Below are positions 1-61,841 of a stretch of 61,841 bases of DNA, piece by piece; within the stretch, counting starts at the first letter, position 1, and every line of letters starts with the position of its first letter. The position numbers and the translations under genes are program-made. Under the pieces are notes generated by a model, which searched no databases, had not been told where the DNA came from, and was given only the letters and a program-made list of their open reading frames with translations. The stretch comes from Bacteroidaceae bacterium (GTDB lineage: Bacteria > Bacteroidota > Bacteroidia > Bacteroidales > Bacteroidaceae), in NCBI GenBank assembly GCA_024401305.1, contig JAKSLI010000013.1:1-61841 (forward strand), given 5' to 3'.

Positions 1-1
1 C

Positions 2-139
2 AGAAATAATACTGATGTGAGGATTCTGCCTTCTTTGGAGGTGGTGTCTTCTATCTCAATGAATAATACGTTAGCTTCATATCCCTTCATGGGGTATGAA
101 CTCGTATTCTTGTTTGAGATGGAGGTTCCATTTTCCTAG
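2..139 (+). CDS. C-terminal fragment of an unknown protein (5' end outside window)
   Basis: An open frame runs from the left edge to a TAG at 137-139, giving 45 residues that end ..LFEMEVPFS. It lies on the strand of the Type III restriction-modification genes and ends about 105 bp before mod, so it could be the last part of an upstream gene of the same defence locus. The peptide alternates hydrophobic and polar residues as a beta-rich C-terminus would, but I recognise no family. The fragment is too short to exclude a chance open frame. Confidence 0.4.
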   Translation, partial: RNNTDVRILPSLEVVSSISMNNTLASYPFMGYELVFLFEMEVPFS

Positions 140-201
140 GCACGCCTCTTAGCTAAACGCATAAGGAGAAAGGTTCATATCCCTTTTCTTTGTGCTTTGG
201 C

Positions 202-243
202 GTGATTGATAGCACTTCATTTCCCTTTACGACTATCAATCAC
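202..243 (+). promoter_or_regulatory. Perfect 11-bp inverted repeat just before the mod start codon
   Basis: GTGATTGATAG at 202-212 is exactly complementary to CTATCAATCAC at 233-243, with a 20-nt loop. The second arm ends one base before the ATG at 245. In RNA this would be a hairpin over the ribosome landing zone; in DNA it could be an operator. No Shine-Dalgarno sequence is visible. The position argues for control of mod expression, which is inference. Confidence 0.5.
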
Positions 244-244
244 T

Positions 245-2665
245 ATGGCAACAATAAACGACCTAATAGAACAAATCTCCAATCCCCAATTGCGGGAGCG
301 AGTAAAGGAGGAAGTCAGCAAACTGACGAAGCAGAAGAAATTCGGACTTGTGTATGAGACGCACGAACCCGAAATGACTTTGATGTATGATGCACCCGTG
401 CGAGTGGGCAGCAAAGTAGTGAAACGTGAAGACACGGAGAGCAAGATTACTCCCGACAAATTGCTCGTTGTGAAGAACGTTCGCGATGGTGTGGCTACAT
501 GCGAGAGGTTGAACGCTGAGGAGTCGTTTGAGATGAAGGTTGCCGATGTTGTTGCCACATACACCATTCCATGCTCCGACCTTATTTGTATTGCAGAGAA
601 TGGCGAACCGATTTATCCTTATCTGAAACCTGTGGATAGTGTGCAGAATGCGCCCGATAGCGACCTTTGGCACACGTTGATTGAAGCTGATAATTATCAT
701 GCGCTTCAACTCCTTGCATACCTTTATCCTGGACAGGTGGATTGCATCTATATTGATCCGCCGTACAACAAAAAAAGTACTAAAGATTGGAAGTACAATT
801 GTGAGTATGTCGACGGTAATGATTCCTATAGGCATTCTAAATGGTTGTCAATGATTGAAGCCAGGTTAGTTTTAGCGAAAAAACTGCTTAATCCAAATGA
901 ATCTGTGCTTATTGTTACCATTGATGAGGAAGAATATTCACGCTTAGGGTGTATGCTTGAAGAGGTATTCCCTGAGGCAAAAATACAAATGATAAGTACT
1001 GTTATCAACCCTGCTGGCGTAAGTAGAATTGGAGAATTCTCACGAACTGATGAATACATCTTTTTCGTAAAAATTGGGACTGCTTCACCATGCGCGCTTA
1101 AATTGGCAGAAGAATGGAAGGGCAATATAAAAGGCGGTTATAAAAACAATCTTCGATGGAATGGTTTAATAAGAACAGGAACCTCTCCTTTACGTATAGA
1201 TCACCCATTGACTTTTTATCCCATCTTTGTGTCTAAGGATGGCAAATCTATAAAGAAGATTGGAGATCCTATCGGGAAAGAAAAAGACAGAAATACAGTG
1301 GAACCTTTAAGCGACTCTGTTACAGTATGGCCAATTCGATCAAATGGTGAAGAAGGCCGATGGCAAATAGGCACAGATCGTTTAAATGAATTATACTTAA
1401 AAGGTTTCGTAAGACTTGGCAAATTTACAGAAACAGGTATGGCTATATCTTACCTTAAAAAGGGAGAAGTAGCTAAGGTTGAAAAAGGTCTATTTCCTAT
1501 TGTAGGAAACAGGGAAGATGGTTCAATCATCGTAGACGAAGATGACTATCAAGCACAATTTGTTCCGGGTACGCAATGGTGGATTAGTTCTCACGATGCA
1601 ACACAATTAGGAACAAAATTGTTAAGCAAAATTATTGGAAAACGTTTCGATTTTCCTAAATCCCTCTACGCCGTCCACGATACCATCCGTTTCTTCGTTG
1701 CCAATAAACCAAATGCTCTTATCGTTGACTTCTTCGCTGGCAGCGGAACGACGCTTCATTCTGTAAACTTATTGAACAAGGAAGATGGAGGCAATCGCCG
1801 TTGCATTATGGTGACGAATAACGAAATCTCTGCCGAAGAGGAAGAAGCATTCAAGGCAAAGGGTTTGCACAAAGGTGATGAGGAATGGGAGAAGTATGGC
1901 ATTGCTCGCTATGTAAATTGGCCACGAACAAAGTGCAGCATCCTCGGCATTGATGTGAACGACAAGCCATTGGAGGGTGATTACATCTCTACCAATACGG
2001 ACGAGGTGGTGCAGAAGCGCATCATCAAGCAACTCTCGCTCGATCTGTCCGAAGGTAAAGAAAGTGAGAAACTAAAGAAGCAGATTCTGCAGATGGTTGG
2101 TAAAAAGTCGAACACGGAAGTACTGTTCAACATTGACGAAATTGATGACTTCATGGAAAACATTGACGATGCCACCGATACCATCTACATAGTGACTGCC
2201 AACAATAAAGCTTTCAAGACAGCGAAAGAAGCACTTGCAGAATTGCCAGAGATTACAAAGAGCGTACCGCAGAAGATTCCAATGGCAGATGGTTTCAAGG
2301 CAAATGCTGCTTTCTTCAAGTTGGGATTCCTCGATAAGAAGAGCGTTGACCACGGCAAGCAGTTGCTGGAGTTGATGCCTGTGCTTTGGATGAAGGCTGG
2401 TGCTCATGGTGTCTGTCCAACGAATGTAGAAGAAGGCGACCTGATAGTATTGCCCGAAAACAAGATGGCTTTGCTCATCGATGAATACGAGTATGACGAA
2501 CTGTTGCGTCAGTTGATAGAGCATCCCGAGATAGAAACCGTTTACATCGTGAATGACAATGAGGAAGAATACTACCGACTGGCACAGGGCGTGAAGGCAA
2601 AGCACACCTATCAGCTCTACCGCGACTACCTCGATAACTTCAAGATAAACATTGCCAAGAAATAA
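245..2665 (+). CDS. mod: Type III restriction-modification system, adenine-N6 methyltransferase and specificity subunit (Mod)
   Basis: Mod subunits methylate one adenine of an asymmetric site and provide sequence recognition for the Mod-Res complex. The AdoMet-dependent beta-class order is visible: catalytic DPPYN at residues 171-175 comes before the AdoMet-binding FAGSG at 497-501. The roughly 320 residues between them are where Type III enzymes keep the target recognition domain, and that stretch (about nt 780-1660) reads more AT-rich than its flanks, suggesting domain exchange. I start at ATG 245, giving 806 aa; the in-frame ATG at 206 lies inside the leader hairpin and adds 13 unlikely residues. 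res follows after 18 bp, so the two are probably one transcript. Confidence 0.93.
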   Translation: MATINDLIEQISNPQLRERVKEEVSKLTKQKKFGLVYETHEPEMTLMYDAPVRVGSKVVKREDTESKITPDKLLVVKNVRDGVATCERLNAEESFEMKVADVVATYTIPCSDLICIAENGEPIYPYLKPVDSVQNAPDSDLWHTLIEADNYHALQLLAYLYPGQVDCIYIDPPYNKKSTKDWKYNCEYVDGNDSYRHSKWLSMIEARLVLAKKLLNPNESVLIVTIDEEEYSRLGCMLEEVFPEAKIQMISTVINPAGVSRIGEFSRTDEYIFFVKIGTASPCALKLAEEWKGNIKGGYKNNLRWNGLIRTGTSPLRIDHPLTFYPIFVSKDGKSIKKIGDPIGKEKDRNTVEPLSDSVTVWPIRSNGEEGRWQIGTDRLNELYLKGFVRLGKFTETGMAISYLKKGEVAKVEKGLFPIVGNREDGSIIVDEDDYQAQFVPGTQWWISSHDATQLGTKLLSKIIGKRFDFPKSLYAVHDTIRFFVANKPNALIVDFFAGSGTTLHSVNLLNKEDGGNRRCIMVTNNEISAEEEEAFKAKGLHKGDEEWEKYGIARYVNWPRTKCSILGIDVNDKPLEGDYISTNTDEVVQKRIIKQLSLDLSEGKESEKLKKQILQMVGKKSNTEVLFNIDEIDDFMENIDDATDTIYIVTANNKAFKTAKEALAELPEITKSVPQKIPMADGFKANAAFFKLGFLDKKSVDHGKQLLELMPVLWMKAGAHGVCPTNVEEGDLIVLPENKMALLIDEYEYDELLRQLIEHPEIETVYIVNDNEEEYYRLAQGVKAKHTYQLYRDYLDNFKINIAKK

Positions 2666-2683
2666 ACACACCACCCAGACAAG

Positions 2684-5200
2684 ATGAAAAGAGACAAGAT
2701 AGAATTCCAGGACAAAGCCATTGCAGAGCTTCGTAAGCGTCTGCATCAGGCGCAGATAATGTACCGTTCATCAAAAGAATCACAAATCGTACCCTTTACG
2801 GCTCCAACAGGTTCTGGTAAGACGATTATGATCAGCACCGTCATCGAGAATATCCTTTGCGGTGGTGATGACTATGTGGCTGCACCCGATAGTATCATAC
2901 TCTGGTTGAGCGACTCCCCTTCACTCAACAACCAAAGCAAAGACAAACTTGAGACAAAAGCTGACCGCTTGCGTATTGGTCAATGTGTCACGATAGATGA
3001 TAGCTTCAAGGCAGATTGTCTGCAGCAAGGTCATGTGTATTTCGTCAACACGCAGAAGTTTGGCAAAAACAGCAACTTTGTGCAATATAAGGACGAACGC
3101 CAATACACGGGATGGGATGTACTGCGAAATACCATAGAGCGTCATGGCGACAAACTGATACTCATCATAGACGAAGCTCATCGTGGTGCAGGACGTAATG
3201 AGGCAAACGAGCAGATGACCATCATGCAGAAGTTCGTGAAAGGTTCGAAGGATGACAACTTGCCACAGATGCCTATCATATTGGGTATGAGTGCTACATT
3301 GGAGCGTTTCAACAAACTCATAGAAGGGTGTGATTCGGCAAAGCAGAAAACAACTGTTGTGACGCCTGAGGAGGTTCGAGAATCGGGCTTGCTGAAGGAT
3401 AAGATACAGATATTTCATCCCGAAGAAGAAGGATTCCTTGAAATGTCGTATCTTGCCAAAGCGGCAGAGGAATGGAAGGACAAGTGCATTCATTGGGCAA
3501 AATACAAGGAGCATGAACCCGACCGTGAGGTGAAGCCTGTGCTTGTTGTGCAAGTGCAGAATGCGAATAAGGAGCAGGTATCGGACACCGACCTTGACGA
3601 GTGCTTGCGACAGATAGAAACGCATGCAGGTGTGAAACTACAGACAGGCGAAGTGGTGCATACCTTCGAGCAGCACTCCACCTATCCGGTAAATGGTATT
3701 GATGTGGTGTACTCTCGTCCTGAAGATATTGAGGGCAATCAAAAGATACGTGTGGTACTCTTCAAGGATAATCTGTCAACGGGTTGGGATTGCCCAAGAG
3801 CAGAGGTCATGATGTCGTTCAAGGTGGCAAAGGGTTACACGAACATTGCGCAGCTCTTCGGTCGCATTGTGCGTACACCTTTGCAGAAGCGCATTGAGAC
3901 AGACGAGACACTCAATGCCGTTAGGCTCTATTTGCCTCACTTTGATGTAGCTACCGTGGAGAAGGTTCGCAAGGAATTGCAAGGAGCATTGCCTGTGGAT
4001 GTAGAGACAAATCCTACTCCTAAGAAAGTGCTGACTCCTGAGGGAAAACTTCCGTGTGGCATAGAGCGAGAGGATGTACTGAATGCCTTGAATGAAGCAG
4101 GAATAGATACTTACGCCATACCGCATTCGGGCATCAACAATTATATGAAGGCGCTTTTCAAGCTCTGTCATCTACTACGGCGAACCAAGTTGAACCGCAT
4201 GGCATTGGACGAAGTGAAAGAGTGTATCGCTGGCATGATCTACTATAATGTCAAAGAACTTGTGAACGAAGGCAAATACGATGCCGCAATACTTCGCATC
4301 CGCCAGCATGTGATGAACGAGATAGACATGGATGCCATGGGCGAGTCGTTGGAAGGTGAGGAGAAAGATACTGCTCTGCTGACCGACTACGACATTGAGC
4401 GATGGTTTGAGCACACAGAGGCGAAACTAGCCAGCGAAGGCATCGGTAAACACTACCACAAGGAACATGATGGGGAATATCTAGATACGGAGATTCGTCT
4501 GCACGTCATCATGTTTGCAACCAGCAAGATCTGCATGGAGCAACTTGACGGCTATTGCAAAGAGACATTCTATAAACTTGTGAAAAGACATCGCAAGGAC
4601 ATTGAGAATTCGGGAGAAGCTAATGCGCGTGATTTCAGAAATATCGTTAATGCAGAGGTGAGCACAGAACCTTATTCTTGGTTGCTACCTGACTTGATTG
4701 TTGCTGCGCAGAACGAGAATGATGTATTGAGTAACGACCATCTGTATTGCGACGGTGATGGTAACGCACGATTCAAACTCAATACATGGGAAGTGGCGGT
4801 TTTGGAAGAAGAACGTAAACGTGAGGATTTTGTGTGCTGGATGCGAAACACGCCCAGCAAAAAGGAATCGCTGTGCATACAATATCGCAAGAACAACCAG
4901 TTGAAACCTCATTTCCCTGATTTCATTATTGTGCGTAAGAGCGCAGATGGCAATTGGCATTTCGATGTACTGGAACCTCATCGTGCAGACCTCAATGACA
5001 ACCTACAGAAGGCACGTGGCATGGCTGATTACTCAAAGCGTTGTTCAACAATTGAGCGAAATGAGTTGATTCGTGTCGTAGAGAAGAACGGAATCAAAGA
5101 ACTTCTGTGGCTTGACTTGACAGATGGTTTGGTTGCCAATGAACTTAATAGCATCAATACGGATGATGAGTTGACGAACTTGTTTGCAAAGTTCAATTAA
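2684..5200 (+). CDS. res: Type III restriction enzyme, ATPase/endonuclease subunit (Res)
   Basis: Res translocates or switches on DNA using ATP and cleaves when Mod-Res complexes meet head-to-head at unmethylated sites. Of 838 aa, the N-terminal half is a superfamily 2 helicase core: Walker A APTGSGKT at residues 40-47, DEAH at 163-166, SAT at 203-205, and a C-terminal helicase domain with a GWDCPRAEV segment. The last 100 residues look like the PD-(D/E)XK nuclease: PDF at 745-747, then D761-V-L-E-P-H766 followed by a helix. The usual catalytic lysine position holds histidine, either a subfamily trait or a changed active site. The gene ends in a hairpin and a T-rich terminator region. Confidence 0.92.
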   Translation: MKRDKIEFQDKAIAELRKRLHQAQIMYRSSKESQIVPFTAPTGSGKTIMISTVIENILCGGDDYVAAPDSIILWLSDSPSLNNQSKDKLETKADRLRIGQCVTIDDSFKADCLQQGHVYFVNTQKFGKNSNFVQYKDERQYTGWDVLRNTIERHGDKLILIIDEAHRGAGRNEANEQMTIMQKFVKGSKDDNLPQMPIILGMSATLERFNKLIEGCDSAKQKTTVVTPEEVRESGLLKDKIQIFHPEEEGFLEMSYLAKAAEEWKDKCIHWAKYKEHEPDREVKPVLVVQVQNANKEQVSDTDLDECLRQIETHAGVKLQTGEVVHTFEQHSTYPVNGIDVVYSRPEDIEGNQKIRVVLFKDNLSTGWDCPRAEVMMSFKVAKGYTNIAQLFGRIVRTPLQKRIETDETLNAVRLYLPHFDVATVEKVRKELQGALPVDVETNPTPKKVLTPEGKLPCGIEREDVLNALNEAGIDTYAIPHSGINNYMKALFKLCHLLRRTKLNRMALDEVKECIAGMIYYNVKELVNEGKYDAAILRIRQHVMNEIDMDAMGESLEGEEKDTALLTDYDIERWFEHTEAKLASEGIGKHYHKEHDGEYLDTEIRLHVIMFATSKICMEQLDGYCKETFYKLVKRHRKDIENSGEANARDFRNIVNAEVSTEPYSWLLPDLIVAAQNENDVLSNDHLYCDGDGNARFKLNTWEVAVLEEERKREDFVCWMRNTPSKKESLCIQYRKNNQLKPHFPDFIIVRKSADGNWHFDVLEPHRADLNDNLQKARGMADYSKRCSTIERNELIRVVEKNGIKELLWLDLTDGLVANELNSINTDDELTNLFAKFN

Positions 5201-5201
5201 A

Positions 5202-5228
5202 GAATCGCAGTGGACGGTTCTGCGATTC
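5202..5228 (+). terminator. Hairpin directly after res
   Basis: GAATCGCAG (5202-5210) pairs with CTGCGATTC (5220-5228) around a 9-nt loop, starting two bases after the res stop. No T run follows, so it may protect a 3' end or pause polymerase. The stronger terminator is about 90 bp further on. Confidence 0.45.
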
Positions 5229-5318
5229 ATCTCAATGTAGCCAAACGATAAATATCACATATGCTTCACTCTGCACTCACTGCTCAGTCAGTTCACGCAG
5301 ATTAAGACAAAATCAAAA

Positions 5319-5352
5319 GAAAACGCCTCAAGAAATTTGAGGCGTTTTTTTA
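5319..5352 (+). terminator. Rho-independent terminator of the mod-res unit
   Basis: The arm AAAACGCCTCA (5320-5330) pairs with TGAGGCGTTTT (5339-5349) and is followed by more T residues. It separates mod-res from the next plus-strand operon. The 305-bp gap between res and the next gene (5201-5505) holds this terminator, the hairpin at 5202, a degenerate repeat around 5262-5305 that recurs near 49350, and the promoter at 5463-5492. Confidence 0.8.
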
Positions 5353-5462
5353 TGCATTCCTAATGTCTGCATTAGTGCCAACTATGTTAGTGTGCGCGCA
5401 CAGCAGGTATAGAAGCAGGTCAAAAATTGTGTTAAAAATAGTGTTAAAATCGGGAAATATGG

Positions 5463-5492
5463 TTGATGTTACTAAATATAGTTGTAACTTTG
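5463..5492 (+). promoter_or_regulatory. Bacteroidota-type promoter of the envelope operon
   Basis: TTG at 5463-5465 and TAACTTTG at 5485-5492 match the -33 TTTG and -7 TAnnTTTG elements of Bacteroidota sigma-ABfr promoters with a 19-bp spacer. The following start codon is at 5506, so the leader would be very short. Confidence 0.7.
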
Positions 5493-5505
5493 CGCCCTGT
5501 TTATT

Positions 5506-6627
5506 ATGTTAAGATTCAAGCATTTAACAATTATATTGTTCCTTTCAAGCGTGTTTCAGGCAGTCGGTGCGCAGATTCTGGACTCTCGCGCTCAGGTGGA
5601 AACGCTCAGTTTTGCGGAAAGATTCTCCGTGAAAACGAACACCGTTGACTGGCTTCTCCAGAACCCGAACGTGGGCTTTGAGTTTGATGTCAGAAAGGAG
5701 AATTGGAACCGTTGGGCAGCCGTGCTCAACCTGAAGGGACATTTTAACCCTAGTAACACTTACACTCCCGGTTTCGTGTGGAATAACTCGCAGGTTCGCG
5801 TGGAAGCCCGCAACTATTGGCGTACGCGTCGCTTGGACGGCAAGTACATCATGCCGCACGACAACTGGCTTGACAAGCTGTTCTCTTTCCGCCGAATGAG
5901 GGTGAAGCATCCGATGACCGTCTATTATCGTGGCCTCTATGCGAGCTACGACAGTTTCTCGTTCCTTCTTGGCAACAACAAGGGTATCCAGGGCCGTGCT
6001 TATACGGGCGGTTTCACTTACGGCATAATCCGTCCGATGACGGTGTTCAAGGGTGGCAGTTCCGTGGATTGGGAGTTCGGTATAAGTGCCGGCGTCTCTT
6101 ATACGCAGTATGACAAGTATCGCCATGATCGCGAAACAAACTGCTATCCGGTGACGGAGAAGGGCTTGAAGGGCATCTATCCCGCGCTGAGCGACGTGAG
6201 GGTGGGTATCGTTTATCGCTTCGGCAATTTCCCTGTGACTCGCAAATACCGCTATCGCTACGATGTGGACATGGACTATCGCAACCGCATGGACTCCATC
6301 ATGCTTGCTCGTGAAAACCGCAAGGCTGAGCAGATTCGCATAGACACGCTCACTCGTCAGGCTGAGGACATGTTCTGGGATAAGTATAAGGAAATCACTG
6401 AGACCAAGCGTCTCGACCGCTATCGCGACAAGGCTATCCGCACAGGACAGAATGTTGACTCGCTCACTGCGAAGAAGAACGCCAAGTACGAGAAATATTC
6501 AAGCAATGCCATCGAGGAGAAGAGCGAAGCTCGCGCCCGCAAGGCCAAGAAGATAGTCAAGAAGCAGCGTGAGAAGGAAGCTTTGAGAATGAAGATATTG
6601 AAATCATTAATGGAGGAAGGGACATGA
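5506..6627 (+). CDS. DUF3575-family outer-membrane protein
   Basis: 373 aa with a signal peptide ending near VGAQ and a body of aromatic-rich beta strands typical of DUF3575. Those proteins are predicted outer-membrane barrels found beside fimbrial and OmpA-like genes in Bacteroidota. After the strand that ends GIVYRFGNFP (about residue 245) the last 120 residues are strongly charged (Arg, Lys, Glu) and probably helical, an extension most short DUF3575 proteins lack. ATG 5506 places the signal peptide correctly. The stop overlaps the next start (ATGA), indicating translational coupling. The family assignment rests on pattern, length and neighbours. Confidence 0.72.
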   Translation: MLRFKHLTIILFLSSVFQAVGAQILDSRAQVETLSFAERFSVKTNTVDWLLQNPNVGFEFDVRKENWNRWAAVLNLKGHFNPSNTYTPGFVWNNSQVRVEARNYWRTRRLDGKYIMPHDNWLDKLFSFRRMRVKHPMTVYYRGLYASYDSFSFLLGNNKGIQGRAYTGGFTYGIIRPMTVFKGGSSVDWEFGISAGVSYTQYDKYRHDRETNCYPVTEKGLKGIYPALSDVRVGIVYRFGNFPVTRKYRYRYDVDMDYRNRMDSIMLARENRKAEQIRIDTLTRQAEDMFWDKYKEITETKRLDRYRDKAIRTGQNVDSLTAKKNAKYEKYSSNAIEEKSEARARKAKKIVKKQREKEALRMKILKSLMEEGT

Positions 6628-7682
6628 TGCGTAACATACACACATATTTATATACATTGGCTTTCGCTGCGGCAATGCTTTTCACGGCGTGTGCTGAAGT
6701 GGATCTCTGTGAAGATAGCCACGAAGGCAACTTGCCTGCCGTGAAGTATTCGTTCGACTGGGGCAAATACAAGGCAGATGCGCCGGAAGGGATGTACACG
6801 ATGGCGCATCGCATCATCAACGATTGGAAGCGTGTGGACATGGTTTCGGCGTCAGAAGAGAGCGATACCTTCAAGGTGCGCCCGGGTGAGTACAAGTTTC
6901 TCGCTTTGCCTACGAAGCATAATGCCTTTGACCTAAGGGCAATGGCAGCTAGTCTTGCACAGCCTGAAAATTATGCCAATGAGAATGACCGCTATGATGA
7001 GGTCGATAGGGTTCAGGACAAGAGTATTTCCTACATGCTATATTCAAGGCAGCAAATCCTGAGTCTTTCCGATGAAGAGGCTACGAGCGAAGACAAGATA
7101 GCGCGATACATTCACCCTTACGCTGAACCATTCTTCTTCGACAGCGTTTCGGTGGTGCAGGTGAAGAATGACGTGCAGCACGTAAGGTTTGCCCCAAAGT
7201 CTATCACCCAGTGTATAGACGTGCAGTTCTATATTCGTGCCAACACAACACATACTATCGACTCTGTCCATGCAGAACTCTCAGGTATTCCGCTTGCAAT
7301 GGAAATAGGCAGCCGCTTCGTGTCGAAGGAAACAGCGTCCGTCCTGATGAAGCCTTCACTCTCTGAAGCAAGGCTTGATTTGGAAGATGAAGACAGAACA
7401 CTGGATGTCATACAATGCAATTCAAGAATAAACGTTCCTACGGTGCTGAGCAGCGAAAGCGATTCGGAGAATACTAGTCCCGGTCTGCTAACCGTAACGG
7501 TTTACACGTCGGAAGACACTCCGGAAGGCAAGAAGGTGTATTGCACGGTAATAACAAGAAACCTCTACTACATTCTCGAACAGGCAAAGCTCTGTGAGTT
7601 TACTGACGACCTGGAGCACATAGTAAGAAACGGCGAGACGGGAAAGATAGAAGTCAACACGCCGTTTACGATAGGTAAGTAA
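6624..7682 (+). CDS. DUF5119-like surface lipoprotein
   Basis: 352 aa. A hydrophobic leader ends in lipobox LFTAC with Cys near residue 23, so this is a lipoprotein. The segment after it (SFDWGKY, then MYTMAHRI) matches the usual start of DUF5119 proteins, which resemble the FimB/Mfa2 fimbrial anchor family. Two beta-sandwich regions are likely. It starts inside the stop of the upstream DUF3575 gene, and the pair is a common Bacteroidota combination. I infer a structural or anchoring role at the cell surface. No fimbrillin gene is visible in the operon, so whether it builds a fibre is open. Confidence 0.68.
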   Translation: MMRNIHTYLYTLAFAAAMLFTACAEVDLCEDSHEGNLPAVKYSFDWGKYKADAPEGMYTMAHRIINDWKRVDMVSASEESDTFKVRPGEYKFLALPTKHNAFDLRAMAASLAQPENYANENDRYDEVDRVQDKSISYMLYSRQQILSLSDEEATSEDKIARYIHPYAEPFFFDSVSVVQVKNDVQHVRFAPKSITQCIDVQFYIRANTTHTIDSVHAELSGIPLAMEIGSRFVSKETASVLMKPSLSEARLDLEDEDRTLDVIQCNSRINVPTVLSSESDSENTSPGLLTVTVYTSEDTPEGKKVYCTVITRNLYYILEQAKLCEFTDDLEHIVRNGETGKIEVNTPFTIGK

Positions 7683-7768
7683 GAGGTTAAGAGGTTAAAA
7701 GGTTAAAGGGTTATAAGGGTTAAAGGTTAAAGGGTTAAATTGTAAATCCGTAAATTGTAAATTCATTC
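7683..7768. repeat. Iterated GGTTAAA / GTAAATT tract between operon genes
   Basis: The 86 bp between two operon genes are nearly all imperfect 7-9-bp iterations of AGGTTAA and AGGGTTA, then GTAAATT-GTAAATC units reaching the next start. The same GTAAATC/T motif recurs at 12880-12908 and 36075-36106. Copy number may vary by slippage. Confidence 0.75.
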
Positions 7769-8329
7769 ATGTTACTTCGAAAAGTAAGCTTTATCATCAT
7801 AATGTTGTTCGCCATGAGCGTGGCAAAAGCCCAGATGCTGGCAGTGAATACTGATGTGGCAATGGACGGACTGATGGCTCCGAACCTCGGTTTGGAACTC
7901 ACGGTGGGCAATCAATCTACTCTCTCCCTGAACGGACTTATCAGCCATAAGCCTTGGGGAAAGACTGCGCAGGTGGCTGCCCTTCAGCCTGAATACAGAT
8001 ACTATCTCTCTGGTCGTCCTATGGATCGCTTCTTCCTTGGTCTCGGCGGCATCGCTGCTGTCTATGATGTGAACATCAAGGACAAGCGATATGATGGCTA
8101 CTGCGCAGGTGCCGGACTGACCTTCGGCTATGTGCTTCCGCTTACGGAACGACTCAGCGTAGATTTCCATGCTGGCTTCGGAGTGACAAGATACAAGCAG
8201 AAAGAATACTATCTCGGCGATGATTTCGACAATGAATACTCTCTGGACGGCAACCAGCGATCAAATGCCAGCGGTTTCCGCTATATGCCAACTCGTATCG
8301 GCGTTTCGTTGAGTTATACTTTAAGATAA
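7769..8329 (+). CDS. DUF3575-like small outer-membrane barrel
   Basis: 186 aa with a signal peptide (cleavage after VAKA, before QMLAVNT) and a short barrel-like body: alternating aromatic and glycine strands and a C-terminal strand GVSLSYTLR. This is the usual size of DUF3575 proteins. It follows an iterated-repeat spacer and precedes the OmpA-like gene by 6 bp. It probably sits in the outer membrane next to that protein. Function is unknown; the assignment is by pattern and context. Confidence 0.7.
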   Translation: MLLRKVSFIIIMLFAMSVAKAQMLAVNTDVAMDGLMAPNLGLELTVGNQSTLSLNGLISHKPWGKTAQVAALQPEYRYYLSGRPMDRFFLGLGGIAAVYDVNIKDKRYDGYCAGAGLTFGYVLPLTERLSVDFHAGFGVTRYKQKEYYLGDDFDNEYSLDGNQRSNASGFRYMPTRIGVSLSYTLR

Positions 8330-8335
8330 TTCCAA

Positions 8336-10798
8336 ATGCAACATTTCAATAACAAAATACTTTCTCTTCTCGTAGCTTTCACGGCTGCTATATTGCTTCC
8401 TTCTGTGGCGTTTGCTCAGGAAGGAGCTTTCCGAGATGTTGACTTCCAGGTGGTGCTGAAGAACAAATCGACTGGCAAGGCTGAGTATGAGCCTGTGCAG
8501 TATTGTGTGGTAAAGTCTGCCCGCAAGGCACACGATGTTCGTATCGCACTCGAAAAGGCTGTTTCCGAGCAGGAAGAAGACCTCGCTGCAGAGCCTTCAA
8601 AATATATTGACAAGGCACTGAAGAAGCAGAATGTTGTGTTCCAGATTTCGGCAAACAACGGTACTTTCCGCGCCCATGTGGAAGACGGAATGGCTGTTGT
8701 CATCCTTGCTCAGTCAACATACGTTCGCGTGGAGGAGATCACTCCTAACAAGAACAGCTACAAGTTGGAGATTGAAATGCGTGCTCTTCAGGAGGTAACG
8801 GTTGTTGACCGTCGCCGTCGTGGACCGGAGTTCAAGAAGGTGCCAGGCATCGATACTGGTTTTGAGGTGCGCTTCACTTGCCCGGTGTTCCTTCCAAAGG
8901 GCTATACTCGCGAAGACACTCGACTTGCAATACAGCCAATGGTTATCGACTGCCAGACGGAAGATACAATAGCTTACGCAGACCCAATCGTGTTTGAGGG
9001 TGGCAAATATCATAAGATGCAGAACAAGCGCATGGGCTTCAACTATATGAAGAACGACCCTGTAGCGCCTTATTACGACAGTTCAATACAGCTCAACAGC
9101 AACGAGCCGTTTGAATATGTCTATACAACAACCTTCCGCAAGCCTGACAAGGACAAGACCTACAAGGGCGCTTACCGCACAATCGTGGAAGACTACTCTC
9201 ATGTGGTGTTCGACAATGGCGGTCTTGGCACTGGTTCGTGTCTCGCTTTCCGTCCGTTCAAGTTCCTCAACTTCGATGTTGCCAAGGCTACAATGCCTCT
9301 CAACGACGAATTCCGCGTTGATGCAGCGTCAAACTATATGGCTGTTGACCGCAAGCTTACGCTCACTTTCGAGATGGGTAAGGACGTGCTTACAAGCGAC
9401 TCCATCAACGATAAGGAGTTCGGCAGACTCATCGCTGAGCTCAAGTCATACGGCGACAAGCTCTACAAGGTGCAGGTGGAAGGTGCTGCTTCGGCAGAAG
9501 GTAACGAGGTGTCGAACAAGAACCTCGCTGCAAAGCGTGCTGCCCGTGCCGTGGCTATTATCCAGAACGGTCTCGGTCGCAATGCAGATGTGCGCATCCC
9601 TGCTCCATTGGTAAAGGTTCACTCATGGACAGATGTGGCAGACGAACTCCTGAAGCAGGGCTACAGAGTGGAATCGAACAAGGTGCATGAGGTCGTGGCT
9701 GCCAGTGGCAACGGCAATCCTTCGGCAGCGATGAAGGGTCTTGAGTTCTACAATACTCTCATCGAGCCTATCCTCGCCAAGCAGCGTATCATGCGATGCA
9801 CTTACCAGTATGAGATGGACCATGTGATGACTCCACAGGAAGCTGCTGAGGAATACTATCGCAACAAGGACAAGTATCTCAGCGACGAGAAGGACTTTTC
9901 CGATGGCGACTACTACAACCTCTTCCAGGTTATTACCAACGAGAAGGATGTTGACGACCTTACCGACATCGCTTACCGCCACATCCTCAAGACTCCGGGC
10001 TACGAGATGAACAAGTTCTCGCCTTATGTTGCAAACAAGAAGGCGTTGAAGTGCATTCGCAAAGGTACGCCTGACCCAAGTATCCTGCGTCCGTTTATCG
10101 ACTATAATATAAAGAATGTAAACCAGCGCAAGCAGATTAACCAGTTCTCTTCAATCGTAATCAACCGTGAGGAGATTCTTGCTAATCAGGCTATCATGTA
10201 CTTCCAGGAGATGCAACTCGACACTGCGCAGTACATCATCGACTGGCTTCCAAAGAACCTTGGCACAGAGCGCATCGTGAAGTTTGTTGACTTCATCCGC
10301 CTTTATTTCAAGGACCGCACACAGGAAGAGGATGCCCGCTACAACGAGGCGTTCGACTATGTGCTCGACTCAAGTCCTGAGAACCGTGCCATCATCTTCA
10401 CGGAGCTTCGCCAGCAGCTTGGAAAGACTGTTAATCAGGCAGAGTTCTATGTGAACCTCCTTGACGACAATAATCCGAAGAAGTGGTATCTGAAAGGTTT
10501 GCTCTATGCGGAACAGGCAGGAAAGGAACCTAAGGTGCTCGACAATACGCCTTATTTCCTCGCTTATTTCCAGCATAGCTTCGACCTTGAGCCACGTTAC
10601 GAACGACTCTTCCACAACGAAGGCTCCATCGACGACGATCTTCGCAAGAAGTTCCCTTACAAGAAGAAGGACAAGGACAAGTATCGCGCCAAGTTTGCTG
10701 CCATCAAGGCAATCGACCCGTTTAATGCTCTTCAGAACGCAGATGCTGCAAAGGAACTGAACGACGAACCAAATCTCACTGACGACCAGCAAAAGTAA
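8336..10798 (+). CDS. Large secreted protein with OmpA-like peptidoglycan-binding domain
   Basis: 820 aa with a signal peptide ending near AFAQ. The N-terminal 300 residues look beta-rich. Residues about 370-430 contain an OmpA-like core: a GAASAEGN turn followed by NKNLAAKRAARAVAII, matching the D/S..G....N..LS..RA..V pattern of peptidoglycan-binding OmpA domains. The C-terminal half is helical and repeat-like (TPR-type spacing) and ends in a charged tail. Together this suggests a periplasmic scaffold tying outer-membrane partners to the wall. Related proteins sit beside DUF3575 genes in other Bacteroidota. The domain limits are approximate. Confidence 0.7.
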   Translation: MQHFNNKILSLLVAFTAAILLPSVAFAQEGAFRDVDFQVVLKNKSTGKAEYEPVQYCVVKSARKAHDVRIALEKAVSEQEEDLAAEPSKYIDKALKKQNVVFQISANNGTFRAHVEDGMAVVILAQSTYVRVEEITPNKNSYKLEIEMRALQEVTVVDRRRRGPEFKKVPGIDTGFEVRFTCPVFLPKGYTREDTRLAIQPMVIDCQTEDTIAYADPIVFEGGKYHKMQNKRMGFNYMKNDPVAPYYDSSIQLNSNEPFEYVYTTTFRKPDKDKTYKGAYRTIVEDYSHVVFDNGGLGTGSCLAFRPFKFLNFDVAKATMPLNDEFRVDAASNYMAVDRKLTLTFEMGKDVLTSDSINDKEFGRLIAELKSYGDKLYKVQVEGAASAEGNEVSNKNLAAKRAARAVAIIQNGLGRNADVRIPAPLVKVHSWTDVADELLKQGYRVESNKVHEVVAASGNGNPSAAMKGLEFYNTLIEPILAKQRIMRCTYQYEMDHVMTPQEAAEEYYRNKDKYLSDEKDFSDGDYYNLFQVITNEKDVDDLTDIAYRHILKTPGYEMNKFSPYVANKKALKCIRKGTPDPSILRPFIDYNIKNVNQRKQINQFSSIVINREEILANQAIMYFQEMQLDTAQYIIDWLPKNLGTERIVKFVDFIRLYFKDRTQEEDARYNEAFDYVLDSSPENRAIIFTELRQQLGKTVNQAEFYVNLLDDNNPKKWYLKGLLYAEQAGKEPKVLDNTPYFLAYFQHSFDLEPRYERLFHNEGSIDDDLRKKFPYKKKDKDKYRAKFAAIKAIDPFNALQNADAAKELNDEPNLTDDQQK

Positions 10799-10832
10799 TC
10801 AAGGCTTGGCAGGCAATCAAAATTAGTCTCAA

Positions 10833-12833
10833 ATGAAATTCATCAAATACATATTTCTGTTCTTCGCTTTCCCGCTCTGTGTAAGCGCTCAGGAGAATAT
10901 TCCTGACTCGCTCATCGACGAGGAAGCGGTGGATTCTTCCCTTATCACAAGGCGCAATGTGGCTACCAATTTCAATTATCTTGACCACATTCTTGAAGGC
11001 AGATACTTGGCTCAAGGCGACCAGTTTACGAAGAAATGGAACGACCATCTCTTTATCGAAGCTGGTATGGGATTGGAACAAATCGTGGCTCCATCAAACA
11101 GCTATTCGCTCACGCCGTTCACTTACGCGAAGTTTGCAGTGGGCAAGCAGTTCAATCCGAAGCATTCACTTCGCCTTTCGCTCCATGGTGCATACGCTTA
11201 TCAGAAGAAGCAGGAGTATTTCATGTATCAGGTTGGAGCAAAGCTTGACCATATCTTTGACATGTCAAGCTATTTTGCAGGCTACGATCCAACGCGCCGT
11301 CTCAGTGTTTCTACTGTTGTCGGTGTTGGTGGTGCGCGTTCGCAGTATCTTTTGAACAACAGAAAGAAGGATTCCGGCATAGCAGTAGAAGGTCATCTAG
11401 GACTTCAGTTCAAGATATTCACTGGTCCTCAGGGCTACATCAATATTGAACCATACGCTGGTATCTCTTCTGACCCGATAGACATCAGCGACAAGAGGAA
11501 CTGGCGCGACTATGATGCTTTCTATGGCGCAAACCTCACTTATGTGTATTACTTGCGCAACAACCTCTCTCCAGAGGCGCGTGCTGAATATATGGTGAAG
11601 CGAATCCTGAAGGACGAGCTTACTTCCGACTCTACTCTCTTCTCTTGGCGTAAGCCGCTCTTCGTGGAAATGGCAAACTCTGCTCATTTGCTTAACGCGC
11701 CTGAATTGCCATCAATGCAGACACTTGGTCTCGGCTACACTGTCAGCCTTGGCGCTTGGCTTTCGCCTGCTATTGCATTGAGAGGAAGCGTGGCAAGCGA
11801 GAATGTAGTGTTCACGCATACTGATGTTCCAATGAGATTCAATGATGCGAACAATATCCATCAGACGCAAGGAACTACTGATTCGCAGGCTGGAAACTAT
11901 CTCGGCTTGAGGGCAGAAGCGCTCCTCAATCCGCTTGGCTTTGTGCGTAATTACGATTGGGACTCTCGCTTTGGTCTCTATGTCCTTGGTGGACTTCAGG
12001 TAGGTAAGCTATGGAAGCGCCATTACCAAGAGAACGACATTTCTGCCTATTACCAGGGTTATACCGGCGGTTTCCATTTCTGGGCACGTCTTTCGGAAGG
12101 CTTACAGGTTTTCATGGAACCTCGTATTGAGCATTTTGAATATCATAAGCCACGCAATGGCAAGCCTGCAAACTGGCGTTACCACGACAATCTTTGGAGC
12201 GTGAATGTCGGTATGACTGTTTCTACGCGAACTCGCAAATACACCGACTGGAAACTTTGGGAGGAGCGTGACCAGTCGCAGTTCATGAATAAGTTCGTTG
12301 TTGGTGCTGGTGGCGGTATCAACTACTTGCAGAAGCGTGCGCAGTTCGTCGAAACTGGACTTAAGCTTGGCTTCAACCTCTATGGATTCCTCGAGTATCA
12401 TCTCAATGCACTACACTCTGTTCGCCTCTCTGCCGATGGTGTATATCATCCATTGAAGTACTATAGTAACAAAAAAGACGATCCTACACCAACGAGACGC
12501 TATGCCAATGCATTCATCTCATTGGATTATCAGCTGAACATCACGAACCTCCTCAATGCTCAGGATCCTGATCTCCGCACGTTTGAGGCGTTCGCCTTCG
12601 TCGGACCTTCCATCGTGAGCGGCATCGATCGCGAGCAAATCACTACGCCGCAACCTACAGTGAATCTCGGTGCCAAGCTCCTATACCACGTGAACCGTCA
12701 CCTCGGTATCCATATCACACCAACATTCTATTATGTTCCTAAATGGATAAAGAGTAATTTCTACGACAAGCAGCATCTTGCTGCAGTGACATTCATTGAG
12801 ACTCTCAACGCCGGCGTTCAATATACTTTCTAG
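10833..12833 (+). CDS. Outer-membrane beta-barrel protein, 666 aa
   Basis: A signal peptide (cleavage after VSAQ) precedes a long run of amphipathic strands with many Tyr, Phe and Gly, ending in a terminal strand NAGVQYTF with C-terminal Phe, the usual BAM-recognition end. Two similar halves can be seen: each contains an ARAEYMV/LRLSADGVY-type strand with a loop and a LSPE/NPLGF-type turn, so the barrel may have arisen by duplication. It follows the OmpA-like gene by 34 bp. I do not recognise a named family. A porin-like or assembly-platform role is inferred from structure and operon only. Confidence 0.65.
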   Translation: MKFIKYIFLFFAFPLCVSAQENIPDSLIDEEAVDSSLITRRNVATNFNYLDHILEGRYLAQGDQFTKKWNDHLFIEAGMGLEQIVAPSNSYSLTPFTYAKFAVGKQFNPKHSLRLSLHGAYAYQKKQEYFMYQVGAKLDHIFDMSSYFAGYDPTRRLSVSTVVGVGGARSQYLLNNRKKDSGIAVEGHLGLQFKIFTGPQGYINIEPYAGISSDPIDISDKRNWRDYDAFYGANLTYVYYLRNNLSPEARAEYMVKRILKDELTSDSTLFSWRKPLFVEMANSAHLLNAPELPSMQTLGLGYTVSLGAWLSPAIALRGSVASENVVFTHTDVPMRFNDANNIHQTQGTTDSQAGNYLGLRAEALLNPLGFVRNYDWDSRFGLYVLGGLQVGKLWKRHYQENDISAYYQGYTGGFHFWARLSEGLQVFMEPRIEHFEYHKPRNGKPANWRYHDNLWSVNVGMTVSTRTRKYTDWKLWEERDQSQFMNKFVVGAGGGINYLQKRAQFVETGLKLGFNLYGFLEYHLNALHSVRLSADGVYHPLKYYSNKKDDPTPTRRYANAFISLDYQLNITNLLNAQDPDLRTFEAFAFVGPSIVSGIDREQITTPQPTVNLGAKLLYHVNRHLGIHITPTFYYVPKWIKSNFYDKQHLAAVTFIETLNAGVQYTF

Positions 12834-12908
12834 CCTCACCCCCAACCCCTCTCCATAATGAGAGGGGAGTGTCCTTCGGAATGTAAATTGCAAATCTGTA
12901 AATTGTAA
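12834..12908. repeat. REP-like hairpin and GTAAATT iterations in an operon spacer
   Basis: CCCCTCTC (12846-12853) pairs with GAGAGGGG (12860-12867), preceded by a C-rich tract (TCACCCCCAACC), resembling the REP-type palindromes seen elsewhere in this window. From about 12880 to the next start codon the sequence is GTAAAT-type 8-mer iterations, the last of which contains the ATG at 12909. There is no T run, so this is not an obvious terminator. Confidence 0.65.
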
Positions 12909-14390
12909 ATGAAACGAATCCTCCCTATACTTCTTCTCCTCATCTCCGGGGCAAGTCTCCATGCACAGAACGATGCTGAGGCAACCATTGCCGCCCTTGA
13001 GCCTGTGATATATGCTTATCACGGTCAGCTTCGCATGGATTCCACAAAGCTCGTGCAGAACATTGCAAAGCGCTATGCAAAGAATCCTCGAGTGCTTCTT
13101 GCCATCGCTTCCATGTTCTATAACGCTCAGGACAGTGCTGCTGCCCATCGTTTCGAGGATAAGGTGCTCAAGCATGATCCTAAATACGCGCTTGCGTACG
13201 TAGTTCGTGGCGATGCCTGCATGCACCTTTATCAGGACACTGTTGCAGCGAAGCAGTGGTATCAAAAGGCTATTGCGGCTGATCCTAACGATCCTTCAGG
13301 CTATGAGGCGATGGTGAGATACCACGTAAACCAGAAGAACTATTCTGACTCCACATACGCCTTTGCCTATGCTCAGCAGCTCATTGAGAATGCAAACACG
13401 GACAAGAGTCGTATGGCTGCTGCGGAAATGATTCGCAAGACTGGTGGTACTCAAGACCAGTCTGTGGAACTCCTCAGCAATATCACGCTCGACGGCATGA
13501 ACGAGAAGGACCTTGCCCGCTATGCCTTCCTGCTCTCTTCAAATGGCATGACAGAGAAGTGCCAAGCAGCTGTTGATAAGGGTATTGCAGAATATCCAGG
13601 CAACTACTACTTCTATCGCGTCGGCATGTACAATTATGCAAACCAGTCGAACTATGAGCAGGCGGAGAAGATGGGCGAGAAACTCTTCTCAATGCTTCCA
13701 ACCGACAGTATCTCTACCGAAGATTACCGCATCTACAGCTACTGCTTCACTGCAAAGGGAGAGAACGATGAGGCTCTGCGCCTTCTTTGGAAAGCCCTCG
13801 ATACCACAAACCCTTCATGGGCAGCAGCTCAGCAACTCAAGGCACGCATAGAGGATGTCTATAAGGAAAGTGCTCAGCAATACATGGAACGCGGCAATTA
13901 CGAGCAGGCAGCCGACCTCCTGAACCAGGGCATCGACGCCTTCTTCGCCCACGACGATGAGTATCGCGCAGTTCATGTCTATGGAACTCTCGGTACGATG
14001 TATGCGCAGACATGGGCGGAAGAGCTCAATGGAACGGATAAACTCGTGCCATACAACAAGGCGTTGGCAATGTATAAGGACATGACAGACAGATGTAAGG
14101 ATGAGGACTACAAGACGTCCGGTCTCTACCGACAGTTCTTCCTCTCTTACTTCATCAGCCAGATAGACCAATCGGTATCCGTGGAACCATACGTAAAGGC
14201 ATTTGCCGACCGCGTGATGTCGCACACTGAACTCGGTTATTACGACAAGAATCTCACAAAGGCTCTCCAGGTTCTCGCTACCGTAAACCCTACCGAGGCA
14301 CTTTCCCTTGCTCGTCAGTACCGCAACAAATATCCTAATCTCGCCGACAACGACCTCGATGTACTTATCGACAAGCTATCGGCAAAGTAA
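12909..14390 (+). CDS. Secreted TPR-repeat protein
   Basis: 493 aa, with a signal peptide (cleavage near LHAQ). The remainder is helical tetratricopeptide repeats with clear units such as ALAYVVRGDACMHLYQD and YEQAADLLNQGIDAFFA, and A-L-Y positions at 34-residue spacing. TPR arrays in the periplasm usually hold multi-protein complexes together. As the last gene of the six-gene envelope operon it is probably a scaffold for the barrel and OmpA-like proteins. A strong terminator follows 20 bp after the stop. No catalytic motif is seen. Confidence 0.8.
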   Translation: MKRILPILLLLISGASLHAQNDAEATIAALEPVIYAYHGQLRMDSTKLVQNIAKRYAKNPRVLLAIASMFYNAQDSAAAHRFEDKVLKHDPKYALAYVVRGDACMHLYQDTVAAKQWYQKAIAADPNDPSGYEAMVRYHVNQKNYSDSTYAFAYAQQLIENANTDKSRMAAAEMIRKTGGTQDQSVELLSNITLDGMNEKDLARYAFLLSSNGMTEKCQAAVDKGIAEYPGNYYFYRVGMYNYANQSNYEQAEKMGEKLFSMLPTDSISTEDYRIYSYCFTAKGENDEALRLLWKALDTTNPSWAAAQQLKARIEDVYKESAQQYMERGNYEQAADLLNQGIDAFFAHDDEYRAVHVYGTLGTMYAQTWAEELNGTDKLVPYNKALAMYKDMTDRCKDEDYKTSGLYRQFFLSYFISQIDQSVSVEPYVKAFADRVMSHTELGYYDKNLTKALQVLATVNPTEALSLARQYRNKYPNLADNDLDVLIDKLSAK

Positions 14391-14409
14391 TACTAATTCT
14401 TATAGAATA

Positions 14410-14452
14410 AATTAACCCCCGAAAGTTATACAAAAACTTTCGGGGGTTAATT
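14410..14452. terminator. Bidirectional terminator between convergent genes
   Basis: An 18-bp perfect inverted repeat (14410-14427 with 14435-14452, core ACCCCCGAAAG) with a 7-nt loop lies between the plus-strand TPR gene and the minus-strand secreted-protein gene. A-rich and T-rich ends on both sides let it work in either direction. Confidence 0.85.
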
Positions 14453-14475
14453 GTGTTTATGGGGAACTTTTACTT

Positions 14476-16089
14476 TTACTTCTTCAAGTACTTCTTGCCG
14501 TTGACGATAACGATACCCTTAGCATCTGCGCCAACCTTCTGACCGAAGATGTTGTAAGCATTATTCTGCATCTTGCTTTCTGCATTCTGCATTGCCTTAA
14601 TGCCTGTAACTGTCTCAACAGTCTTCTCCTTGGTAGAGACATTGTAAGTGATGATGTCTGACCACATCTCTTCGTCGCCTACCTTGTAAACGCTTTGGAG
14701 ACCGAGAGTTGTAGGGCGGAGTTCCTTAGGGAATGAGAGTACATGGTAAGAACCCTGGAAGTCAGTGCGGTTCAAAGAAGCGCCACGATCAGAGAAGCGT
14801 GCGTTCACGAGCCATTCGTCCTTGAATGTACCATAGTAGTATTTCTCAAACTTCCACTGCTCGCCATCTACGAACACGCGGTAGTAGAGCCAGTCAGGGT
14901 TGATATAGTTGCCGTCAACGTCCTCTACAGGAACAACGTATGCCATGTTACAAGGAACTGTAAAGTACTGTGTATCAATGTCAAAGTAACGGATGTCTGG
15001 AGTTGCAGGCTTTGCTGCTACTGGATAGAATGGCTTCATGTCCTGTGAAGGGATTGACTGGCTGTAACCAGCATTTTTTGCCTTACCAAGGCAGAAGAGG
15101 ATACCGTCCTTACCAATCATAGAGCCGTCAGCCTCGTTGTAAGTAAGCTCTGCACAGTCCTTTGTCTTGTAGATTGGGTAACCGCTTGTGTCAAGTCCGT
15201 TGTATGCAGCTCCCTTGCAGTAGAGGAAGTAGAGATCATCGTAGAGACCTACATACTGACCGTTAGGAATCTTGATTGTATTGCCTTCGAGAGTACCCTT
15301 CACCCAAGCCTTGAGAGTCTTCTCAGAGAGTCCCTGGAAGTAGAAGTCGTTGCCCTGACGAGCTACGTAAACCATCATTGGGTAGTTGTACTGGTAGCTT
15401 GACTCGTATGCGAGAGAGTAAGGCTGAATCTCAACACCTTCTGGAACTGTTACGAGCTCATCGTTGAATGGAGTAAGCTCATAGCCGCTGTTGTAAGAGA
15501 ATACGCCGCCGTCCTCATTGCAGAGACAGATTTCAAGGTCTGTGTTTGTGAGAACGCCTGTTGCCTCGTCGTAGTCCATAGTGAACTCATCAGACTCCAT
15601 ATCGGCAAGTACGTCGTTGTTCTTGTTTGTGTATGCAAGGCTGACAAAGTAAGTGTAGCCGTCAACTTCGCGGTATGGCTGCATGTTGTCGAAAGTTACC
15701 TTCTTGTGGTCGGCAGACATTGTACCCTTTATCCATACATTGTAGAGGAAGTTGTTGATGATGTTCTGGATATAGACAGTCTCGCCATCAATGACAATCA
15801 TAGTCTTCTGAGCGTCACGGTCGATCCATTCGTCCATCTGCTGACTGTAATAGAAAGTGTGCATAGAGTAAGTTAGGAGATTTCCGTCTGGAGTGTCCTC
15901 AATAGGATGTCTCTTAGCCTTCTTCTTTGCTGTAAATTGGTTGCCACCAGCGAGTTGTGCTGGAGCTTCAACCTTCATTGGAGAGAGAGCAGTGTTCTGT
16001 GCAGTGCGTGGAGACACATGGAATGTCTGTGCACTCGCAGATACTGCAAGCATCAAGAAGAGTGATGCGATGAAGTAGAGTTTTTTCAT
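14476..16089 (-). CDS. Secreted beta-rich protein with C-terminal NGKK tail
   Basis: 537 aa from the ATG at 16089; the upstream in-frame ATG at 16131 lies in a REP-like element and would spoil the signal peptide MKKLYFIASLFLML..SAQ. The body is beta-rich with repeated GNTIKIPNGQYV and AYNG motifs and no enzyme signature I recognise. The last 27 residues (YNIFGQKV, KGIVIVNGKKYLKK) resemble the type A C-terminal sorting domain of Type IX secretion substrates and match the tail of the 46440-48806 protein. Just before it, the segment MQNAESKMQNN is encoded by an iterated (AGAATGC) tract, so the repeat is read in frame. Confidence 0.65.
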   Translation of the reverse strand: MKKLYFIASLFLMLAVSASAQTFHVSPRTAQNTALSPMKVEAPAQLAGGNQFTAKKKAKRHPIEDTPDGNLLTYSMHTFYYSQQMDEWIDRDAQKTMIVIDGETVYIQNIINNFLYNVWIKGTMSADHKKVTFDNMQPYREVDGYTYFVSLAYTNKNNDVLADMESDEFTMDYDEATGVLTNTDLEICLCNEDGGVFSYNSGYELTPFNDELVTVPEGVEIQPYSLAYESSYQYNYPMMVYVARQGNDFYFQGLSEKTLKAWVKGTLEGNTIKIPNGQYVGLYDDLYFLYCKGAAYNGLDTSGYPIYKTKDCAELTYNEADGSMIGKDGILFCLGKAKNAGYSQSIPSQDMKPFYPVAAKPATPDIRYFDIDTQYFTVPCNMAYVVPVEDVDGNYINPDWLYYRVFVDGEQWKFEKYYYGTFKDEWLVNARFSDRGASLNRTDFQGSYHVLSFPKELRPTTLGLQSVYKVGDEEMWSDIITYNVSTKEKTVETVTGIKAMQNAESKMQNNAYNIFGQKVGADAKGIVIVNGKKYLKK

Positions 16090-16102
16090 AAATAGTGTAG
16101 CC

Positions 16103-16140
16103 CCACAAGCTCCCCAAAGGGGAGATGTCAATAGCTTTGT
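16103..16140. repeat. REP-like palindrome upstream of the secreted-protein gene
   Basis: CCCCACAAGCTCCCC then AAAGGGGA, with GTGGGA closing near 16140, forms nested inverted repeats. It shares the CTCCCC-CA/AAGGGGA core with the two REP-like elements inside the GH9 gene at 41107 and 42090, placing it in the same family. It lies in the leader of the minus-strand gene starting at 16089. Confidence 0.6.
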
Positions 16141-16233
16141 GGGATTGGTTTTAAGTTATTTGATTTTTATTATTTAATTTTTGGAATTATTGAAATCAGC
16201 CTTCAAGTCAATTAAAGGTTCCCCCTTCGGGGG

Positions 16234-18471
16234 TTAGGGGGCTTTTATTATTATTTTCTTTCCGTTGCGGATATAGATTCCTGGACGGCCCGGAGTTCCT
16301 CGTCCTACAAGCTGACCGTAGAGGGTGAAGTATAATGTTTCAGTGGTTTCAAGGGTTTCAGGCGTTGAAATTGCACTAGCCGCAGCGTCGCGAATCACAA
16401 CCTCATCGAGGAAGAATCGCTTGCCAGGAGTGAAGCTTATGCGTACGTTGCCCTCGCCCTTCAACGGTACTGAATAGCGTGTCCATTCGCCTTCGGTCAT
16501 CTCAAGCTGTGTCTCGCCGAGCGTGGCATTGCCGCTTACGCTGAGCACGAGGTCGGTATCGTCACGACTCCAAGGTGCTGCATTGAACTCAAGGAGCATT
16601 TCCCTGCCGTCGAGTGTTATCACTGGCGATGTGACGAAGCCTATGCGAGCACCGTTGCCGAACTTCGCGCAATGTGCACCGCCACTCTTTTCCATTGAGT
16701 CCCAGCCGCCATTGTCAGCTATGAAGTCTGCCGATGCCACGTCAGCACTTCCCTTGAACACACCATCGTTGCCGCCAGTGCCGATACACTGATTGAATGA
16801 CTCATAGAAGATTGCGCCCTCAAGGTTTGTTTCCTCCGTGATTGTTGGGTCGGTGGTAACGATTCTCTTGGATACAGCCTTGAACTCGAAGCCCATTGTG
16901 CCGTCGCTGTTCTGGTGTATATGGTGAACGCCGTGGTTCAGGTATGCAGAGCCATCAGTGTTGCGGTTATATAAATCAGCGCAAGGCACAGAATTGTTTG
17001 TCAGGCTGTCATTGCCAAGATAAGGATATACGTCAGTCTCTTCTGTGGTTTTGACATAGCCGTCCCATGATGGCTGCGAAGCCTGCCTGTCGTCGTTGTT
17101 GTCGGCATGGACGATGGTCAGTCGCTGGTGCGAGTTGTAACGCTTGCTGTTTGGGTCATCTCCTCGATCATCAACGATGGAGTTCACGATGTTCTCGCTC
17201 CATACGCCTGGGTCGTAGTCCACATGGAGAATGAGCATACCCTCGGCTACGATGCCTTTGTCCCAACCGGTTCTCTGGCGATTCTCCAGCAAGTAGTATT
17301 CGTCTGAGCAACCATCGTTGCGAATGATGTAGAAGTCGCCACCGTCAGCAATAGCCTTCATGTCGTCAACGGTCACGTCCTCGCTGCAAAGTTCTATCGG
17401 CTGCTTCCATCCGCAGACCATTCTCTCGTAGCTTGTGAATGCCGCTGGTGTGAAACCTTCGCCGTTGTATTCGCCCTGCGACATGACATCCCATGGTCCC
17501 ATGCCGAAGTTGCCGCTGTAGTATGTGTCGTAAGTGTCAGGGAGTCCCATGCAGTGGGCAAACTCATGGCAGATAGTGCCGATGCCTTCCAGCTGACCGC
17601 CGAGACGGACTTCGTTAGCGCAAGCGTAGGTATCAATGGTCACGCCGTCAAACTTCTTTCCTTCAGGGAAGAGGAAAGTCTCGCCCTTATGCACGGATGT
17701 CAGCTCAAATTCGTGTGGCCAGATGGTATTCTGGTCGCCGCTCGTACTCTCTCCTTTGCCGGCATAGAGCACAAAAACCTGCTCCACGGTACCGTCGCCG
17801 TCCCAGTCGTAGTCAGCGAAGTTCACCTTGTCGTCAGCAAGTTCGCATGCCTCAAGAATCATTTCCCAAGGGCGAGCATCAACCTCACCATTGCCTGGAG
17901 CGCCGTAGTAGCTATAGTCTTGTGAAACTTTCACTGGACCAACAACATCAAAGTCCAATTCAAACTGACCGTAGCTCTGGTCGAGGAAATAGTCCTTCAC
18001 GCTACCTACATAGCGACCTTCCTTGAAGTTTCTCTCGTTGATGACACGATTGAAGAATGTGTCGGCATCAGGAGTTTCGAATTCCTTGTTCTGAAATTCC
18101 ACGAGTATGATGAGTCCCTTTCTCTTTCCGATGAATGAATTTGCAGGTTGTGCACTATTTAATGCCTTTTGCCTTTTGCGTTTTGCATTCTGTGTTCTGA
18201 ATTCCGTCTTCAACATTGCTTTTTCGCGCAGCGTTGCCATCTCCGTTTCAGAAACTTCCTTTACCTCGCCCTTTTCATTGCTGTTGATGAACATCCTTCC
18301 GTCATCTGCCATCCAATAGCCCAAGCGTTCATCGCCACACTGATGTACTTTCAGTGTGGTTCCGTCGTTTAATCTAATTGTACGATATATGCCTTTTAGA
18401 GTCGGCGATGCCCACATAACGATGGATAACAGCATCGCGAGGGTTAGCATCCACATCCTTCTATAAATCAT
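16234..18471 (-). CDS. Secreted M6-family metallopeptidase (immune inhibitor A-like)
   Basis: 745 aa with an N-terminal hydrophobic leader (cleavage near MWAS). The zinc site HEFAH at about residues 302-306 is followed by CMGLPDTYD and later GPWDVMSQGEY, the typical M6 Met-turn region. An acidic DYDWDGDGTVE loop before it may bind calcium. After the catalytic domain comes a beta-sandwich (jelly-roll) region, then a short sorting-like tail (LYGQLVGRG, IYIRNGKK). M6 enzymes degrade host or dietary proteins outside the cell. Two iterated tracts are read in frame: RTQNAKRKRQKALN (nt 18160-18215) and STPETLETTETL (nt 16335-16368). The C-terminal AP and stop fall in a GGGGG/CCCCC hairpin (16221-16233 onward). 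Confidence 0.85.
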   Translation of the reverse strand: MIYRRMWMLTLAMLLSIVMWASPTLKGIYRTIRLNDGTTLKVHQCGDERLGYWMADDGRMFINSNEKGEVKEVSETEMATLREKAMLKTEFRTQNAKRKRQKALNSAQPANSFIGKRKGLIILVEFQNKEFETPDADTFFNRVINERNFKEGRYVGSVKDYFLDQSYGQFELDFDVVGPVKVSQDYSYYGAPGNGEVDARPWEMILEACELADDKVNFADYDWDGDGTVEQVFVLYAGKGESTSGDQNTIWPHEFELTSVHKGETFLFPEGKKFDGVTIDTYACANEVRLGGQLEGIGTICHEFAHCMGLPDTYDTYYSGNFGMGPWDVMSQGEYNGEGFTPAAFTSYERMVCGWKQPIELCSEDVTVDDMKAIADGGDFYIIRNDGCSDEYYLLENRQRTGWDKGIVAEGMLILHVDYDPGVWSENIVNSIVDDRGDDPNSKRYNSHQRLTIVHADNNDDRQASQPSWDGYVKTTEETDVYPYLGNDSLTNNSVPCADLYNRNTDGSAYLNHGVHHIHQNSDGTMGFEFKAVSKRIVTTDPTITEETNLEGAIFYESFNQCIGTGGNDGVFKGSADVASADFIADNGGWDSMEKSGGAHCAKFGNGARIGFVTSPVITLDGREMLLEFNAAPWSRDDTDLVLSVSGNATLGETQLEMTEGEWTRYSVPLKGEGNVRISFTPGKRFFLDEVVIRDAAASAISTPETLETTETLYFTLYGQLVGRGTPGRPGIYIRNGKKIIIKAP

Positions 18472-18527
18472 AAAAGCTTGTTCCTTTTTTGTGTTGTTTG
18501 TATCGGTAAATCCTTATAAAAACCGCG

Positions 18528-18562
18528 CAAATTTACACAATTTTTCAATTGTTTGTGCAAAA
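18528..18562 (-). promoter_or_regulatory. Promoter of the M6 peptidase gene
   Basis: On the minus strand, TAAATTTG (complement of 18528-18535) is a -7 TAnnTTTG element and a TTTTG (complement of 18558-18562) lies 22 bp upstream as a candidate -33 element. The leader to the ATG at 18471 would be about 50 nt. Confidence 0.55.
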
Positions 18563-18676
18563 CAACAGTTTTTTTTCGCTATTACACAGGAAAAAGTGTG
18601 AAAAAGACTATTGAAATCAATAGGAGGAAATCCTTAATATTAACGATTATTTGCTTTTTCTTCATACATCATAAAC

Positions 18677-18716
18677 AAAAAGACTCGCGACAGTGTGGAT
18701 TGTCGCGAGTCTTTTT
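18677..18716 (-). terminator. Terminator after the YARHG protein gene
   Basis: A 16-bp perfect stem (core GACTCGCGACA at 18682-18692 with TGTCGCGAGTC at 18701-18711) is flanked by A and T runs. It sits 27 bp beyond the stop of the minus-strand gene at 18743 and would isolate it from the M6 peptidase gene. Confidence 0.85.
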
Positions 18717-18742
18717 ATCCCTGATGGGAGTACTATTTTGTT

Positions 18743-19912
18743 TTACTTCTTGTAAGTGCTGATGAGTTCGTGCTCACGCTCTGTGAAGTCAGAAGTGTTT
18801 GCTGAGTTGTATGATGGATCTGGCATGTACCACCAGAGGCTGTTGAAGTGCTTCTTCAGACCTGCATCCTTGAATACATAGCCACGGCTTGCGTAAGGAA
18901 GGTTGCGGATGAGACGACGCTGCTGTGCGTTGTAGTTCTCCTGGTTCATCCAAAGCCAGTAGATGCCGCATGAGCGGTCGTAATAGGATGTAGGAGAAGT
19001 GGCTTTTTCGTCATAGAAGTTCGCATAGAAGCCGTCGGCAGAATGAATCTCGAGCTCCTGCTTAGGAGAGTAGTTTGTGAGATGCCATTCGAGAGTAGCG
19101 TTGCGCATGGAGATCTCCTTATAATAGTGAGTTACTGGTTTATCTTCATAGTCGTACTTCTTGCTCTTGCTGCGGAACTTTGCTACGCCAGTGGTAATCT
19201 TTGGATCCTGCTTCTGGACGAACTCTGTCTCAAGGAAGAAGTGTTTTGCTGTGTTAGGAGCAGTGATGCGGAGAGTGAAGTCGCGGATGGAACCGCCTGC
19301 CCAGCGTGAAGCAGGAGAGAGCTTGTAGGTGAGGTAGTAGTTTTCCATCACGCCGGCACCATTTTGGTAGTTGTAAGTGTGGTGGATATGGTTCTCGCCC
19401 GGCTTGAATGTTGCGTTGAATGAATACACGAACGCATATCCCCAGCTTTCAGCCTCATAGTTCTCCTCATTGCCTTTCTTCACAACTCTGCGGAAATCCT
19501 GATAAGAATACTTTGAGATGTCTATTGGCTTGCGGTCTATGACACTCTCGTTCTCGTCAAGAAGTACTACGGAAGTCTTTGGAGTGATGCGATGTCCATT
19601 CATCATGACTGTGAAGTCATATATTTCCGGGTGGCCATTATTTGACAAGTCAACGCCAGGGTAGCCTGGGTCTGCCTCGAAGCCCATGAGGATGGTCTTC
19701 TCCTTGCTGCCGCGATTGATGAAAGTGTAGTCAACATCAATGTAGGTCTTGCCTTCATCAGTAAGACGGATAGTGAGCACTTCCTTGTCAACAGCGATGT
19801 CTGTTGAAACGAAAGGAATGAGCATGTTACCATAGGTAGCATAGCCGCTGTCGTTGGCAGATGCTGTAGCTGCTGCCACGAGTGCGAGGAGTGAAATAAA
19901 AAGCTTTTTCAT
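18743..19912 (-). CDS. Secreted YARHG-domain protein
   Basis: 389 aa, signal peptide cleaved near ASAN. The first 280 residues form a beta-rich domain (TYGNMLIPF, VDYTFINRGSKEKTILMGF) resembling DUF4424-type domains. The last 75 residues carry the YARHG motif as NLPYASRGYVFKD, followed by FNSLWWYMPD and a closing TEREHELI helix. YARHG is an extracellular domain of unknown activity in many gut Bacteroidota and Firmicutes proteins. The gene has its own terminator. The family-A repeat arm begins about 30 bp upstream of its start, so an insertion may have affected its promoter. Confidence 0.75.
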   Translation of the reverse strand: MKKLFISLLALVAAATASANDSGYATYGNMLIPFVSTDIAVDKEVLTIRLTDEGKTYIDVDYTFINRGSKEKTILMGFEADPGYPGVDLSNNGHPEIYDFTVMMNGHRITPKTSVVLLDENESVIDRKPIDISKYSYQDFRRVVKKGNEENYEAESWGYAFVYSFNATFKPGENHIHHTYNYQNGAGVMENYYLTYKLSPASRWAGGSIRDFTLRITAPNTAKHFFLETEFVQKQDPKITTGVAKFRSKSKKYDYEDKPVTHYYKEISMRNATLEWHLTNYSPKQELEIHSADGFYANFYDEKATSPTSYYDRSCGIYWLWMNQENYNAQQRRLIRNLPYASRGYVFKDAGLKKHFNSLWWYMPDPSYNSANTSDFTEREHELISTYKK

Positions 19913-19940
19913 ATTAAGTAATCATTTTTATATTTTCTTA

Positions 19941-20622
19941 GTAAAGATTTTCAGTTTGATTTTTTGTGAAGATTTTGAGCGAAGCGACTCTTAAAAAAGA
20001 AATAATCTTCACTATTTTCAGAATGATTCTTGGTGCAGATTTTTAGCAAGATTTCTAAACTCTTACACACTTTCCATTTACCTCATCCAACATCCAGTTT
20101 TCTGAGTAAACTCCTTTAGGACTGAAGTTGATGAGCATACCATAACGAAAGTTCTGCAATTTCATGTATGACCATAGCTGACGTCTCTGATCATCACCGA
20201 TGTAGCTGATTGCTTTTAGTTCCAATACCACATGACCAAGATTAGGATCTGTGGCAACCATATCCATCCTGCGTTTCACAGGAGTTGGCTTACCCTTGTA
20301 ATAGATAGGGAATTCCTCTTGGCGATGGACCTTGAAGCCAGCTTCAAAAAGTTCCATATAGAGACCTGCTTCGTATGTCAACTCATCCACGTCATTGTGG
20401 TAGAAGTTGTATGCATTGAAAGCGCATCCAACGATTTTGGAAAACATGTGGTAATACGCTTGTGAGAATTGAATCTCAGTCATAATAATTTAAAATCCAA
20501 ACTTAAAATCATACTAAAAATATTTTGACGATAGTCTTCAAGGACGGTCGGGCTTTGCCCTCAAAATCCAAACTTAAAATCCAACTTAAAATCTAAACTA
20601 ATTGGAACATCAAACAGGACTG
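19941..20622 (-). mobile_element. GxxExxY gene enclosed by the two arms of repeat family A (candidate parent element)
   Basis: The left flank (about 19941-20054) aligns with the left half of the family-A element at 51157-51250, sharing AGTAAAGATTTT, AAGATTTTGAGCG-AGCGAC and TATTTTCAGAA-GATT. The right flank (about 20487-20622) aligns with its right half, sharing ACTTAAAATC, ACGATAGT, TCAAAATC and ending CAAACAGGACTGCC against CAAACTGGACACC. Between them lies only the GxxExxY gene, exactly where family-A copies have nothing. The left terminal inverted repeat is not recognisable, so this copy is degraded at one end. Calling it a mobile unit is inference. Confidence 0.5.
20055..20483 (-). CDS. 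GxxExxY family protein (PD-(D/E)XK nuclease superfamily)
   Basis: 142 aa, the normal length of this family. The signature is present as GCAFNAY near the start and TYEAGLYMEL (ExxY region), then FPIYYKGKP, RRMDMV with the conserved acidic residue, and VVLELKAI, which supplies the E-x-K of a PD-(D/E)XK fold, ending in GMLINFSP. The biological role of GxxExxY proteins is not established, although the nuclease fold is predicted. Both ends of the gene touch repeat arms of family A, suggesting it travels with or acts on that repeat. It has no signal peptide, unlike all its neighbours, so it interrupts a run of secreted-protein genes. Confidence 0.85.
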   Translation of the reverse strand: MTEIQFSQAYYHMFSKIVGCAFNAYNFYHNDVDELTYEAGLYMELFEAGFKVHRQEEFPIYYKGKPTPVKRRMDMVATDPNLGHVVLELKAISYIGDDQRRQLWSYMKLQNFRYGMLINFSPKGVYSENWMLDEVNGKCVRV

Positions 20623-20627
20623 CCTGA

Positions 20628-21467
20628 TTATTTTTTCATTATTTTCATTGTAATACCATTACGATCTTCCCATGTGGCACCTTCTATGCCTTCCTCGATA
20701 AGTGGTGTCATATCGTTGCCTGATAGACTGATAGTGATTTCATCGGCATCAGGCTTTACATAGACATCAATGCAGGTAGTAACCACAGGCTGTTGCGAGT
20801 CAGAAAGCTGATCTTTCAGTTTGCCGTGGAAAGAGGCTAAGCTGTTATCGTAAAATTCAAGTTCTCCTGCAACAGAAACCCAAGTGCCATCGCCGTTGGC
20901 GATGTCGATCTTGACACTGATAACATTGTCTTTCTCCGTGAATGCAACAGTGAGCTTGTTGTCCTTTATCTTGCCTTCCCAAGCACTGCCGCAATATTTT
21001 TCGGAGTAGTTCTTGCGCAAGAGTTCCATAATGATGTTGTTGATCTCACGCAAACCTCTATCAGAAGGACCTGCATTATTACCATGTGAAGAGCAGCTTT
21101 CTTTTCCAAAGTGTGCACTATAGCTCCACATGTCACCGTCGAGAACCTCAAAATCTGGATAATATTTATCCTTGTAATTGTGGATCTTGTGCTCACGATA
21201 GACGGCTTCAATCTGCTTCATCACATCCCCATCAACAGTGATGGTATCGCCTTGCTCGTTATGGGCAAAACCTATCTGACATCTACCGTCATCAAGGAGC
21301 TTTGCAGAATACTCATTGTGATTGTATGCTGGGCTTGAACTGTAGGTGTACGAATAGCTTGTCATGCTACTGACAGGCGCCTTCTTGCTATTCGCAGATA
21401 CTTTATTTGCATCTGCACATGAGAACAGGGAGAGGAGCAGAGTTGTCATTAAGGTGAGATGTTTCAT
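20628..21467 (-). CDS. Putative lipoprotein of unknown function
   Basis: 279 aa. The leader ends in lipobox LFSC (Cys at about residue 17), followed by a Ser/Tyr-rich linker. The body is alternating beta and charged helical segments; I do not recognise a fold. A pair of cysteines (SC near 128 and YC near 158) may form a disulfide. It is one of a series of adjacent minus-strand exported proteins. The right end of the GxxExxY/family-A unit lies only a few bases beyond its stop codon. Confidence 0.6.
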   Translation of the reverse strand: MKHLTLMTTLLLSLFSCADANKVSANSKKAPVSSMTSYSYTYSSSPAYNHNEYSAKLLDDGRCQIGFAHNEQGDTITVDGDVMKQIEAVYREHKIHNYKDKYYPDFEVLDGDMWSYSAHFGKESCSSHGNNAGPSDRGLREINNIIMELLRKNYSEKYCGSAWEGKIKDNKLTVAFTEKDNVISVKIDIANGDGTWVSVAGELEFYDNSLASFHGKLKDQLSDSQQPVVTTCIDVYVKPDADEITISLSGNDMTPLIEEGIEGATWEDRNGITMKIMKK

Positions 21468-21515
21468 TTGGATTTAGTCTTTAGGGAATAGGTCGTTTAG
21501 TCGTTTGGGAGAGTG

Positions 21516-21626
21516 CTACAGCCTACGGGTATGAATGCCGTCTTTCTCTATGCTGTAGTTGTTTGGCCTTTCCTGAAATTCCTTTTTCTTTTGGGCCAAT
21601 TTCTTTTTGAATTCTTCTAATGTCAT
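21516..21626 (-). CDS. Possible small Lys-rich protein, 36 aa
   Basis: An ATG (complement of 21624-21626) opens 12 nt after the stop of the gene starting at 22775 and reads 36 codons to a TAG at 21516-21518. The peptide begins MTLEEFKKKLAQKKKEF and looks like an amphipathic, lysine-rich helix followed by a polar tail. Position and composition suit a real small gene in the same transcript. It is too short for family recognition and could be a chance frame. Confidence 0.35.
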   Translation of the reverse strand: MTLEEFKKKLAQKKKEFQERPNNYSIEKDGIHTRRL

Positions 21627-21638
21627 GGGGTGGGGGCC

Positions 21639-22775
21639 TTACATCATTTCAATTCCGAGAGTGAGCATTTCCACTGTTCTACCCGCCTTTGTCTTGTGTG
21701 GCACTGTCATTAATCCCGCAGAAGTAACCTTGCCTTTTGCAAGACGAGGGAAAACAACTTCTGACTCTGCTAGGTGGCAGCTTACATACATTGAGGTTTC
21801 TGCTGGCACTTTCACATACATCATCACCTGTCGGTCTGGGTAACCGAGGAAGTAGTTGTTGAGAGCGTCGGTTGACATAGAGAGATATGACTGAGTCTTG
21901 CAAACAAGGTCTCCAGATTTCATTTCCTTTTCCACTGCAGCCTTGACTTCTTTGACATCATTGCCTTGAAGTCCAAGGTATGGACATGCACCACCGAGAC
22001 CTACAATACGAACAAGGTTTACAGGAATAGGAAGTGATGAATTGTTGCATGCAGCATCCATGATAAGGATAGTGGCGAAAGACGCAGGATTCATTGAGAG
22101 AGGCTCGTTGCCTACAGGCTTGCCGTCAACCATGCGATCAACATTGCCGTAGTTTGTGCCCTTGATATCCTTGATGGAAGTGATGACCTTCTTGTTGCAC
22201 GCATTCTTTCCACCGCCGGAATAGTCGCCGAGACAACCGTTTATTCGCTTATAGTTACGCGCAGCGATGTAGCCGTGGTCGATGCTATACATCTCGATTT
22301 CGTTGAGGCACTGCTCGTAAGCATCATCGCCAGGAAGAACCATCAGATGGTTGCAGAACGCCTGCTGGATGATGTTTAGGTTGACAGCCTGATTTGTTAC
22401 GCTGACCTTCTTGAGCATTCGGCGCACCACAGCCTCCCACTCAGCCTTTGCCTTGACATCGGCCTTTGCTGGGTTGGCGAAAGTGTTGATAAGGTTTTGA
22501 TACTCAGGGAAGTCCTCTTCAAATTCCTTCTCTGGATGCTCCTTAGAGAAGAAGCAATAACAGCGATAGAAATAGAAGTCGTAGAGTGGGTTGCCGAGGT
22601 CAGTCATGCAGCCAATGATGCTGTCGTTGTCAAAGAAGAGTTCTGCGGCAGCCTTGATGGACTGGTCTGTATTCTCTCGTACGAGTCGTTTGATTTCTGC
22701 ATCTTTGTTCTGGGCAAAGCCAGAGATGCAGAGAACGATGAGAGAGAGAAGCAAAAGGGATAAGCGCTTTTTCAT
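21639..22775 (-). CDS. Secreted protein of unknown function, 378 aa
   Basis: The signal peptide is cleaved near GFAQ. The N-terminal 150 residues are helical and acidic with several Cys (YRCYCFF, QQAFCNH), and the middle holds a Gly/Asn/Cys-rich loop (GDYSGGGKNACNKK). The C-terminal third is beta-rich (VMMYVKVPAE, YVSCHLAESEV). I recognise no family or catalytic motif. It is transcribed with the neighbouring exported proteins, and the iterated TTCGATTA-type spacer precedes it. Confidence 0.6.
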   Translation of the reverse strand: MKKRLSLLLLSLIVLCISGFAQNKDAEIKRLVRENTDQSIKAAAELFFDNDSIIGCMTDLGNPLYDFYFYRCYCFFSKEHPEKEFEEDFPEYQNLINTFANPAKADVKAKAEWEAVVRRMLKKVSVTNQAVNLNIIQQAFCNHLMVLPGDDAYEQCLNEIEMYSIDHGYIAARNYKRINGCLGDYSGGGKNACNKKVITSIKDIKGTNYGNVDRMVDGKPVGNEPLSMNPASFATILIMDAACNNSSLPIPVNLVRIVGLGGACPYLGLQGNDVKEVKAAVEKEMKSGDLVCKTQSYLSMSTDALNNYFLGYPDRQVMMYVKVPAETSMYVSCHLAESEVVFPRLAKGKVTSAGLMTVPHKTKAGRTVEMLTLGIEMM

Positions 22776-22866
22776 TTTATGATTGTTGATTTATGATTGT
22801 TGATTTAGTTTTTTTCGAATTATTGATGTTCTGATGTTTCGATTATTCGATATCTCGGTGTTTCGA
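22776..22866. repeat. Iterated spacer with GATTGTTGATTT and TTCGATTA units
   Basis: Between two minus-strand genes the sequence is made of imperfect repeats: two GATTGTTGATTT units (22790-22812), then several GATGTTTCGATTA-like units (22823-22869). It fits the pattern of short iterated tracts between genes across the window. Confidence 0.6.
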
Positions 22867-23415
22867 TTAGCAACAATTAGTGAGAGGGTTTGAGCAAAGC
22901 CATTCGGACTGAATCCAACCTTCATGCTTTCCGTCGGCAGTCTTGACCTTCACCCATGAACCGCCAAGAGCAACGCCAACAGGACGAACGGTGGTTTCTT
23001 CCTTTATGGTATAGACTACCTTGCTCTTGTGGTTTGCAGTTGCATAGAGATGTATATGCTGTCCGCCATAGTTGCGTGTGCCGATGCCTACGCATGAATA
23101 GTGAATATAGCCGCCAACCGCCTTTTTGCAAAGTTTCTCACCTTCAGGCGACTCACCGGTAGCATCGTAACAGTCTGCAATCTTCCACCAACCGTTCTTG
23201 TAATCCACAAGACTGAAGCATGGCTCGTATTCGCCTTCATGGTTAAGCTTGGCTTTAACAGCACCGTTCGGAGCAACACGGATGTTTGTGAAGTTTCCTA
23301 CAAGGTCAAATAGGAAGGCTTCTACAGCAAGTTCTTGATTTGATGTGTCAGTTGCACTTGCCTTTACTGCAGGGAGAAGTGCAAGGATAAGGAGAGAGAA
23401 TAAGAAATTTTTCAT
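22867..23415 (-). CDS. Secreted protein with SH3-like domains
   Basis: 182 aa with a signal peptide (cleavage near KASA). Two segments read as bacterial SH3-type folds: NFTNIRVAPNGAVKAK...WWKIADCYD and YATANHKSKVVYTIKE...GSWVKVKTADGKHEGWIQSEWL, the latter with the usual V-N/I-R..P.., W-x-K-V and G-W-V/I landmarks. Such domains bind peptidoglycan or peptides. A pair of C-terminal cysteines (LCSN..NCC) may be bridged. It sits in the run of exported proteins, near a second SH3-like gene at 25471-26274. No catalytic domain is attached. Confidence 0.68.
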   Translation of the reverse strand: MKNFLFSLLILALLPAVKASATDTSNQELAVEAFLFDLVGNFTNIRVAPNGAVKAKLNHEGEYEPCFSLVDYKNGWWKIADCYDATGESPEGEKLCKKAVGGYIHYSCVGIGTRNYGGQHIHLYATANHKSKVVYTIKEETTVRPVGVALGGSWVKVKTADGKHEGWIQSEWLCSNPLTNCC

Positions 23416-23438
23416 AATAGGTTGTGTAGAGTGGGGGA

Positions 23439-24026
23439 TTAATGTTCAAAATAAGGTGGAAGATTGTTGAATACTTCCTTATAGCCCATAAGGAAACGCT
23501 GAACGAACATCCATTGGTCATCGACAGGCTTCTTGTAGTTCTTACCGTCAATGATTTCAAGGAAAGGTTCCGCCTGACTGCTTGTGTAATAGTCGCGGCG
23601 TTCAGAAGGCTTGCCTGTTTCAAAATCAGGAGTCTTTGAGTAATAGAACATCAAGTCACCGCTCTCCGGATTGAAAAGATATTCGAAAACACTTGGAGTT
23701 GCAGCCCAACGCTCCTTCACACGCATGAAGTAAAGCTGGCGTTCCTGTTCGCCTTCAATCTGCTCGCTGTCCTTTGTGTTGAAGTAATATTCAACGGTGA
23801 ATTCACTTGGTCCGCTGCCAGGGAAGTTCTGGTTGATGACGATGACCGCCTTGTTGTTCAGGTTTGCATCTTCCTGTCCATACTTGATTTTCTCCAGTGC
23901 CTCGGCATACGCCTTGCGGATAGCTTTCACTCGAGTGTCGTTGTTGCTTTGTGCAAAAGCGCCAGTAGGGAAACATAGCATTGCCAAGAGGGCAATTAAA
24001 CCGATGGTTTTATTAAAAAGTTTCAT
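23439..24026 (-). CDS. Secreted protein of unknown function, 195 aa
   Basis: The signal peptide ends near AFAQ. The mature protein starts with a helical region (KAIRKAYAEALEKIKYG) followed by beta strands (AVIVINQNFPGSGPSEFTVEYYFN) and a long polar loop. It is followed by the lipoprotein gene at 24031 with only 4 bp between, suggesting one transcript in the order 24582, 24026, 23415. I recognise no family. Confidence 0.6.
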   Translation of the reverse strand: MKLFNKTIGLIALLAMLCFPTGAFAQSNNDTRVKAIRKAYAEALEKIKYGQEDANLNNKAVIVINQNFPGSGPSEFTVEYYFNTKDSEQIEGEQERQLYFMRVKERWAATPSVFEYLFNPESGDLMFYYSKTPDFETGKPSERRDYYTSSQAEPFLEIIDGKNYKKPVDDQWMFVQRFLMGYKEVFNNLPPYFEH

Positions 24027-24030
24027 ATTC

Positions 24031-24582
24031 TTATTTGTTATTGTTTACGAGTTCGTTGAATTGTTTTTCAATTATATTATAGGCTCTATCAGCAGGTGGA
24101 TATCCTTTATACCATCTAAGGAAGAACACATCTCTGCCCGAGATTTCCATGCGCACCCTGTATTCAGTTGCTCCTGGCATTTCAATCTGCTTCTCCTTAG
24201 GCACTTTCACATCAAGAAGATCATTCTCCTTGATAACCTTCAACAAGGCAGCAGCATCTTCTTCCTTCAAAGTGTAAACCTTCTTTGATGGCGTTTCGCC
24301 GAAATCGTTGTTCTGGTCTGTAGCAACAATCAGTTCCGTCTTACCATTTTCATTGATAAGTTCCATGTAGTTCTTGCCGCCTCCAGCTGGTGCTTCGTTG
24401 GCAATGCTGCAGTAGATGAGAGTGTCAGGATTCTCCATGGAAACATTCTTGTCGGCTGACTTTACCTCTTTGACTTCTGTGCCTACAACATTTGTGGCAT
24501 TGCTTGCAGAATCAGGCTTGCAGCAACAAATAAATGTCATAAAAATGGTAAGGAATGATATTGGTATAAGGTATTTCTGCAT
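24031..24582 (-). CDS. Putative lipoprotein of unknown function, 183 aa
   Basis: A hydrophobic N-terminus runs into a Cys cluster (FICCCKPDSAS); the first or second Cys could serve as the lipidated residue. After a short linker the domain has beta strands (LIYCSIANEAPAGGG, KTELIVATDQ) and a closing helix (AYNIIEKQFNEL). Nothing catalytic is evident. The gene ends 4 bp before the 195-aa protein gene and is probably co-transcribed with it. Confidence 0.6.
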   Translation of the reverse strand: MQKYLIPISFLTIFMTFICCCKPDSASNATNVVGTEVKEVKSADKNVSMENPDTLIYCSIANEAPAGGGKNYMELINENGKTELIVATDQNNDFGETPSKKVYTLKEEDAAALLKVIKENDLLDVKVPKEKQIEMPGATEYRVRMEISGRDVFFLRWYKGYPPADRAYNIIEKQFNELVNNNK

Positions 24583-24611
24583 GTGTTGGAGTGGTGTCTA
24601 TAAATTAGCCA

Positions 24612-25190
24612 TTAATAAACATGCTTTACATCGAACTTGCTGCCATTCCAAGTGATCTTCCAACGATAAGGGTTACCATTATCGGTCATCAGGTCGTAAG
24701 TCTCAGCTACAATGGTCTTTCCGTAGCGTGGAAGTTCATAGTGCACCTCAGCAGCCTTGCCACCAAGACCGAGGCTGAACGGTTTCTCAACGACTTTCAG
24801 CGTCTTGCTTGCCTTGTTGTATTCATAGAAATGCAGTGTCGTTGTCTCCTGATACTCTTGGTGAGTGATAGCGATGAGGAGGTTGCCATTGTTCATCTTC
24901 CAATAGCAGCTTTCTACGGCGTGATAGTCCTCATTGGAACCAATCGTTACTTCAAGATACCCGTTCTTTTTGTCTATGATTCGCTTCGTATTGCGATCCA
25001 ACTTTTGGGCTTTTACCGAGTTAGCAGCATATTTCCTAACGAGTTCTGTTTCGCATTTGTCGTACTTGGCAGCAGCGAGGAAGAGGTCAACGATAGTTGG
25101 GGTTGCAGGGAGAGTTACTTTGTAAGTCTGTGCAGAAGAGCCTGTGCAAACGAACACAAGCGCGATGATTATCAATGACAGTTTTTTCAT
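24612..25190 (-). CDS. Secreted protein of unknown function, 192 aa
   Basis: The signal peptide is cleaved near SSAQ. The mature part is beta-rich with regular strands (GYLEVTIGSN, CYWKMNNGNLLIAITHQ, TLHFYEYNK, RWKITWNGSKF), suggesting a small barrel or lipocalin-like fold. I cannot name the family. It lies directly downstream (in transcription) of a family-A MITE, whose left end begins 20 bp before its start, so its promoter region has been remodelled by the insertion. Confidence 0.6.
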   Translation of the reverse strand: MKKLSLIIIALVFVCTGSSAQTYKVTLPATPTIVDLFLAAAKYDKCETELVRKYAANSVKAQKLDRNTKRIIDKKNGYLEVTIGSNEDYHAVESCYWKMNNGNLLIAITHQEYQETTTLHFYEYNKASKTLKVVEKPFSLGLGGKAAEVHYELPRYGKTIVAETYDLMTDNGNPYRWKITWNGSKFDVKHVY

Positions 25191-25210
25191 AGTTTATAGG
25201 ATGTTTTGTT

Positions 25211-25465
25211 AGGGTGTCCAATTCTGTGTTCTTTTTTAGTTTAGATTATGAGTATGATTTTTAGTTTAGATTTTGAGAAGCTCCGCTTCGACCTTCGTCA
25301 AAGACCATCGCCCAAATATTTTTAGGTAGATTTTAAGTTTAGATTTTAAAAATCATGACTAAAAATCCTTCTAAAAATAATGAAAGGCATTTATATTGTG
25401 GTCGCTACGCTCAAATCCTCACTGAAAATCAAACTGAAAATCTTTACTTAAAACTGTATACCCTA
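25211..25465. mobile_element. MITE family A, copy 3
   Basis: It begins AGGGTGTCCA and ends ACTGTATACCCT, imperfect inverted termini, with internal GATTTTGAG..GCTCCGCTTCG and CTCAAATC/GAAAATC arms as in copies 1 and 2. Flanking direct repeats ATGTTTTGTT (25201-25210) and ATGTTTTATT (25466-25475) match at 9 of 10 positions and look like an aged target-site duplication. The right duplication overlaps the stop codon of the gene at 25471-26274, so the stop context came with the insertion. Confidence 0.7.
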
Positions 25466-25470
25466 ATGTT

Positions 25471-26274
25471 TTATTTGAGATTAATTTCAAAAGTGCGCAG
25501 GCCGTCATCGCCATCGAATGCAAAGTTCCTGCCGATGTTGAAGTAATAGCGGCGACTGTAAGGCTTCTTGCTGATGGACTTGAATATTTGTTCGCGCATC
25601 TGTGGAGTACATTTTGTGACATCAACGGAATACTCGTCGATGGCAGCATCATAGCCATAATGGAGTTTCTTGTAGATTCCTTCCTTCATTATCTTGGCTC
25701 CATTGATATTTGGATCGTAAATGACCTCAAGGTCGTCAGGATCTCCGAAGAGGTTAATATGGTCGTTATCAATCTTGCCGTAGAGCATCCATGTGACTCC
25801 ATCGTTACCGTCCTGAATAAACGCAGTCTGAGGTATGTTCTTGTCGTTTACAAGATGTTCATAATTATTCAAGGCCGTGTTTACATTATGCACATTGAGC
25901 TTGATAGGCTTCATCATCTTGAGATACTTGCTGCTCATCCATCCTTCAATATAGCGTTTGTTTCGTGGAGAAACGAGGTCGGTTGAGCCATAGTCAGGGT
26001 AGTAACGCACCTTGTACCAGTCGGTTTGCTTTGCCGTAACCTGCATCATGAAGCCTTTAGGCAAGTATAGCGGTTTGTAACCGCCACCAGCCTTTGCCGC
26101 CCAACGGTAGAAAGTTTCTATGCCTTTGTCATTGTGCATGAGTATCTGGGCAGACTTGGATGCGCCTTTTCGGAAATTTACATTCTCGCCAGTGATAACA
26201 GCAAACTCAGGTGTCTGTGCACTTGCAAAGATGCTGCAGAGCATCATGAGTGAAAGAAACAGAATCTTTTTCAT
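25471..26274 (-). CDS. Secreted protein with N-terminal SH3-like domain
   Basis: 267 aa with a signal peptide (cleavage near ASAQ). Residues about 25-120 form an SH3-type domain: VITGENVNFRKGASKSAQIL, WYKVRYYP and IEGWMSSKYLKMM, the classic pattern of bacterial SH3 domains. The second half is an unknown alpha/beta domain with DDLEVIYDPNINGAKIM and a C-terminal strand. A wall-associated role is likely from the SH3 domain. A MITE sits against its stop codon, and a terminator-like palindrome lies 42 bp upstream of its start. Confidence 0.68.
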   Translation of the reverse strand: MKKILFLSLMMLCSIFASAQTPEFAVITGENVNFRKGASKSAQILMHNDKGIETFYRWAAKAGGGYKPLYLPKGFMMQVTAKQTDWYKVRYYPDYGSTDLVSPRNKRYIEGWMSSKYLKMMKPIKLNVHNVNTALNNYEHLVNDKNIPQTAFIQDGNDGVTWMLYGKIDNDHINLFGDPDDLEVIYDPNINGAKIMKEGIYKKLHYGYDAAIDEYSVDVTKCTPQMREQIFKSISKKPYSRRYYFNIGRNFAFDGDDGLRTFEINLK

Positions 26275-26315
26275 AATATGTTTTTCTAAATTGATATAAA
26301 AACTCTATGAGTTTT

Positions 26316-26341
26316 GCCTCAAAAAATGCATTTTTTGAGGC
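26316..26341 (-). terminator. 26-bp perfect palindrome, probable terminator
   Basis: GCCTCAAAAAATG CATTTTTTGAGGC is an exact palindrome between two minus-strand exported-protein genes. With the T/A tract in the stem it may terminate the gene at 26370-26933. No separate T run follows, so a role as a protein-binding palindrome is also possible. Confidence 0.6.
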
Positions 26342-26369
26342 GTTTCCGTATGAGTTTTATCTGGTAATG

Positions 26370-26933
26370 CTATTCAATCATGAACGGTTGCCAGTCAAGT
26401 TCGTCCCAAGTTACGGCACCATTCTTTTTCTTTATGCGTGAACGGACTTTCTCGACCTTTGCTTCGTCATAGCCATCGTTGTACGATTCCACGATACTAG
26501 CCTCCATGTCATCGCCTTCGCCTTCATAACGGAACTCCTTCGTGATGCAGATGTTGTTGATGATGCGGCTTTTCTTCATTTCTATGAGATATTCAATGGC
26601 AACACCAGTGCCGGCAGAACCTTCGGAAACCAAGAAACGAGGCCAGATGGTGACGCCCATATTCCAGAATCCGAGGTCTTCAAACTTCAGGATATTGCCA
26701 GAATACCAAACCATTGCCTTGTTGTCGTCCTTGTCCTTGATGAACAATTCTGGCGTTCCGTCTTTGTCAACATCATACAATGCACACTGAGTGCTGTCGC
26801 CACCTTCTGGGAATGCTTCCTGAAAGCGGTGAATAATCTTTACCTTGTCGCCAAAGAATCTCTGTGTTGCTGTTTGTGCAAGGGCAGAGACGCTTATGGC
26901 GAAAGCAAAGAGTAATAGTGAAATCTTTTTCAT
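26370..26933 (-). CDS. Secreted protein with a Ca-binding-like VCBS/FG-GAP motif, 187 aa
   Basis: I start at the Met beginning MKKISLLLFAFAISVSALAQ, three codons inside the longest frame, because it gives a clean signal peptide. The segment YDVDKDGTPELFIKDKDD is the D-x-D-x-D-G loop found in FG-GAP/VCBS-type propeller repeats and dockerin-like calcium sites; only one full unit is present. The C-terminal part is charged and helical (KVEKVRSRIKKKNG). It is followed, 12 bp upstream in sequence, by the gene at 26945, and the two are probably co-transcribed. Function unknown. Confidence 0.6.
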   Translation of the reverse strand: MKKISLLLFAFAISVSALAQTATQRFFGDKVKIIHRFQEAFPEGGDSTQCALYDVDKDGTPELFIKDKDDNKAMVWYSGNILKFEDLGFWNMGVTIWPRFLVSEGSAGTGVAIEYLIEMKKSRIINNICITKEFRYEGEGDDMEASIVESYNDGYDEAKVEKVRSRIKKKNGAVTWDELDWQPFMIE

Positions 26934-26944
26934 AGATGCCAATC

Positions 26945-27721
26945 TTAGAGTGACTTAACAACCTCGAAGATGAGTTTTTCCCTGTCTCTGCCATTCTTGT
27001 CTGTAACAGTGACCTTTCCCTTTTCCAGGTTGATTTCCTTAACGGTATAGCCTTCTTCAAAACCGTCAATGAAAGTGCTCATTACGCTGTCGCCTACCTT
27101 ATAGTCTGGTTTCAAAGGAAGGACCTTGCAGTCTTCGAGCTTGGCAGTCTTCAACTTTGAACCAAAACCATAGATAAGTACCTTACCGTCAGCAATGTTG
27201 ATGACTGTACCTGTACGCCATTTGTCATAATCACCCTTATAGGCGATAGGTGCGCCAGGACCCATCTTTCCGTTCTTCAGGACGATGAAAGAGTTTGGCT
27301 TCAACTCTTCACCTTTAACAGTGCTCAAATAATTAACCGTAGGAGTCAAAGGTTTTGAATCGTCAACTACGACAGCATGGCACATACCTGAGCCGGTTTG
27401 CCACCAAGTGAGCAGGATGTCGCCCTTCTTTGCCTTTTGCTTCTCAGGCAACGGGATGCACATTGATGATGGCATAACACCGTCAACAAGTCCGTCCTTC
27501 ATTTCCTTGAACTGATATGAGTAATAGATGAGAATCTCTTTTGTGAGATCTGCTTTGCCTACATTGCGTTCGTAGCCAGTTTTGCAAGTGAGATACCACT
27601 GTCCTGCTTTAAGGTTGAGTTTAGTGTCCTGTGGGAAGTCCCAAGGGAACTTGTCGAACTCTTGTGCGTTTGCAAAAAGGCTCACAAAGAGAGCGAAAAG
27701 AAATATTGATGCTTTTTTCAT
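26945..27721 (-). CDS. Secreted protein, paralogue of the 44030-44908 lipoprotein
   Basis: 258 aa, signal peptide cleaved near ANAQ. The whole mature part aligns with the lipoprotein at 44030-44908: shared PWDFP start, SSMCIPLPE/TSLCIPLPK, KGDILLTWWQTGSGM/KGDVVLTWWQSGSGM, LKPNSF, GAPIAY/GAPVAY and the ending YTVKEI...FEVVKSL/FEVSKAL. The C-terminal half has several KVGD..-type strands typical of small SH3 or Tudor-like barrels. The two copies differ in anchoring: this one is soluble and the other lipidated. No family name can be given. Confidence 0.65.
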   Translation of the reverse strand: MKKASIFLFALFVSLFANAQEFDKFPWDFPQDTKLNLKAGQWYLTCKTGYERNVGKADLTKEILIYYSYQFKEMKDGLVDGVMPSSMCIPLPEKQKAKKGDILLTWWQTGSGMCHAVVVDDSKPLTPTVNYLSTVKGEELKPNSFIVLKNGKMGPGAPIAYKGDYDKWRTGTVINIADGKVLIYGFGSKLKTAKLEDCKVLPLKPDYKVGDSVMSTFIDGFEEGYTVKEINLEKGKVTVTDKNGRDREKLIFEVVKSL

Positions 27722-27845
27722 AATCTGGTAAATGTTTATGTTATAATCGTTTTCTTAGTATCAATAAATTTAACTTATTTAACTTATATGCCATAGGCAT
27801 CAGTACAATAAATATAATAAGTATAATTCATTGATTATTCATGTT
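27722..27845. repeat. AT-rich spacer with partial palindromic ACTTAT/ATAAGT repeat
   Basis: The 124 bp between two minus-strand genes contain CAATAAATTTAACTTATTTAACTTAT, a TATGCCATAGGCAT near-palindrome (27788-27801) and CAATAAATATAATAAGTAT. The motifs match the unit repeated around the BASS transporter gene (58363-58482 and 59440-59670), so this is a third, diverged locus of that repeat. Confidence 0.5.
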
Positions 27846-29282
27846 TTATCGGTGGTTGCCGCCCACGATTGTCACGCGATGTGCGCCATTGTAATCCACA
27901 GCCGACTGTCCTTCAAGATACTTTATGAGGGCATCGGCGGTTGTGATGTAGTGGTTTGTGAACTCACGGCTTGAAACAGTCTTGTTGGTAGAATAAACAT
28001 AGCTGTTTAGAGCCACCTTGTACTTCTTTGCCATGTTGAACTTCTTGCCGTCCTCAGTGAGCATCTTCTTCACCTTGTAGTCGGCATTCTTGAAATCGGC
28101 AGTGGTAGTATATTGGAAACCAGACACATAGCAAGGACCGTATTCGTCAGTAGTAGGGAGCTCCTCGAGAAGAGCCTTGAGCTCATTGCCTGTAAGTTCA
28201 ACGGTGTAAAGCTCGTTGCCGAATGGGTCGAGACGATAGACATCATTTACGATAATCTTGCCAGCTTCCTTCTCTTCATAGCGAACGCCACCTGCATTCA
28301 CGATGGAAATGTCTGCTCCGGCAATAGCACGCTGTGCGTCAGCCATCATGCAACCGAGCTCTTGCTTCTCTGCGAAAGGCTTTGTTGCCTGGCAAATCAC
28401 GCGATTGAGGAGAGGATTGTCAGAGAACTTGTCAAGCATAGCCTGAAGTTTTTTGTCAAAGTTCTTTGTGGCACGGATGTCTATGAGCTTGCTCTTCTTC
28501 TCCACAACCTTGCCGCCACGCACCTTTATGTCAATCTCGTTGAAGTACTTTACATCACGCTTTGCCTGGCAAATCATTACGCCATTGCGGATAATGCCCG
28601 GCACGATGTCGTGAGAGTGACCGCAAATCATAAGGTCTATCTCAGGGTGGTTGTCTGCGATGAGGGTATCGTTCTCAAGTCCCATGTGGTTGAGCGAGAT
28701 GTAAACGTCACACTGGTCGCGAAGCCACTTGTACTTGTCGAGTGCCTTCAGCGGATCAGAGAAGCGAATGCCCTCAACCTTGCTTGGGTGACAGTCAGGA
28801 ATACCCATATTGTTTATCTGCACAATACCGATTACACCGATGCGAACGCCCTGATGCTCAAAGAGTTTGAACGGCTGAACGTGCATCTTTACAGAGTCGG
28901 CAGGGTGCATGTTTGCCACAACGTAAGTGCATTGGCTCTTGTTTATTGTGTTTACAAACGACTCAACGCTATGGTCGCACTCGTGGTTACCCATAGAAGA
29001 AACATTGAAGCCTACTGCATTCATCATCTCAATGATAGGGAGATTAGGCTCTGCGTGGGCATCGTTCACAGGGTTTCCAGTACGATTGTCGCCGGCAGAC
29101 ATCACGAGAACTTCCTTGTCAGGATTAGCCTTACGGATACTATCTACGAGATAAGCGAACTTCGGGAAGTTCTGGACAGCGGCATGAAGGTCATTGATAC
29201 CAATGATCTTGAGGTCTGCGTCCTGGGCAAACGCTGATGCGCTGAATGTTAAGGCAATGAGAAATCCTAATAAATGTTTCAT
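27846..29282 (-). CDS. Exported 5'-nucleotidase / UshA-like metallophosphoesterase
   Basis: 478 aa, signal peptide cleaved near AFAQ. The calcineurin-type domain shows the five metal-binding blocks: IGINDLHA, MSAGDNRTG (GD block), GNHECDHS, SLNHMG and ICGHSHD. The C-terminal 5'-nucleotidase domain follows (GGVRYEEKEAGKIIVNDVYRLDPFGNELYTVELTGNELKALL). Such enzymes hydrolyse nucleotides or other phosphomonoesters outside the cytoplasm to salvage nucleosides and phosphate. In the first block DLHA replaces the more frequent DxHG/DTHG; the metal ligands Asp and His are kept. No partner gene is adjacent. Confidence 0.88.
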   Translation of the reverse strand: MKHLLGFLIALTFSASAFAQDADLKIIGINDLHAAVQNFPKFAYLVDSIRKANPDKEVLVMSAGDNRTGNPVNDAHAEPNLPIIEMMNAVGFNVSSMGNHECDHSVESFVNTINKSQCTYVVANMHPADSVKMHVQPFKLFEHQGVRIGVIGIVQINNMGIPDCHPSKVEGIRFSDPLKALDKYKWLRDQCDVYISLNHMGLENDTLIADNHPEIDLMICGHSHDIVPGIIRNGVMICQAKRDVKYFNEIDIKVRGGKVVEKKSKLIDIRATKNFDKKLQAMLDKFSDNPLLNRVICQATKPFAEKQELGCMMADAQRAIAGADISIVNAGGVRYEEKEAGKIIVNDVYRLDPFGNELYTVELTGNELKALLEELPTTDEYGPCYVSGFQYTTTADFKNADYKVKKMLTEDGKKFNMAKKYKVALNSYVYSTNKTVSSREFTNHYITTADALIKYLEGQSAVDYNGAHRVTIVGGNHR

Positions 29283-29323
29283 AGTTTATGTTGTTTTTCT
29301 GATTTGATCTCTTTTTTGTCACT

Positions 29324-30778
29324 CTACCAACTTGTGCTTGCGCCACCACCGCCGGAGCTTCCGCCGCCGAAAGAACCGCTGCCTGAGCTGCCGCTGTCAT
29401 ATCTGTCATTGTCATCGGAGCTACTTCTGAACCAGCCGCTTCCTTCGCTGCTATGTTCCTTCTTTGGAATAGAGGTTCGTGTCCTTTCCTCATGTCCGCA
29501 ATGTTCGCATCTGAAAACGGTTTCTTTCTCGCCACATTCATAGTAAGTAGGCTCAAGGACAACCTTAGTTTCCGCTTTATGAAACTGATGGGCACCGCAT
29601 TTCTTGCACTTCTTGTAATAATCGAAAAGGGCTCCCCTGTATTGCTCCACGTTGACGTCATCACATTCTTCGCAGTACCATACGTCGTATTCTATAGCAC
29701 CATTCTTTTCTTCAAGTTGCTCATTCTTCTTTAGGTACTTGTCTTCTTCCTTCTCGCTGAGCAGTCTTAGGGGTTTTCCGCATATAGGACAATGGCGGGT
29801 TTGTCTGCGTTTCTTCCTTATTATCAGTCTTATAGGAATATAGACAATGAATACCAAAGGGAACAGCAGATACACAAACCAAGCAGAATCGCTTGCCTCT
29901 ACCAAGGCTTTTGTCTCTGCGTGGAGTTTGTCGTTTTCAGTCTTTGCCGTTTGAATGGCAGGATTCTTTTTAGCTTTCCTGTAGTCTGCCACATGCACTT
30001 TCATCAAGTAGAGAGAGAAGCAGATATGCAGAAAGAGAAGTATCTTGCCTATTATCAGAAGAAAATGCGTGCCTTCTTCAATATCCAACTGATCTTGTTC
30101 TGCTTTTCGTTTTGCTTCCGCCTTCTCTTCTGCCACCATTTGGGCAACCTTGGACACCCCAACATTCTTCGAACCAAGGATGGCTGCCATCGCCTTTACG
30201 CCTTCAAATATGCCTTCCGGATACTTGTCCTCGATGAACAACGGCTTTATTGCATTGCGCTCTATACGGCTGCAAATGGCATCTGTGAGTACTTCTTCCA
30301 TGCCGTAGCCTGTTTCTATGCGGAGGAAGTGTGGAGTCATTGTCATGAACATCAGCACACCATTGTCTTTGTCCTTGTCGCCTATGCCCCAGTAGTTGAA
30401 CAGGTCGTTGGTAAATTCGTTGCCATCGGCGTTTTCAACCTGGTTAACCGCTACCACAAAGATGTCGGCAGAGTCTCTCACGCTTGAGAGTATGCGGTTT
30501 ATGCTGTCGCAATATGCTGCGCCGATGATGCTGTCTGGGTCACTGACATGTATTAAGTTGCCTCGAAGTCGGGTGTTCGGAATGGACTTTATTGTCCAAG
30601 GCTTGCTCTTCTCATGCTTCTCCGCAGCCAAAGTCTTGGTGGAGTCTGCCACGAAAGCTGTTTTTTCTGGCTGTTCTTTTGCATCTCCATCATCCAATAG
30701 GACGAAAGTTAAGAGAATTGCAAACAATACGAAGATGCCGATGGCGACTATGCAACAGAATTTAAGTATGAACTTCAT
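29324..30778 (-). CDS. TPM-domain membrane protein (YgcG/TLP18.3 type), second copy
   Basis: 484 aa from the ATG at 30778, just before one N-terminal membrane segment; the longer frame from 30799 starts inside the upstream gene's 3' end. The periplasmic TPM domain (about residues 70-220) contains RLRGNLIHVSDPDSIIG, IFVVAVNQV, GDKDKDNGVLMFM and GYGMEEVLTD. A second membrane segment is followed by two Cys-x-x-Cys zinc-ribbon-like modules (CPICGKPLRLL, CEHCGHEER) and a Gly/Ser tail ending in W. It lies 14 bp after its paralogue and in the same unit as LemA. TPM proteins are linked to membrane protein repair or assembly, but the function here is not established. Confidence 0.8.
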   Translation of the reverse strand: MKFILKFCCIVAIGIFVLFAILLTFVLLDDGDAKEQPEKTAFVADSTKTLAAEKHEKSKPWTIKSIPNTRLRGNLIHVSDPDSIIGAAYCDSINRILSSVRDSADIFVVAVNQVENADGNEFTNDLFNYWGIGDKDKDNGVLMFMTMTPHFLRIETGYGMEEVLTDAICSRIERNAIKPLFIEDKYPEGIFEGVKAMAAILGSKNVGVSKVAQMVAEEKAEAKRKAEQDQLDIEEGTHFLLIIGKILLFLHICFSLYLMKVHVADYRKAKKNPAIQTAKTENDKLHAETKALVEASDSAWFVYLLFPLVFIVYIPIRLIIRKKRRQTRHCPICGKPLRLLSEKEEDKYLKKNEQLEEKNGAIEYDVWYCEECDDVNVEQYRGALFDYYKKCKKCGAHQFHKAETKVVLEPTYYECGEKETVFRCEHCGHEERTRTSIPKKEHSSEGSGWFRSSSDDNDRYDSGSSGSGSFGGGSSGGGGASTSW

Positions 30779-30792
30779 ATAATTAGAGCTTC

Positions 30793-32397
30793 TTACCAAC
30801 TTGAACTTGCGCCACCGCCGCCGGAGCGACCGCCGCCAAACGATCCGCTTGAACTGCTTGAACTACTACTGTAGCTTGAGCTTCTATAGCTGCTGCTTGA
30901 ACTACTACTGTAGCTTGAACTGCCGTAGCTTGAGCTGCTAGTGTATTTCTTCAGCTTTGGAATACTATATCTCTTGTTGAATTTCTTTCCGCAGTTGAGA
31001 CACACGAAGGTGGTCTTTTCCTCGCCTTCCTTGTAGATTGTCGGTTTAAGAACCTCCACGGTGCTGGCTATCTTGGCAAGTTTTGCGTGGCAATGCGGGC
31101 AGGCAGTATAGTAATTTGCAGAGTCTGATTCGTAGTCTTCTATGAGTGTGGCTTCGCAATCGTCGCAAACCCATACGTCGTAATTCTTGGACTTGTATCT
31201 TTCCTCATTCTGTTGGGCTTCAGATAGATAAGCATCCTCCTCTGCCTCGCTGAGCAGTCGCATAGGTTTTCCACAATGCGGACAGATTCTAGGTCTCTTA
31301 ATCAGTTTGTTTGATTGGAACTTCACTATGAGGTAAGATATCAAGGCGAGAGGAACAAGCAGATATACCCACCATTCATTTTCAGGATATTTCTTGTAAA
31401 CTCGGCTTTCCTTATAGAGTCTTTCGTTTATCTCGCTTGTTGACATGTCTGGATTTATTCCGGAAATTCTTGAAGCATTCTTCCAACTTTGCAACTCATC
31501 TTTAATCACAAAGAAGCTGATGATAAGTCCGATTATACCAAGTCCCCAAAGCATCATTCTTTTTCCCTTCTCTTCTTCCTCCTTTTCTTGCTGCTCTCGC
31601 AGTTCGCGCTGGTGCGCTTCTTCTTTTTCTATTGCGTCCATGTTCGCGAACAATGCTGCCTTCATGCCAGTAGAGTCGGGAGAAATAATTGCAGCCAAAG
31701 CCTTTGCACATTCGAGAGTACCTTCAGGGTATCTGTCTTGTCTGAAGAGAGGCGTCACCTTGTGGCGAAGAATGCGCTTGCATGTCACGTCGGGCAATGT
31801 ACCTTCCATGCCATAGCCTGTCTCTATGCGGATGAAGTGTGGTTTCATTGTCATGAACACAAGCACGCCGTTGTCCTTATCCTTGTCGCCAATGCCCCAA
31901 TAGTTGAAGAGCAAGTGAGTGAACTCATCGCCGTCAGGATTGTCAACCCTGTCAACGGCAACGACGAAGATGTCGGCACTGTCGCGTACACCAGACAGGA
32001 CAAGGTTGATGCTGTCAGTGTATTCCTTGCCGATAATGTTGTCCGGGTCGCTCACATGGATGCCGTTTCCGCGAAGACGAGTGTTCGGAATGGACTTCAT
32101 CGTGTATGGTTCGCCCGGAGCATGAGGCACAACAACCACCTTCTTTGCGGAGTCGGTAGTCGTTGAAGCAGCGATGCCAGCAGCCATCGTCTTTGTCGAA
32201 GCAGATGTATCTGCGGCAAGCCCGTTCGCATTCTCTACCGAATCCACAGCGGCGGTGGTGTTCTGCTCTGGTTCATCATCACTGATTATATTCACATCGA
32301 ATATAACCTCTATGAACGCGATGATGACCGCAGCAGCAAAGATTGCCACTATCGGTCCGCAGCCACAGCCGAGACCCCATTTGAGTACTTTGTTCAT
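30793..32397 (-). CDS. TPM-domain membrane protein (YgcG/TLP18.3 type), first copy
   Basis: 534 aa: one N-terminal membrane segment, a Thr/Ala-rich linker, the TPM domain (RLRGNGIHVSDPDNIIG, IFVVAVDRV, GIGDKDKDNGVLVFM, GYGMEGTLPD), a coiled and charged stretch rich in Glu and Lys (QREQQEKEEEEK), a second membrane span, zinc-ribbon-like CPHCGKPMRLL and CPHCHAKLA/CLNCGKKF pairs and a long Ser/Tyr/Gly tail (about 45 residues) ending SGGGGASSSW. It closely resembles the downstream copy, so they arose by tandem duplication. The tail resembles the GGGxSGGGxSG tail of many LemA-linked TPM proteins. It follows LemA by 18 bp. Confidence 0.82.
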   Translation of the reverse strand: MNKVLKWGLGCGCGPIVAIFAAAVIIAFIEVIFDVNIISDDEPEQNTTAAVDSVENANGLAADTSASTKTMAAGIAASTTTDSAKKVVVVPHAPGEPYTMKSIPNTRLRGNGIHVSDPDNIIGKEYTDSINLVLSGVRDSADIFVVAVDRVDNPDGDEFTHLLFNYWGIGDKDKDNGVLVFMTMKPHFIRIETGYGMEGTLPDVTCKRILRHKVTPLFRQDRYPEGTLECAKALAAIISPDSTGMKAALFANMDAIEKEEAHQRELREQQEKEEEEKGKRMMLWGLGIIGLIISFFVIKDELQSWKNASRISGINPDMSTSEINERLYKESRVYKKYPENEWWVYLLVPLALISYLIVKFQSNKLIKRPRICPHCGKPMRLLSEAEEDAYLSEAQQNEERYKSKNYDVWVCDDCEATLIEDYESDSANYYTACPHCHAKLAKIASTVEVLKPTIYKEGEEKTTFVCLNCGKKFNKRYSIPKLKKYTSSSSYGSSSYSSSSSSSYRSSSYSSSSSSSSGSFGGGRSGGGGASSSW

Positions 32398-32415
32398 TAT
32401 ACTGCAGGTAGTTTC

Positions 32416-33006
32416 TTACAAATCGATTTCAGGCATATTTGCGCTGCTTTCCGCTTCCTCAAAGTATGGACGCTTGTCGAATCCGAAGAGTGAGGCGATG
32501 ATGTTTGCAGGAATTCTGCGGATAGCAGTGTTGTAATCCTGTGTGGCATCGATGAAGTTCTTGCGTGCCACTGATATGCGGTTCTCTGTACCTTCAAGCT
32601 GCGCCTGGAGGTCGAGGTAGTTTTTGTTCGATTTCAAATCTGGGTAAGACTCAGAGATGGCCATGAGCTTGCCCAAAGCCTGAGAGAGTTCACCCTGTGC
32701 CTGCTGGAACTTCTTCAAGTCTTCGGCAGTCATGTTTGTAGGGTCAAGAGTGATGGCAGTGGCAGCGCTGCGAGCTTCTATAACGGCTGTAAGCGTAGCT
32801 CTTTCCTGTTCTGCATAGCTCTTTGCCACCTTGACGAGTGCAGGCACGAGGTCTGCGCGTCGCTTGTACTGGTTTTGTACCTGCGACCATGTTCCATCTA
32901 CTTTCTCTTCCTTCGTTACGAGTCCATTGTATGTGCTGAAAAACACAATTCCTACTACGGCTACTACTACCGCGAGAATAATAGTTTTGATGTTGTTCTT
33001 AATCAT
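32416..33006 (-). CDS. lemA: LemA family protein
   Basis: 196 aa. One N-terminal membrane helix (IKTIILAVVVAVVGIVFF) is followed by the family signature YNGLVTKEEKVDGTWSQVQNQYKRRADLVPALV, then long helices and the closing RRIPANIIASLFGFDKRPYFEE. LemA proteins are bitopic membrane proteins of unclear activity that commonly pair with TPM/YgcG-type proteins, as here. Adjacent genes: two TPM proteins downstream, a TMEM43-like protein upstream. A hairpin at 33023-33047 separates it from the upstream gene, so it may have its own promoter or be expressed at a reduced level. Confidence 0.93.
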   Translation of the reverse strand: MIKNNIKTIILAVVVAVVGIVFFSTYNGLVTKEEKVDGTWSQVQNQYKRRADLVPALVKVAKSYAEQERATLTAVIEARSAATAITLDPTNMTAEDLKKFQQAQGELSQALGKLMAISESYPDLKSNKNYLDLQAQLEGTENRISVARKNFIDATQDYNTAIRRIPANIIASLFGFDKRPYFEEAESSANMPEIDL

Positions 33007-33022
33007 CCTATTATATATGTAT

Positions 33023-33047
33023 GGGCGGACCTGTACATGGTCCGCCC
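33023..33047 (-). terminator. Hairpin between the TMEM43-like gene and lemA
   Basis: GGGCGGACC (33023-33031) pairs exactly with GGTCCGCCC (33039-33047). It lies 31 bp past the TMEM43-like stop on the minus strand. The T tract on the minus-strand side is weak, so it may be an attenuating rather than full terminator. Confidence 0.6.
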
Positions 33048-33078
33048 TTTGTTTATGGATTTTTTGTTGAGTTGATGT

Positions 33079-34353
33079 TTACTTTGCTGGAGCTGGTTCT
33101 ACAGCTGGCTTCTCTGCCTTAGCCTTCTTACCACGCATTACACCGTAAGCGACGAGACCGACAACGATTGCGAGGATGATGCAGCCGATAACTGGACGAT
33201 ACCAAATCCAAGCAAGAGCGATGATGATGAGCGACCAAGCGATACCGAGGATACCTGCAACGAGACCAACGCCCATTTCAACGATGTCAGCAAGGAATGG
33301 AAGAACCTTGAAGAGCATGTAGAGGATGCCGAAGATAGACTTGAACGCACCGATGATGAGGAGAACGCCGATGATACGAAGAACCCAAGTGAGGAGTGAG
33401 TTGTTGTCATGTTCTGTCTGGAACATCTCTTCCATAGAGTGAGAACCTACTGAGAGTACAGAGAGAGTCTTGCCGTTCTTTGCAACGAACTTAGCGAAAG
33501 TCTCGTTCTGAGTCTTTGCGATTACAGAAGCAGCCTTAGGAGCAGTTACATACTTGAAAGTGATGCGCATATCGCCTACTTCAGGAGAACCAGAGTTGCG
33601 ACCGATATAGAGCACGTTGCCCTGCTGGTGAATCATGTTAGTCTCTGCAAGATTTGTAGGAGCAGCGGCTGTAGTGTCGTTAACTTCCTGAACAGCAGCA
33701 CCGTTTGAAAGCACTGAGCTACCGCCAGCACGCTTGCTGAGCTCGATAACCTGGTCTGCAGGGAGGTTGATGTCAAGGTCTTTGTAACCACTGATCTGGC
33801 TGATGAGGAAACCTGGGAGGTCATAGCCACCGAACTTAACGTTCTCTGCTATTTCGCTTTCGTCATCGATACCAGTGATCTTCACTGTGTTAGTATGACC
33901 AGCCTCCTTGAAGCTTGCTGAGCTTTCTGGAGAGCTAACCCACTTCTGCTCGTAAGTGTAAGTAGTGATGATCTCTTCGCCACCGCCTACCTTATCTCTG
34001 TGCTCCTCGTGCTTGTTCTCTACCCACTGGTAGTATTCTACGTCACGGCTGAGCTTTACGCAGACAGCACCTACCTTGAACATAGGGTCAGAGAGAGAGT
34101 CCTTTGTAGATGTAGGAGCGATAGCATGGATGAGCTGTCCTTCGTATTCTGGATCAACTTTTGTTACATCTTCTACATGCACGCAAGCGCCCTGTGCTTC
34201 TTCGAGCATCTTTTCTGTCTTTACGAAGCTACCTTCGTTCCACCAAAGGAGGATAGTACCGATAAGGAGCATGACGAAACCTGTGCCGATGCCCTTGAAT
34301 GAATTGCCAAGGCGTGAGCCGTAGCTAACAGTTCTTGTTTCTGTGTAAGCCAT
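33079..34353 (-). CDS. TMEM43 family membrane protein
   Basis: 424 aa. One membrane segment near the N-terminus (GTGFVMLLIGTILLWWNEG) is followed by a large extracytoplasmic domain with VEYYQWVENKHEEHRD and a KWVSSPESSASFKEAGH segment, then three or four membrane helices from about residue 320 and a short Lys/Pro/Ala tail. The WWNEG motif and W.E..H pattern are typical of bacterial TMEM43 (LUMA) homologues, proteins of unknown biochemical role that organise membranes in animals. It starts 46 bp after the 50-aa small gene and precedes LemA and the TPM pair, suggesting a membrane-domain or stress function for the group. Confidence 0.8.
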   Translation of the reverse strand: MAYTETRTVSYGSRLGNSFKGIGTGFVMLLIGTILLWWNEGSFVKTEKMLEEAQGACVHVEDVTKVDPEYEGQLIHAIAPTSTKDSLSDPMFKVGAVCVKLSRDVEYYQWVENKHEEHRDKVGGGEEIITTYTYEQKWVSSPESSASFKEAGHTNTVKITGIDDESEIAENVKFGGYDLPGFLISQISGYKDLDINLPADQVIELSKRAGGSSVLSNGAAVQEVNDTTAAAPTNLAETNMIHQQGNVLYIGRNSGSPEVGDMRITFKYVTAPKAASVIAKTQNETFAKFVAKNGKTLSVLSVGSHSMEEMFQTEHDNNSLLTWVLRIIGVLLIIGAFKSIFGILYMLFKVLPFLADIVEMGVGLVAGILGIAWSLIIIALAWIWYRPVIGCIILAIVVGLVAYGVMRGKKAKAEKPAVEPAPAK

Positions 34354-34399
34354 AATTTTTTGATTATTAGTTTAATATTCTTTTTTGTTATTCTTTTCG

Positions 34400-34552
34400 T
34401 TATTTTTTCTTCCACCAGAGCTTTAGTCTGTCAAGCAGGGTTGTAGGTTGCTTCTTCTGCCTGATTTCCCTGCTTTCCGCAATTTGAACCATCTGTCGAA
34501 TCTGCTCGTCGATGATTCTTTCTACGTCCATATTTTTGGTACTGTCTGCCAT
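34400..34552 (-). CDS. Small conserved-looking protein, 50 aa
   Basis: A short frame reads MADSTKNMDVERIIDEQI... and ends LDRLKLWWKKK at TAA (34400-34402). It has 50 residues from ATG 34552, or 53 from ATG 34561. It is an acidic helix followed by a basic amphipathic tail with WW, suggesting a membrane-surface peptide. A promoter lies about 90 bp upstream and the TMEM43-like gene starts 46 bp downstream, so it is likely the first gene of that unit. I recognise no family. The protein-like composition and promoter make it better than a chance frame. Confidence 0.55.
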   Translation of the reverse strand: MADSTKNMDVERIIDEQIRQMVQIAESREIRQKKQPTTLLDRLKLWWKKK

Positions 34553-34641
34553 GATAATCATAAAAGCTGTTTCTTTTTATGGTGTTTTTACTGTTGTTTT
34601 TCCGGCTTTTCGTGTTTTATCATGCCTTATTGTTTCCGCTG

Positions 34642-34668
34642 CAAATATACAATATTATTATATATCAA
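34642..34668 (-). promoter_or_regulatory. Promoter of the small-gene/TMEM43/LemA/TPM unit
   Basis: TATATTTG on the minus strand (complement of 34642-34649) matches the -7 TAnnTTTG element. A TTG (complement of 34666-34668) lies 16 bp upstream, a little close for a -33 element. The resulting leader to ATG 34552 would be about 80 nt. Confidence 0.55.
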
Positions 34669-35057
34669 CGAAACATTTCACGAAAAACTTTCAAAAACGG
34701 TCTGATTTTTCTTTGTTTTTTGCTTTTCTCATGGAAGATGTGGCCGTTAGCGCCACACCTTCCGAGCATCAAGCGTATGAATATATAGGTTGTTGTGACA
34801 TTGGATTATGCCTCGTGGAATTGTTTCCGGTTGCAAAAGTAAGATGTTTGGATGAGTAACACTTGCAATATTCTGCCAAAATCTTGGATTTTTCCGACAA
34901 AATGCAGTTTGCAATTTGTAAAAAATAACTACAAATAGTATGTAAATGTCTGATAATCAATGTGCAAAAAGTGCAAAAAGAGTGTGCAAAAGAACCCTTG
35001 GAATAATAAGGAAAAACATGCTTTTTTGCATAAAATTTCATGTTTTTCTTCCGTTTC

Positions 35058-35079
35058 TTGCAGTAATTTATTAATTTTG
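35058..35079 (+). promoter_or_regulatory. Possible promoter of the HAD-tat region
   Basis: TAATTTTG at 35072-35079 matches the -7 element. The only nearby TTG (35058-35060) is 11 bp away, too close, so the -33 element is weak or absent. The HAD start codon is 77 bp downstream. Confidence 0.45.
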
Positions 35080-35155
35080 CGGCAGTTTTTTCAACACAAA
35101 TAAGCATTGTAATCACTTACACAAATATAAAAAAACCAATTTTTACCACTTATTT

Positions 35156-35785
35156 ATGATTAAGAATCTGATATTCGACTTCGGCGGCGTACTTGTAAAC
35201 CTTGACAAAGATATATGCGTGAATGAGTTTAGGAAGATAAATGCAGAGGAAGTTGCACACTATGTTGACTTCTGCATACAGGAAGACCTCTTCCATGAAC
35301 TGGAGATTGGCAACATCACTGTGCCTCAATTCTGCGAGGAAGTCAGGAAAAAGGCGCCAAACTGCACTGGTACAGACCAACAGATCTGCGATGCTTGGGC
35401 ATCACTACTTACTGATATGCCAGTTCATCGCCTTGAGGCGCTTCTCAAGCTTAAGGAGAACTACCGTCTTTTCCTTCTTTCAAACACCAACGAGATTCAT
35501 TGGGAGATGGCAGAAGACCTATTCTTCTGTCAGGTGGAAGGTCTCACCCTGGACGACTACTTTGAGAAATCATACCTCTCTTGCCGCCTCGGAATGATAA
35601 AGCCATCGCCAGAAATCTTCGAGCATGTCCTGAAGGAAAACGGTCTGAATCCGGAAGAAACCGTCTTCATCGATGATTCTCCAAAGAACTGTGCGGCGGC
35701 AGAGAGCGTAGGAATCAAAGCATTCCATTCGCCAACAGGAGAAGATTGGATTAAGCATTTCGCAAATGAACTAGTTGAGGCGTGA
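35156..35785 (+). CDS. HAD-superfamily hydrolase, subfamily IA (YihX-like)
   Basis: 209 aa. Motif I is FDFGGVLV, with the nucleophile Asp at residue 8 and Gly at the usual general-acid position, as in the YihX-type group. Motif II is LLSNTNEIHW, motif III lysine is in GMIKPSPEIFEH and motif IV is FIDDSPKN. A four-helix cap occupies residues 15-85. These enzymes dephosphorylate small metabolites such as sugar phosphates. tatA starts about 95 bp downstream; no functional link to export is evident. Confidence 0.9.
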   Translation: MIKNLIFDFGGVLVNLDKDICVNEFRKINAEEVAHYVDFCIQEDLFHELEIGNITVPQFCEEVRKKAPNCTGTDQQICDAWASLLTDMPVHRLEALLKLKENYRLFLLSNTNEIHWEMAEDLFFCQVEGLTLDDYFEKSYLSCRLGMIKPSPEIFEHVLKENGLNPEETVFIDDSPKNCAAAESVGIKAFHSPTGEDWIKHFANELVEA

Positions 35786-35880
35786 TAATTCAACTTCCGC
35801 AAATTTCACAAAGCATTTTTTACATTGAAAGCAAATATCTTTCTTATATTCTAACCAATATACTATTAACATATTAACAC

Positions 35881-36078
35881 ATGTTTGGATTAAGACTACC
35901 TGAATTACTGGTAATAGCTCTCGTTATACTTCTTCTTTTTGGAGGAAAGAAACTACCGGAACTGATGAAAGGCCTCGGTAAGGGAATAAAAGGCTTCAAA
36001 GACGGAATGAAAGATATAGAAAATCCGAAGGATACAGAGAAACCTTCAGATGAAGAAAATCCTAAATCGTCAAATTAA
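35881..36078 (+). CDS. tatA: Twin-arginine translocase subunit TatA/E
   Basis: 65 aa: a single N-terminal membrane helix ([26 protein letters not shown]) with the conserved FG-x-KLPE hinge, an amphipathic helix ([14 protein letters not shown]) and an acidic polar tail. TatA multimers form the pathway for folded proteins across the inner membrane. There is no TatB, the usual state in Bacteroidota, so this protein probably acts in both roles. tatC begins 30 bp later, and downstream genes include a clear Tat substrate. Confidence 0.95.
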
Positions 36079-36108
36079 TTGTAAATCTGTAAATCCGCAA
36101 ATTAACAG

Positions 36109-36864
36109 ATGCCTTTGACTTTCTGGGATCATCTTGAGGAACTGCGCTCCACGCTGATAAGGATTATAGTGGCTGTTGTTGTCACTTCCGCAATAGCTTT
36201 CTCGTTCAAGGACACACTCTTCGACATCGTTCTCGCTCCTCATCGCAGCGATTTCATCACTTATCAGTTGCTTAATGCAGAGGATTTCAAGATTAGTTTG
36301 ATGAATGTGGGACTCACTGAGCAGTTTGTTGTCCATGTGAAGGCGGCATTCTGCTTTGGTGTTCTTGTGGCATCGCCATACATCCTCTTTCTGCTTTTCC
36401 GTTTCATCTCTCCTGCACTTTATGCAAATGAGAAGAAATACGGTAGGGGAGTTGTTTTCGGAGGCTATGTGATGTTTATTATCGGTGCGCTCGTGAACTA
36501 CTTCCTCATCTTCCCGCTCACGGTAAGATTCCTCGGCACCTATCAGGTCAGCACGGATGTGACGAACATGCTCACGCTAGATTCCTACATTGACAACCTG
36601 ATGATGCTCACGCTGATGATGGGAGTCGTGTTCGAACTGCCCGTAATCTGCTGGCTATTAGGCAAGATGGGACTGATAAACTCTAGGATGATGGCGAAAT
36701 ATCGCCGCCATGCCTTCGTGGCAATTCTCATCCTCGCCGCAATAATAACTCCAACAGGCGATCCTTTTACGCTTTTCGCTGTCAGCCTGCCTATCTGGTT
36801 GCTGTATGAACTGAGCATAAAGGTAATGCCGAAAGTTCGCTCTACGAGCGAGGGTAAAGGCTAA
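36109..36864 (+). CDS. tatC: Twin-arginine translocase subunit TatC
   Basis: 251 aa with six predicted membrane helices. The signature FWDHLEELRSTLIRI at the N-terminus and the periplasmic P-x-x-T-F-E-like loop region (TTPTGDP after helix five) are in place. TatC binds the twin-arginine signal. The last residues (VRSTSEGKG) are encoded by the start of a repeat that reappears after the Fe-S gene at about 38548, so the C-terminal tail has been replaced or extended by repeat sequence. It is co-directional with tatA and with the two Fe-S genes that follow. Confidence 0.95.
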   Translation: MPLTFWDHLEELRSTLIRIIVAVVVTSAIAFSFKDTLFDIVLAPHRSDFITYQLLNAEDFKISLMNVGLTEQFVVHVKAAFCFGVLVASPYILFLLFRFISPALYANEKKYGRGVVFGGYVMFIIGALVNYFLIFPLTVRFLGTYQVSTDVTNMLTLDSYIDNLMMLTLMMGVVFELPVICWLLGKMGLINSRMMAKYRRHAFVAILILAAIITPTGDPFTLFAVSLPIWLLYELSIKVMPKVRSTSEGKG

Positions 36865-37007
36865 AAGCTAAAGGCTTTGCCCATTAACCGAGCCGCGAAC
36901 AATCCGTATGGCTGCCTTTAGCTTTTAGCCTTCAGCCTCGCGGCAAGCCGCGAACAATCCGCATGGAGGCCTTTACCCTCAATTTGAGTTTACGAAAATT
37001 GAATAAA
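36837..37007. repeat. Composite repeat (hairpin, GGCTAAA tracts, fixed 3' block) before the Fe-S gene
   Basis: It starts with GTTCGCTC..GAGCGAG, continues with GGGTAAAGGCTAAAAGCTAAAGG, then the complementary TTTAGC/TTTAGCC tract, two GCCGCGAACAATCCG(T/C)ATGG segments, and ends with a 38-nt block (36970-37007) identical to 38648-38685. The first part encodes the TatC tail; the last lies 9 bp before the next start. The unit forms stem-loops. Confidence 0.8.
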
Positions 37008-37016
37008 AAATATACT

Positions 37017-38546
37017 ATGCTAAAAATCATTCGCCGTACGCTTGCCGCCATCGTTGGCTTGGCAATGCTACTGATGTTCCTTGATTTCACCGGCACATTC
37101 CACGCTTGGTTTGCATGGCTTGCCAAGGTGCAGCTTCTTCCTGCTATTCTTGCAGTGAATGTCGGTGTGCTCGCAGCGCTTGTAGTGCTGACTTTCGTTT
37201 TCGGTAGAATCTACTGTTCCGTGATTTGTCCGCTTGGTATCATGCAGGACTTCATTGCGCGTATCGGTCGCATTCGCCGCAAGAATCCGTATTCTTATTC
37301 AAAGCCAAAGAACTGGCTCCGCTATGCCATGCTTGTGCTTTTGGTTGTTGGTGTGGTTGCTTCCGTGGCAATCGTTGTAGAGGTTCTTGCACCTTACAGC
37401 ACCTTCGGTCGCATCGTGACATCGCTCTTCCAGCCTCTTTACATCCTTGTAAACAATCTCTTTGCGTCTATCGCTGAGAGTGCCGACAGCTATGCGTTCT
37501 ACAAGAAGGAACTATGGATTGAGTCGGGCATATTCATTGCTGTTACTGCTGTTCATTTCCTCGTTATCGCCGTACTTGCATGGCGTAATGGCAGAACATA
37601 CTGTAACACAATCTGTCCTGTAGGAACATTGCTTGGCTTCATCTCACGCTTCTCTCTCTTGAAGATAAAGATAGATGAGACAAAGTGCAGAAAGTGCGGC
37701 AAATGTTCAAAGAATTGCAAGGCTGCTTGCATAGATTTCAAGTCAATGACTGTTGACCATAGCCGTTGCGTAGCTTGCGGAGATTGCTTGGAACATTGCT
37801 CATTCGGAGCGCTTTCATATGGAAAAAGTTTCAGTGGTTTCAAAAGTTTCAGCAGTTCCAATGAAACCTCTGAAACCCATGAAACTTCTGAAACCTCTGG
37901 AACTTCCGAAACCGTTGACACCAGCAAACGCGCTTTCCTCCTTTCTGCTGCTATGGCAACTACAGCCGCAGCTTTCGCGGAAGGCAAGATAAAGCTTGAT
38001 GGCGGTCTTGCGAAGATAGAAGGCAAGGAATCGCCTAAGCGCACAACTCCTCTCACGCCTCCTGGTTCACTCTCTGCACAGAACCTTGCTAAGCATTGCA
38101 CTGCTTGCCAGCTCTGTATCAGCGAATGTCCTAACAATGTGCTTCGCCCTTCTACCGGCCTCGGCAATTTCATGCAGCCAGTGATGTCTTACGACCGCGG
38201 TTACTGTCGCCTCGAATGTACTCGCTGCTCTGATGTCTGTCCAACATCGGCTATCCGTTCCATTGAGAAGGAAGATCGTACTGCCATTCAGGTAGGCCAT
38301 GCAGTACTTTTGAAGAAGAACTGTCTCGCTGCCAATGGCAAAGCTTCTTGTGGCAACTGCGCTCGCCATTGTCCTGTGCAGGCAATAGAGATGGTGGCTG
38401 TAAACCCTGACGATCCAGAATCTCCAAAGATTCCTGCTATCGACGAGAATAAATGCATCGGTTGCGGTGCGTGCGAAAACCTTTGTCCTGTACGCCCATT
38501 CTCAGCAATTTACATTGAAGGACACGAAAAGCATAAGGAGGTATAG
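37017..38546 (+). CDS. Membrane polyferredoxin resembling a NapH-NapG fusion
   Basis: 509 aa from ATG 37017; the longer frame from 36963 lies in the repeat. The first part has four or five membrane helices with two CxxxCP motifs (YCSVICPLG, YCNTICPVG) as in NapH/NosR/RdxA proteins, followed by two [4Fe-4S] motifs (CRKCGKCSKNC, CVACGDCLEHC). A linker of iterated GAAAC-type DNA (residues about 271-302) leads into SKRAFLLSAAMATTAAAFA, which looks like an internal Tat-type segment with KR in place of RR. The C-terminal half carries further clusters (CTACQLCISEC, CTRCSDVC, CGNCARHC, CIGCGACENLC) like NapG. It probably relays quinol electrons to a periplasmic partner, perhaps the next gene's product. 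Confidence 0.8.
   Translation: MLKIIRRTLAAIVGLAMLLMFLDFTGTFHAWFAWLAKVQLLPAILAVNVGVLAALVVLTFVFGRIYCSVICPLGIMQDFIARIGRIRRKNPYSYSKPKNWLRYAMLVLLVVGVVASVAIVVEVLAPYSTFGRIVTSLFQPLYILVNNLFASIAESADSYAFYKKELWIESGIFIAVTAVHFLVIAVLAWRNGRTYCNTICPVGTLLGFISRFSLLKIKIDETKCRKCGKCSKNCKAACIDFKSMTVDHSRCVACGDCLEHCSFGALSYGKSFSGFKSFSSSNETSETHETSETSGTSETVDTSKRAFLLSAAMATTAAAFAEGKIKLDGGLAKIEGKESPKRTTPLTPPGSLSAQNLAKHCTACQLCISECPNNVLRPSTGLGNFMQPVMSYDRGYCRLECTRCSDVCPTSAIRSIEKEDRTAIQVGHAVLLKKNCLAANGKASCGNCARHCPVQAIEMVAVNPDDPESPKIPAIDENKCIGCGACENLCPVRPFSAIYIEGHEKHKEV
37827..37924. repeat. In-frame iterated palindromic tract inside the Fe-S gene
   Basis: GTTTCA-type units (AGTTTCAGTGGTTTC, AAGTTTCAGC) are followed by the complementary GAAACC/TCTGAAAC units (about eight). 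Together they form a long imperfect hairpin read in frame as S/F/G and then T/S/E-rich linker residues. The same TGAAAC unit appears in the M6 peptidase gene near 16340. Confidence 0.75.
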
Positions 38547-38547
38547 G

Positions 38548-38685
38548 TTCGCTCTTGAGCGAGGGTAAAGGCTAAAAGCTAAAGGCTAAAGGCTTTAGCT
38601 GCGCGTAGAATCAATCCGCATGGAGGCCTTTAGCCTTTACCATTTAGCCTTTACCCTCAATTTGAGTTTACGAAAATTGAATAAA
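38548..38685. repeat. Second copy of the composite hairpin repeat
   Basis: Begins GTTCGCTC..GAGCGAG, then GGGTAAAGGCTAAAAGC tracts, a middle segment with AATCCGCATGGAGGCC shared with 36955-36970, TTTAGCC/TTTACC iterations, and the same 38-nt block as 36970-37007 ending just before the next gene. It occupies the whole spacer between the two Fe-S genes. Confidence 0.8.
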
Positions 38686-38688
38686 TTT

Positions 38689-40095
38689 ATGGATAGAAGA
38701 GATTTTCTCAAGACTATAGGCGCTGCGGTTGGTACTGCAGCTGTAGGAAGTCAGTTGGCAAGTTGCGGCAAGAGCGGCGACTCTGACCTCGACAACTTCA
38801 ACAACGATAATTACGAAAACCAGCAGGAACCTCCTACTGGCAAGATGACTTATCGCACAACTCCATCCACTGGCGATAAGGTTTCCATTCTCGGTTATGG
38901 CATGATGCGTCTGCCAATGATGGAGAAGGACGAAAAGAATCCTGATGCGCCAGATGAAATCGACCAAGAGCAGGTAAACAAGCTCGTGGATTATGCTATG
39001 GAACATGGCATCAACTATTACGACACATCGCCTGTTTATTGCCAGGGTAAGTCGGAGCGTGCCACTGGTATCGCTCTCAAGCGTCATCCACGCGAGAGTT
39101 TCTATGTTGCTACAAAGCTGTCAAACTTCTCTGAGGCTGCGTGGAGCAAGGACGGTGCCATTGCCATGTATCGCAATTCCATGAAGGAACTTCAGGTGGA
39201 TTACATTGACTACTACCTCCTCCATGCTGTTGGTGGCGGCGGTATGGATAATCTCCACAGCCGTTATCTCGACAGTGGAATAATGGATTTCCTCTTGGAA
39301 GAGCGCAAGGCTGGCAGAATCCGCAACCTCGGTTTCTCTTTCCATGGTGAGGCGGAAGTGTTCGATTGGCTTCTTGCTCACAACGACCAGTACCACTGGG
39401 ATTTCGTGCAAATCCAGATGAACTATGTTGACTGGTTGCCAAACTATACGGAAGAACAGAAGAATGTCAGCGCTGCTTATCTCTACGGAGAACTCGACAA
39501 GCTTGGCATTCCTGCCGTTATCATGGAACCACTCCTTGGCGGTCGCTTGGCGAAGTTGCCTAAGTTCGTAATCAAGAAACTCAAGGAACGTGCGCCAGAG
39601 AAGAGTCTCGCTTCATGGGCTTTCCGTTATTGCGGTACACCAAAGAACATCCTTACCGTGCTTAGTGGTATGACATATATGGAGCATCTCAAGGATAATC
39701 TGTTGGCTTACTGTCCGTTGAAGCCTCTCACAGACGAAGAAATGAACTTCCTCTACGATGTGGCAGACGATATCCGAAGTGTCGAGACTGTTCCTTGTAC
39801 AGCTTGTGCTTACTGTATGCCATGTCCTTACGGCATCGATATTCCGACAATCTTCACGCATTACAACAAGTGCCTGAACGAAGGAATCCTGCCTTCTAAT
39901 CCGAACGATTCGGAATACACTCGTCTTCGTCGCAACTACCTCATCGGACTTTCACGAAAGGTTGCGCCGGAGCGTATGCCAGACCATTGCATCGGCTGTG
40001 GCGAATGTCTCTCTCATTGTCCGCAGGAAATCAAGATTCCACACGAACTGCAGAAGATTGACCAGTTCATCAATGACCTGAAAGCAAATATATAA
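38689..40095 (+). CDS. Tat-exported aldo/keto reductase lipoprotein with [4Fe-4S] motifs
   Basis: 468 aa from ATG 38689, where the peptide MDRRDFLKTIGAAVG gives a textbook twin-arginine signal (R3-R4) with a lipobox LASC (Cys26). Residues about 60-370 form an AKR barrel: YYDTSPVYCQGKSE supplies Asp and Tyr, FYVATKL the Lys and YYLLHAV the His of the catalytic tetrad. The C-terminal part has CTACAYCMPCPYGIDIP and CIGCGECLSHCPQEIKIP clusters. It should be a folded, lipid-anchored periplasmic oxidoreductase, the obvious substrate of tatAC two genes upstream and a possible partner of the membrane polyferredoxin. The substrate is unknown. Confidence 0.88.
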   Translation: MDRRDFLKTIGAAVGTAAVGSQLASCGKSGDSDLDNFNNDNYENQQEPPTGKMTYRTTPSTGDKVSILGYGMMRLPMMEKDEKNPDAPDEIDQEQVNKLVDYAMEHGINYYDTSPVYCQGKSERATGIALKRHPRESFYVATKLSNFSEAAWSKDGAIAMYRNSMKELQVDYIDYYLLHAVGGGGMDNLHSRYLDSGIMDFLLEERKAGRIRNLGFSFHGEAEVFDWLLAHNDQYHWDFVQIQMNYVDWLPNYTEEQKNVSAAYLYGELDKLGIPAVIMEPLLGGRLAKLPKFVIKKLKERAPEKSLASWAFRYCGTPKNILTVLSGMTYMEHLKDNLLAYCPLKPLTDEEMNFLYDVADDIRSVETVPCTACAYCMPCPYGIDIPTIFTHYNKCLNEGILPSNPNDSEYTRLRRNYLIGLSRKVAPERMPDHCIGCGECLSHCPQEIKIPHELQKIDQFINDLKANI

Positions 40096-40149
40096 TTCAA
40101 CTTTCACAAGTTGAGGCTAATGGGTAATGGCCATTACCCTTCGCACCAC

Positions 40150-42816
40150 ATGAAAAAACTCTTATTAACCACTTCTCTTCTCCTCACAGCCCTTTGGGCC
40201 TCTGCCCAATCCTTCCATCTCACTAACCGCGGCTATTTCCAGTCGGGTGGCGTGGATGTCATGGCTTTCGACGACATCTATCCTGAAGGCCATCAGGGCG
40301 GCGTTTCCGTCATCATGCATGGCAATCGCGTAGCTACCAATGGCGACCTCCGTCTTGAGGAAACTCCGGGACAGTGGCAGGCTGTGCCTAAGCAGCTCAA
40401 GCGCACTGCCAAGGACAACACCATATCCACAACTCTCTGCTATCCGGATTCATCACGCCACATGACAGGCTTCAATCCGATGGTTTATCCTGACCTTCAT
40501 TTCTCTTACAATGTTAGCGTGAAGGCTATCGGCAATGCCGTGGAAGTCACTGTTGACCTCGACAAACCGCTTCCAAAGGAATATGTCGGCAAGGTTGGCT
40601 TCAACATGGAGTTCTTCCCGGGCAGCCTTTTCGGCAAGCCTTGGATCATGGACAATCAGCAGGGCATCTTCCCTCAGCAGCCTAACTCTCCTGTCGTTAC
40701 AAAGCAGGAATCCATCATTGACAATGATTGGAAATATCGTAACAAAGGCAAGATGGAGGCTTCTATCCCTCGTCTCAAGGGCGAAGGCTACAGCCCTATC
40801 AATGCCGACCTCATCACGGCAGAACCTTATGCTGTGGGCAGAATCTTCACTTCCCGTCCTGACGACGATCTGAACCGCCTCACCATCGAGAGCAAGACTG
40901 CCGACATGGCACTCATCGACGGTCGCATGAACCACAACAACGGCTGGTTCGTTCTCCGTTCTCTCGTGCCAGAAGGTGCTACCAAGGGCGCTATTCGTTG
41001 GATTATCCGTCCTAATGTTGTCAAGGATTGGCACTACGCTCCTGTAGTCCAGACTTCTCAGGTAGGCTATCATACAAACCAAGACAAGGTGGCGGTCATT
41101 GAAACCCTGACCCCCTCTAACTCCCCCACAGGGGGAGGACAGAGCCATCCGGGCAATAAACTTTCGGACGGGTTATACCCCCCTCCTGTGGAGGGGTCGG
41201 GGGAGGTCCTTGCCCGTCTTCTCCGCTTCACAGCCGATGGCGAGCAGTTGGTTCGTGAGATTGCACCAAAGCAGTGGGGTGATTTCCTTCGTTACAAGTA
41301 TTACCACATCGATTTCTCTGACATCAAGGAGAGTGGACTCTATCAGGTGGAATACGCAGGCTCTCGCTCTTCCGTGTTCAAGATTTCCGACGACGCTTAC
41401 GACCGTGGCGTTTGGCAACCAGTCCTTGAATACTTCCTCCCTGTTCAGATGTGCCACATGCGCGTTGCAGAGAAGTATCGCGTATGGCATGACGCTTGCC
41501 ACCTCGACGATGCTCTCATGGCAACTCCGGGAAACCATATCGACGGCTATGCACAGGACGCAAAGAACCTTCCGTTTGCTCCTGACACTCAGGTGCCTAA
41601 CCAGAACTTCGGCGGTTGGCATGACGCTGGCGACTTCGACCTTCGCGTAGAGTCACAGGCTGGCGAAATGTATAACCTCACGCTCATCAAGGAAGCTTTC
41701 AATCCGCAGCTTGACGTCACTTCCATCGACCACCACAAGCATGTCACGGAGATCCATCAGCCAGACGGCAAGGACGATCTCTTGCAGCAGATTGAGAACG
41801 GTGCTCTTACAGTTGTCAACGGCTATCTCGCACTCGGCAGACTCTATCGCGGCATCATCTGCGAAGACCTCCGTCAGTATGTTCTCCTTGGCGATGCTTC
41901 GTCAATGACAAACAACAAGAAGGGCGACCACGACGACCGCCGCGTCTATACGGAAGACAATCCTGGTCGTGAGCTCTCTACAGCAGCCAATCTCGCCGCT
42001 GCCTATCGCGTTCTTCAGGGCTACAACGACACTCTCGCTGTCCACTGCCTCAATATCGCGAAGGAAATCTTTGAGCAGCATTATGCAATGATCCCCTCTA
42101 GCTCCCCCACAAGGGGAGGACAGAACCATGCGGACGGTGTCAACGCCTCCCCTGTGTGGAGGTCGGGAGGGGTCTTACTTCATCCTGCCGCAGAGCTCTA
42201 TCTCTCTACTAAGGACAAGAAATATCTCGACCTCATCCTTGACAATCAGGACGCAGTCATCCGTGGCATCGACCGCACTGGCTGGTACATGACTCGTATC
42301 GAGCAGCTCTGCGCTGTTAGCAAGGACAAGAAGATGAAGCGTTTCAGCAAGGCGTTCCGCGAGGCTCTTCCTGCCTATAAGGAGCGACTACAGCAGCAGA
42401 TGGCAGAGACACCTTACGGCGTGCCTTACCGTCCACACATCTGGGGTGCAGGTTGGGACATCCAGAGCTTCGGTGCAAAGTATTACTACTTCGCCAAGGC
42501 TTATCCTGAACTCTTCGACAGCAAGCCTGTCTGCAACGCACTCAACTTCATCCTCGGTTGCCATCCAGGCTCGAACACAGCGTCGTTTGCCGGCGGAGTA
42601 GGAGCGAAGTCTGCTACCGTAGGCTACGGACTCAACCGTGCCGACTGGAGCTATATCCCAGGCGGTGTGATCTCGGGTACAGCCCTCATCCGTCCAGACT
42701 ATCCTGAACTCCTCACCTTCCCATTCCTCTGGCAGCAGACGGAATATGTCCTTGGTGGCGGTTCGTCAAACTATCTGTTCCTCGTCCTTGCAGCAAAGCA
42801 GCTGTTGACTGAATAA
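40150..42816 (+). CDS. Glycoside hydrolase family 9 protein with two in-frame repeat insertions
   Basis: 888 aa from ATG 40150 with a signal peptide (cleavage near ASAQ). Residues about 20-300 are an unusual beta-rich N-terminal region; then comes a cellulase N-terminal Ig-like domain (VVQTSQVGYHTNQDKVAVI, DIKESGLYQVEYAG). The GH9 catalytic (alpha/alpha)6 domain has the GGWHDAGDFD signature with D492 and D495, and a C-terminal GGGSSNYLFLVLAAK segment. GH9 enzymes hydrolyse beta-1,4 glucans such as cellulose. Two REP-like elements are translated: residues about 320-353, within the Ig-like domain, and 648-675, in the catalytic domain. The frame is kept, so the protein may be functional with two extra loops. 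Confidence 0.85.
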   Translation: MKKLLLTTSLLLTALWASAQSFHLTNRGYFQSGGVDVMAFDDIYPEGHQGGVSVIMHGNRVATNGDLRLEETPGQWQAVPKQLKRTAKDNTISTTLCYPDSSRHMTGFNPMVYPDLHFSYNVSVKAIGNAVEVTVDLDKPLPKEYVGKVGFNMEFFPGSLFGKPWIMDNQQGIFPQQPNSPVVTKQESIIDNDWKYRNKGKMEASIPRLKGEGYSPINADLITAEPYAVGRIFTSRPDDDLNRLTIESKTADMALIDGRMNHNNGWFVLRSLVPEGATKGAIRWIIRPNVVKDWHYAPVVQTSQVGYHTNQDKVAVIETLTPSNSPTGGGQSHPGNKLSDGLYPPPVEGSGEVLARLLRFTADGEQLVREIAPKQWGDFLRYKYYHIDFSDIKESGLYQVEYAGSRSSVFKISDDAYDRGVWQPVLEYFLPVQMCHMRVAEKYRVWHDACHLDDALMATPGNHIDGYAQDAKNLPFAPDTQVPNQNFGGWHDAGDFDLRVESQAGEMYNLTLIKEAFNPQLDVTSIDHHKHVTEIHQPDGKDDLLQQIENGALTVVNGYLALGRLYRGIICEDLRQYVLLGDASSMTNNKKGDHDDRRVYTEDNPGRELSTAANLAAAYRVLQGYNDTLAVHCLNIAKEIFEQHYAMIPSSSPTRGGQNHADGVNASPVWRSGGVLLHPAAELYLSTKDKKYLDLILDNQDAVIRGIDRTGWYMTRIEQLCAVSKDKKMKRFSKAFREALPAYKERLQQQMAETPYGVPYRPHIWGAGWDIQSFGAKYYYFAKAYPELFDSKPVCNALNFILGCHPGSNTASFAGGVGAKSATVGYGLNRADWSYIPGGVISGTALIRPDYPELLTFPFLWQQTEYVLGGGSSNYLFLVLAAKQLLTE
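41107..41208. repeat. REP/BIME-like element 1 inside the GH9 gene
   Basis: Two inverted arms, each with a C-rich stretch then CTCCCCCACAGGGGGAG or CCTCCTGTGGAGG, enclose a middle piece with CCATCCGGG..CGGACGGG. About 102 bp, a multiple of three, without an in-frame stop. Related to the element at 42090-42174 and to the intergenic one near 16103. Confidence 0.82.
42090..42174. repeat. REP/BIME-like element 2 inside the GH9 gene
   Basis: Left arm GATCCCCTCTAGCTCCC followed by CACAAGGGGAGG is complementary to right arm CCTCCCCTGTGTGGAGG and GGGAGGGGTC, around CAGAACCATGCGGACGG. It shares with element 1 the order arm, GGACAGA(G/A)CCAT, CGGACGG, arm. It is read in frame as SSSPTRGGQNHADGVN then WRSGGV. 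Confidence 0.82.
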
Positions 42817-42836
42817 AAATCCAAATTTACATTGCC

Positions 42837-43829
42837 ATGATAATATCTGATATACGCGACAGACTGAAAGACATAGACATACATTTCTATGTGATATTCC
42901 TCTGGGTAGTTGTGCTTGTGGGCGTGTTGCTGGCTTTTGGAAACACGCTCCTTGCCATTGATTATTCAAAGGGGGATGATGCTATTCCGTACATTCTTCT
43001 CGGGGTAATCTGTGCCGTTTATGTTATTGTCTGGTATATGAAAGGGCGTGATCCAAAGAAGCCGACCGTCATTCCGCAATACGACAACCCGCTGAAATCC
43101 ATCAATCCTTCGCTTGCGGGACATCTTGCAGGTTGCTATTCTCGCAGAACACCTTCCGTAATGCTCTCTCTTATCATGAAAGGAGCCGTCAGACTCAATG
43201 TGATAAATGAATATGAAAGGGAATACATACGCACCAATCAGGCTCTTGGCAAGCTCGATGAGTTGGAACGCTTCATGCTCAATAAGTATTTCAAGGATTT
43301 TGATACTCTCAGAAACAATGACATCCGCCAGAGAAATGCGATGCACGAAGCATATAGGGCTACTGAGAACGAGATAGTAGGCAAGGCAAAAACGGCCTTT
43401 CCTTTCATCGTGAATGAAAACACGGCGGCAATATTTGTGTTCGTAAATATGGCGGCAGCGGCGGGATGCGCGAGTCTGGACATCTGCATGGAAACATTCT
43501 TTGCAGTTTCTTCCATGGGACTTCTCGCCCTGTTCGTATTCCTGTATTTTCTTGGGAAGGAAAGTCAACTGAGTGTTGAAAGCAAGGCTCTGGTAGAAGG
43601 CTACAGGATGTATCTCGACACAGCGCTACATGATGTGACGGAAATGGAGCGCCTGCTTCCTTATGCGGTAGCTTTCCACCTTGAAAACGAATGGCTGCAC
43701 AAATTCGGGTTGTATGCCAAAGAAGCGAAATACAACCCGGAATGGTGCAAATTGCCTAAGGGTTACGAACTGAACTTTGATACCTTCAAGCGTATCATAA
43801 ACCATGTCATCGTGAATTTCAGCAGTTAA
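42837..43829 (+). CDS. DUF2207-like membrane protein lacking the N-terminal domain
   Basis: 330 aa. A first membrane helix (IFLWVVVLVGVLLAFG) and a second one (IPYILLGVICAVYVIVWYM) lead into KGRDPKKPTVIPQYD, the conserved segment that follows the membrane helix in DUF2207 proteins, then NPSLAGHLAG and helical cytosolic parts, two further helices near residue 205-240, and LVEGYRMYLDTA...RLLPYAVAFHLENEW, also typical. Standard DUF2207 proteins (about 550-650 aa) have a signal peptide and a beta domain in front; that part is absent here, with no trace before 42837. Function unknown; such proteins often occur near LemA. Confidence 0.65.
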   Translation: MIISDIRDRLKDIDIHFYVIFLWVVVLVGVLLAFGNTLLAIDYSKGDDAIPYILLGVICAVYVIVWYMKGRDPKKPTVIPQYDNPLKSINPSLAGHLAGCYSRRTPSVMLSLIMKGAVRLNVINEYEREYIRTNQALGKLDELERFMLNKYFKDFDTLRNNDIRQRNAMHEAYRATENEIVGKAKTAFPFIVNENTAAIFVFVNMAAAAGCASLDICMETFFAVSSMGLLALFVFLYFLGKESQLSVESKALVEGYRMYLDTALHDVTEMERLLPYAVAFHLENEWLHKFGLYAKEAKYNPEWCKLPKGYELNFDTFKRIINHVIVNFSS

Positions 43830-43830
43830 C

Positions 43831-44029
43831 GGTTCAAGCTTCGCATAGCTCCGCTTGAGGCTAATGGATAAAGACTGTTGAGTAAAGACTAATGACTAAT
43901 GACAGCCTCTCGGATTTGAGATATAGGACGGGAAGTCATTACTCAACAGTCATTAGTCATTACTCAACAGCCTTTACCCTTTAGCCTTTAGCTTTTACCC
44001 TTCGCGAGCGAAGCTTGCGAAACTATACT
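43831..44029. repeat. Composite palindromic repeat including a 91-nt segment (inverted copy at 52655-52745)
   Basis: Begins after the stop with GGTTCAAGCTTCG..CGCTTGAGGCTAA, then the 91-nt block 43879-43969 built of AATGACT and GAGTAA iterations around a unique core (CAGCCTCTCGGATTTGAGAT). TTTACCC/TTTAGCC tracts and TTCGCGAGCGAAGC close the unit. The 91-nt block is present in inverted orientation near 52.7 kb with one mismatch. Confidence 0.85.
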
Positions 44030-44908
44030 TTAGAGGGCCTTTGAAACTTCGAAGATGCTCTTGATGTCTTCGCGACCATTCTTCTCAACCCAAACACGAC
44101 CGATGCTGAGGTCGATCTTCTTTACTGTATAGCCATCGCTGTATGAATCTACTACAGCTACAGATACCATGTCACCTACCTTATATTCAGGAACGAGAGG
44201 AATAACCTTTACCTTGTCCTTTGTTGTAGAGTAGATGTGGTCAGCGAAACCAAGTACAAGAACCTTGTCGCCATCTACGTTGATACAAGTAGCTTCCTTC
44301 CACTTGCCATCCTCAAAGTAAGCAACAGGAGCACCTGGCTCAAGTTCGCCGTTAGTGAGAACCTTGAATGAGTTTGGCTTGAGCTGGTCAACGAACTTCT
44401 CTGCGAAGCCTGTGCCGTCACCCTTGTAGTTGAGGTCGAGATATACAGTCTTTGGAGCGTCAGAGCTAGAAGCATCTGTTACGAGAGCACGCTGCATACC
44501 AGAACCAGACTGCCACCAAGTGAGCACAACATCACCCTTCTCAGCTGTCTCACCCTTTGGAAGAGGAATACAGAGAGATGTAGGAGTCTTGCCGTTTACC
44601 TTACCGTCAGTAACTTCACTGTAAGTGTCGTTATAGAATATCATAACCTCTCTTGTGAGGTCCTTCTTCTCCTCTACCTTCTTTGGATAGAAAGTGTAAG
44701 GAGCAAGATAGTACTGGCCTGCTTCCCACTCGAGGTCGATAGACTTTGGGAAGTCCCAAGGGTAATCGTTGTAGTTGTCGCCAGCCTCTGCTACTTCTGT
44801 AGCCTCAGCATTTGTTGAATCACCGCCTTCAGCGTTGCCTTCAGTCTTGCTACCGCAGCTTGCAAGAGCGAATGCAGCAGCTGCGAAGAGAATCAATGAT
44901 TTTTTCAT
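44030..44908 (-). CDS. Lipoprotein paralogue of the 26945-27721 protein
   Basis: 292 aa. The leader ends in ALASC (lipobox, Cys about residue 18), followed by an acidic Glu/Ala/Asn/Gly linker of about 35 residues. The rest aligns with the secreted protein at 26945-27721 from PWDFPKSIDLEWEAGQYYL to the end, including KGDVVLTWWQSGSGM and YTVKKIDLSIG. Its C-terminal strands (YKVGDMVSVAVVDS, GRVWVEKNGRED) suggest a small beta-barrel domain. A -7 promoter element lies about 100 bp upstream. The family has no name known to me; this copy is anchored to a membrane and the other is free. Confidence 0.68.
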   Translation of the reverse strand: MKKSLILFAAAAFALASCGSKTEGNAEGGDSTNAEATEVAEAGDNYNDYPWDFPKSIDLEWEAGQYYLAPYTFYPKKVEEKKDLTREVMIFYNDTYSEVTDGKVNGKTPTSLCIPLPKGETAEKGDVVLTWWQSGSGMQRALVTDASSSDAPKTVYLDLNYKGDGTGFAEKFVDQLKPNSFKVLTNGELEPGAPVAYFEDGKWKEATCINVDGDKVLVLGFADHIYSTTKDKVKVIPLVPEYKVGDMVSVAVVDSYSDGYTVKKIDLSIGRVWVEKNGREDIKSIFEVSKAL

Positions 44909-45005
44909 AGTTGATTTTTTTGTTAGTAATTGTTAATATTATGCTTGAATGATATTGTTGATTTGTCTAATAAGAGGTATTTTCCCCGGAACGGTTTTTC
45001 AAGCG

Positions 45006-45013
45006 CAAATATA
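45006..45013 (-). promoter_or_regulatory. Candidate -7 element for the 44030-44908 lipoprotein
   Basis: The complement reads TATATTTG (TAnnTTTG consensus). The expected -33 region is a T/A run with no clear TTTG. The leader to ATG 44908 would be about 90 nt. Confidence 0.45.
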
Positions 45014-45142
45014 AACATTTTTATTTGTTTTTTATTTTTTTTTTAAGGAAAAATCCGAAAAATACTTTCGTTTTGATATTATTACGGCGCAAAAAGTGTC
45101 GGTGGAAACAACAATATCGTTATATAGTTCTTACATTTTTAC

Positions 45143-45319
45143 TTCCTTCCTTACTTCCTTCCCTCCCTTTTTTTGCTCTCCGTGAGTAAGGAAGGAAGTA
45201 AGGAAGGAATTAATTCTGAGAGCATACACATCTATATATATATTTATTTTAATTAATGAATAGATTATTACTATGAATGGCATGTGTTCATAATTTTACT
45301 TCCTTCCTTACTTCCTTCC
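45143..45319. repeat. Three copies of an ACTTCCTTCCTTACTTCCTTCC tract, one inverted
   Basis: TTCCTTCCTTACTTCCTTCC occurs at 45143-45162, as its exact complement at 45190-45209, and again in the first orientation at 45300-45319. Copies 1 and 2 can form a 20-bp stem with a 27-nt loop. The polypyrimidine/polypurine bias also suits a triplex. Confidence 0.8.
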
Positions 45320-46141
45320 TCGTTTCAAACTGTAAGTTCGTGATTCCGCAAGATTTCTGTTCAGAAAAATGATCAGGAGAGAGCAAATCGGCTTTCATCG
45401 CCCCAAAAATCGCGTTTTTGCAGCTTGGTTTTCATAATCCATAGGAACTCTACGCAAGTTACCGTGAGTTTTTACCCATAACTCATAGAGATATTATGCA
45501 AAAGTGACACAAAAATCACGCCTTTTCGGCATGTTTTCAGAGCTTTTTCTAGGCTTGGAAATATTATGTTGCTGATAATCAGGTGGTTGGTTCCTTCGCT
45601 ACAGCATCGTCGTTTTCGTCCAAATATTCGTTGGATGATTTTCTTTTGTTCTAGCGGACGAATCAAAAAGCGGATTGTAAGCAAAAACGCTCGTTTTGCT
45701 TACAGATTGAAAGAAAGACCACTCGCGAAGGTTTGTTTTTGTGGTTCTTCTTCAATTTTGTTGAAAACGGATTTAAGCTATGATTTATGTTTGATGTCCG
45801 GGTAAGATTCAAGCGAGGAACGAGCGCCTCTTTTATAATTCTTCCTAAACTTTTTATGCGAGATTTATAACCGATATATTCGTTAAGATTTAAATCCTTG
45901 CAAGAAATCTATGATAAATCCAGCGTAAAGTATTTTTAGGACGATTTATTTCAGGCGTCGCAAGCTCCTTGAATCTGTGATAAATCTAACATAAATCTGA
46001 GGGTAAAACCTTTATGATGCTACCTTCAACTAAATTAAAAAAGAACGGTTTTTGTTCACCTCACCGCTTGATATATATTATGCAATTGCGGAGAAAAAGA
46101 GGGTTGCGTGTTGTTGTATGTCAATTTTAGGTTTATTTTAG
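45320..46141. other. Noncoding stretch without a recognisable gene
   Basis: About 800 bp with no convincing frame: short open frames at 45472-45684 and 45566-45805 overlap on opposite strands and have no protein-like composition. A direct repeat AATCT(A/G)TGATAAATC is present at 45906-45920 and 45972-45986, 66 bp apart. The rest is AT-rich and featureless to me. Confidence 0.5.
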
Positions 46142-46149
46142 TAACTTTG
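46142..46149 (+). promoter_or_regulatory. -7 element of the leader/surface-protein transcript
   Basis: TAACTTTG matches TAnnTTTG exactly. TTGTTG at 46111-46116 is 25 bp upstream, a little far for a -33 element. Transcription from here would give a leader of about 280 nt before ATG 46440. Confidence 0.55.
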
Positions 46150-46155
46150 CAACTT

Positions 46156-46439
46156 GATAGATTAACCTTTATCACTAAAAAATTGCGAAAGCTAATGAAT
46201 AGTTTCTGCTCATATTGCGTTATGATTGACCTTCCTCAAGCAATAGGGGGGGGTAAATCTTCGTGTGAAGATCTGAGCGACTGCGCATTAACTTCTGCAT
46301 CCACATATACTAGTTCTTTCCTTGCGTCCACACGCATGGAAGAGCCACTGTAAGGCACCAAGACCTGATACTCTCAGGACTTGGTGCCTTATCGCGTTTA
46401 TATCCTATCGATTAAATTATTAACTAAAACATATACACA
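46156..46439 (+). other. Long leader with a G8 tract, short frame and terminator-like hairpin
   Basis: Within the leader, a 52-codon frame (46193-46351, MNSFCSYCVMIDLPQ..) spans a run of eight G residues (46246-46253). Right after its stop, AAGGCACCAAG (46352-46362) pairs exactly with CTTGGTGCCTT (46380-46390). The arrangement promoter, short frame, strong hairpin, main gene is what a leader attenuator or a separate small RNA would look like. The T tract after the hairpin is missing. Confidence 0.45.
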
Positions 46440-48806
46440 ATGAAACAAAAATTACTTAACCTAAAATCATGGCTGCTCATGATGTGCCTGCTCGTCGGAG
46501 TAGGACAGAGTTGGGCTGAAGACTATACCATAGTCTTTAAAACAAACACTAGCGATGGTTCCTCAACCATTGCTGCAAATGCTAATCTTGATAATGTAAT
46601 TTCAAGTGGCAAGGAGTATGTCAGTGCATTTACTTCTACTTGTTCTAAAGCTTATTATGCTTCAATAAGTGGCGTAAAACTCGGTTCTAGTTCTTCGACT
46701 GGTACTATGGAGTTCAAATTGGCAGATAATTTGTCTTCTGTAAATATTAAGTCAATTAAAATCGTATCTGCAAAATACGGTTCTGATACAGGTACGTTGA
46801 CTCTGTACAACGGAACAACCCAATTGAAATCAGGAATTACTCCAGGAGAGGATTACACATACACCTACACCAATCCTCAAAAGATTACAAGTATAAAAAT
46901 ATCAACGAGTTCTAAACGCGCTTATATTAGTAGCATAACTCTTAGTACAGAAGGAACTACAACTCCTACCGAGCAATACTCTTACACCCTCGAAACAGTC
47001 GGTTCTGGTACAACAACCTTCAAGGATGGAAATGGAAATACTATTGAACCTAACCAGAAAGTAAATAGTGGAACAAAAATAACCCCTACATACGCCCCAT
47101 CAGAAGGTTTTGAATTTACATCTTGGGAATATTATACATCAGCTGGAACTTTGAGCAGAGTTAATGGCTCGGAATTCACCATCACTAAGGATGTGAAATT
47201 CCGTGTAACTTATACCGCTGTTGCTCCAAAAGCTAAGTATCCTGTAACTATTGTGACTCCAGAGAATGGTACACTTACCATCATGGATGGCGAGACTGTT
47301 ATCAATAGTGGCGATGAAGTAGAAGAAGGCAAGACTCTTACTGTAGAGGTTGAACCAGCCGATGGCTATCGCTTCAAGAATTGGGGATATAAGGATGGTG
47401 ATGCAGCATGGGTAGGCAACATGACATCTACATTTACTCATGTTATGCCTTCTGCTCCTTGTTCATTCAAGGCTACATTCGAGGAAATTCCTACTTACAC
47501 AGTAGCTTTCAGCGTGAATGGTTCTATTGTTCAATCAGAAGACTTGAAGGAAGGCGCTGCTGTTACAGCTCCTGCAACTCCTGATGATATCAATGAAAAG
47601 ACATTCACTGGTTGGGTTGAAACTCCAAATGTTGGTGCAGACGAGAAACCAGAATATGTTACTCCTTCTGCAACAGCAGTAAAGACAGTAACCTATTATG
47701 CTGTGTTTGCAACAGTAACAGATACTGGAGAGACTGGTGATAAGACAATTACTCTTGATTTTGTAGGTGACGATTGGGGAATACCTGTTGGCTCATCAAA
47801 TAAAACTGTTGATGAGACTGAATATTCTTTTGGAGGCTACACAATCAAACTGGCAGGTAATACGGGAAATGGTTTCTATATGGGAACAAACAATGAAAAG
47901 CCTGTTGTTTTGATGTTAGGTAAAGAAGGTGCTTACCTAAAATTACCTGTACTGTCAACTCCAATTAAGAAGGTTACTTGTCTTAAGACCCCTAATACAA
48001 GCACTTCAACCAGAGTGAAATGGAATGTTTTTGCTGGAGAGAATGCTGCTAGTGCAGAGCTTACAGGATGTGCTAATGGAGGTGAGTTTGTGATAAAAGA
48101 AGAGTATCAGAACTCTGAATTGATGATTAGAGTGACAAATGCTAACAATACACAGTTCACAGGCATTGAAATCCTCACTGAAGGTACTGCTATTGCTTAC
48201 TCTGATTTCACAACCACTCCTCTCGGAACAGGAACTATCTCAATCTCTTCAGTGGGTTGGGGTACATATTTCACTAACGTAGAGTTCACAATGCCTAATG
48301 GACTTGAAGGTTATGTAGTAACTCCAAAGGATGAAACAAGCGTTACTCTTACAAAGGCATTTGAAGGTGGTCAGACAGTTCCTGCTTCTACAGCTCTTCT
48401 CGTAAAGGGGGAAGGTGATTATACTTACGTCATCACAAACACAGATGCTACATTTACTGGTGAGAACTGCCTCCATGGAAACCTTGTTGCAGGTTCTGTT
48501 GCTGAAGTCGAAGGTGCAAGCAAGTACTATAAGCTTCTGAACGGTTCTAAGGGTCTTGGTTGGTATCTCGGTGCTCAGGATGGTGGCGTGTTCTCTCTTG
48601 GCGCGAACAAAGCATATCTCGCTCTTACAGAGGCACAGGCAAATGGTGCTAAGGCTCTTTCTTTGAGCTTAGAAGAGACTACAGGTATTGAGAGTATCAA
48701 TGCAGATGTAGAGAGCACTCGTGCATACAACCTCGCAGGTCAGCGTGTAAAGGCTAACCATAAGGGTATCGTTATAGTGAATGGTAAAAAGATGTTGAAC
48801 AAATAA
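46440..48806 (+). CDS. Secreted surface protein with divergent InlB-type repeats and sorting-like tail
   Basis: 788 aa with a signal peptide ending SWAED. An N-terminal beta domain (residues 25-175) is followed by three repeats of divergent InlB B-repeat type: EGFEFTSWEYYT..FRVTYTA, DGYRFKNWGYKDG..SFKATFEE and KTFTGWVE..YYAVF. A carbohydrate-binding-like beta domain comes next, then a second beta region and the tail AYNLAGQRVKANHKG, IVIVNGKKMLNK, which matches the tail of the 14476-16089 protein and resembles Type IX sorting domains. Thr/Ser-rich linkers separate the parts. It is probably an adhesin or glycan-interacting protein. The short gene at 48825 follows by 18 bp. Confidence 0.75.
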   Translation: MKQKLLNLKSWLLMMCLLVGVGQSWAEDYTIVFKTNTSDGSSTIAANANLDNVISSGKEYVSAFTSTCSKAYYASISGVKLGSSSSTGTMEFKLADNLSSVNIKSIKIVSAKYGSDTGTLTLYNGTTQLKSGITPGEDYTYTYTNPQKITSIKISTSSKRAYISSITLSTEGTTTPTEQYSYTLETVGSGTTTFKDGNGNTIEPNQKVNSGTKITPTYAPSEGFEFTSWEYYTSAGTLSRVNGSEFTITKDVKFRVTYTAVAPKAKYPVTIVTPENGTLTIMDGETVINSGDEVEEGKTLTVEVEPADGYRFKNWGYKDGDAAWVGNMTSTFTHVMPSAPCSFKATFEEIPTYTVAFSVNGSIVQSEDLKEGAAVTAPATPDDINEKTFTGWVETPNVGADEKPEYVTPSATAVKTVTYYAVFATVTDTGETGDKTITLDFVGDDWGIPVGSSNKTVDETEYSFGGYTIKLAGNTGNGFYMGTNNEKPVVLMLGKEGAYLKLPVLSTPIKKVTCLKTPNTSTSTRVKWNVFAGENAASAELTGCANGGEFVIKEEYQNSELMIRVTNANNTQFTGIEILTEGTAIAYSDFTTTPLGTGTISISSVGWGTYFTNVEFTMPNGLEGYVVTPKDETSVTLTKAFEGGQTVPASTALLVKGEGDYTYVITNTDATFTGENCLHGNLVAGSVAEVEGASKYYKLLNGSKGLGWYLGAQDGGVFSLGANKAYLALTEAQANGAKALSLSLEETTGIESINADVESTRAYNLAGQRVKANHKGIVIVNGKKMLNK

Positions 48807-48824
48807 TTAATAGGAGATTAAGAT

Positions 48825-49052
48825 ATGAAAAAATATATTAAGCCAAAAACAAAAGCGATTGTTCTTGATCCAGAAGATCTTCTCCAAACGCCAACAAGTC
48901 TCAATCCTTTCGAAGGAGGTGATGGTCTTTCCAAGCGCAACACCTTCGTAACAGACGACGAGTACCTCGGCAGCGACATCTCTTACAACAAGGGTGTTTT
49001 CAGAAGTGCCGAAGAGAATAGTGATGATGCGACTGTTGTCAATCATTATTAA
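48825..49052 (+). CDS. Short peptide of unknown function, 75 aa
   Basis: The peptide starts MKKYIKPKTKAIVLDPEDLL, with a basic then hydrophobic N-terminus, and continues in a polar, Gly/Ser/Asp-rich C-terminal part (NPFEGGDGLSKRN, SAEENSDDATVV). It has no membrane segment and no signal peptide. An 18-bp gap to the surface protein and a terminator 18 bp past its stop mark it as the second gene of that operon. The N-terminal KYxKPxT..V style recurs in small Bacteroidota peptides of unknown role, as I recall. Whether it is a precursor peptide cannot be told. Confidence 0.65.
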   Translation: MKKYIKPKTKAIVLDPEDLLQTPTSLNPFEGGDGLSKRNTFVTDDEYLGSDISYNKGVFRSAEENSDDATVVNHY

Positions 49053-49070
49053 TCAAACCACAAAGATAAA

Positions 49071-49105
49071 AAATACGGTGCAGGGAGTTTCCTTGCACCG
49101 TATTT
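49071..49105 (+). terminator. Terminator of the surface-protein operon
   Basis: AAATACGGTGCA (49071-49082) pairs exactly with TGCACCGTATTT (49094-49105) around an 11-nt loop, with A-rich and T-rich ends. Confidence 0.85.
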
Positions 49106-49183
49106 AAGATATAAATTTTTGTTTCTGGACGTTACCACATGCTGTGAAGCGGTGTCCAATAAAATATTTAATTAGTAATTACG

Positions 49184-49215
49184 AACTGCTGGCTTGCGAG
49201 AGTCGGCAGTTTTTT
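49184..49215 (+). terminator. Second terminator-like hairpin with T tract
   Basis: AACTGCTGGCT (49184-49194) pairs with AGTCGGCAGTT (49201-49211), two G-T pairs included, and six T residues follow. Its right arm and downstream sequence (49197-49230) reappear at 51073-51105, after the AAA ATPase gene. Confidence 0.65.
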
Positions 49216-49274
49216 CGCTATATCAATTTAGGCAATGACATACAATTAGGCACATAAACCACTGATTATATTTT

Positions 49275-49549
49275 AACCGCAGATTAAACCTAATTCTCGC
49301 AGATTGGCTTTACCTTCTTCCTTCGCGACTCGGCATAGTTGAAGCAAGCTTCACTCTGCTCTCGCTGCTCAGTCAGTTAAACCAATTTTATTTTTATAAT
49401 TAAACCTAAGTTTCAGAAACAAATAAGCACAAATTGGCACAAATTATTTCACTAATGACAATAAATATTAAATTATATTTGTGGAATAAATTTGTTATTA
49501 TTTGCTCTAATTTGTTTCCTTAAATATCCATTTGGTTTAATCTGCGGTT
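49275..49549. mobile_element. Repeat family B, copy 1 (uninterrupted)
   Basis: Termini are an exact 16-bp inverted repeat: AACCGCAGATTAAACC (49275-49290) and GGTTTAATCTGCGGTT (49534-49549). The right two thirds (about 49403-49549) are nearly identical to 54541-54690. No coding frame. It carries the uninterrupted sequence TTTTATAATTAAACC at about 49394-49408, where copy 2 holds a family-A insertion. MITE-like by structure; no target duplication is obvious. Confidence 0.65.
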
Positions 49550-49719
49550 TAATAAAGCTTGTGCCAAATAGTATATTGTTTTCTAAATTTAACCCAAATG
49601 GTTCATTAGACTATGGATGGAATTTACAGAAGACCACGATGTAACGATAGAAAATCCTCAATATGAGTCGATGATAAGGTTAACTTTTCTACAGAAAGGC
49701 TAAAAAAACAGATATTTTC

Positions 49720-49750
49720 TTGTTGATTTAATACAAATAATGTAAATTTG
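49720..49750 (+). promoter_or_regulatory. Promoter of the AAA ATPase gene
   Basis: TTG at 49720-49722 and TAAATTTG at 49743-49750 with a 20-bp spacer match the Bacteroidota consensus. The last base of the -7 element is the first base of the first operator-like repeat. Confidence 0.65.
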
Positions 49751-49830
49751 CACCATAAAAAGTGCATATATCTTCAATAAATGCACCATAAAAAGTGCTA
49801 ATTGTGTGTTATTTGCACTTCTCGTGGTGC
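49750..49830 (+). promoter_or_regulatory. Three spaced GCAC..GTGC sites in the AAA ATPase leader
   Basis: GCACCATAAAAAGTGC at 49750-49765 and 49783-49798, then GCACTTCTCGTGGTGC (inverted relative) at 49815-49830. Spacing is 33 and 32 bp, about three helical turns, and each is followed by ATCTTCAA or similar. A dyad at the start of transcription repeated on one face of the helix is typical of an operator array; small RNA hairpins are the alternative. Confidence 0.6.
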
Positions 49831-49863
49831 ATCTTCAACAAAAAACTAATAAAATCTGTAAAA

Positions 49864-51039
49864 ATGAACCTTACACTCATAAACTACATGCAGGAGCAAC
49901 TGAATGGTAATTCTGCTAGTTTCAAGCGATACATATATGATGAACTTCCTTGGGAAGCAAGGATGGTGGGACTGATGGGACCTCGCGGAGTTGGCAAGTC
50001 AACAATGGTTCTGCAACACATTAAGGAACAGTCAGAAGCGAAGGATAAAAGCCTTTACATCTCAGCAGACCACAGCTACTTTACTACACATACTCTCACA
50101 GACACTGCCGATCAGTTTGTGCGTGAAGGAGGCGAGTGGCTTTACATTGACGAGGTTCACAAATACGAAAGATGGTCGGCAGAACTTAAACAAATATACG
50201 ATGCCCACCCAAAACTTCACGTTTTCTTCACTGGTTCTTCAGTCCTTGACATTCTTAAGGGCGAAGCTGACCTCAGTCGCAGAGCCTTACTCTTCAACAT
50301 GCAAGGACTGTCGTTTCGGGAATACCTTGAGATGCACCACGGAATAAAGACCCCGGTACGAACCCTCGACGACATAATAAGAGGAGATGTGCAGATAGAA
50401 GGATTAGAGCACCCAATTCCTTTGTTCAACAAATACCTGCAGGAAGGTTACTACCCTTTCAGCATAGAGGGATATTTCCATCAGAGACTCCAGCAAATAG
50501 TGCAACAGACCATGGAGGTTGATATTCCGCAATATGCCAACATGACGCCTGCTACTGGCAGGAAACTCCATCAGATGCTTACCATTATTGCCGGTAACGT
50601 ACCGTATAAACCAGAGGCCACGAGTCTTGCCAACGAGATTAGGGTCAGTCGCAATGATATTCCCTCATATCTTTTGTATATGGAAAAGGCAGGGATGATA
50701 GGACAATTACGTGACAAAACAGGTGGCATGAGAGGCCTGGGAAAGACTGAAAAAGTATTCCTTGACAACACAAATATCATTTATGCTATAGGTGGCGACA
50801 ATGCTAACATTGGCAATGTTCGTGAGACATTTTTCTACAATCAGACTCGACTCAACCTTCCGGTAACATCTTCCAAGATTTCCGACTTCGAAATAGGTAA
50901 TTACACATTTGAGATAGGTGGCAAGAAGAAAGGAAGCAAGCAGGTAAAAGATGTGCAAAACTCGTTCATTGTCCGCGACGACACCGAATATGCAAATGAG
51001 AAGTATCTCCCTCTATGGGCCTTTGGACTATTATACTAA
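49864..51039 (+). CDS. AAA-family ATPase with DUF4143-like C-terminal region
   Basis: 391 aa from ATG 49864; the longer frame from 49795 begins inside the operator array. Walker A is GPRGVGKST at residues 39-47, Walker B WLYIDEVHKYERW and the sensor-1 region FFTGSSVLDI. The C-terminal half has a winged-helix-like region and GKTEKVFLDNTNIIYAI, as in AAA_14/DUF4143 ATPases. These are widespread in gut Bacteroidota, often in many copies per genome; their job is not established. A strong promoter with three operator-like sites precedes it. Partial direct copies of a terminator sequence lie on both sides (49197-49230, 51073-51105), suggesting the gene arrived as a unit. Confidence 0.85.
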   Translation: MNLTLINYMQEQLNGNSASFKRYIYDELPWEARMVGLMGPRGVGKSTMVLQHIKEQSEAKDKSLYISADHSYFTTHTLTDTADQFVREGGEWLYIDEVHKYERWSAELKQIYDAHPKLHVFFTGSSVLDILKGEADLSRRALLFNMQGLSFREYLEMHHGIKTPVRTLDDIIRGDVQIEGLEHPIPLFNKYLQEGYYPFSIEGYFHQRLQQIVQQTMEVDIPQYANMTPATGRKLHQMLTIIAGNVPYKPEATSLANEIRVSRNDIPSYLLYMEKAGMIGQLRDKTGGMRGLGKTEKVFLDNTNIIYAIGGDNANIGNVRETFFYNQTRLNLPVTSSKISDFEIGNYTFEIGGKKKGSKQVKDVQNSFIVRDDTEYANEKYLPLWAFGLLY

Positions 51040-51071
51040 TCAAAGTATCTTTCAGAGGCGGAAAATATCAT

Positions 51072-51105
51072 ACGAGAGTCGGCAGTTTTTCGCTATATCA
51101 ATTTA
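51072..51105 (+). repeat. Partial direct copy of the terminator region at 49196-49230
   Basis: CGAGAGTCGGCAGTTTTTCG and the following CTATATCAATTTA match 49197-49230 apart from one T fewer. Only the right arm of the hairpin is present here. The two copies bracket the AAA ATPase gene and its promoter. Confidence 0.75.
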
Positions 51106-51142
51106 ACTTTTGGCATTTTTCCTTTTCTAATATAAAGTTATT

Positions 51143-51392
51143 AGGGTGTCCAGTTGTCAGTAAAGATTTTAAGTATGATTTTCAATAAGATTTTGAGCGC
51201 AGCGACCTCAATATCAATACGTTACATTATTTTCAGAAAGATTTTTTGTTATGATTTTAAAATCTTTACTTAAAATCTTACAGAAAATATCTCAACGATA
51301 GTATTTAGATGGTCGAAGCATAGCTTCTCAAAATCTTAACCAAAAATCCTACTGAAAATCCTAACTAAACCAGAACCACAAACTGGACACCA
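51143..51392. mobile_element. MITE family A, copy 1
   Basis: GGTGTCCAGTT (51145-51155) and its complement AACTGGACACC (51381-51391) form the terminal inverted repeats. Exact 13-bp direct repeats ATATAAAGTTATT flank it at 51130-51142 and 51392-51404 (one base may be assigned to either). Internally, GATTTTGAGCGCAGCGACC and GGTCGAAGCATAGCTTCTC with AAAATC iterations form long imperfect complementary arms. It lacks a coding frame. It ends 37 bp before the alcohol dehydrogenase start. Confidence 0.85.
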
Positions 51393-51428
51393 TATAAAGT
51401 TATTCAACTTGAAAAATACAGAACAAAA

Positions 51429-52610
51429 ATGATAGATTTTAATTATTACGCACCGACACAGGTTGTGTTCGGTAAGGATTCTGAGAGCAAGACTGGAAGT
51501 TTGGTGAAGCAATATGGTGGCACAAAGGTGCTGCTCCATTACGGCGGTCAGAGCGCTCAGCGTTCTGGTTTGCTTGATGTGGTGAAAGCTTCTCTTGAAG
51601 AGAATGGTGTTGAATATGTGGAGTTGGGTGGTGTGGTGCCAAACCCTCGCGTGTCGCTTGTTCGCAAGGGCATCGAGATATGCCGCGAGCAGGGTATTGA
51701 CTTCCTCCTTGCTGTAGGTGGTGGTTCGGTGATCGACTCTGCAAAGGCTATCAGCGCCGGTATGTATTACGAGGGAGATGTGTGGGATTTGTTTATCCAT
51801 AAAGCAATGGCTACACGCTATCTTCCTGTTGCTTGCGTGCTTACCATCCCTGCTGCCGGCAGTGAGATGAGCGACGGTTGCGTGATAACAAACGAGGATG
51901 GCGACCTTAAGAAGGACTACTGCGTGGACGAGTTCCGCTGCAAGTTTGCAATAATGAACCCTGTTCGCACATTCTCTCTCCCTGCATGGCAGACTGCTTG
52001 CGGTATCACTGACATGATGATGCACACCTTCGAGCGCTATTTCTCTACAGAAGACGAGATGACAATAACTGCTTCCGTGGCAGAAGCTCTTCTTCGCGAT
52101 GTGATGGACAATGCTCATAAGGTGCTGAAGAATCCTGAGGATTATGTGGCTAGAGCGCAGATAATGTGGGCAGGAAGCCTTGCACACAACGGTCTTACCG
52201 GCTGCGGTACTATCGGCGATTGGGCAACACATAACCTTGAGCACGAACTTTCAGGTATGTTTGATGTTTCTCACGGTGCCGGTCTCGCTGCTTTATGGGG
52301 CAGCTGGGCACGCTACACATGCCACAAGAACATTTCCCGTTTCGCACAGTTTGCCGTAAACGTGATGGGCGTGACACAGAACTTCAAGTCTGCTGAAGAA
52401 ACTGCTGAGGCTGGTATCGTAGCTTGCGAAGAGTTCTTCCGCTCTATCGGTATGCCAACAAATATCCATGACCTGATAGGCCGTGATATTACGGATGATG
52501 AAATTGAGGTTATGGCGGACAAGTGCTGTGAGTTTGGTGCTCGTACCATCGGCGGTCTTGTGGAACTTAACCGTGACGATATGGTTGCTATCTATAAGAT
52601 GGCGAAGTAA
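51429..52610 (+). CDS. Iron-containing alcohol dehydrogenase (YqhD/BdhA type)
   Basis: 393 aa, full length for the family. The dinucleotide region contains LLAVGGGSVIDSAKAIS; the metal ligands are Asp195 and His199 in GITDMMMHTFE, His268 in ATHNLEHE and His282 in DVSHGAGLA, matching the spacing in YqhD (194, 198, 267, 281). These enzymes use NADPH to reduce aldehydes to alcohols and help to dispose of toxic aldehydes or excess reductant. The spacer before the start is occupied by MITE copy 1, so the present promoter must lie inside or beyond the insertion; I see no clear TAnnTTTG in the last 37 bp. Confidence 0.93.
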   Translation: MIDFNYYAPTQVVFGKDSESKTGSLVKQYGGTKVLLHYGGQSAQRSGLLDVVKASLEENGVEYVELGGVVPNPRVSLVRKGIEICREQGIDFLLAVGGGSVIDSAKAISAGMYYEGDVWDLFIHKAMATRYLPVACVLTIPAAGSEMSDGCVITNEDGDLKKDYCVDEFRCKFAIMNPVRTFSLPAWQTACGITDMMMHTFERYFSTEDEMTITASVAEALLRDVMDNAHKVLKNPEDYVARAQIMWAGSLAHNGLTGCGTIGDWATHNLEHELSGMFDVSHGAGLAALWGSWARYTCHKNISRFAQFAVNVMGVTQNFKSAEETAEAGIVACEEFFRSIGMPTNIHDLIGRDITDDEIEVMADKCCEFGARTIGGLVELNRDDMVAIYKMAK

Positions 52611-52654
52611 GGTTCAAGTTTCGTAGGCGAAACTTGAGGCTAAAGGGTAAAGGT

Positions 52655-52745
52655 TGTTGAGTAATGACTAATGACTATTGAGTAATGACTTCCCGTCCTA
52701 TATCTCAAATCCGAGAGGCTGTCATTAGTCATTAGTCTTTACTCA
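52655..52745. repeat. 91-nt block, inverted copy of 43879-43969
   Basis: The complement matches 43879-43969 at 90 of 91 positions, including the core CAGCCTCTCGGATTTGAGAT and flanking AATGACT iterations. It begins 45 bp after the alcohol dehydrogenase stop, behind GGTTCAAGTTTCG..CGAAACTTGAGGC. The flippase gene ends 14 bp beyond it. Confidence 0.85.
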
Positions 52746-52758
52746 TTACTCATTAGTC

Positions 52759-54198
52759 TCAACATTGCTTATGTTGAACGAAACTTAACGCCTCATTCAG
52801 CACTTCTGCCTTCAGGAGTTTCAATATTCCGACATAGATAACAGCTGCTACTACCATGCGAGAGAGAAGGAGTAGCCAGTTGTTGGTGATGAACGATGTG
52901 GCGAAATATGCTGCTGTCATCGTTGCCAAAGATATGAGGGCGAAAGGCATGATGTCTTTCATCAAAGCGAAGAGAGAGTAGCCAGTTATCGGTTTTGTGA
53001 AGAAATGCCAGACGAAGAAGTAGAGCACCGTATAGACTACGAAGGCGAGCACTACATAATACATTCCGAAGCGTGCAAAACCAATGGCAATGGCTATCTG
53101 AAATATAATCTGGACAACGCAAAGCCACATGTAAAGCATGGAGCGATGGTGGGAAATGACGATGTTCTTCATCAGCGCATAGTGCGGCATCAGACTTCCT
53201 CCAACGGCAAGAAGTCCGAGAAGGGATGCGCTGGCATGCCATTTCTCGCCAATAGTACAAAGGATGAACTCCTCAGAAACGAGCGCCAAGCCGAACATGG
53301 CAGGGAAGGAAACGAACGAGGCAAAACGCATCATCTTGCGCAGTACGCGGAGGGTTCGCTCCTTGTCGTCACGCACTTCTGCAAGAACCGGCTGCGCAAC
53401 ATTGTTTACGGCGCAACGGATAGTGTCGGAAGCTGTGATGTTCCATTTGTCTGCCTGGGTGTAATTGCCCACCTGATCCATTGGCAACATGCGTCCGAAG
53501 ATGAAGGTGAGAATCTTCATCGAGAGCGAGTTCACGATGTTTGTCAGCATCATGTTGAATGCAAACTTATACATCTTCTTTATCGGCTCCATGGAGAAAC
53601 TCAACGAAGGACGAATAGGCACAACGATGTATCTGCCTATGTTATAGACTGTAATATAAGTAATCTGTTGCCATGCAAGCGCCCAATAAGAGAAGTTGAG
53701 GAAGGCGAGCACGATGCCCACGGTGCCTGAGCAGAGCAGGGAAATGATGCCGATGACAGCCATCTCCTTCATCATCAGATGCTTTGTCATGTAGGCGTTG
53801 GCAACGATGCCGAAAGATGATATGAAGAATGCCAGGAACACGAAGCGACTCACCCACAGAAGCTTTGGCTCATGGAAGAAATCGGCAATGAGAGGCGCCG
53901 ACAGAAACAGCACGAGGTACATGAAAGCACTCATCGTGATGTTGAACCAGAAGACGGAATTGTAGTCCTTATGCTGAGGCTCCTTCTGGTTTATCAGCGC
54001 TTGTGTAAAGCCTGCAGTCTGCAACTCTTGTGCAATCATCGTGAACACGGCAAGCACGCCAACGATACCGTAGTCGGCAGGTGTGAGCAGACGCGCCAAG
54101 ACGATGCCGAACACGAGGTTCAGCACCTGCATTGCGCCTTGGTTGAAGAGTCCCCAAACAAGACCTTTGGCTGTTTTATTCTTTAGATTATCTGACAA
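52759..54198 (-). CDS. Polysaccharide flippase, MOP superfamily (Wzx-like)
   Basis: 479 aa with 12-14 predicted membrane helices. The N-terminus KTAKGLVWGLFNQGAMQVLNLVFGIVLARLLTPADYGIVG is the usual start of Bacteroidota lipopolysaccharide/capsule exporters. Such proteins flip undecaprenyl-linked glycans across the inner membrane. The glycosyltransferase at 54769 is on the same strand, separated by about 570 bp of nested repeats, so the two may once have been closer. The rest of a capsule cluster is absent. Confidence 0.88.
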   Translation of the reverse strand: MSDNLKNKTAKGLVWGLFNQGAMQVLNLVFGIVLARLLTPADYGIVGVLAVFTMIAQELQTAGFTQALINQKEPQHKDYNSVFWFNITMSAFMYLVLFLSAPLIADFFHEPKLLWVSRFVFLAFFISSFGIVANAYMTKHLMMKEMAVIGIISLLCSGTVGIVLAFLNFSYWALAWQQITYITVYNIGRYIVVPIRPSLSFSMEPIKKMYKFAFNMMLTNIVNSLSMKILTFIFGRMLPMDQVGNYTQADKWNITASDTIRCAVNNVAQPVLAEVRDDKERTLRVLRKMMRFASFVSFPAMFGLALVSEEFILCTIGEKWHASASLLGLLAVGGSLMPHYALMKNIVISHHRSMLYMWLCVVQIIFQIAIAIGFARFGMYYVVLAFVVYTVLYFFVWHFFTKPITGYSLFALMKDIMPFALISLATMTAAYFATSFITNNWLLLLSRMVVAAVIYVGILKLLKAEVLNEALSFVQHKQC

Positions 54199-54246
54199 AT
54201 GCTTTAACTAATTTGAAACAATATACTTTTGACACAAGTTATTATA

Positions 54247-54690
54247 AACCGCAGATTCAACCAAATTTATATTTATAATTAGGGTGTATAGTTATCAGTA
54301 AAGATTTTTAGTGAGATTTTCAATAAGATTTTGAGCGCAGCGACCTCAATATCAATACATTGCATTATTTTCAAAAAGATTTTTTGTTATGATTTTAAAA
54401 TCTTTACTTAAAATCTTACAGAAAATATCTCAACGATAGTATTTAGATGGTCGAAGCATAGCTTCTCAAAATCTTAACCAAAAATCCTACTGAAAATCCT
54501 AACTAAACCAGAACCACAAACTGGACACACTAATTTATACTTAAACCTAAGTATCAGAAACAAATAAGCACAAATTGGCACAAATTATTTCACTAATGAC
54601 AATAAATATTAAATTATATTTGTGGAATAAATTTGTTATTATTTGCTCTAATTTGTTTCCTTAAATATCCATCTGGTTTAATCTGCGGTT
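54247..54690. mobile_element. Repeat family B, copy 2, interrupted by MITE A
   Basis: Ends AACCGCAGATTCAACC (54247-54262) and GGTTTAATCTGCGGTT (54675-54690), one mismatch in 16. After removal of the family-A element the sequence continues as in copy 1 at 49386-49549, with high identity over the last 150 bp. The whole gap between the flippase and the glycosyltransferase gene (54199-54768) is this nested pair plus AT-rich ends. Confidence 0.7.
54281..54528. mobile_element. MITE family A, copy 2, inside family B
   Basis: The right 150 bp are identical to copy 1 and the left part differs at scattered positions; the left terminus has decayed to GGTGTATAGTT. Flanks ATTTATAATT (54271-54280) and ATTTATACTT (54533-54542) match at 9 of 10. 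Copy 1 of family B has a single TTTATAATTAAACC at this point, so the second copy of those bases is explained as a target duplication. Confidence 0.82.
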
Positions 54691-54768
54691 TATAAGATTT
54701 GTGCCTAAAAGTATATTGTTTCCATAATTTATTGATTCATTATTGTAAAAATAATTTTGAACTGTTAC

Positions 54769-55686
54769 TTATTTCTTGTTTGTGATTAGTTTGTAGAGGA
54801 ATCTGACAATCTTTCCGAGGAGATTGTAGCGGAAACCGTGGTCGGTGAGTGCTTCCGGGTTAAGACGCTCTTCAACATCGCGGTCGGCTTCGATGTTTGT
54901 GAGCTTTATGTCCAAATGGCGTGCGATAGGTTCGCGGTCGAACTCGTATTTTCCGAAGAGCGACATGTTCTTGTAGTGTGTGCCGCCCTCGATGCCGGTG
55001 TTGCGAACAAGCGTCTGGGTAGGTGCAAGACAGAGTCCATTGGCATGGCGAATGGCGATAAGCCAACTGAGATCCCAATCTATCTTGCCCATGTCAAGGT
55101 GGTGAAGGCAACGGAACTTGCCGCCATACTGTATGTCATTCTGCTGCTGTGGGGTAAGAAGGGCAAGGGCTTCTTCCTTTGTCGGCAAGAGACGGAACTG
55201 CTCCCAACGGTCTGCCCATGTAGCCCAACCCCAACCGGCGAAGTGCTTTGTCAGGTAAACATCGCCCTTCTCAGGAATATTCAGGTTCGTAAAACCGCAT
55301 ATTGACATCACTCGCTTCTCGTCGTTGTAATGCTCAAGCGCTTCGTTCATGTAGGTTAGGAAGTAAGGCGAGGTGGCAATATCGTCTTCTACGACAATCA
55401 CTCTGCCATACTTCTCCAGCAGCATCTGCATTCCGCCGATGATGTTCTGGTTAACATACACATTCTTCTCACGCTCAACGATTTGGAACGACTTGAACTT
55501 TGGCTTCAGCGAATGAAGGTAAGTGCGCAAAGCGTTCACTTCTGCCCAAGTCCTTTCGTCTTTTCCACCGTCGCAAAACACATAGACATCCGTATCTTGC
55601 GCAAGCAGGTTCTGTTCCAAAAGTTCGATTGTTTTGGAAGTCGTATCAATGCGGTTGTATGTGAATATTCCTACAGGAGCTGCCAT
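54769..55686 (-). CDS. Glycosyltransferase, GT-A fold
   Basis: 305 aa, cytoplasmic. The N-terminal APVGIFTYNRIDTTSKTIELL is the start of the nucleotide-sugar domain, FCDGGKDE follows, and VIVVEDDI at about residues 100-107 holds the acidic D-x-D-like metal site. GWGWATWADRWEQF is a conserved acceptor-side motif of GNT-I/GT2-related bacterial enzymes. A basic helix closes the protein (KIVRFLYKLITNKK), possibly for membrane contact. It ends just past the repeat region and overlaps almost directly (2 bp gap) with the start region of the 55689 gene's end. It probably adds a sugar to a surface glycan with the nearby flippase. Confidence 0.8.
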   Translation of the reverse strand: MAAPVGIFTYNRIDTTSKTIELLEQNLLAQDTDVYVFCDGGKDERTWAEVNALRTYLHSLKPKFKSFQIVEREKNVYVNQNIIGGMQMLLEKYGRVIVVEDDIATSPYFLTYMNEALEHYNDEKRVMSICGFTNLNIPEKGDVYLTKHFAGWGWATWADRWEQFRLLPTKEEALALLTPQQQNDIQYGGKFRCLHHLDMGKIDWDLSWLIAIRHANGLCLAPTQTLVRNTGIEGGTHYKNMSLFGKYEFDREPIARHLDIKLTNIEADRDVEERLNPEALTDHGFRYNLLGKIVRFLYKLITNKK

Positions 55687-55688
55687 AA

Positions 55689-56345
55689 TTACTTCATTAC
55701 AGGACGAACGCTGAAGCCCATTGAACGCAACGCCATCTGACGATGGTTATTGTTGTCCTTTTCAAGCAGGAAGTTGTAGGCATCGCTTGGACCGTAGAGC
55801 TTTGAGGTCCAGTAGAGTCCGTAGAAATTGATGTTTGAAGTGCGCTGTGAAGCCTTGCTGCCGGCAGCTGGAAGGAAGATGGAGTTGCCGTTCTTCTTGC
55901 TCGTAATCTTGTAGCCGTTAGTGCCGTTTACTGTTTCCCATGTCCAAGTGCAGTGCTGTTCAAGTTCCTGAACCTGAGCGAGATTAGGCATTACCCAGTT
56001 GCCGCCCCATTTTACATGAGCCACATCGTATTGAGTTCCGGCAATGTCCTTGCCAAGATCAGCAAACTCACGGCGAATAGCCATGACATTTTCCTGTCCA
56101 GGCTTGATGTGAAGATATTCCTCACGCTTGAAGGATTCCTTTGTTTCAATCTCGCCCCATGCGAAGTAGTCGCCAAGTTCCTCTGGCACAGTAGCACCAA
56201 CATTGCATGTTGCCCACTTTGTTCCAGAAGGCAAACCGAGGTCAACAGGCTCAGCTACAACCTTCTTCTCCGATGATTCGCCCTGCGCACTTGCTGAAAT
56301 GGCGCAAAGTACGAAAGTGAAAAGCAGTAAAGTTATTTTTTTCAT
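55689..56345 (-). CDS. Secreted FISUMP/DUF1566-like protein
   Basis: 218 aa with a signal peptide (cleavage near ASAQ). VDLGLPSGTKWATCNVGA, DYFAWGEIETK, KWGGNWVMPNLAQVQELEQHC and the terminal MALRSMGFSVRPVMK are hallmarks of the fibrobacter-succinogenes-major-paralogous-type domain, a C-type-lectin-like fold common on Bacteroidota surfaces. Its stop codon is 3 bp from the start of the glycosyltransferase gene, so the two are probably one transcript. Ligand unknown. Confidence 0.78.
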   Translation of the reverse strand: MKKITLLLFTFVLCAISASAQGESSEKKVVAEPVDLGLPSGTKWATCNVGATVPEELGDYFAWGEIETKESFKREEYLHIKPGQENVMAIRREFADLGKDIAGTQYDVAHVKWGGNWVMPNLAQVQELEQHCTWTWETVNGTNGYKITSKKNGNSIFLPAAGSKASQRTSNINFYGLYWTSKLYGPSDAYNFLLEKDNNNHRQMALRSMGFSVRPVMK

Positions 56346-56405
56346 TTGTTATTTAGTGTTAAGTATTTAGTGATTAGTGTTTAGTGTTTAGTGCTTAGTG
56401 TTTAC
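56346..56405. repeat. Iterated TTAGTGT tract
   Basis: About seven units of TTAGTGT/TTAGTGA/TTAAGTA lie between the mtgA stop and the next start on the minus strand, the shortest of the 7-bp iterated spacers in the window. A candidate for slippage variation. Confidence 0.75.
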
Positions 56406-57113
56406 TCATCGTACTCCCCACTCCAAACCTTCAAACCAATTCTGTTTCCTGTAGTCTTCCAGTTTTTCCTTGTGGAGTTTATGCAAGGCAAGTACCTCTT
56501 CCGACGGGTTTACAGGCGACCAATTGCATGCGCCGGCAAGTATGGTGGCAAGCATGATGCATTGATCTTCAGTGAGTTTTGCAGCCGATACGCCGAAATA
56601 TTCCTTTGCAGCAGCCTCAATGCCATAGATGTTTTCGCCCATTTCTATGGAATTAAGGTAAACTTCCATCTGGTATTCCTTGCTCCAAATGGCGTTGACG
56701 AGTACCGTGAAATAAGCTTCTACGGCTTTGCGAGCCCATGTGCGGTCTGGCCAAAGGAACACATTCTTCACCATCTGTTGCGTTATGGAACTGCCGCCAC
56801 GAATGGGGCGTTTGCCAGCTTTGTTATGTTCCCATGCCATTATTATGCCGCCGTAGTTGAAGCCGTTGTGGCGAAGAAATGTGTTGTCTTCCACTGTAAT
56901 CACAGCTTCTATAAGGTTTCTTGGCATTTTGCTGATGGGAATATACTGATGCTTGTAGTCGGTCGGTTTGCCTTCTTCTTGATATTGCCTCTGGCGAATC
57001 AGCATATACGAGGTTTTGTCAACCTGTATGAACCGAAAAGCTACAACCGGTGCAAGCGTCAACAAAATGAAGACGCCTACCGTGAGGAGCAATATCTTTC
57101 TACGCTTCAGCAT
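56406..57113 (-). CDS. mtgA: Monofunctional peptidoglycan glycosyltransferase
   Basis: 235 aa. One N-terminal membrane helix (ILLLTVGVFILLTLAPVVAF) is followed by the GT51 domain: VEDNTFLRHNGFN with the catalytic Glu, RGGSSITQQMVKN, and YLNSIEMGENIYGIEAAAKEYFG. It polymerises lipid II into glycan strands without a transpeptidase domain; the length fits the monofunctional class. The Lnb-like gene ends 7 bp upstream in the transcript, and both act on the envelope. Confidence 0.93.
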   Translation of the reverse strand: MLKRRKILLLTVGVFILLTLAPVVAFRFIQVDKTSYMLIRQRQYQEEGKPTDYKHQYIPISKMPRNLIEAVITVEDNTFLRHNGFNYGGIIMAWEHNKAGKRPIRGGSSITQQMVKNVFLWPDRTWARKAVEAYFTVLVNAIWSKEYQMEVYLNSIEMGENIYGIEAAAKEYFGVSAAKLTEDQCIMLATILAGACNWSPVNPSEEVLALHKLHKEKLEDYRKQNWFEGLEWGVR

Positions 57114-57120
57114 TTTATCC

Positions 57121-58362
57121 TTATTTTGCGTTAGTCTCTACGGTCCAAATCTTCTTGTCGAAAGTTCGCATCATGCGGATAAGGAGGGCAATGCACACCT
57201 CCAAATATCCTTCTGGAGCGTTCTGAAGACCGAACGGAATGATGTCCTTGTTTACCAAGAGCACTGATGCAAGGACAAGGAAGAAGAATGTCTTGCAGAT
57301 GATAGGCGACTTCTTTCTTTTGAGTTCCTTGATTATTCTCCATAAGAGAACAAGCAGCAGTGGATTGAAAGTGAGGATAAGCAGATTGAAACTTACCGTT
57401 GGATGCTCTGAGAATATCATGAGGAAGAGTATGATACCCAGTATTCCGCAGATGGTAAGCAGAACGGTGTCGAGTATCCAGAAGTTCTTCTTTTTGAGGC
57501 GTTCGAAGATAGTAACGGCTGCTATCACTATCATGAGTACGCAACCGCAAGCGCCAGGGGTGAGTGGAAACTCCTTCTCGTAAGTAGGTTCGCCTTTCAA
57601 AATCCATTCGCTTGAACGCACAACGGCACGCTTATGACCTGCCGAATCAACGAACATCGCATTGGCAAAGTCGCGCTGCATGTTGGCTGGAAGGAACTGC
57701 TGGTCGGAACGAGAAGTAGGCTTGTCGGCATTAACGCCTATCACCATGTCTATTCCAAGGCGGCACCAAAGCTTCTGCTCATTGTTTGCGTGGATGATAT
57801 TGCGGAAAGTTACAGTGCTGTCTATCTGGTTGTTGTAGATAACCTTCTCCGGAATATTGTTGAAGATGATGTCACGAGGGCGTGTTGCGCAGTTGTCGAA
57901 GATGAAATTATAGCGGTACATGCAGTTCTCCGGCAAGCTGTTCAGATACAATGCTCTGAGTACACCGCCTTTTTCCTCTGGCGTGAGGTTTATTTCCTGC
58001 TGGAAAACGGTTGCTCCTTTTGCCGTAAACTCCTGTATAAACTGATTGAAAGGCACCATTCCCATAAGGTAATCGCACTTTCCGAACAGGAATCTGCCGA
58101 TGAAATTCGGCTGTTGGAAGTCGAAAAGTCCCCAGTTTGCAACAACATCATCTCCTGTATCAGGCATCTCCACACGAAGGGCAGAATGGCCATAGAGTGC
58201 CCAGACCTCATCGTAACCGCCGCAAGTGAGGAGCGAGATCTTTACGTTCGCAAACTTTGCAGCAGTGGAATCTGTCTCCGCCGCCTGCTGTTCTTGCGCA
58301 TTAATCGTCAATGTTGTGGCAAGGAAAGCCAGTAAGAATAATATTTTACGGTATAGTTTCAT
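57121..58362 (-). CDS. DUF4105 / Lnb-type envelope protein
   Basis: 413 aa with a signal peptide (cleavage near INAQ). The N-terminal domain shows the DUF4105 (Lnb_N) signature: LLTCGGYDEVWALYGHSALRV, VANWGLFDF, FGKCDYLMG and YNFIFDNCATRPRD, where His and Cys are the likely catalytic pair. Four C-terminal membrane helices follow from about residue 270. Lnb proteins have been shown to N-acylate lipoproteins in Bacteroides, an Lnt substitute, and this is consistent with the many lipoproteins in the window. Co-transcribed with mtgA. That it is the acyltransferase is inferred from the domain. Confidence 0.78.
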   Translation of the reverse strand: MKLYRKILFLLAFLATTLTINAQEQQAAETDSTAAKFANVKISLLTCGGYDEVWALYGHSALRVEMPDTGDDVVANWGLFDFQQPNFIGRFLFGKCDYLMGMVPFNQFIQEFTAKGATVFQQEINLTPEEKGGVLRALYLNSLPENCMYRYNFIFDNCATRPRDIIFNNIPEKVIYNNQIDSTVTFRNIIHANNEQKLWCRLGIDMVIGVNADKPTSRSDQQFLPANMQRDFANAMFVDSAGHKRAVVRSSEWILKGEPTYEKEFPLTPGACGCVLMIVIAAVTIFERLKKKNFWILDTVLLTICGILGIILFLMIFSEHPTVSFNLLILTFNPLLLVLLWRIIKELKRKKSPIICKTFFFLVLASVLLVNKDIIPFGLQNAPEGYLEVCIALLIRMMRTFDKKIWTVETNAK

Positions 58363-58482
58363 TTGAAAATTTCATCAATAAATTAAACTTATAAAACTTA
58401 TGTTCAAAGATAAGTATAATAAGTAAGATTTATTGATAGTTTGTACTCGTATATTTTTGTCAATAAATTAAACTTATAAGAC
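58363..58482. repeat. Palindromic CAATAAAT..ATTTATTG repeat at the 3' end of the BASS gene
   Basis: A unit of about 65 bp (58372-58437) starts TCAATAAATTAAACTTAT and ends AAGATTTATTGATA, so its ends are complementary; ACTTAT and ATAAGT inside also pair. A partial second unit (58459-58486) runs into the stop codon of the BASS gene. The same unit is upstream of the gene. Confidence 0.75.
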
Positions 58483-59439
58483 TTATGACGCATCGCTTCT
58501 TCTGTAGATTCCCGCCATAATCGTTCCACTGATGCTATGCCAAGCGCAGCTGATGGCGCAAGGGAGAAGGGCGAGAGGATTCGTGGCAAGGAAGAAGTTA
58601 GTGGCGAGGTTTGTGGCAAGTCCTGCGTTTTGCATGCCAACCTCAATGCTCAGTGTGCGGCGCTTCGCTGTATTGAACTTGAAGATTTTTGCCACGAAAT
58701 AGCCTAAGGCATAGCCGAGACTATTATGGCAGAACACGGCTCCCATCGTGATGATGAATAAGCAGAAACCTTCCTTTAGCAATGGATCGTGAACGCTTGT
58801 GATGACTCCGCCTACGATGCAAGCCAAGGCAATGACAGAGAACGCGGGCATAACAGCCTGAATCTTGCAGAACGACTCCTTGCTACCAAGCCAAACATTC
58901 AGTGAGAAACCTATCAGCACCGGTATCAGTGTTACGATGAGGATATTGACAAACATACCGACAGCATCCACATCTACACTTTGACCAGCAAACCAAAGCA
59001 CGAGAAGCGGTGTGACAACAGGGGCGAGTAGGGTAGAGATGGTGGTCATTCCGACGCTGTAAGCGATGTCGCCCTTGCACAGATAGCTCATGATATTGCT
59101 CGAAACACCACCTGGACAGCAGCCGACAAGTATGATACCGATGGAAATGTCGGTTGACAATCCGAAGATCTTGCATATCGAGAATGCTACGAGCGGCATT
59201 ATGGAGTACTGTGCGATAGTGCCGAGAAGCAGGTCGAACGGACGATGTGCAAGTGCCTTGAAGTCGGCTGTCGATAGTGTCAAGCCCATCGTGAGCATGA
59301 TGAAACCGAGAATGCTTGTCTGCACATAACCGCTAACCCAAGCGAATGTCTGGGGTACGAAGAATGTAAACACCGCTGTCAGCACGACAACAAGCGTGGC
59401 ATTCGATGATATTTTCTGTGATAATTCTGCTGGTGACAT
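58483..59439 (-). CDS. Bile acid:sodium symporter family (BASS) transporter
   Basis: 318 aa with nine or ten membrane helices. TMGLTLSTADFKAL and LVGCCPGGVSSNIMSYLCKGDIAYSVGMTTISTLLAPVVTP are the sodium-site and cross-over regions of the family, and EVGMQNAGLATNLA completes the second site. Members carry bile acids, pantoate or other organic anions with sodium. The substrate here is not predictable. Palindromic repeats of one family flank the gene on both sides, so it may have its own transcript ends. Confidence 0.9.
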   Translation of the reverse strand: MSPAELSQKISSNATLVVVLTAVFTFFVPQTFAWVSGYVQTSILGFIMLTMGLTLSTADFKALAHRPFDLLLGTIAQYSIMPLVAFSICKIFGLSTDISIGIILVGCCPGGVSSNIMSYLCKGDIAYSVGMTTISTLLAPVVTPLLVLWFAGQSVDVDAVGMFVNILIVTLIPVLIGFSLNVWLGSKESFCKIQAVMPAFSVIALACIVGGVITSVHDPLLKEGFCLFIITMGAVFCHNSLGYALGYFVAKIFKFNTAKRRTLSIEVGMQNAGLATNLATNFFLATNPLALLPCAISCAWHSISGTIMAGIYRRSDAS

Positions 59440-59670
59440 TGATTATAGGAATGCTTATATCAAAGATAAGTCCGATTTATTGATTGACTTATATTTTTAT
59501 CAATAAATAAAACTTATATGACTTATGTTCAAAGACAAGTATGATAAGTCAGATTTACTGATTGGCTTATGTTTTTATCAATAAATAAAACTTATATGAC
59601 TTATGTTCAAATATAAGTATGATAAGTCAGATTTATTGATAGTCTTAACCAATAAATTATATTTGTGATA
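59440..59670. repeat. 78-bp tandem units of the CAATAAAT palindrome repeat
   Basis: Two successive units (59494-59571 and 59572-59649) with few differences, plus a partial one before them. Each contains TTTTTATCAATAAATAAAAC, ACTTATGTTCAAA, AAGTATGATAAGTCAGATTTA and TTGAT. Unit number could vary by recombination. This is the whole spacer between the BASS gene and the small membrane protein gene. Confidence 0.8.
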
Positions 59671-59874
59671 TTATGAGCACTGCTGATATAAGAAGCCTAT
59701 GACTGCTGCTCCCACGGCTATGTGCCATATCCAATGTAAAACATAGATACCCAGACCGATATAAACGGCCCAGGCATACTTGTATTTCTTCTTTTCCTTA
59801 TCGTAGAATTTATCCTTTAGTTTCTGCTGAATCTTGGCGACCCAGCAGAAACAGATATTGTCAGGAAACTTCAT
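59671..59874 (-). CDS. Small membrane protein, 67 aa
   Basis: A charged amphipathic N-terminal part (KIQQKLKDKFYDKEKKKYKY) leads into one or two membrane helices (AWAVYIGLGIYVLHWIWHIAVGAAVIGFLY). It begins 3 bp after the MFS gene stop and is surely co-transcribed with it, perhaps as an accessory subunit. I know no family. The gene ends at the tandem repeat. Confidence 0.6.
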   Translation of the reverse strand: MKFPDNICFCWVAKIQQKLKDKFYDKEKKKYKYAWAVYIGLGIYVLHWIWHIAVGAAVIGFLYQQCS

Positions 59875-59877
59875 CAG

Positions 59878-61491
59878 TTACTTGATATTTGGCTCTTCAA
59901 GACCATAGCCCTTCTTCTTGTCAACAGCCTTGAGATAAAGGCCGATAAGGAATGCTGCGATACCGAGACAAGCAAGCATTACGAGAGCGTAGGTATAATC
60001 GAGCTTTGTCGGGTCTTCTACGCCAACATTTGTGCTGTCGAGAACCTTGCCGATAAGCATAGGGAAGAGCCAAAGACCGATGTTCTGAATCCAGAAAATC
60101 AAAGCATAGGCAGAACCGATGATTTTCTCGTCAACGAGCTTTGGAACTGATGGCCAAAGAGCTGCTGGAACGAGTGAGAAAGAGGCACCAAGAACGAGGA
60201 TTGTGATGTAAGCCACCATAATACCGCCCACAGCAGAGCCCTTGAACATTGGCAAGATGAAAGCGAATGTGAGGTGACAAAGGATGAGGAGCAATGAACC
60301 AATCATCAACATTGAAGCTGCCTTTCCCTTGTGGTCAACGTATGAACCGAGGATTGGAGTGATTGCAACAGCAAGGAGTGGGAATACTGCGAAGACTGTC
60401 TCGGCAGAACCGCGCTTGAAGCCCATGAAGCAATAAACTACGAGAGCTACGATAGCAATTGCCATAAGTCCGTATTTCTTTGCCTTTCCATTTGAGAAAT
60501 TGCTTGAGAAAGAACATGCAGCAACGAGAAGCATGATGAGATACTGAACGATGGTTACGGTGTTGCTTGCCCAGAAACCTTCGCCTGGAGTGAGTGTGAG
60601 GTTACACTGGAGCATGTTTACTGCATACTTCTGGAATGGGAAAATAGCAGAGTAATAAAGCACGCAGAGCAATGCCACGAGCCAGAAGCCCTGGCTTGAA
60701 AGGATAGCCCAGATGTCTGAAATCTTGAATGGATCGTCCTTTTCTTCAGCTTCGCCTGTCTGGGCATCAAGCTTCTTGTCCATGAAGAAATATACGATGC
60801 ACATCATGAGTGCGATACAGAGAAGAACAACACCAAAGGCTACTGAACGAGACACGCTAACCTCGCCACCGAGCTTTGCGAAGAAAGGTGAGAAAATCAT
60901 ACAAGTGGCAACACCGAGACGAGCGAGAGCCATCTCAGAACCCATTGCCAAAGCTGTTTCACGTCCCTTAAACCATTTCACGATACCACGGCTAACGGTA
61001 ATACCTGCCATCTCACAACCGCAACCGAAGATCATGAAGCCAACGGCTGCAAACTTTGCAGATGCTGGCATGCCAAGGTAGAATGGAGAGATGCCAAGTT
61101 CGTCGAAACCAGGGATGTAGTTGAGATTTTCTGTGAACCAAGTCTCAAGACCACTGCCAATGAAAGCGTCGCTGACAGCATAATACTTGATTAAACCACC
61201 AATAAGCATCACGGCACCAGAGAGAACGGCTGTGAAGCGAACGCCCATCTTGTCAAGGATGATACCTGCGAAGATGAGGAAAAATACGAATACGTTGAGG
61301 AATGTCTCAGCTCCCTGCATTGTACCGAAAGCGAGTGAGTCCCATCCGCGCTGAGACTGCATGAGGTCCTTGATTGGCGAGAGGATGTCCATGAAGATGT
61401 AAGAGCAGAACATCGCCAAGGCAAGCAAGAGAAGCGCTGTCCAACGCATTGCAGCGGAGTCGCGCAAAGTAGTCTTAATGTTTTCTGACAT
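59878..61491 (-). CDS. Major facilitator superfamily transporter
   Basis: 537 aa with 12 predicted membrane helices and a central loop (KKLDAQTGEAEEKDDPF) dividing two halves. The helix 2-3 loop has DKMGVRFT, a form of the GxxxDRxGRR signature, and SRGIVKWFKGRETALAMGSEMALARLG lies in helices 4-5. Size and the C-terminal VPAALWPSVPKLVDEKIIGSAYALIFWIQNIG resemble MFSD1-like transporters in Bacteroidota (dipeptide or nitrate/oxalate-type relatives). The substrate is unknown. A good promoter lies upstream. Confidence 0.88.
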   Translation of the reverse strand: MSENIKTTLRDSAAMRWTALLLLALAMFCSYIFMDILSPIKDLMQSQRGWDSLAFGTMQGAETFLNVFVFFLIFAGIILDKMGVRFTAVLSGAVMLIGGLIKYYAVSDAFIGSGLETWFTENLNYIPGFDELGISPFYLGMPASAKFAAVGFMIFGCGCEMAGITVSRGIVKWFKGRETALAMGSEMALARLGVATCMIFSPFFAKLGGEVSVSRSVAFGVVLLCIALMMCIVYFFMDKKLDAQTGEAEEKDDPFKISDIWAILSSQGFWLVALLCVLYYSAIFPFQKYAVNMLQCNLTLTPGEGFWASNTVTIVQYLIMLLVAACSFSSNFSNGKAKKYGLMAIAIVALVVYCFMGFKRGSAETVFAVFPLLAVAITPILGSYVDHKGKAASMLMIGSLLLILCHLTFAFILPMFKGSAVGGIMVAYITILVLGASFSLVPAALWPSVPKLVDEKIIGSAYALIFWIQNIGLWLFPMLIGKVLDSTNVGVEDPTKLDYTYALVMLACLGIAAFLIGLYLKAVDKKKGYGLEEPNIK

Positions 61492-61530
61492 TTTATTTTT
61501 GATTTTTAGTTATTGACGTATAATCGGCGA

Positions 61531-61562
61531 CAAAATTACTAAAAACATAGCAGACTACAAAA
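61531..61562 (-). promoter_or_regulatory. Promoter of the MFS transporter gene
   Basis: TAATTTTG on the minus strand (complement of 61531-61538) and TTTTG (complement of 61558-61562) with a 19-bp spacer match the Bacteroidota -7/-33 consensus. The leader is about 35 nt to ATG 61491. Confidence 0.75.
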
Positions 61563-61692
61563 TAAATTATTTATTTTTATTCTTGGGCGGAAAGTAACTT
61601 GGATAAGGTCAACGGGAAAGAACATCAAACATAGTCAAAGTTGCGATTTAACGAAAATACTACGAAAAAAATGCTCGCAACTCTCCACCTCT

Positions 61693-61773
61693 CCGCAAGT
61701 GCAGCGTAAGTTGCTGAAATATAATAGATTGCACTTGCGGATAGTTGCACAAACTCTCCGCAACTATCCGCAA
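61693..61773. repeat. Two overlapping, mutually exclusive hairpins near the window end
   Basis: CCGCAAGTGCA (61693-61703) is complementary to TGCACTTGCGG (61730-61740); TTGCGGATAGTTGC (61735-61748) is complementary to GCAACTATCCGCAA (61760-61773). Both use the TTGCGG at 61735-61740. ACTCTCCGCA is repeated directly (61752-61761, 61774-61783). The 350 bp from 61492 to the window end hold this structure, the MFS promoter and nothing coding that I can see. Confidence 0.65.
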
Positions 61774-61841
61774 ACTCTCCGCAGAGAAGTAAACGTCTCC
61801 GCGATGACGTCTTGTGTGTGTCTCTCTGATTTATTATCTTT

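What the first reader, a model, noticed from the sequence alone, without database searches (positions are those of the whole stretch)
19941..20622. GxxExxY nuclease-fold gene occupies the exact centre of a family-A element
Seen: the left and right flanks of the GxxExxY gene align with the left and right halves of the MITE, and the gene fills the point where the halves meet in copies without it. It also interrupts a run of secreted-protein genes, as an insertion would. Known: GxxExxY proteins have a predicted PD-(D/E)XK fold and no established function. Inference: the MITEs are internal-deletion forms of a GxxExxY-bearing element, and the protein may be the mobility nuclease or a passenger. If so, a common unexplained family would gain a role.
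Basis: partly seen in the sequence, partly recalled or inferred. Interest (0 to 1): 0.8.

Follow-up and report, generated by a model that had tools for sequence, protein, structure and literature searches.

The report
Nuclease gene inside repeat palindromes
A small, common bacterial gene of unknown role (GxxExxY) tends to sit in the middle of a matched pair of repeat arms, wedged between genes of one operon, which suggests that it is part of a compact selfish DNA element rather than an ordinary gene.

Summary
In detail: the GxxExxY gene (20055-20483, minus strand) lies where the two halves of the family-A repeat meet. The wider pattern is stronger than the finding. Of scored GxxExxY loci, 65 of 88 from the same bacterial family and 53 of 75 from a wide sample (bacteria and archaea) lie between complementary arms; controls give 1 of 23 and 1 of 69. 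Arms are short tandem motifs whose sequence follows the protein clade (78/110 against 0/58). Elements lie in sense between co-directional genes, 121 to 7, for example between two methylmalonyl-CoA mutase subunit genes. In 5 of 12 pairs read, identity peaks at the element; at korA|korB the gene is far more diverged than its flanks. Two junctions hold a GxxExxY gene in one species and an S23-type gene in a congener. Best reading: a homing-type, operon-dwelling mobile element with a PD-(D/E)XK nuclease; cutting and movement are inferred.

The parts
19938..20601 (-). GxxExxY element: gene plus complementary repeat arms
   Evidence: arms 19938-19979 / 20560-20601 complementary, 79% of 42 nt; both flanks align to family-A copies and meet at MITE position 117-121
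19938..20045 (.). left arm (downstream of the gene), GATTTT motif repeated every 12-13 bases
   Evidence: sequence; E 5.2e-12 to MITE 20-143
20055..20483 (-). GxxExxY gene, PD-(D/E)XK nuclease fold
   Evidence: PF13366 and TIGR04256; AlphaFold2 pLDDT 92.5; nearest folds 4ic1 (SSO0001), SwaI, archaeal Hjc
20489..20626 (.). right arm (upstream of the gene) with a possible decayed terminal repeat at its outer end
   Evidence: aligns to MITE 118-257; 10 of 14 terminal bases
25209..25467 (-). family-A copy without gene (MITE), 9-bp target duplication with 1 mismatch
51140..51394 (+). family-A copy without gene (MITE), 9-bp target duplication TAAAGTTAT
54278..54533 (+). family-A copy without gene (MITE)
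58373..58487 (.). ACTTAT hairpin and half-hairpin without gene; same repeat as the arms of another GxxExxY gene of this genome (contig C34, L032)
59493..59658 (.). two more ACTTAT hairpins

Best explanation
The gene and its two arms form one small mobile element (about 0.5-0.65 kb) that lives between genes of an operon. The protein is a DNA nuclease of the PD-(D/E)XK fold. Shown by sequence: the arms, the link of arm motif to protein clade, sense orientation, shared junctions, turnover at one junction and identity peaks in some close pairs. Inferred: the nuclease recognises its own class of tandem-motif arms, or the junction, and makes a break; repair from an occupied copy carries gene and arms into the homologous junction together with flanking DNA (homing with co-conversion), as free-standing homing endonucleases of phage T4 do. 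The arms may also pair in the mRNA, so that the insert is looped out or its expression damped. Gene-less hairpins of the same repeat are sites that lost, or never held, the gene. Family A in this genome is a side branch in which such a palindrome lies between the ends of an insertion sequence and is multiplied by that sequence's enzyme.
For: Arms: 65/88 and 53/75 scored loci reach 18 or more; ParE genes 1/23, displaced pseudo-genes 1/69; RAYT genes, a known palindrome-flanked kind, 12/16. Tandem CRCNRAG pointing inward in at least one arm: 78/110 of the main protein clade (41/44 outside Bacteroidota, 37/66 within the rest), 0/58 of the other clades, host-flank control 2/168. Arms match their own partner better than foreign arms with the same motif: median 24 against 11, 47 loci. 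Motif and gene co-occur: 37/56 against 11/95 genomes, mean 11.2 against 0.42 copies, above all 5000 within-genus shuffles. Sense 121 to antisense 7 of 163, and 71 to 7 after one vote per neighbour group. Identity peaks at the element in 5 of 12 pairs read; where flanks are 90% or more alike the gene is more alike still in 3 of 3 pairs, and at 84-90% it is less alike in 5 of 6, mean 69 against 87. E34, D74, E88, K90, Q102, Y106 invariant in 40 proteins. dN/dS 0.04-0.08 in 5 of the 7 pairs that gave a ratio, 17 tried. Patchy: 56 of 151 genomes, up to 7 matches. Confident model nearest to SSO0001, SwaI and Hjc structures.
Against: No cleavage, binding or movement was observed. I did not search systematically for a shared DNA target or for target duplications at the junctions; the few read by eye show neither. 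The identity peaks come from few pairs, L043/L212 may be one species, and L114/L116 and L056/L073 show no peak. The five low pairs at 84-90% involve only four korA|korB loci, two of them with identical genes, so they are not independent. General recombination with selection could make such patterns. S23-type elements, which carry no nuclease, share architecture, orientation and in places the junction, so the nuclease cannot be the only way such elements spread. Protein distance against arm similarity over all pairs was weak (rho -0.053, permutation sd 0.035). The motif also occurs the wrong way round (14 upstream, 17 downstream of 110). One close pair had dN/dS 0.82 on few changes and one (L088/L089) zero.
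Confidence: 0.45

Rival explanations
1. REPIN/RAYT-like system: the nuclease is the transposition enzyme for the hairpins. Gene-bearing copies are autonomous, gene-less hairpins are non-autonomous and scatter through the genome by excision and insertion of hairpin DNA.
For: The own genome has one ACTTAT gene copy in the loop of a hairpin and about 43 other places with the repeat; up to 158 motif hits per genome, tied to gene presence; the flank test gives the same picture for RAYT genes.
Against: No Y1 transposase domain in the protein; RAYT genes in these genomes show no clear orientation bias (6 sense, 1 antisense, 9 mixed of 16) whereas GxxExxY does; many GxxExxY elements lie at the same junction in different genera.
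Confidence: 0.25
2. RNA element like the 23S rRNA intervening sequences: the arms pair in the operon mRNA, RNase III or the stem itself isolates the ORF, and the protein is secondary. Spread is by general recombination or an RNA intermediate.
For: Strong sense bias; arms stay alike although their sequence changes between loci; RNA fold better than shuffles (z -7.1 for L212, 100 shuffles; z -2.9 for the window, only 20 shuffles); S23-type elements share architecture and junctions; the Coxiella S23p intervening sequence has a 28-bp stem and three tandem heptamers GACAGAT in most strains named (PMC4990558, passages).
Against: Catalytic residues are invariant and five of seven measurable pairs show purifying selection, which a passenger would not need; the motifs themselves are conserved with the protein clade, not only their pairing.
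Confidence: 0.2
3. Domesticated host gene: a useful nuclease kept in operons, with arms as regulatory or terminator structures.
For: dN/dS 0.04-0.08 in five pairs; presence between the mutase subunit genes in several families of Bacteroidales.
Against: Patchy (56 of 151 genomes), turnover at the same junction, a 99-100% identical gene in two genera beside unlike upstream DNA (L081/L086), broken copies with stops.
Confidence: 0.07
4. Reader's model in full, for family A only (not exclusive of the above): family-A MITEs derive by internal deletion from a GxxExxY transposon bounded by the same terminal repeats.
For: The gene copy matches both halves and may have a decayed right end.
Against: The ends belong to a separate insertion sequence and are unlinked to GxxExxY across 151 genomes; no left end in the gene copy and none above chance in five related loci; two family-A-like copies have no end at the expected place.
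Confidence: 0.12

Closest known systems
Free-standing homing endonucleases of T4-like phages (Seg/Mob; e.g. mobE between nrdA and nrdB)
   Same: Intergenic nuclease gene between conserved genes, even between two subunit genes; co-conversion of flanks; RNA hairpins at the gene (PMC2988022, passages)
   Different: GIY-YIG and HNH enzymes there (same passages), PD-(D/E)XK here; long tandem-motif complementary arms around the gene are not mentioned in the passages seen; here in bacterial and archaeal genomes; homing itself is not shown here
REPIN/RAYT systems
   Same: Gene flanked by palindromes, dispersed gene-less hairpins (abstracts of PMC3116915 and PMC3733652; own flank test)
   Different: PD-(D/E)XK fold instead of a tyrosine transposase; tandem short-motif arms instead of GC-rich REP hairpins; sense bias in operons
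23S rRNA intervening sequences with S23 (four-helix) ORF
   Same: ORF in the loop of complementary arms; tandem heptamers (PMC4990558, passages); S23-type elements share junctions with GxxExxY elements
   Different: Between protein genes, not in rRNA, in the cases read; different protein family; RNA processing not shown
Bacterial MITEs
   Same: Gene-less family-A copies have terminal repeats and 9-bp duplications
   Different: The gene-bearing copy lacks intact ends, and the ends are unlinked to GxxExxY across genomes

Membership tests
GxxExxY / PDDEXK_3 protein family | profile match over the curated cut-off | tested here: met
   78.2 bits against 22; 80.4 against 35
PD-(D/E)XK nuclease | fold and D..ExK active site | tested here: met
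Homing endonuclease element | gene between conserved genes, at the same site in different lineages | tested here: met
   groups of loci with both neighbours shared; exemplars identified by profile
Homing endonuclease element | co-conversion of flanking DNA | tested here: inconclusive
   identity peak in 5 of 12 pairs, few independent pairs
Homing endonuclease element | cuts the empty site but not the occupied one | not testable with these tools
   needs an assay
REPIN/RAYT | Y1 (HUH) tyrosine transposase | tested here: not met
   only PF13366 found at E 0.001
REPIN/RAYT | dispersed hairpins of the gene's flanking repeat | tested here: met
   own genome, ACTTAT repeat; motif hits in other genomes
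23S rRNA intervening sequence | inserted in 23S rRNA | tested here: not met
   window element lies between two ORFs; exemplar junctions lie between protein genes; not every locus was checked
23S rRNA intervening sequence | excised by RNase III | not testable with these tools
   needs RNA
MITE | intact terminal inverted repeats at both ends of the gene-bearing copy | tested here: not met
   left end not found, right end 10 of 14 bases
MITE | terminal repeats and target duplication on gene-less family-A copies | tested here: met
   9-bp duplications read by eye in 5 of 19 copies printed, one with a mismatch

The most novel reading that the evidence does not exclude
A so far undescribed class of mobile element, spread over bacteria and archaea: a single small gene (GxxExxY nuclease, or S23 four-helix protein as an alternative cargo) held in the loop of two complementary arms of short tandem motifs and inserted in sense between genes of one operon. 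Two common 'orphan' families and the long-puzzling rRNA intervening sequences would be versions of it.
Probability: 0.35. Interest if true: 0.92.

Novelty: new variant of a known kind. Interest (0 to 1): 0.82.

Why it matters
GxxExxY genes are common (56 of 151 genomes of this family; at least 586 relatives in one scan) and have no assigned role: in the open-access library 2 papers hold the name, and neither passage gives a function. If they are homing-type elements with a diagnostic DNA signature, a large set of hypothetical genes and a widespread class of repeats (CACAGAGACACGGAG and kin; none of six such strings is found in that library) would be explained together, the link to S23 intervening sequences would become testable, and a compact nuclease whose arm motif changes by clade would be open to study.

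Tried and rejected
Family-A ends as the key: rejected, since the end sequence is unlinked to the gene (7/56 and 12/95 genomes). An enzyme for these ends: a 398-aa ORF in G064 has no Pfam, NCBIfam or PDB-sequence hit at E 1; its relatives in the ten plasmid rows shown are hypothetical (8) or unannotated (2). Protein against arm similarity: a first version was faulty (a threshold excluded 13119 of 13695 pairs); the corrected one was weak overall, with arm similarity 2.7 times the far-flank value only for the closest proteins (55 pairs). The clade claim therefore rests on the motif count. Empty site at the window's own locus: the neighbour protein 20628-21467 has only weak relatives, in 7 other of 100 genomes of the genus, so none could be read. 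Profile search of PDB sequences found only one weak hit (E 0.66). PADLOC: none. PHROGs: none for the window protein, one weak for a relative. Other S23/GxxExxY pairs (such as L127, L129, L138 against L256) share a neighbourhood but were not shown to share the junction; only L153/L075 and L140/L106 were read base by base. The S23 score of 25/30 uses the GxxExxY threshold; against the S23 set's own cross-locus null (95th percentile 23, inflated by homologous loci) 14 of 30 reach 23.

Rows dropped before counts. Family GxxExxY loci: 93 fetched, 88 scored (L042 and L054 left out by hand at contig starts, L048 lost by an offset error of mine, L056 and L104 short flanks; in L119 my script set the right edge 87 bases inside the gene). 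The 93 are not all places: broken and some lower-scoring ones were not fetched. Wide loci: 75 of 80. ParE: 23 of 26. Y1: 16 of 30, the full-length RAYT-like ones chosen by hand. S23 orientation: 29 of 30. dN/dS: 17 pairs tried, 7 gave a ratio, 9 were identical or saturated, 1 had a stop. The 80 wide loci are the best of at least 586, found with a peptide pattern of the main clade, so they speak for that clade only. Clade membership was copied by hand from the tree, and the 44 non-Bacteroidota loci were picked by hand from record titles.

Full report
What was checked. The window is contig C21 of a 3.2-Mb draft genome. The GxxExxY gene at 20055-20483 (minus strand) is a clear family member. Its left flank aligns to the first half of the family-A repeat and its right flank to the second half, meeting at MITE positions 117-121, and the two flanks are complementary to each other.

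Family A itself. The genome has 16 near-full-length family-A places, two partial ones with no end at the expected place, and one cut by a contig end. Printed copies show ends TAGGGTGTCCAGTT and, in 5 of 19, 9-bp target duplications, one with a mismatch (read by eye). In another genome of the family (G064) the same end sequence bounds a 1.63-kb element with an unclassified 398-aa ORF and perfect 9-bp duplications, TCAAATAAC and ATTATTAGC. The end sequence is present in 7 of 56 genomes with GxxExxY and 12 of 95 without. So the mobility of gene-less family-A copies is most simply that of an insertion sequence. The gene-bearing copy has no left end and a possible decayed right end (10 of 14 bases), so I cannot exclude that it once had both.

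The general pattern. The four GxxExxY genes found in this genome all lie between complementary arms (flank scores 37, 22, 35 and 30). Among 88 scored loci from the same bacterial family, 65 exceed the 95th and 54 the 99th percentile of a cross-locus null. Of 75 scored loci from a wide sample, including Planctomycetota, Chloroflexota, cyanobacteria, Acidobacteriota and Methanosarcinales, 53 reach the same score, against 8.2% of cross-locus pairs, which share the motif and so make a strict null. Toxin genes (PF05016) give 1 of 23 and displaced pseudo-genes 1 of 69; RAYT genes, a known palindrome-flanked kind, give 12 of 16.

The arms. They are tandem motifs of 6-7 bases with a spacing of about 8-13: CACAGAG/CACGGAG, CGCGGAT, ACGAATT, ACTTAT, GATTTT. 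In gene orientation CRCNRAG tandems point inward in at least one arm in 78 of 110 loci of the main protein clade (41 of 44 outside Bacteroidota, 37 of 66 of the rest), in 0 of 58 loci of the other clades and in 2 of 168 host flanks. The wrong-way motif also occurs (14 upstream, 17 downstream of 110). The other clades more often use an ...AT variant (16 upstream, 18 downstream of 58, against 4 and 5 of 110). The arms of a locus match each other far better than arms of other loci with the same motif (median 24 against 11; 47 loci; own partner best in 21 of 47), so the two arms evolve together. Protein distance against arm similarity over all pairs was weak.

Gene-less hairpins. The ACTTAT repeat that brackets one GxxExxY gene (contig C34) gave 51 matches in the genome; without opposite-strand duplicates and the gene's own arms 45 remain, or 43 places if split halves are merged, four of the matches in this window. 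A general triple-motif pattern occurs in 37 of 56 genomes with the gene and 11 of 95 without, mean 11.2 against 0.42 copies; its reversed control hits 2 genomes. The 37 joint genomes exceed all 5000 within-genus shuffles (mean 26.6). Exceptions exist: G017 has 23 hits and no gene detected, though the control also hits there 6 times.

Where the elements sit. Of 163 loci with both neighbours called by a simple ORF script, 121 are sense between two co-directional genes and 7 antisense; with one vote per group of loci sharing neighbours, 71 and 7. Exemplar neighbours identified by profile: methylmalonyl-CoA mutase small and large subunit (both over the cut-off); 2-oxoacid:acceptor oxidoreductase alpha and beta (partial ORFs, best hits under the cut-off; called korA|korB here); pta (over) and ackA (partial); SufBD; TruA (over); FnlA-like and WecB-like (under). 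An empty pta|ackA junction (L165) and a filled one (L115), and radA|FAD-protein with 13 bases between the genes in Parabacteroides but a GxxExxY gene in Bacteroides finegoldii, show insertion between tightly packed genes.

How they move. Of 12 pairs read in bins, 5 show a gene 98-100% identical with identity falling on both sides: L111/L112 (90-91% far left, 95, 100, 96-99, 86-88% far right), L118/L119, L088/L089, L047/L049 and L081/L086. L114/L116 and L056/L073 do not, and L043/L212 is nearly flat. L081/L086, from two genera, share a 99-100% identical gene beside unlike upstream DNA. Of 79 pairs with both flanks homologous, the gene is more alike than the flanks in 3 of 3 at 90% or more flank identity, 1 of 6 at 84-90, 2 of 36 at 76-84 and 1 of 34 below. 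At korA|korB the gene is 62-71% identical where flanks are 87-88% (L077, L084, L111, L112), about as low as in korA|korB pairs with flanks of roughly 73-82% (59-68%). So gene and flank histories look uncoupled: turnover plus recent spread, though the pairs are not independent. In the protein tree the korA|korB copies form one group with five others inside, and mutA|mutB needs three changes, of which well-supported branches force one.

The S23 parallel. PF05635 genes in these genomes also lie between complementary short-period arms (25 of 30 by the same threshold, 14 of 30 by a stricter one) and in sense (25 sense, 0 antisense, 4 mixed of 29). At two junctions with 97-98% identical flanks one species has an S23-type gene and its congener a GxxExxY gene. 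The Coxiella intervening sequence, which carries an S23 protein, has a 28-bp stem and tandem heptamers (PMC4990558, passages). I take this as a shared architecture, not proof of a shared mechanism.

Mechanism and rivals. An apparently intact nuclease, insertion between conserved genes, identity peaks and turnover fit homing-type spread best; phage T4 mobE between nrdA and nrdB is a close parallel (PMC2988022, passages). A RAYT-like and an RNA-based reading remain open, and S23 elements, lacking a nuclease, argue that something besides the nuclease helps such elements spread. Cutting, target and movement are not shown.

Noticed in passing
window 58373-58487 and 59493-59658: ACTTAT hairpins of the same kind as the arms of another GxxExxY gene (C34, L032); about 43 such places elsewhere in the genome and here together.
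   Followed up: yes
window 43854-43994 and 52630-52755: Inverted repeats with GGGTAAAGGCTAAAGG-like motifs resembling the arms of this genome's only detected S23/four-helix gene (L358; resemblance by eye).
   Followed up: partly
L153/L075 and L140/L106: Same operon junction with 97-98% identical flanks holds an S23-type gene in one species and a GxxExxY gene in a congener.
   Followed up: yes
L321, L322, L323 (G064): 1.63-kb insertion sequence with the family-A ends, unclassified 398-aa ORF and 9-bp duplications, and a minimal derivative of about 55 bp.
   Followed up: partly
L004, L009, L010, L011: Family-A copies that seem nested inside ACTTAT hairpins.
   Followed up: no
G017: 23 triple-motif hits but no GxxExxY gene at E 1e-4; the reversed control pattern also hits 6 times there.
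   Followed up: no
listing: Several broken GxxExxY copies with in-frame stops or only fragments, as expected of a mobile family.
   Followed up: no
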